From a bacterium (GTDB lineage Bacteria > Desulfobacterota > DSWW01), in contig JAUWSZ010000078.1 of the NCBI GenBank assembly GCA_030609865.1, positions 1 through 7,981 of the forward strand: DNA of 7,981 nt, given 5' to 3'. Numbering within the stretch: position 1 is the first letter of the stretch; each line of letters starts with the position of its first letter. A program made the position numbers and the translations under genes. The notes under the pieces were generated by a model, which did not search any database, was not told the origin of the DNA, and was given only the letters and a program-made list of their open reading frames with translations. Below are positions 1 through 7,981 of this stretch, piece by piece.

Positions 1-1469
1 CCCTGAAGTTGGGCGCGGTTCTCGTCCCCCTGAGCTACCGGATGACCGCAAAGGAACTGGAAAGGGTCATCCAAGACTGTAGTCCCTCGGCCCTGATCTT
101 TTCGGACTCTTTTCTCGAACTCTGCAAGGACCTCCCCCTGTGTTCAGCCGAAACTTCGACGGCAATCTTGATCGGGCCACCGACCCCGGGAATGACCCGC
201 TATGAAGAACTCCTCGAGCAAGCCGACCCGGAAACTCCTCAGACGAGGGTTTGCGAAGACGATCTCGCCTGCATCTCGTTCACGAGCGGCACGACGGGAT
301 TTCCCAAGGGAGTCATGTGGACCCATGGGACGCTTCTGGCCACCGTGCCGGACAACCCGTTTCCCGGCGACATATGCCGGCACAGCAGGCAGATGGTCCT
401 CGCACCGTCGTTCGTGGCCGGTGCGCTGATCCAACTCTTGAACGGGGTCTACAATGCGGCCACGCTGATCCTCCAGGACTTCGATCCTCCCGAGGTGATG
501 CGAACGATCGAACAGGAGAAGCCGACGCTGATGGCCAGCGCTGCGGTGATGCTTCGCTTGCTTGCCTCCATGCCGCAATCCGACCGTCGTAACACGAGCA
601 GCCTGAGGCGGATCTATTACGGAGGCGCCCCGATCGGATCGCACGAGGACTATCAGAAGATCAGGAAGGTCTTTGCCTGTGACCTTCAGGAAGGCTACGG
701 AGGTGCGGAGACCTGCATCCTCATCACCCGCCTGGACCCGGAGGACCACGAAGACGCGGAAACGGACGAAGGGGCGAAAAGGCTCCGGTCCGCGGGCCGG
801 GCCGCTCCGGGCACCCAGGTGAAGCTCGTCGGACCCGAAGGAGAGGAGGTGCCCCCGGAAGGCGGCGTAGGCGAGGTGGCTGTCAAGGCCCCGTGGGTGA
901 TGAAGGGCTACTGGAAGCGGCCGGAGGAGACCGCAAAGGTCTTCGACAGGGACGGATATTACCTCACAGGGGACATGGGGACCATGGACCAGGACGGATA
1001 TCTGTTTCTGGTCGAGCGAAAGGACGACATGATCAAGACCGGGGGGCTGAATGTCTATCCGAGTGAGGTGGAAGGGGTTCTTGTCTTGCATCCTGCAGTG
1101 GAAGAGGTGGCCGTAATCGGTATTTCTCACCCCAAATGGGAGACGGCCGTCGCAGCGGTCGTCAGGGCCAAACCCGGCAGGAGAGTCCCCGACGGAGAAC
1201 TTCGAGCCTTCAGCAAGGGCAAGATCGCTTCCTACAAAATCCCGAAGGCCTTCTTTACCACCGAGAGCCCCCTGCCCCGCTCCCCCCTGGGAAAGGTGCA
1301 GAGAAAGATGTTGAGAGAATCCTTCGCAACGGACGGGATCGTTCTCCGGGACGCGGAGGCCAAGGAAACGCCGGGCAGGCCCGTGTTCCGAGACGACCCC
1401 CTTCGCCACTGTCGCAGATGCGAGTTTCAAGAGATTTGCGAAAAATTCTGCACCAAGTATTTTGAGTAG
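1..1469 (+). CDS. AMP-forming acyl-CoA synthetase/ligase, 5' truncated by window edge, with Cys-rich C-terminal tail
   Basis: The protein activates a carboxylic acid with ATP to an acyl-adenylate and passes it to coenzyme A (ANL superfamily). The reading frame is open to the left edge, and the first visible residues (LKLGAVLVPLSYR) match the family's interior, so roughly 60-100 N-terminal residues are missing; the TTG at 9 is not a real start. Counting from that codon, the ATP-binding loop TSGTTGFPKG is at 92-101, GYGGAET at 229-235, the adenylate-binding TGD at 320-322, the hinge region ERKDDMIKTGG at 336-346 and the catalytic lysine of PLGK at 429. The fold should end near residue 445. A tail of about 40 residues follows, closing with cysteines at 468, 471, 477 and 481 (C-X2-C-X5-C-X3-C), which looks metal-binding and is atypical for the family. 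The substrate cannot be read from the sequence. It lies upstream of the acyl-CoA dehydrogenase genes but behind its own intergenic region with a promoter, so it may be a separate transcript. Confidence 0.93.
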   Translation, partial: LKLGAVLVPLSYRMTAKELERVIQDCSPSALIFSDSFLELCKDLPLCSAETSTAILIGPPTPGMTRYEELLEQADPETPQTRVCEDDLACISFTSGTTGFPKGVMWTHGTLLATVPDNPFPGDICRHSRQMVLAPSFVAGALIQLLNGVYNAATLILQDFDPPEVMRTIEQEKPTLMASAAVMLRLLASMPQSDRRNTSSLRRIYYGGAPIGSHEDYQKIRKVFACDLQEGYGGAETCILITRLDPEDHEDAETDEGAKRLRSAGRAAPGTQVKLVGPEGEEVPPEGGVGEVAVKAPWVMKGYWKRPEETAKVFDRDGYYLTGDMGTMDQDGYLFLVERKDDMIKTGGLNVYPSEVEGVLVLHPAVEEVAVIGISHPKWETAVAAVVRAKPGRRVPDGELRAFSKGKIASYKIPKAFFTTESPLPRSPLGKVQRKMLRESFATDGIVLRDAEAKETPGRPVFRDDPLRHCRRCEFQEICEKFCTKYFE

Positions 1470-1534
1470 CCGTATGTTTGCGCAACATTCAGGAACCACC
1501 TTCCATCGCACCCACGCCACATCTCCCGAAGGAG

Positions 1535-1581
1535 CCAACGGGCCGTTTCCTCGGCGAGGTTGGGTTTCATTCTGTCTTTTT
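1535..1581 (+). terminator. weak terminator-like hairpin after the ligase gene
   Basis: CCAAC at 1535-1539 can pair with GTTGG at 1559-1563. Inside it, GCCG at 1542-1545 can pair with CGGC at 1552-1555 around a six-base loop, leaving a small internal bulge. A T-rich stretch follows, but its T5 run (1577-1581) is about 13 bases past the stem, so this is not a classic Rho-independent terminator. Its position between a gene end and a new promoter is the main support. The rest of 1470-1610 shows no convincing gene. Confidence 0.25.
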
Positions 1582-1616
1582 CCATCTGCAAAATCCTTCT
1601 CGGCCGAAATATTAGG

Positions 1617-1644
1617 TTGACAAGGATTCCGTTTATGGAATAAT
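1617..1644 (+). promoter_or_regulatory. sigma70-type promoter upstream of the first acyl-CoA dehydrogenase gene
   Basis: A perfect -35 hexamer TTGACA lies at 1617-1622. After a 16-base spacer comes AATAAT at 1639-1644, which matches the -10 consensus at five of six positions. It sits in an AT-rich island that contrasts sharply with the GC-rich coding DNA on both sides. Transcription would start at about 1651, giving a leader of roughly 100 bases before the ATG at 1752. A second, weaker pair (TTGACT at 1661-1666 with TATTAA at 1683-1688) could also act. The call rests on sequence match alone. Confidence 0.5.
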
Positions 1645-1661
1645 ATCATATCTAATATGAT
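1645..1661. promoter_or_regulatory. candidate operator, perfect 7+3+7 inverted repeat
   Basis: ATCATAT at 1645-1651 and ATATGAT at 1655-1661 are exact reverse complements around CTA. The repeat starts directly after the proposed -10 element and covers the expected transcription start, where a bound repressor would block transcription. The size and symmetry suit a dimeric regulator of the TetR, GntR or MarR type, but no regulator gene is in the window, so the protein is unknown. Short dyads occur by chance in AT-rich DNA, which limits confidence. Confidence 0.4.
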
Positions 1662-1672
1662 TGACTGATTAG

Positions 1673-1687
1673 TAATATTATATATTA
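1673..1687. repeat. second AT-only dyad, 6+3+6
   Basis: TAATAT at 1673-1678 and ATATTA at 1682-1687 are inverted around TAT. The centre is 27 bases from that of the 1645-1661 dyad. It could be a second half of a regulatory region, but it consists only of A and T, so chance is a serious alternative. Confidence 0.2.
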
Positions 1688-1751
1688 AATTCGTCCGGCC
1701 GATGCAATCAGGGCAGGTCACGATTCCAAAAAGGCCAAAGGAAGGGTCCCC

Positions 1752-2930
1752 ATGGATTTCCGATTCTCCGAAGAGCAGGAGATGTTTCGCAAGACCATTC
1801 GAAGGTACATCAAGAAGGAATGCTCGGCCCGGAAAGAGCAGGAACTGGACGATCGGGAAGAGTTTCCAGAGGATCTCTTCCAGAAAATGGCTTCTCTCGG
1901 CTTCATGGGCGTCCTCCTGCCGGAAGAATACGGGGGGCAGGGAGGAAAGACCCTGGATGCGATCCTCTTGAACGAGGAACTCAGCTATGGAAGCCTTTCC
2001 TCTGCCGGGGCCTATGCCTACTCGAACCTCTACGGGGTGATCAAGATCCTTAACAACGGGACTGAGGAACAGAAACAGGAATTCCTCCCCAAGCTCGCCA
2101 CCGGTGAGGCCAAGGTTTCCCTGGCCTGCACCGAGCCGGACGCAGGCACCGGGATTGGTGCCATTCGAACGAGCGCCGTCGAGAACGGGGACGGCTTCGC
2201 AATCAACGGAACGAAGATCTTCATCAACAACGCCAACGTGGCGGACTACCTGGTGACGGCCTGCGTGACGGACAAGAAGGGGGAAGAGTACAAGAACATG
2301 TCCCTGTTCATCGTCCCCACGAACCAAGACGGGTGCCGGGCAACGCCGATCCGGAAGATGGGAAACCGAGCGGTTCCCTCTTGCGAGGTCGTGTTCGAGG
2401 ATGTGGCCGTCCCCCAGAGCAGCCTGCTCGGCGGGATGACCCAGATCAACCTGGGGTGGAGGGCCATGCGGAAGACCCTGGACATGGAACGGGCCATATT
2501 CTCCGCCGGGTGTGTGGGGCTCGCCCAGGCCGCCTACCAGGAGGCGCTCCAGTATGCAAAGACCCGAAGGCAGGGAGGGGTTCCGGTCGGAGACTACCAG
2601 GCCGTGATGCACAAACTTGCCGACATGACCATCAAGGTCCACACGGCAAGGCTGCTCGTGTACCACACGGGGTGGATGATCGACAACGGGTGGCCCGCCA
2701 CGGCAAACGGCGCCATGGCAAAGACCTATTCCGCGGACATCTGCAAGGAGGTTTGCCTCGACGGAATGCAGATTATGGGAGGGGCGGGCTACATCCAGGA
2801 ATCGAGCATGCAGCGGTACTTGCGTGAGGCCGTGCTGAACACGATCGTGGGCGGGACCAACGAAATCCAGCGAAACACGATCGGCATGGCCCTGGAGCTA
2901 GGCCTGCCTCGCCAAACACGGGAACGATAG
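1752..2930 (+). CDS. acyl-CoA dehydrogenase, IVD/LCAD-type active-site geometry
   Basis: This FAD flavoprotein would oxidise an acyl-CoA at the alpha-beta bond and pass electrons to an electron-transfer flavoprotein. At 392 residues it is full length. The N-terminal helical domain has the family signature PEEYGGQGG (57-65); the middle beta domain has LACTEPDAGTG (124-134), contacting the flavin; and the C-terminal helical domain has GGAGYIQESSMQRYLRE (343-359) and GGTNEIQR (367-374). The usual catalytic Glu of the short/medium-chain YEGT motif is glycine here (G367). A Glu is present in LDMER (E246), where isovaleryl-CoA and long-chain dehydrogenases carry their base, so the enzyme is probably active with that geometry. 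The ATG is preceded at six bases by a purine-rich ribosome site (about 1737-1745). It is the first gene after the 1617-1644 promoter and is followed by a 134-base repeat-bearing gap. The acyl substrate is not determinable. Confidence 0.93.
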   Translation: MDFRFSEEQEMFRKTIRRYIKKECSARKEQELDDREEFPEDLFQKMASLGFMGVLLPEEYGGQGGKTLDAILLNEELSYGSLSSAGAYAYSNLYGVIKILNNGTEEQKQEFLPKLATGEAKVSLACTEPDAGTGIGAIRTSAVENGDGFAINGTKIFINNANVADYLVTACVTDKKGEEYKNMSLFIVPTNQDGCRATPIRKMGNRAVPSCEVVFEDVAVPQSSLLGGMTQINLGWRAMRKTLDMERAIFSAGCVGLAQAAYQEALQYAKTRRQGGVPVGDYQAVMHKLADMTIKVHTARLLVYHTGWMIDNGWPATANGAMAKTYSADICKEVCLDGMQIMGGAGYIQESSMQRYLREAVLNTIVGGTNEIQRNTIGMALELGLPRQTRER

Positions 2931-2936
2931 CAAAGC

Positions 2937-2999
2937 AGGGGACAGGGACCAGGGGTCACATATCAGGGGTCAGGGTTCGGGGATCAGGGTTCAGGCCCC
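2937..2999 (+). repeat. degenerate tandem array of nine G-rich heptamers
   Basis: Reading in sevens from 2937 gives AGGGGAC, AGGGACC, AGGGGTC, ACATATC, AGGGGTC, AGGGTTC, GGGGATC, AGGGTTC and AGGCCCC. All nine units end in C, six begin AGGG, and one begins GGGG. Some pairs of neighbours repeat exactly at a 14-base period (AGGGGTCA at 2951 and 2965; TCAGGGTTC at 2970 and 2984). It fills about half of the 134-base gap between the first dehydrogenase and the radical SAM gene and encodes nothing evident. The array may be a slippage-prone simple repeat or a dispersed intergenic repeat family; only a genome search can tell. Confidence 0.7.
2966..2989 (+). other. potential G-quadruplex motif in the intergenic leader
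   Basis: Inside the heptamer array, four G runs of 4, 3, 4 and 3 bases are separated by loops of 3, 3 and 4 bases. This fits the standard pattern of four runs of at least three G with loops of one to seven. It is on the coding strand, so both the DNA and the mRNA between the dehydrogenase and the radical SAM gene could fold. A C-rich stretch at 2996-3006 could pair with the G runs instead. Folding and function are inferred. Confidence 0.4.
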
Positions 3000-3050
3000 T
3001 CCCCTCCTGAAAGCGGGTCGGTTCCAGGATTGCAGACCGAACAGGGAAAC

Positions 3051-3055
3051 AGGAG
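3051..3055 (+). promoter_or_regulatory. ribosome binding site that favours the ATG at 3065
   Basis: AGGAG at 3051-3055 directly abuts the ATG at 3056, leaving no spacer. It lies nine bases before the in-frame ATG at 3065, a normal distance. The second ATG is therefore the better start, which shortens the protein by three residues. Confidence 0.6.
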
Positions 3056-3064
3056 ATGGAAGGC

Positions 3065-4348
3065 ATGTATGAAATTGAGGAACTGCAGAAGAAATTCCCT
3101 CGGTACCCAAAGGGCAAGCTCATCCGCGCCGCCGTGCTTCGCGACGGGGTCAAGATCACGCCCAACCTGATCGACATCGCCTCCTGGGCCCTGCCCCAGA
3201 GCAACTGGGTGCTCGAGTACTCCCATTACAAGCACGCCCAGGAAAAGATCGAGGATTACATCAAAGACCAGCAACTCGACGAGGAGAGCGCGGATCTGGC
3301 CCGCCACGGCTGGGTGGAAACGCCCTCCGGATTCCGATTCAAGGATTTCACGTATATCCAGAACGGGTTCAACGACGAGAGTCCCTGGGAGGTCAAGACC
3401 GAATGGCTCGGCTCGACCATGTCGGTGGCCGACATGGGAGGGGAGCGGTACTTCCTGTACTACGGCGACGAACGGGTGGAGGAAATCATCTTCGAAGATC
3501 GCCCGCAGTGGCTGACCGGGAAGACCTCAGACGGGAAGACCTTTTCGAGCGTCATGCAGCTCATCTCTGCACAGGTCTTCAACGCCTGCGTGCTGCGGCA
3601 CTGCGAGTATTTCAACAACGACATGAGCTGCCGGTTCTGCTCGATGACCGGGGGGAGCAAGGCGCTCAAGGAGGTCGGGGTTCAGCATCGGATGGCCCTC
3701 AAGACGGAGCATGCGGTGGAGGCCTTCGAGGCGGCCCACAAAGAGACGGGCGTGAACATCATCCTATTGAGCGGAGGAACGCTCTTCGACCAGGACAAGG
3801 AGGTAGAGGCCTACTACAGGCTGGGAAAAGCCCTTGCTGAGAAGCGGGAGGAGCTCCGGGCGGAGACGTACATCCTGGCAGGAACGAGTGCTTTCCCGAA
3901 AGACAAGGCAAAGAAGCTCAATGACCTGGGCCTGGACTTGCTGATGTACGATCTGGAGGTGTGGGATCCGGAGGTCTTCAAGTTCGTCTGCCCCGGAAAG
4001 GCGGAGCACATCGGCAGGGACGAGTGGTTGAAGAGGCTCCTGGACGCTAGGGACGTCTTCGGAAAGGGCCGGGTGGGAACCAATTTCGTGTTGGGCACCG
4101 AGCTTGCGCAACCCGGGGGTTTCACGGACCTGGACAAGGCCCTGGACTCGTGGGAGGAGTGTTTCGAGTGGTGCCTTTCGAACGACCTCGTTCCCATGAT
4201 CACGATCTGGCAGCCTTCCGCGGGCTCCAAGTTCGAAGGCGCGAGAAACACCGCATCGATCGAGTACCTCCTCGAGGTGGGCGCCAAGCGAAGGGCCGCC
4301 ATGAAGAAGTACGACATGTACAGCCACTGCATCGATATGTGGAAATAA
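3065..4348 (+). CDS. radical SAM protein with expanded cysteine motif
   Basis: This 427-residue protein is probably a radical S-adenosylmethionine enzyme, using a 4Fe-4S cluster to make a 5'-deoxyadenosyl radical under anaerobic conditions. The cysteines are C175, C180, C189 and C192. The last pair, CRFC, with an aromatic residue before the final Cys, matches the end of the canonical CX3CX2C motif, but the preceding gap is eight residues (C180-X8-C189-X2-C192), with C175 upstream as a possible alternative ligand. LLSGGT (234-239) stands where radical SAM proteins carry GGE. A later stretch (YDLEVWDPEVFKFVCPGK, ending about 311) resembles the region of BioB/ThiH-like radical SAM proteins that recognises SAM. 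I do not recognise the N-terminal 170 residues. Other cysteines (C309, C366, C370, C422) might bind a second cluster. It sits between two acyl-CoA dehydrogenase genes, 17 bases before the second, so it probably acts on the same compound or matures a pathway protein. The reaction is unknown. Confidence 0.8.
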   Translation: MYEIEELQKKFPRYPKGKLIRAAVLRDGVKITPNLIDIASWALPQSNWVLEYSHYKHAQEKIEDYIKDQQLDEESADLARHGWVETPSGFRFKDFTYIQNGFNDESPWEVKTEWLGSTMSVADMGGERYFLYYGDERVEEIIFEDRPQWLTGKTSDGKTFSSVMQLISAQVFNACVLRHCEYFNNDMSCRFCSMTGGSKALKEVGVQHRMALKTEHAVEAFEAAHKETGVNIILLSGGTLFDQDKEVEAYYRLGKALAEKREELRAETYILAGTSAFPKDKAKKLNDLGLDLLMYDLEVWDPEVFKFVCPGKAEHIGRDEWLKRLLDARDVFGKGRVGTNFVLGTELAQPGGFTDLDKALDSWEECFEWCLSNDLVPMITIWQPSAGSKFEGARNTASIEYLLEVGAKRRAAMKKYDMYSHCIDMWK

Positions 4349-4350
4349 CA

Positions 4351-4357
4351 AAAGGAG
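4351..4357 (+). promoter_or_regulatory. ribosome binding site fixing the start of the second dehydrogenase
   Basis: AAAGGAG lies eight bases upstream of the ATG at 4366. The frame stays open back to 4150 inside the radical SAM gene, but that extension has no family similarity that I can see. This site and the position of the normal N-terminus settle the start at 4366. Confidence 0.8.
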
Positions 4358-4365
4358 CAAACACT

Positions 4366-5529
4366 ATGCTGGATACGCCCGATGGTCTGACTGCCGAAGA
4401 AGAGGCATTCCGGGATGAGGTGAAGACCTTTGCCAAACAGGAAATCATGCCCCTGGCCAGGCAGATCGACAAGGAGGACCTCATCCCGATGGAACTCCGG
4501 GAGAAGATGGCCAAGAAGGGCTGGTACGGCCTGCTCTGGCCGAAGGAGTACGGGGGATACGGCGGGAAGATCATCCATTTCTGCCTCGCCTCGGAACAGA
4601 TCGCATACGCCAGCGGGGGAGTGGGGGCCTCGTTCAACGCCACGGTCCTGTGCGGCGTACCGATCCTGTACTACGGCACCGAAGAACAGAAGCGAAAATT
4701 CGGCACGTCCTTGATCCGGGGCGATTACGTGGCCGGCTCGATCGGCATCACCGAGCCGGATGCGGGGTCCGACGTTTCCGCTCTTGCGACGAGTGCGGTC
4801 CGGGACGGAGACCAGTGGGTGGTGAACGGGAAGAAGCGCCACATCGACAATGTCGGCCCTTCCAACCTTCTCTCCTTCTGGGCGGTCACCGACCCGGACG
4901 CAGAGCCCAAGCACCGCGGCTTCAGCACCTTTGTCGTGGAAAGAGGCACCCCTGGTTTCGATACCCTGGTCACGCGCTACATCGGGCTCAAGGGCCTGGA
5001 CTGCGGGGAGATGCACTTCGACAACGTGAGGCTGCCGGCGGAAAACCTGATCGGGGAAGAGGGGAAAGGGTTCTACCACATCATGCGGCTCTTCGAGTTC
5101 GCACGCACGGGAGCAGGCGGATGGGGCGTGGGCACGGCACAGGCCTGCGTAGACGAAGCGATCGACTACGCCATGAACCGGGTGCAGTTCGGCAAACCGA
5201 TCATCAACCTGCAGGCCATTCAGATGATGATCGCCGACATGGTCATGGATCTCGAGTTGATGCGGATGCTCTCCTACCGTGCGGCCCGGATCGGAGATGC
5301 CGGCATGAAGGCAGACAGGGCGGTCACGGCAACGAAGCTCTTCTGCAACGAGGCCCTCTTCCGCGTTGCGAGTACGGCTCTGCAGATCCACGGGGCCAAC
5401 GGATACAGCGAAGACTACCCGATCGAACGGCACTTCCGCGACGCCCGGGTCCTGCCGATCGGCGAGGGGACCACCCAACTGATGAAGCTCCTGCTCACCC
5501 GGATCGAGTTGAAATCGCGGTACGCCTAG
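4366..5529 (+). CDS. acyl-CoA dehydrogenase, SCAD/MCAD-type active-site geometry
   Basis: This is a second full-length FAD acyl-CoA dehydrogenase of 387 residues. It shows PKEYGGYGG (59-67), the flavin-contacting GITEPDAGSD (127-136), W151-VVNGKK in the beta domain, RVQFGKPI (272-279) and HGANGYSEDYPIERHFRDAR (342-361). The C-terminal GEGT carries E367 at the place of the catalytic Glu of short- and medium-chain enzymes. The alternative site used by isovaleryl-CoA dehydrogenase is alanine here (A246). It is therefore not a duplicate of the 1752-2930 enzyme: the two are divergent and place the base in opposite positions, which suggests different acyl substrates or successive steps. It follows the radical SAM gene by 17 bases and precedes the LsrF homologue by 63. 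The substrate is unknown. Neither an electron-transfer flavoprotein nor its oxidoreductase is in the window. Confidence 0.94.
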   Translation: MLDTPDGLTAEEEAFRDEVKTFAKQEIMPLARQIDKEDLIPMELREKMAKKGWYGLLWPKEYGGYGGKIIHFCLASEQIAYASGGVGASFNATVLCGVPILYYGTEEQKRKFGTSLIRGDYVAGSIGITEPDAGSDVSALATSAVRDGDQWVVNGKKRHIDNVGPSNLLSFWAVTDPDAEPKHRGFSTFVVERGTPGFDTLVTRYIGLKGLDCGEMHFDNVRLPAENLIGEEGKGFYHIMRLFEFARTGAGGWGVGTAQACVDEAIDYAMNRVQFGKPIINLQAIQMMIADMVMDLELMRMLSYRAARIGDAGMKADRAVTATKLFCNEALFRVASTALQIHGANGYSEDYPIERHFRDARVLPIGEGTTQLMKLLLTRIELKSRYA

Positions 5530-5592
5530 ACTATGCTCTGCCTGTCACAAGACCACCTTCCGACTCGCGAATAGAGGTAAGGAGAGAGAATC

Positions 5593-6507
5593 ATGCCAGA
5601 AGAGGACAAGGGAAAAGAGGCAAAAGAGTTTTTCACCGACGTTCCCCAGGCAACACCGGGTTTCTTCCTGAAGGGATCGGGCGCCCTGGATTGGGGAATG
5701 CAGAACCGGCTGGCACGCATCTTCAACCCGAAATCCGGGCGAGCCCTGATGCTGGCCGTGGACCACGGGTACTTCCAGGGACCGACCACGGGGCTGGAGC
5801 GCATCGACCTCTCCATCGTCCCCCTCCTTCCGTATGCGGACGCCCTGATGCTCACCCGGGGCATCCTGCGCACGGTCATCCCCTCCTCGTTCACCAAGGC
5901 CGTCGTCTTGAGGGCCAGTGGCGGCCCGAGCATCCTGAAGGAACTCTCGAACGAGAAGCTGGCCGTGGACATGGAAGATGCGACCCGCTTGAACGTCTGC
6001 GCACTGGCCGTGCAGGTCTTCATCGGCGGGGAGTATGAAACCCAGTCGATCGAGAACATGACCCAGCTCGTGGACCTCGGAAACCAGTACGGCATTCCTG
6101 TGCTCGCCGTTACGGCCGTCGGCAAGGATATGGCCCGGGATGCGCGCTACTTCCGCCTTGCCTGCAGGATGTGCGCCGAGCTGGGCGCCCACTTCGTGAA
6201 GTCCTACTACATAGACGACGGGTTCGAAACGGTCACGTCTTCCTGTCCTGTGCCGATCGTGATGGCGGGAGGCAAGAAGCTCCCCGAACTGGATGCACTG
6301 ACCATGGCGTACAACGCGGTCGATCAGGGCGCCTCCGGGGTGGACATGGGTCGGAATATCTTCCAGTCCGATGCCCCGATCGCCATGATCAAGGCGGTCG
6401 GAAAGGTCGTGCACGAGAAGATGAAGCCCAAAGAAGCCTACCAGCTCTTCAAGGAGCTGAAGCAGAAGGAGTTGGGCAAGAAGAAAAAGAAGAAGAAAGC
6501 GAAATAG
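5593..6507 (+). CDS. lsrF: LsrF-like thiolase (3-hydroxy-5-phosphonooxypentane-2,4-dione thiolase family)
   Basis: The protein is strikingly like enteric LsrF, a DeoC/LacD-fold class I aldolase relative that transfers an acetyl group from the phosphorylated autoinducer-2 diketone to CoA, releasing dihydroxyacetone phosphate. Near-identical blocks include GALDWGMQ (30-37), [16 protein letters not shown] (57-72), LTRGILR (87-93), VGKDM (176-180) and [15 protein letters not shown] (246-260). The Schiff-base lysine falls at K203 (FVKSYY), the number I recall for E. coli LsrF. AGGKKLP (225-231) and GVDMGRN form the phosphate-binding side. Of 304 residues, the last nine or so form an odd lysine-rich tail (seven lysines in a row, then AK). 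A strong ribosome site AAGGAGAG (5579-5586) precedes the ATG. The LsrE-like gene starts four bases after the stop. With acyl-CoA genes upstream, its true substrate may be a longer-chain analogue. Family membership is firm; the AI-2 role is not. Confidence 0.92.
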
Positions 6508-6511
6508 AGGC

Positions 6512-7237
6512 ATGTCGAGCAAGACAGCTGCGGAGCTTCTGGCCGAAATCTGCCCAACGATCAGCGTGGGCATGCTGACTGCAGACCTGCTTTCCCTCGG
6601 CTCCGAGCTTGCCATCCTGGAACAAACCGACGTCGAGCTCCTCCACGTGGACGTGATGGACGGGTGCTTCTGCCCGATGATGACCGTCGGCCCTCCCCTG
6701 ATCAAGGCCATGAAGACCTCCCTCCTGAAGGACGTGCACCTGATGATCCAGGACCCCCTCGAAAAAATCGAGGACTACGTGGCTGCGGGCGCAGACATGA
6801 TCACCATCCACGCCGAATCCTGCGTGCACATCCACCGGGTCCTCCAGCACATGGCGAGCCTCGAGAACGTCAATGATCCGGCGAGGGGCCTGCTCAAGGG
6901 CGTGGCCCTGAACCCGGGCACGCCTCTCGAGGTCCTCGATCCCCTACTCGAGGACCTGGACATGGTCTTCCTCCTGGCCATCAACCCCGGCTGGAAGGGG
7001 CAGAAGTTTCAGCCATCCATCCCGCGACGCATCGAAAAGCTCAGAGAGATGACGGCAGGTGCGCAGAAGAAGATCTTCGTCGGCCTCGACGGCGGGATCA
7101 CACGCAACAACATCGCCGAAGTGGCCAGGCTTGGTGTGGACATCGTCGTTACGGGGAGCGCGGTATTCGACGGCAAGGCACCCGTGGAGAATGCCAAGTT
7201 CATGCTCGACACCCTGCGGAAAAATTCGCCTTCCTAG
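6512..7237 (+). CDS. ribulose-phosphate 3-epimerase family protein, LsrE-like
   Basis: This is a 241-residue TIM-barrel epimerase, probably metal-dependent, inverting a hydroxyl-bearing carbon of a ketose phosphate. The four metal/catalytic ligands of ribulose-phosphate 3-epimerase are all present: H45 and D47 in HVDVMDG, H76 in DVHLM and D193 in LDGGI. NPGWKGQKF (158-166) and VTGSAVF (213-219) are the phosphate-side motifs. The N-terminal extension before ISVGM, together with CFCP and TVGP (52-60), resembles my recollection of LsrE from the Salmonella lsr operon more than housekeeping Rpe. The neighbouring LsrF-like gene supports this. The stop of that gene is four bases upstream and the only GAGG (6507-6510) is too close to the ATG, so translation probably depends on coupling. 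It may act on the LsrF substrate precursor. A pentose-phosphate Rpe remains possible. Confidence 0.88.
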   Translation: MSSKTAAELLAEICPTISVGMLTADLLSLGSELAILEQTDVELLHVDVMDGCFCPMMTVGPPLIKAMKTSLLKDVHLMIQDPLEKIEDYVAAGADMITIHAESCVHIHRVLQHMASLENVNDPARGLLKGVALNPGTPLEVLDPLLEDLDMVFLLAINPGWKGQKFQPSIPRRIEKLREMTAGAQKKIFVGLDGGITRNNIAEVARLGVDIVVTGSAVFDGKAPVENAKFMLDTLRKNSPS

Positions 7238-7248
7238 GGAGACACTCT

Positions 7249-7981
7249 ATGCGAGTAGCCATGTGGTACAACAACAGGGACGTGCGTGTGGAGGAGATGC
7301 CGGTCCCGAAGATCGGCCCCGGAGAGCTCCTTCTCCGCATCGAGGCCAGCGGGCTATGCGGCAGCGACGGCATGGAGTGGTATCGGCTTCACAAGGCCCC
7401 CCTGGTCCTGGGTCACGAAGTGGCAGGAGAAGTGGTCGAGGTCGGAAAAGACGTACAGACCTTTCAGGTGAGCGACCGGGTGTCCGTTGCCCACCACGTT
7501 CCCTGCAACACATGCCACTATTGCCTGAACGGCCACCACAGCGCGTGCAAGACCCTGCAATCAACAAATTTTGACCCCGGCGGCTTCTGTGAGTTCGTTC
7601 GGGTCCCGTCGATCAACGTGGACCGGGGCGTGTTCAAGTTCGGCGAGGAGGTTTCCTACGAAGATGCGACCTTCGTCGAGCCCCTGGGTTGCGTGATTCG
7701 GGGGCAGAGGATCGCGAGGCTGCGTCCGGGGAACACCGTGTTCGTCGTCGGATGCGGCATCTCGGGCCAGCTCCACGTCCAGGCGGCCCGGACGATGGGT
7801 GCGGGCCGGATCATCGCGATGGACACGATTCCTTTCCGCCTGGAGATGGCCAAGAGATTCGGCGCCGATACCGTCATCCCAACGGACCGGGACGTTCCGG
7901 AACAGCTGCGGGAGCTGAACGACGGCATGCTCGCGGACCTGGTGATCATCTGCCGCGCCAAATGGATCCCCCAGGCCCTCC
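7249..7981 (+). CDS. zinc-dependent medium-chain alcohol/polyol dehydrogenase, 3' truncated by window edge
   Basis: The first 244 residues of a medium-chain dehydrogenase/reductase are visible; the family is usually about 340-350 long. Catalytic-zinc residues are C37 (in CGSD) and H56-E57 (in GHE), with E144 in EPLGC as in sorbitol and threonine dehydrogenases. The structural-zinc lobe has C86, C89, C92 and C100. The nucleotide-binding fold starts at VVGCGISG (166-173), and D192 at the end of the second strand indicates NAD rather than NADP. The substrate is likely a secondary alcohol of a polyol or sugar-like compound. AGGGAGA (7236-7242) overlaps the previous stop and gives a good ribosome site six bases before the ATG, so the gene belongs to the same operon. 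It could make the ketone needed by the LsrF-like thiolase, which is inference from position. Confidence 0.92.
   Translation, partial: MRVAMWYNNRDVRVEEMPVPKIGPGELLLRIEASGLCGSDGMEWYRLHKAPLVLGHEVAGEVVEVGKDVQTFQVSDRVSVAHHVPCNTCHYCLNGHHSACKTLQSTNFDPGGFCEFVRVPSINVDRGVFKFGEEVSYEDATFVEPLGCVIRGQRIARLRPGNTVFVVGCGISGQLHVQAARTMGAGRIIAMDTIPFRLEMAKRFGADTVIPTDRDVPEQLRELNDGMLADLVIICRAKWIPQAL

Follow-up and report, generated by a model that had tools for sequence, protein, structure and literature searches.

LsrF of Escherichia coli and Salmonella (family model NF006081; PDB entries 3gkf, 3glc, 3gnd and 4p2v) is a 3-hydroxy-5-phosphonooxypentane-2,4-dione (P-HPD) thiolase. Its thiolase activity was reportedly described in a PNAS paper of 2014. 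The names of the ligand-binding and catalytic residues of E. coli LsrF are taken from PMC2728841: K203 forms the Schiff base, H58, R254, G226, G227 and G253 make up the phosphate site, and D251 was proposed as a stand-in for the catalytic tyrosine of DhnA-type aldolases, which is not conserved in LsrF. Two sugar-phosphate systems are also related to the locus described here. RhaEW, an L-rhamnulose-1-phosphate aldolase/lactaldehyde dehydrogenase (PMC3870299, in whose main text LsrF is not mentioned), and its PRK08324 relatives are class II aldolase/short-chain dehydrogenase (SDR) fusions. The DHAP shunt (PMC6079011) consists of a kinase, an isomerase and a class II aldolase and serves 5-deoxyribose salvage.

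Here, we analyzed a 7,981-nucleotide stretch of DNA from a member of the Desulfobacterota (contig JAUWSZ010000078.1; hereafter the window), in which an LsrF-type gene is followed by genes for an epimerase resembling ribulose-phosphate 3-epimerase (RPE) and a zinc dehydrogenase. With a probability of about 0.52 by our own estimate, these three genes form a carbohydrate-phosphate module that works outside AI-2 signalling and has no functional link to the preceding acyl-CoA genes. This reading is based on the family membership of LsrF, its conserved catalytic residues, the conserved gene pairing and the rarity of lsr genes around its relatives.

The LsrF-type protein

The gene at 5593..6507 (+ strand) encodes a 304 aa LsrF-type thiolase/class I aldolase of the DhnA/DeoC superfamily. 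The protein scored 503.2 bits on NF006081, which is 206 bits above the cut-off of 297, and was 63–67% identical to four enterobacterial LsrF copies (tblastn). The E. coli structures 3gkf and 3glc aligned to residues 4–290 (E = 1.6e-119) with matching residue numbering and K203 in place, confirming the view of the earlier note that this protein is very close to LsrF. The window protein carries D57, H58, K203, G226, G227, G253 and R254, all kept in 132/132 aligned LsrF-type proteins, and D251, kept in 121 of the 132. As the 3gkf alignment starts at residue 4, the N-terminal domain-swap extension of about 25 residues is present; it was missing from the aligned segments of L096–L108 and L116–L119. 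The family model, the named residues and the extension are thus shared with the enterobacterial enzymes, and a CoA-dependent cleavage of P-HPD to DHAP and acetyl-CoA would be predicted for the window protein. Relatives are numerous (at least 8000 matches at E ≤ 0.001). The homologues P0001–P0009 are 95–99% identical to the window copy (P0006, on a contig of 6,052 bp, 97%; P0009, on one of 13,209 bp, 95%), and those at loci L001 and L002 are 94–95% identical (94% for L001).

A role as a housekeeping class I fructose-bisphosphate (FBP) or related aldolase, with LsrF just the name of the nearest model, is unlikely. The DhnA superfamily fold would fit such a role, and E. coli LsrF binds ribose and ribulose 5-phosphate (PMC2728841). 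It would also suit this role that a class II FBP aldolase (PF01116) was found in only 36/50 related genomes, with no match in the other 14, and that G001 and G002 had just a weak PF01116 match in frames of about 440 aa. The DhnA-type identity is disfavoured by the active site, as D251 occupies the position of the DhnA-type Ala and the tyrosine of ADH synthase aligns with a gap in our reading of the alignment. Further, LsrF has a patchy distribution (29/297, 8/294 and 6/398 genomes at the thresholds used), its recurring partner genes are non-glycolytic, and G001 encodes a second DhnA-type protein (41% identical).

The epimerase and the zinc dehydrogenase

As the earlier note had observed, four bases (6508–6511) separate the LsrF gene from an epimerase gene (6512..7237, + strand, 241 aa). 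Its description there as LsrE-like had to be abandoned: the protein is 32% identical to Salmonella LsrE and scored 133.5 bits on the PRK14057 epimerase model (cut-off 530), on which Salmonella LsrE reached 601.4, and these values rule out an LsrE identity. The best fit was to ribulose-phosphate 3-epimerase models, with scores of 189.8 on TIGR01163 (cut-off 212.6) and 173 on NF004076 (cut-off 165). The TIM-barrel domain PF00834 and the H, D, H, D motif positions, which we take to be metal ligands, are common to ribulose-phosphate 3-epimerase, LsrE, allulose-6-phosphate 3-epimerase and the window protein. The latter was 52–67% identical to 21/25 copies from LsrF loci but only 32–43% identical to the remaining Rpe-like proteins of nine related genomes, all of which encode such a less similar copy. 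Judged by its sequence, the window epimerase is probably of the Rpe type and belongs to a subfamily of its own that travels with LsrF.

The zinc-dependent medium-chain dehydrogenase (7249..7981, + strand) begins 11 bases past the end of the epimerase gene and runs past the end of the window, so that its 5' part of 244 aa is covered. Profiles identified the family, and both the catalytic and the structural zinc motif are present. This gene went unmentioned in the earlier note. The nearest solved relatives, searched with the 92% identical copy from L002, are sorbitol dehydrogenase, ketose reductase and L-threonine 3-dehydrogenase.

Gene neighbourhoods of LsrF relatives

Neighbours were counted by tblastn with reference proteins at the 80 loci most similar to the window LsrF. 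A zinc dehydrogenase resembling sorbitol and threonine dehydrogenases lay within 700 bp on the same strand at 29/80 loci. A RhaEW-type class II aldolase/SDR, fused or split, was found within 3.5 kb at 36/80, and at 19 of these 36 RPE was present as well. Genes corresponding to RhaEW and its PRK08324 relatives are therefore an alternative LsrF partner; in the window this gene is missing and the zinc dehydrogenase stands in its stead. At 7/80 loci none of the partner genes was present at the counted strand and distance. The density of matches fell sharply with distance: 30 dehydrogenase and 26 RPE matches lay within 1.5 kb of LsrF (223 kb) and none of either at 3–10 kb (651 kb). The pairing was also seen when genomes were taken without regard to similarity: of 297 genomes of the G002 phylum, 29 have a full-length LsrF. 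The zinc dehydrogenase adjoined LsrF in 20 of the 29 (one convergent, one 639 bases away), an aldolase/SDR accompanied it in 3, and neither partner was present in 6.

Among nine related genomes, the zinc dehydrogenase (E ≤ 1e-60) was present in five and not found in four. Three of the latter (G072, G073 and G092) have LsrF with RPE and an aldolase/SDR; the fourth (G089) has LsrF with RPE and a second LsrF copy in an lsr operon. At L001 no dehydrogenase lies next to LsrF and a 47% identical homologue is encoded on another contig, while L002 has the LsrF–dehydrogenase pair without RPE. The three-gene order LsrF–RPE–zinc dehydrogenase was therefore seen once, in the window, where it joins both partner habits. 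The zinc dehydrogenase, and not the acyl-CoA genes, proves to be the informative neighbour of LsrF.

Other clusters contained further sugar genes. Rhamnose isomerase occurs at L017 and L056, and rhamnulokinase-like proteins scoring below the model cut-off at L017, L049 and L020. At L110 and L112, LsrF is accompanied by a class II aldolase (at L110 an aldolase/SDR), an FGGY kinase, a glycerol-3-phosphate dehydrogenase/oxidase and sugar ABC transporter genes, and L125 matches the same gene set. A few neighbourhoods would suit a biosynthetic route, in which DHAP is joined to an acyl unit by an aldol or Claisen reaction: aminotransferase I/II and KASIII-like genes lie near LsrF on the same strand at L173 and L176, as does an aminotransferase gene at L193, and in 6/8 LsrF-bearing genomes of Planctomycetota LsrF comes after DhaK-DhaL, an order that would supply DHAP. 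These contexts are missing from the window, L001 and L002, and the loci with rhamnose and sugar-transport genes suggest a catabolic role; we regard a synthetic direction as improbable for the window module.

The upstream acyl-CoA genes

Upstream of LsrF and on the same strand, the window encodes an acyl-CoA ligase (AMP-binding; 3..1469, from the ORF list and profiles, 5' end cut by the window edge), acyl-CoA dehydrogenase 1 (1752..2930), a radical SAM protein (3056..4348; NF045502, 198.9 bits, cut-off 125) and acyl-CoA dehydrogenase 2 (4366..5529). The two dehydrogenases and the radical SAM gene, which the earlier note had recognized and which profile matches confirmed, probably lie outside the module. 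Between the ligase gene and acyl-CoA dehydrogenase 1 lie 282 bases. The window has four promoter-like sites, with a mean of 1.6 in shuffled sequences. The best (1617..1644, + strand) has 11/12 consensus bases and a TG before the second hexamer and lies ahead of acyl-CoA dehydrogenase 1; a weak one (5509..5537, + strand; 9/12), of a kind that also occurs in shuffles, precedes LsrF at the point where acyl-CoA dehydrogenase 2 ends. Scans for viral contigs and plasmid DNA gave no match.

It had been proposed that an LsrF variant splits a longer diketone phosphate and that its acyl-CoA product goes to the two acyl-CoA dehydrogenases. The genes share a strand, acyl-CoA dehydrogenase 2 stops 63 bases ahead of LsrF, and the site scan found no terminator-like site in between, so that co-transcription of the two is possible; that LsrF chemistry gives an acyl-CoA is stated in a passage of PMC6410053. 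The neighbourhoods of the relatives argue strongly against this link. The flanks examined at the 80 loci contained a single acyl-CoA dehydrogenase match within 10 kb of LsrF (33% identity, opposite strand, 3.7 kb off) and none within 1.5 kb; 31 further LsrF stretches had none either, and LsrF at L001 and L002 has no such neighbour in the flanks examined. The best-scoring matches to acyl-CoA dehydrogenase 2 in the two closest genomes reached 38% and 36% identity among 85 and 47 matches; such genes are thus common there and chance neighbours are to be expected. The radical SAM protein and the acyl-CoA ligase had no match near any of the 80 loci; ligase-like matches of 27–34% identity were found in 4/31 further stretches, three of them on the other strand. 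In the 297 genomes of the G002 phylum, a search run without a positive control gave no match to the window radical SAM protein at E ≤ 1e-60. A supply of acyl-CoA from LsrF to these dehydrogenases is accordingly very unlikely, and the acyl-CoA linkage was dropped as an organizing idea on the neighbourhood counts.

Relation to AI-2 signalling

The seven scanned window ORFs include no lsr-type transporter, kinase or regulator, in agreement with the earlier note, and LsrK, LsrR, LsrACDB and LsrG are all absent from the window. In the relative L002, the DNA past the LsrF–dehydrogenase pair continues with P-II and ammonium transporter genes and no lsr genes follow. An lsr operon surrounded LsrF at 1/80 loci. 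No LsrB or LuxS match was obtained in the two closest genomes, and in the 50 genomes to which loci 1–50 of the 80 belong, all with close LsrF relatives, LsrB was found in one and LuxS in none; the LuxS control search gave matches in 5/14 named genomes. In the G002 phylum LsrB was present in 1/297 genomes and in none of the 29 with LsrF. Most of the genome records are MAGs of unstated completeness and single absences of LsrB or LuxS are therefore weak.

In a quick tree without bootstrap, the four enterobacterial lsr sequences grouped together (SH-aLRT 95) and the window protein fell elsewhere, in a set of 16 (SH-aLRT 98), outside the enterobacterial AI-2 clade. Fourteen alignment columns (e.g. 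87, 143, 146 and 175) separate the four enterobacterial lsr proteins from 104 environmental ones. They were dropped as a sign of another substrate, since they follow ancestry: the four proteins that set them apart are close relatives, and at L033 the protein of the lsr operon has the environmental letters. In the tree, this L033 protein falls among the environmental sequences, and it is encoded with LsrK-, LsrA-, LsrC-, LsrD- and LsrB-like genes, so that such an enzyme can serve AI-2 there.

Genuine AI-2 degradation, in which the window enzyme would cleave P-HPD formed after AI-2 uptake and the remaining lsr genes would lie outside this region of the genome, draws on this locus and on the catalytic residues shared with E. 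coli LsrF. The LsrB and LuxS counts and the tree position disfavour it, and we consider it highly improbable. Unlike the enterobacterial LsrF, the window copy lies in another clade, has no lsr genes around it and is accompanied by RPE and zinc dehydrogenase partners. Use of the LsrF reaction outside quorum sensing in the window and its relatives, as the earlier note had suggested, is thus well supported.

Discussion

The window LsrF is probably an ordinary sugar-phosphate-splitting enzyme. For the carbohydrate-phosphate module, we infer the substrate, the direction and the order of steps as follows. The epimerase would set or equilibrate the configuration at C3, next to the carbonyl, before the oxidation step. 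The zinc dehydrogenase would then oxidize the free secondary hydroxyl (C4) of a ketose phosphate to a 2,4-diketo-3-hydroxy sugar phosphate, and LsrF, holding the DHAP half via K203, would cut the C3–C4 bond with coenzyme A to give dihydroxyacetone phosphate (DHAP) and an acyl-CoA. By likeness to RhaEW, the same C3–C4 bond would be cut. By formula, P-HPD differs from both 1-deoxyxylulose 5-phosphate and 5-deoxyribulose 1-phosphate by a single two-electron oxidation, which makes these the natural first candidate substrates, with acetyl-CoA as the product; lactoyl-CoA would be expected from 6-deoxyhexuloses, for instance rhamnulose 1-phosphate. The dehydrogenase and the epimerase could also act downstream of LsrF or on another substrate, and the sequence of LsrF would also be compatible with a classical aldolase activity (retro-aldol, no CoA).

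Compared with the DHAP shunt (PMC6079011), the proposed module would share a 5-deoxyribulose 1-phosphate-type substrate and the DHAP product. The two would differ in chemistry, as the shunt makes an aldehyde by aldol cleavage whereas the module would use oxidation and thiolysis to acetyl-CoA. No DHAP-shunt-type isomerase was found among the 25 families listed.

A broader and more tentative idea, which we hold to be possible rather than probable, is that a non-signalling LsrF route is widespread. A ketose phosphate would be oxidized and then cleaved with CoA to DHAP and an acyl-CoA, with no free aldehyde and with varying partners (zinc dehydrogenase, RPE with aldolase/SDR, or DhaKL), and the AI-2 operon would be one late borrowing. 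In anaerobes, the LsrF–dehydrogenase pair, which comes with neither kinase nor transporter, might salvage an internal phosphate left over from radical SAM reactions, for instance 1-deoxyxylulose 5-phosphate or 5-deoxyribulose 1-phosphate.

Many of the relatives among the 120 listed are named 'AI-2 aldolase' or '3-hydroxy-5-phosphonooxypentane-2,4-dione thiolase'. Annotations of this kind are taken as evidence of AI-2 signalling and probably mislead readers of genomes; one such gene, Sfum_2464 of Syntrophobacterium fumaroxidans, is called an AI-2 receptor in a passage of PMC10787695. Likewise, a passage of PMC3420918 says that lsrF predicts other lsr genes, a statement at odds with the single lsr context among the 80 loci examined here. 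Instead, LsrF-type genes in this bacterium and in many environmental bacteria adjoin sugar-processing rather than signalling genes. If the pairing with the dehydrogenase reflects a pathway, central metabolism would gain a way of splitting ketose phosphates that depends on CoA and avoids a free aldehyde, and a primary function open to testing could be assigned to the LsrF family at large.

Gene content of the window and the LsrF-type protein

The window contained seven open reading frames, all on the plus strand: a truncated acyl-CoA ligase (3-1469), acyl-CoA dehydrogenase 1 (1752-2930), a radical SAM protein of the variant_rSAM model (3056-4348) between the two acyl-CoA dehydrogenases, acyl-CoA dehydrogenase 2 (4366-5529), the LsrF-type protein (5593-6507), a ribulose-phosphate 3-epimerase-like (RPE-like) epimerase (6512-7237) and, starting at 7249, a zinc-dependent dehydrogenase cut by the window end after 244 residues. 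From acyl-CoA dehydrogenase 1 on, the intergenic gaps were 125, 17, 63, 4 and 11 bases. The ligase was separated from the downstream genes by a 282-base gap (1470-1751), the second half of which was AT-rich by eye. The strongest promoter-like site of the window (1617-1644) was located 5' of acyl-CoA dehydrogenase 1. A weak site ended 55 bases 5' of the LsrF start, and shuffles yielded such sites too; no terminator-like site was found between acyl-CoA dehydrogenase 2 and LsrF.

The identification of an LsrF homologue in the earlier note was confirmed: the protein scored 503 bits against the NCBI LsrF model (cut-off 297), and its residues 4-290 aligned to the solved E. coli LsrF. Residues singled out in PMC2728841 are K203, D57 and, as phosphate ligands, H58, R254, G226, G227 and G253; D251 is suggested there to substitute for the catalytic tyrosine of the nearest aldolase relatives. 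All eight residues were found in the window protein. In an alignment of 132 proteins, of which 111 came from loci, 20 from the protein search and one from the window, all but D251 were invariant (132/132); D251 was present in 121, the others having N in ten shorter forms and A in one. The shorter, 44-52% identical proteins (L099-L108) carried N in place of D251, and their aligned part was without the N-terminal extension; seven of these ten genes adjoined the zinc dehydrogenase family of the LsrF loci.

Neighbors of LsrF in related loci

The protein search (120 best of at least 8000 matches) gave close homologues, P0001-P0031, of 78-99% identity, and the next tier among the 120 matches listed was 72-79% identical, two shorter close ones included. 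Scanning genome contigs with alignment A1 yielded a locus set, the best 80 of at least 575, in which LsrF was 94% (L001), 95% (L002) and, in the remaining loci, 70-78% identical to the window protein. The records were labeled Thermodesulfobacteriota, Deltaproteobacteria, Acidobacteriota, Planctomycetota, Actinomycetota, Verrucomicrobiota and Lentisphaerota, among others.

Neighbors were matched to reference proteins by tblastn (E <= 1e-12) in flanks of varying length. A zinc dehydrogenase lay on the LsrF strand within 700 bp at 29 of the 80 loci, and a class II aldolase/SDR within 3.5 kb at 36, 19 of which also had an RPE. Five loci had RPE alone, among them L014, L061 and L077 with less than 1.3 kb of downstream sequence; RPE with DhaK/DhaL, DhaK, and an lsr operon (L033) occurred once each. 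Seven had no counted partner, and one of these, L013, had a zinc dehydrogenase on the opposite strand. Where at least 1.5 kb was available on each side, either oxidoreductase was present in 51 of 58 loci. Of 28 LsrF-dehydrogenase directons, 19 were without a third gene.

Matches within 1.5 kb of LsrF (223 kb in total) were compared with those at 3-10 kb (651 kb). The counts were 30 versus 0 for the zinc dehydrogenase, 26 versus 0 for RPE, 37 versus 2 for aldolase/SDR and 0 versus 1 for acyl-CoA dehydrogenase; radical SAM and acyl-CoA ligase had none in either zone. A further 31 LsrF stretches contained no match to acyl-CoA dehydrogenase or LsrB. Acyl-CoA-ligase-like matches of 27-34% identity were present in four of them (L180, L185, L186, L189), three on the opposite strand. 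The proposal that LsrF belongs to an acyl-CoA catabolic operon therefore fails. The genomes of L001 and L002 (G001 and G002) gave, for the window's own LsrF-adjacent acyl-CoA dehydrogenase, best-scoring matches of 38% and 36% identity among 85 and 47 matches, fragments included; as such genes are very common there, a chance neighbor of this kind is unsurprising. The gene order of L002 was LsrF-dehydrogenase-P-II-ammonium transporter, and that of L001 was DUF3604 protein-LsrF followed by genes sized like P-II and the transporter. A search of 297 genomes of the G002 phylum with the window radical SAM protein gave no match at E <= 1e-60.

In these 297 genomes, which were not chosen by similarity, LsrF (E <= 1e-110) was found in 29. 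A zinc dehydrogenase was near it in 20 carriers (one convergent, one 639 bases off), an aldolase/SDR in three, and neither in six (L001, L173, L176, L177, L193, L194), the L193 sequence ending 19 bases from LsrF. L009 is a Planctomycetota record, and in the phylum of its genome, G066, LsrF occurred in 8 of 294 genomes, in the contexts DhaK-DhaL-LsrF (six), SDR (one) and RPE (one, at a contig end); in the G084 phylum an LsrF-like protein (E <= 1e-60) occurred in 6 of 398. The order DhaK-DhaL-LsrF was seen on two Bacteroidota plasmids and in six Planctomycetota genomes (L111, L123, L198-L203), and DhaK-DhaL is a third standing partner type. An aminotransferase I/II, without dehydrogenase partner, was near LsrF in L173, L176 and L193, accompanied in L173 and L176 by AhpC/TSA-like and KASIII-like proteins; this is a further context, which may be biosynthetic.

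Partner proteins

The label LsrE for the epimerase was not borne out. Of the 25 copies in LsrF loci, 21 shared 52-67% identity with the window RPE-like protein and four shared 38-48%; one of these four was an L061 copy lying further off, the L061 copy adjacent to LsrF being 69% identical. Genomes G001, G002, G060, G062 and G067 had only a 37-43% copy (E <= 1e-20), and G072, G073, G092 and G089 had an LsrF-linked copy (46-65%) plus others (32-42%). In at least 19 of 26 RPE-like proteins from LsrF loci and the window, the window copy among the 19, NPGW stood in place of the NPGF of 1rpx. The zinc dehydrogenase kept its zinc motifs, and its nearest solved relatives were sorbitol dehydrogenase, ketose reductase and threonine dehydrogenase. 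It was found (E <= 1e-60) in five of nine genomes and not in the four of RPE, aldolase/SDR or lsr context. LsrF and dehydrogenase identities correlated (Spearman 0.66 for the pairwise comparisons among 49 loci); the pairs are non-independent, and at least four genomes are represented twice.

AI-2 genes and phylogeny

The first 50 of the 80 loci supplied 50 genomes with close LsrF relatives. None of them had a LuxS match, the control being positive in 5 of 14 named genomes, and one, the L033 genome, had LsrB (E <= 1e-20). At E <= 1e-40, LsrB was found in 1 of 297 genomes of the G002 phylum (G588, 38% identical) and in none of its 29 LsrF carriers. As the records are mostly MAGs of unstated completeness, these absences count in bulk only. 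Together with the single lsr operon among 80 loci, they leave standing the use of LsrF outside quorum sensing put forward in the earlier note. lsr operons were present in Klebsiella, Enterobacter and Salmonella records, an unannotated E. coli record and, with annotated lsrK, on a Lacticaseibacillus plasmid.

In a quick maximum-likelihood tree (132 rows, SH-aLRT without bootstrap, midpoint root) the four enterobacterial lsr proteins formed one set (SH-aLRT 95), which joined alphaproteobacterial, Bacteroidota and Lacticaseibacillus proteins (10 rows, SH-aLRT 89; some long branches, with a program warning). The window protein fell in a 16-row set (SH-aLRT 98) near Acidobacteriota proteins, many of which adjoin RPE or aldolase/SDR. 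Context labels were clustered: they changed 34 times, against 72.3 on average after shuffling, a pattern that shared descent leads one to expect. L033 (1-9672, a deltaproteobacterial MAG) had LsrK-, LsrA-, LsrC-, LsrD- and LsrB-like genes 5' of LsrF, yet its LsrF was placed in the environmental part of the tree, which implies a second origin of lsr use there or gene exchange. By accession, the same assembly contains a second LsrF, with RPE (L060).

Proposed reaction and context

LsrF requires a 2,4-diketone phosphate as substrate, and if this were made by oxidation of a ketose phosphate, a dehydrogenase would be predicted as the commonest partner. From the formulae worked out here, 3-hydroxy-5-phosphonooxypentane-2,4-dione is exactly 1-deoxyxylulose 5-phosphate, and exactly 5-deoxyribulose 1-phosphate, oxidized at C4. 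The class II aldolase found in other contexts would target the same bond as LsrF, in substrates of this type. LsrF-RPE-aldolase/SDR clusters contained rhamnose isomerase (L017, L056) and rhamnulokinase-like genes (L017, L049, L020; 347-457 bits, below the cut-off of 528). 2-Oxoacid dehydrogenase E1-type genes were within 8 kb of LsrF in L004, L021, L025, L037, L042 and L079, on the opposite strand in L037 and L042 and with E2 in L025. According to PMC3870299, the aldolase/SDR RhaEW formed neither DHAP nor lactate unless NAD+ was present. The authors interpret this as coupling, but an oxidation that comes first would fit the need for NAD+ as well. LsrF does not figure in the main text of that paper.

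L110 and L112 combined LsrF with class II aldolase (fused to SDR in L110), FGGY kinase, glycerol-3-phosphate dehydrogenase/oxidase and sugar ABC transporter genes, a set matched by L125. The first two resemble a locus that PMC3420918 describes in Rhizobiales as a putative Lsr system, in which aldolase, glycerol-3-phosphate dehydrogenase and kinase genes occur; lsrF is also called a good predictor of other lsr genes there. PMC10787695 reads the S. fumaroxidans lsrF as AI-2 receptor, and PMC2561040 treats LsrB as a marker of AI-2 reception. Among the titles and abstracts listed by searches of the open-access literature, longer lists being covered in part, none dealt with LsrF homologues that are paired with a dehydrogenase. 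The non-signaling reading stands, with a better partner set than the acyl-CoA genes, and the two-gene form, which has neither a kinase nor a transporter beside it, points to an internal phosphate as candidate substrate.
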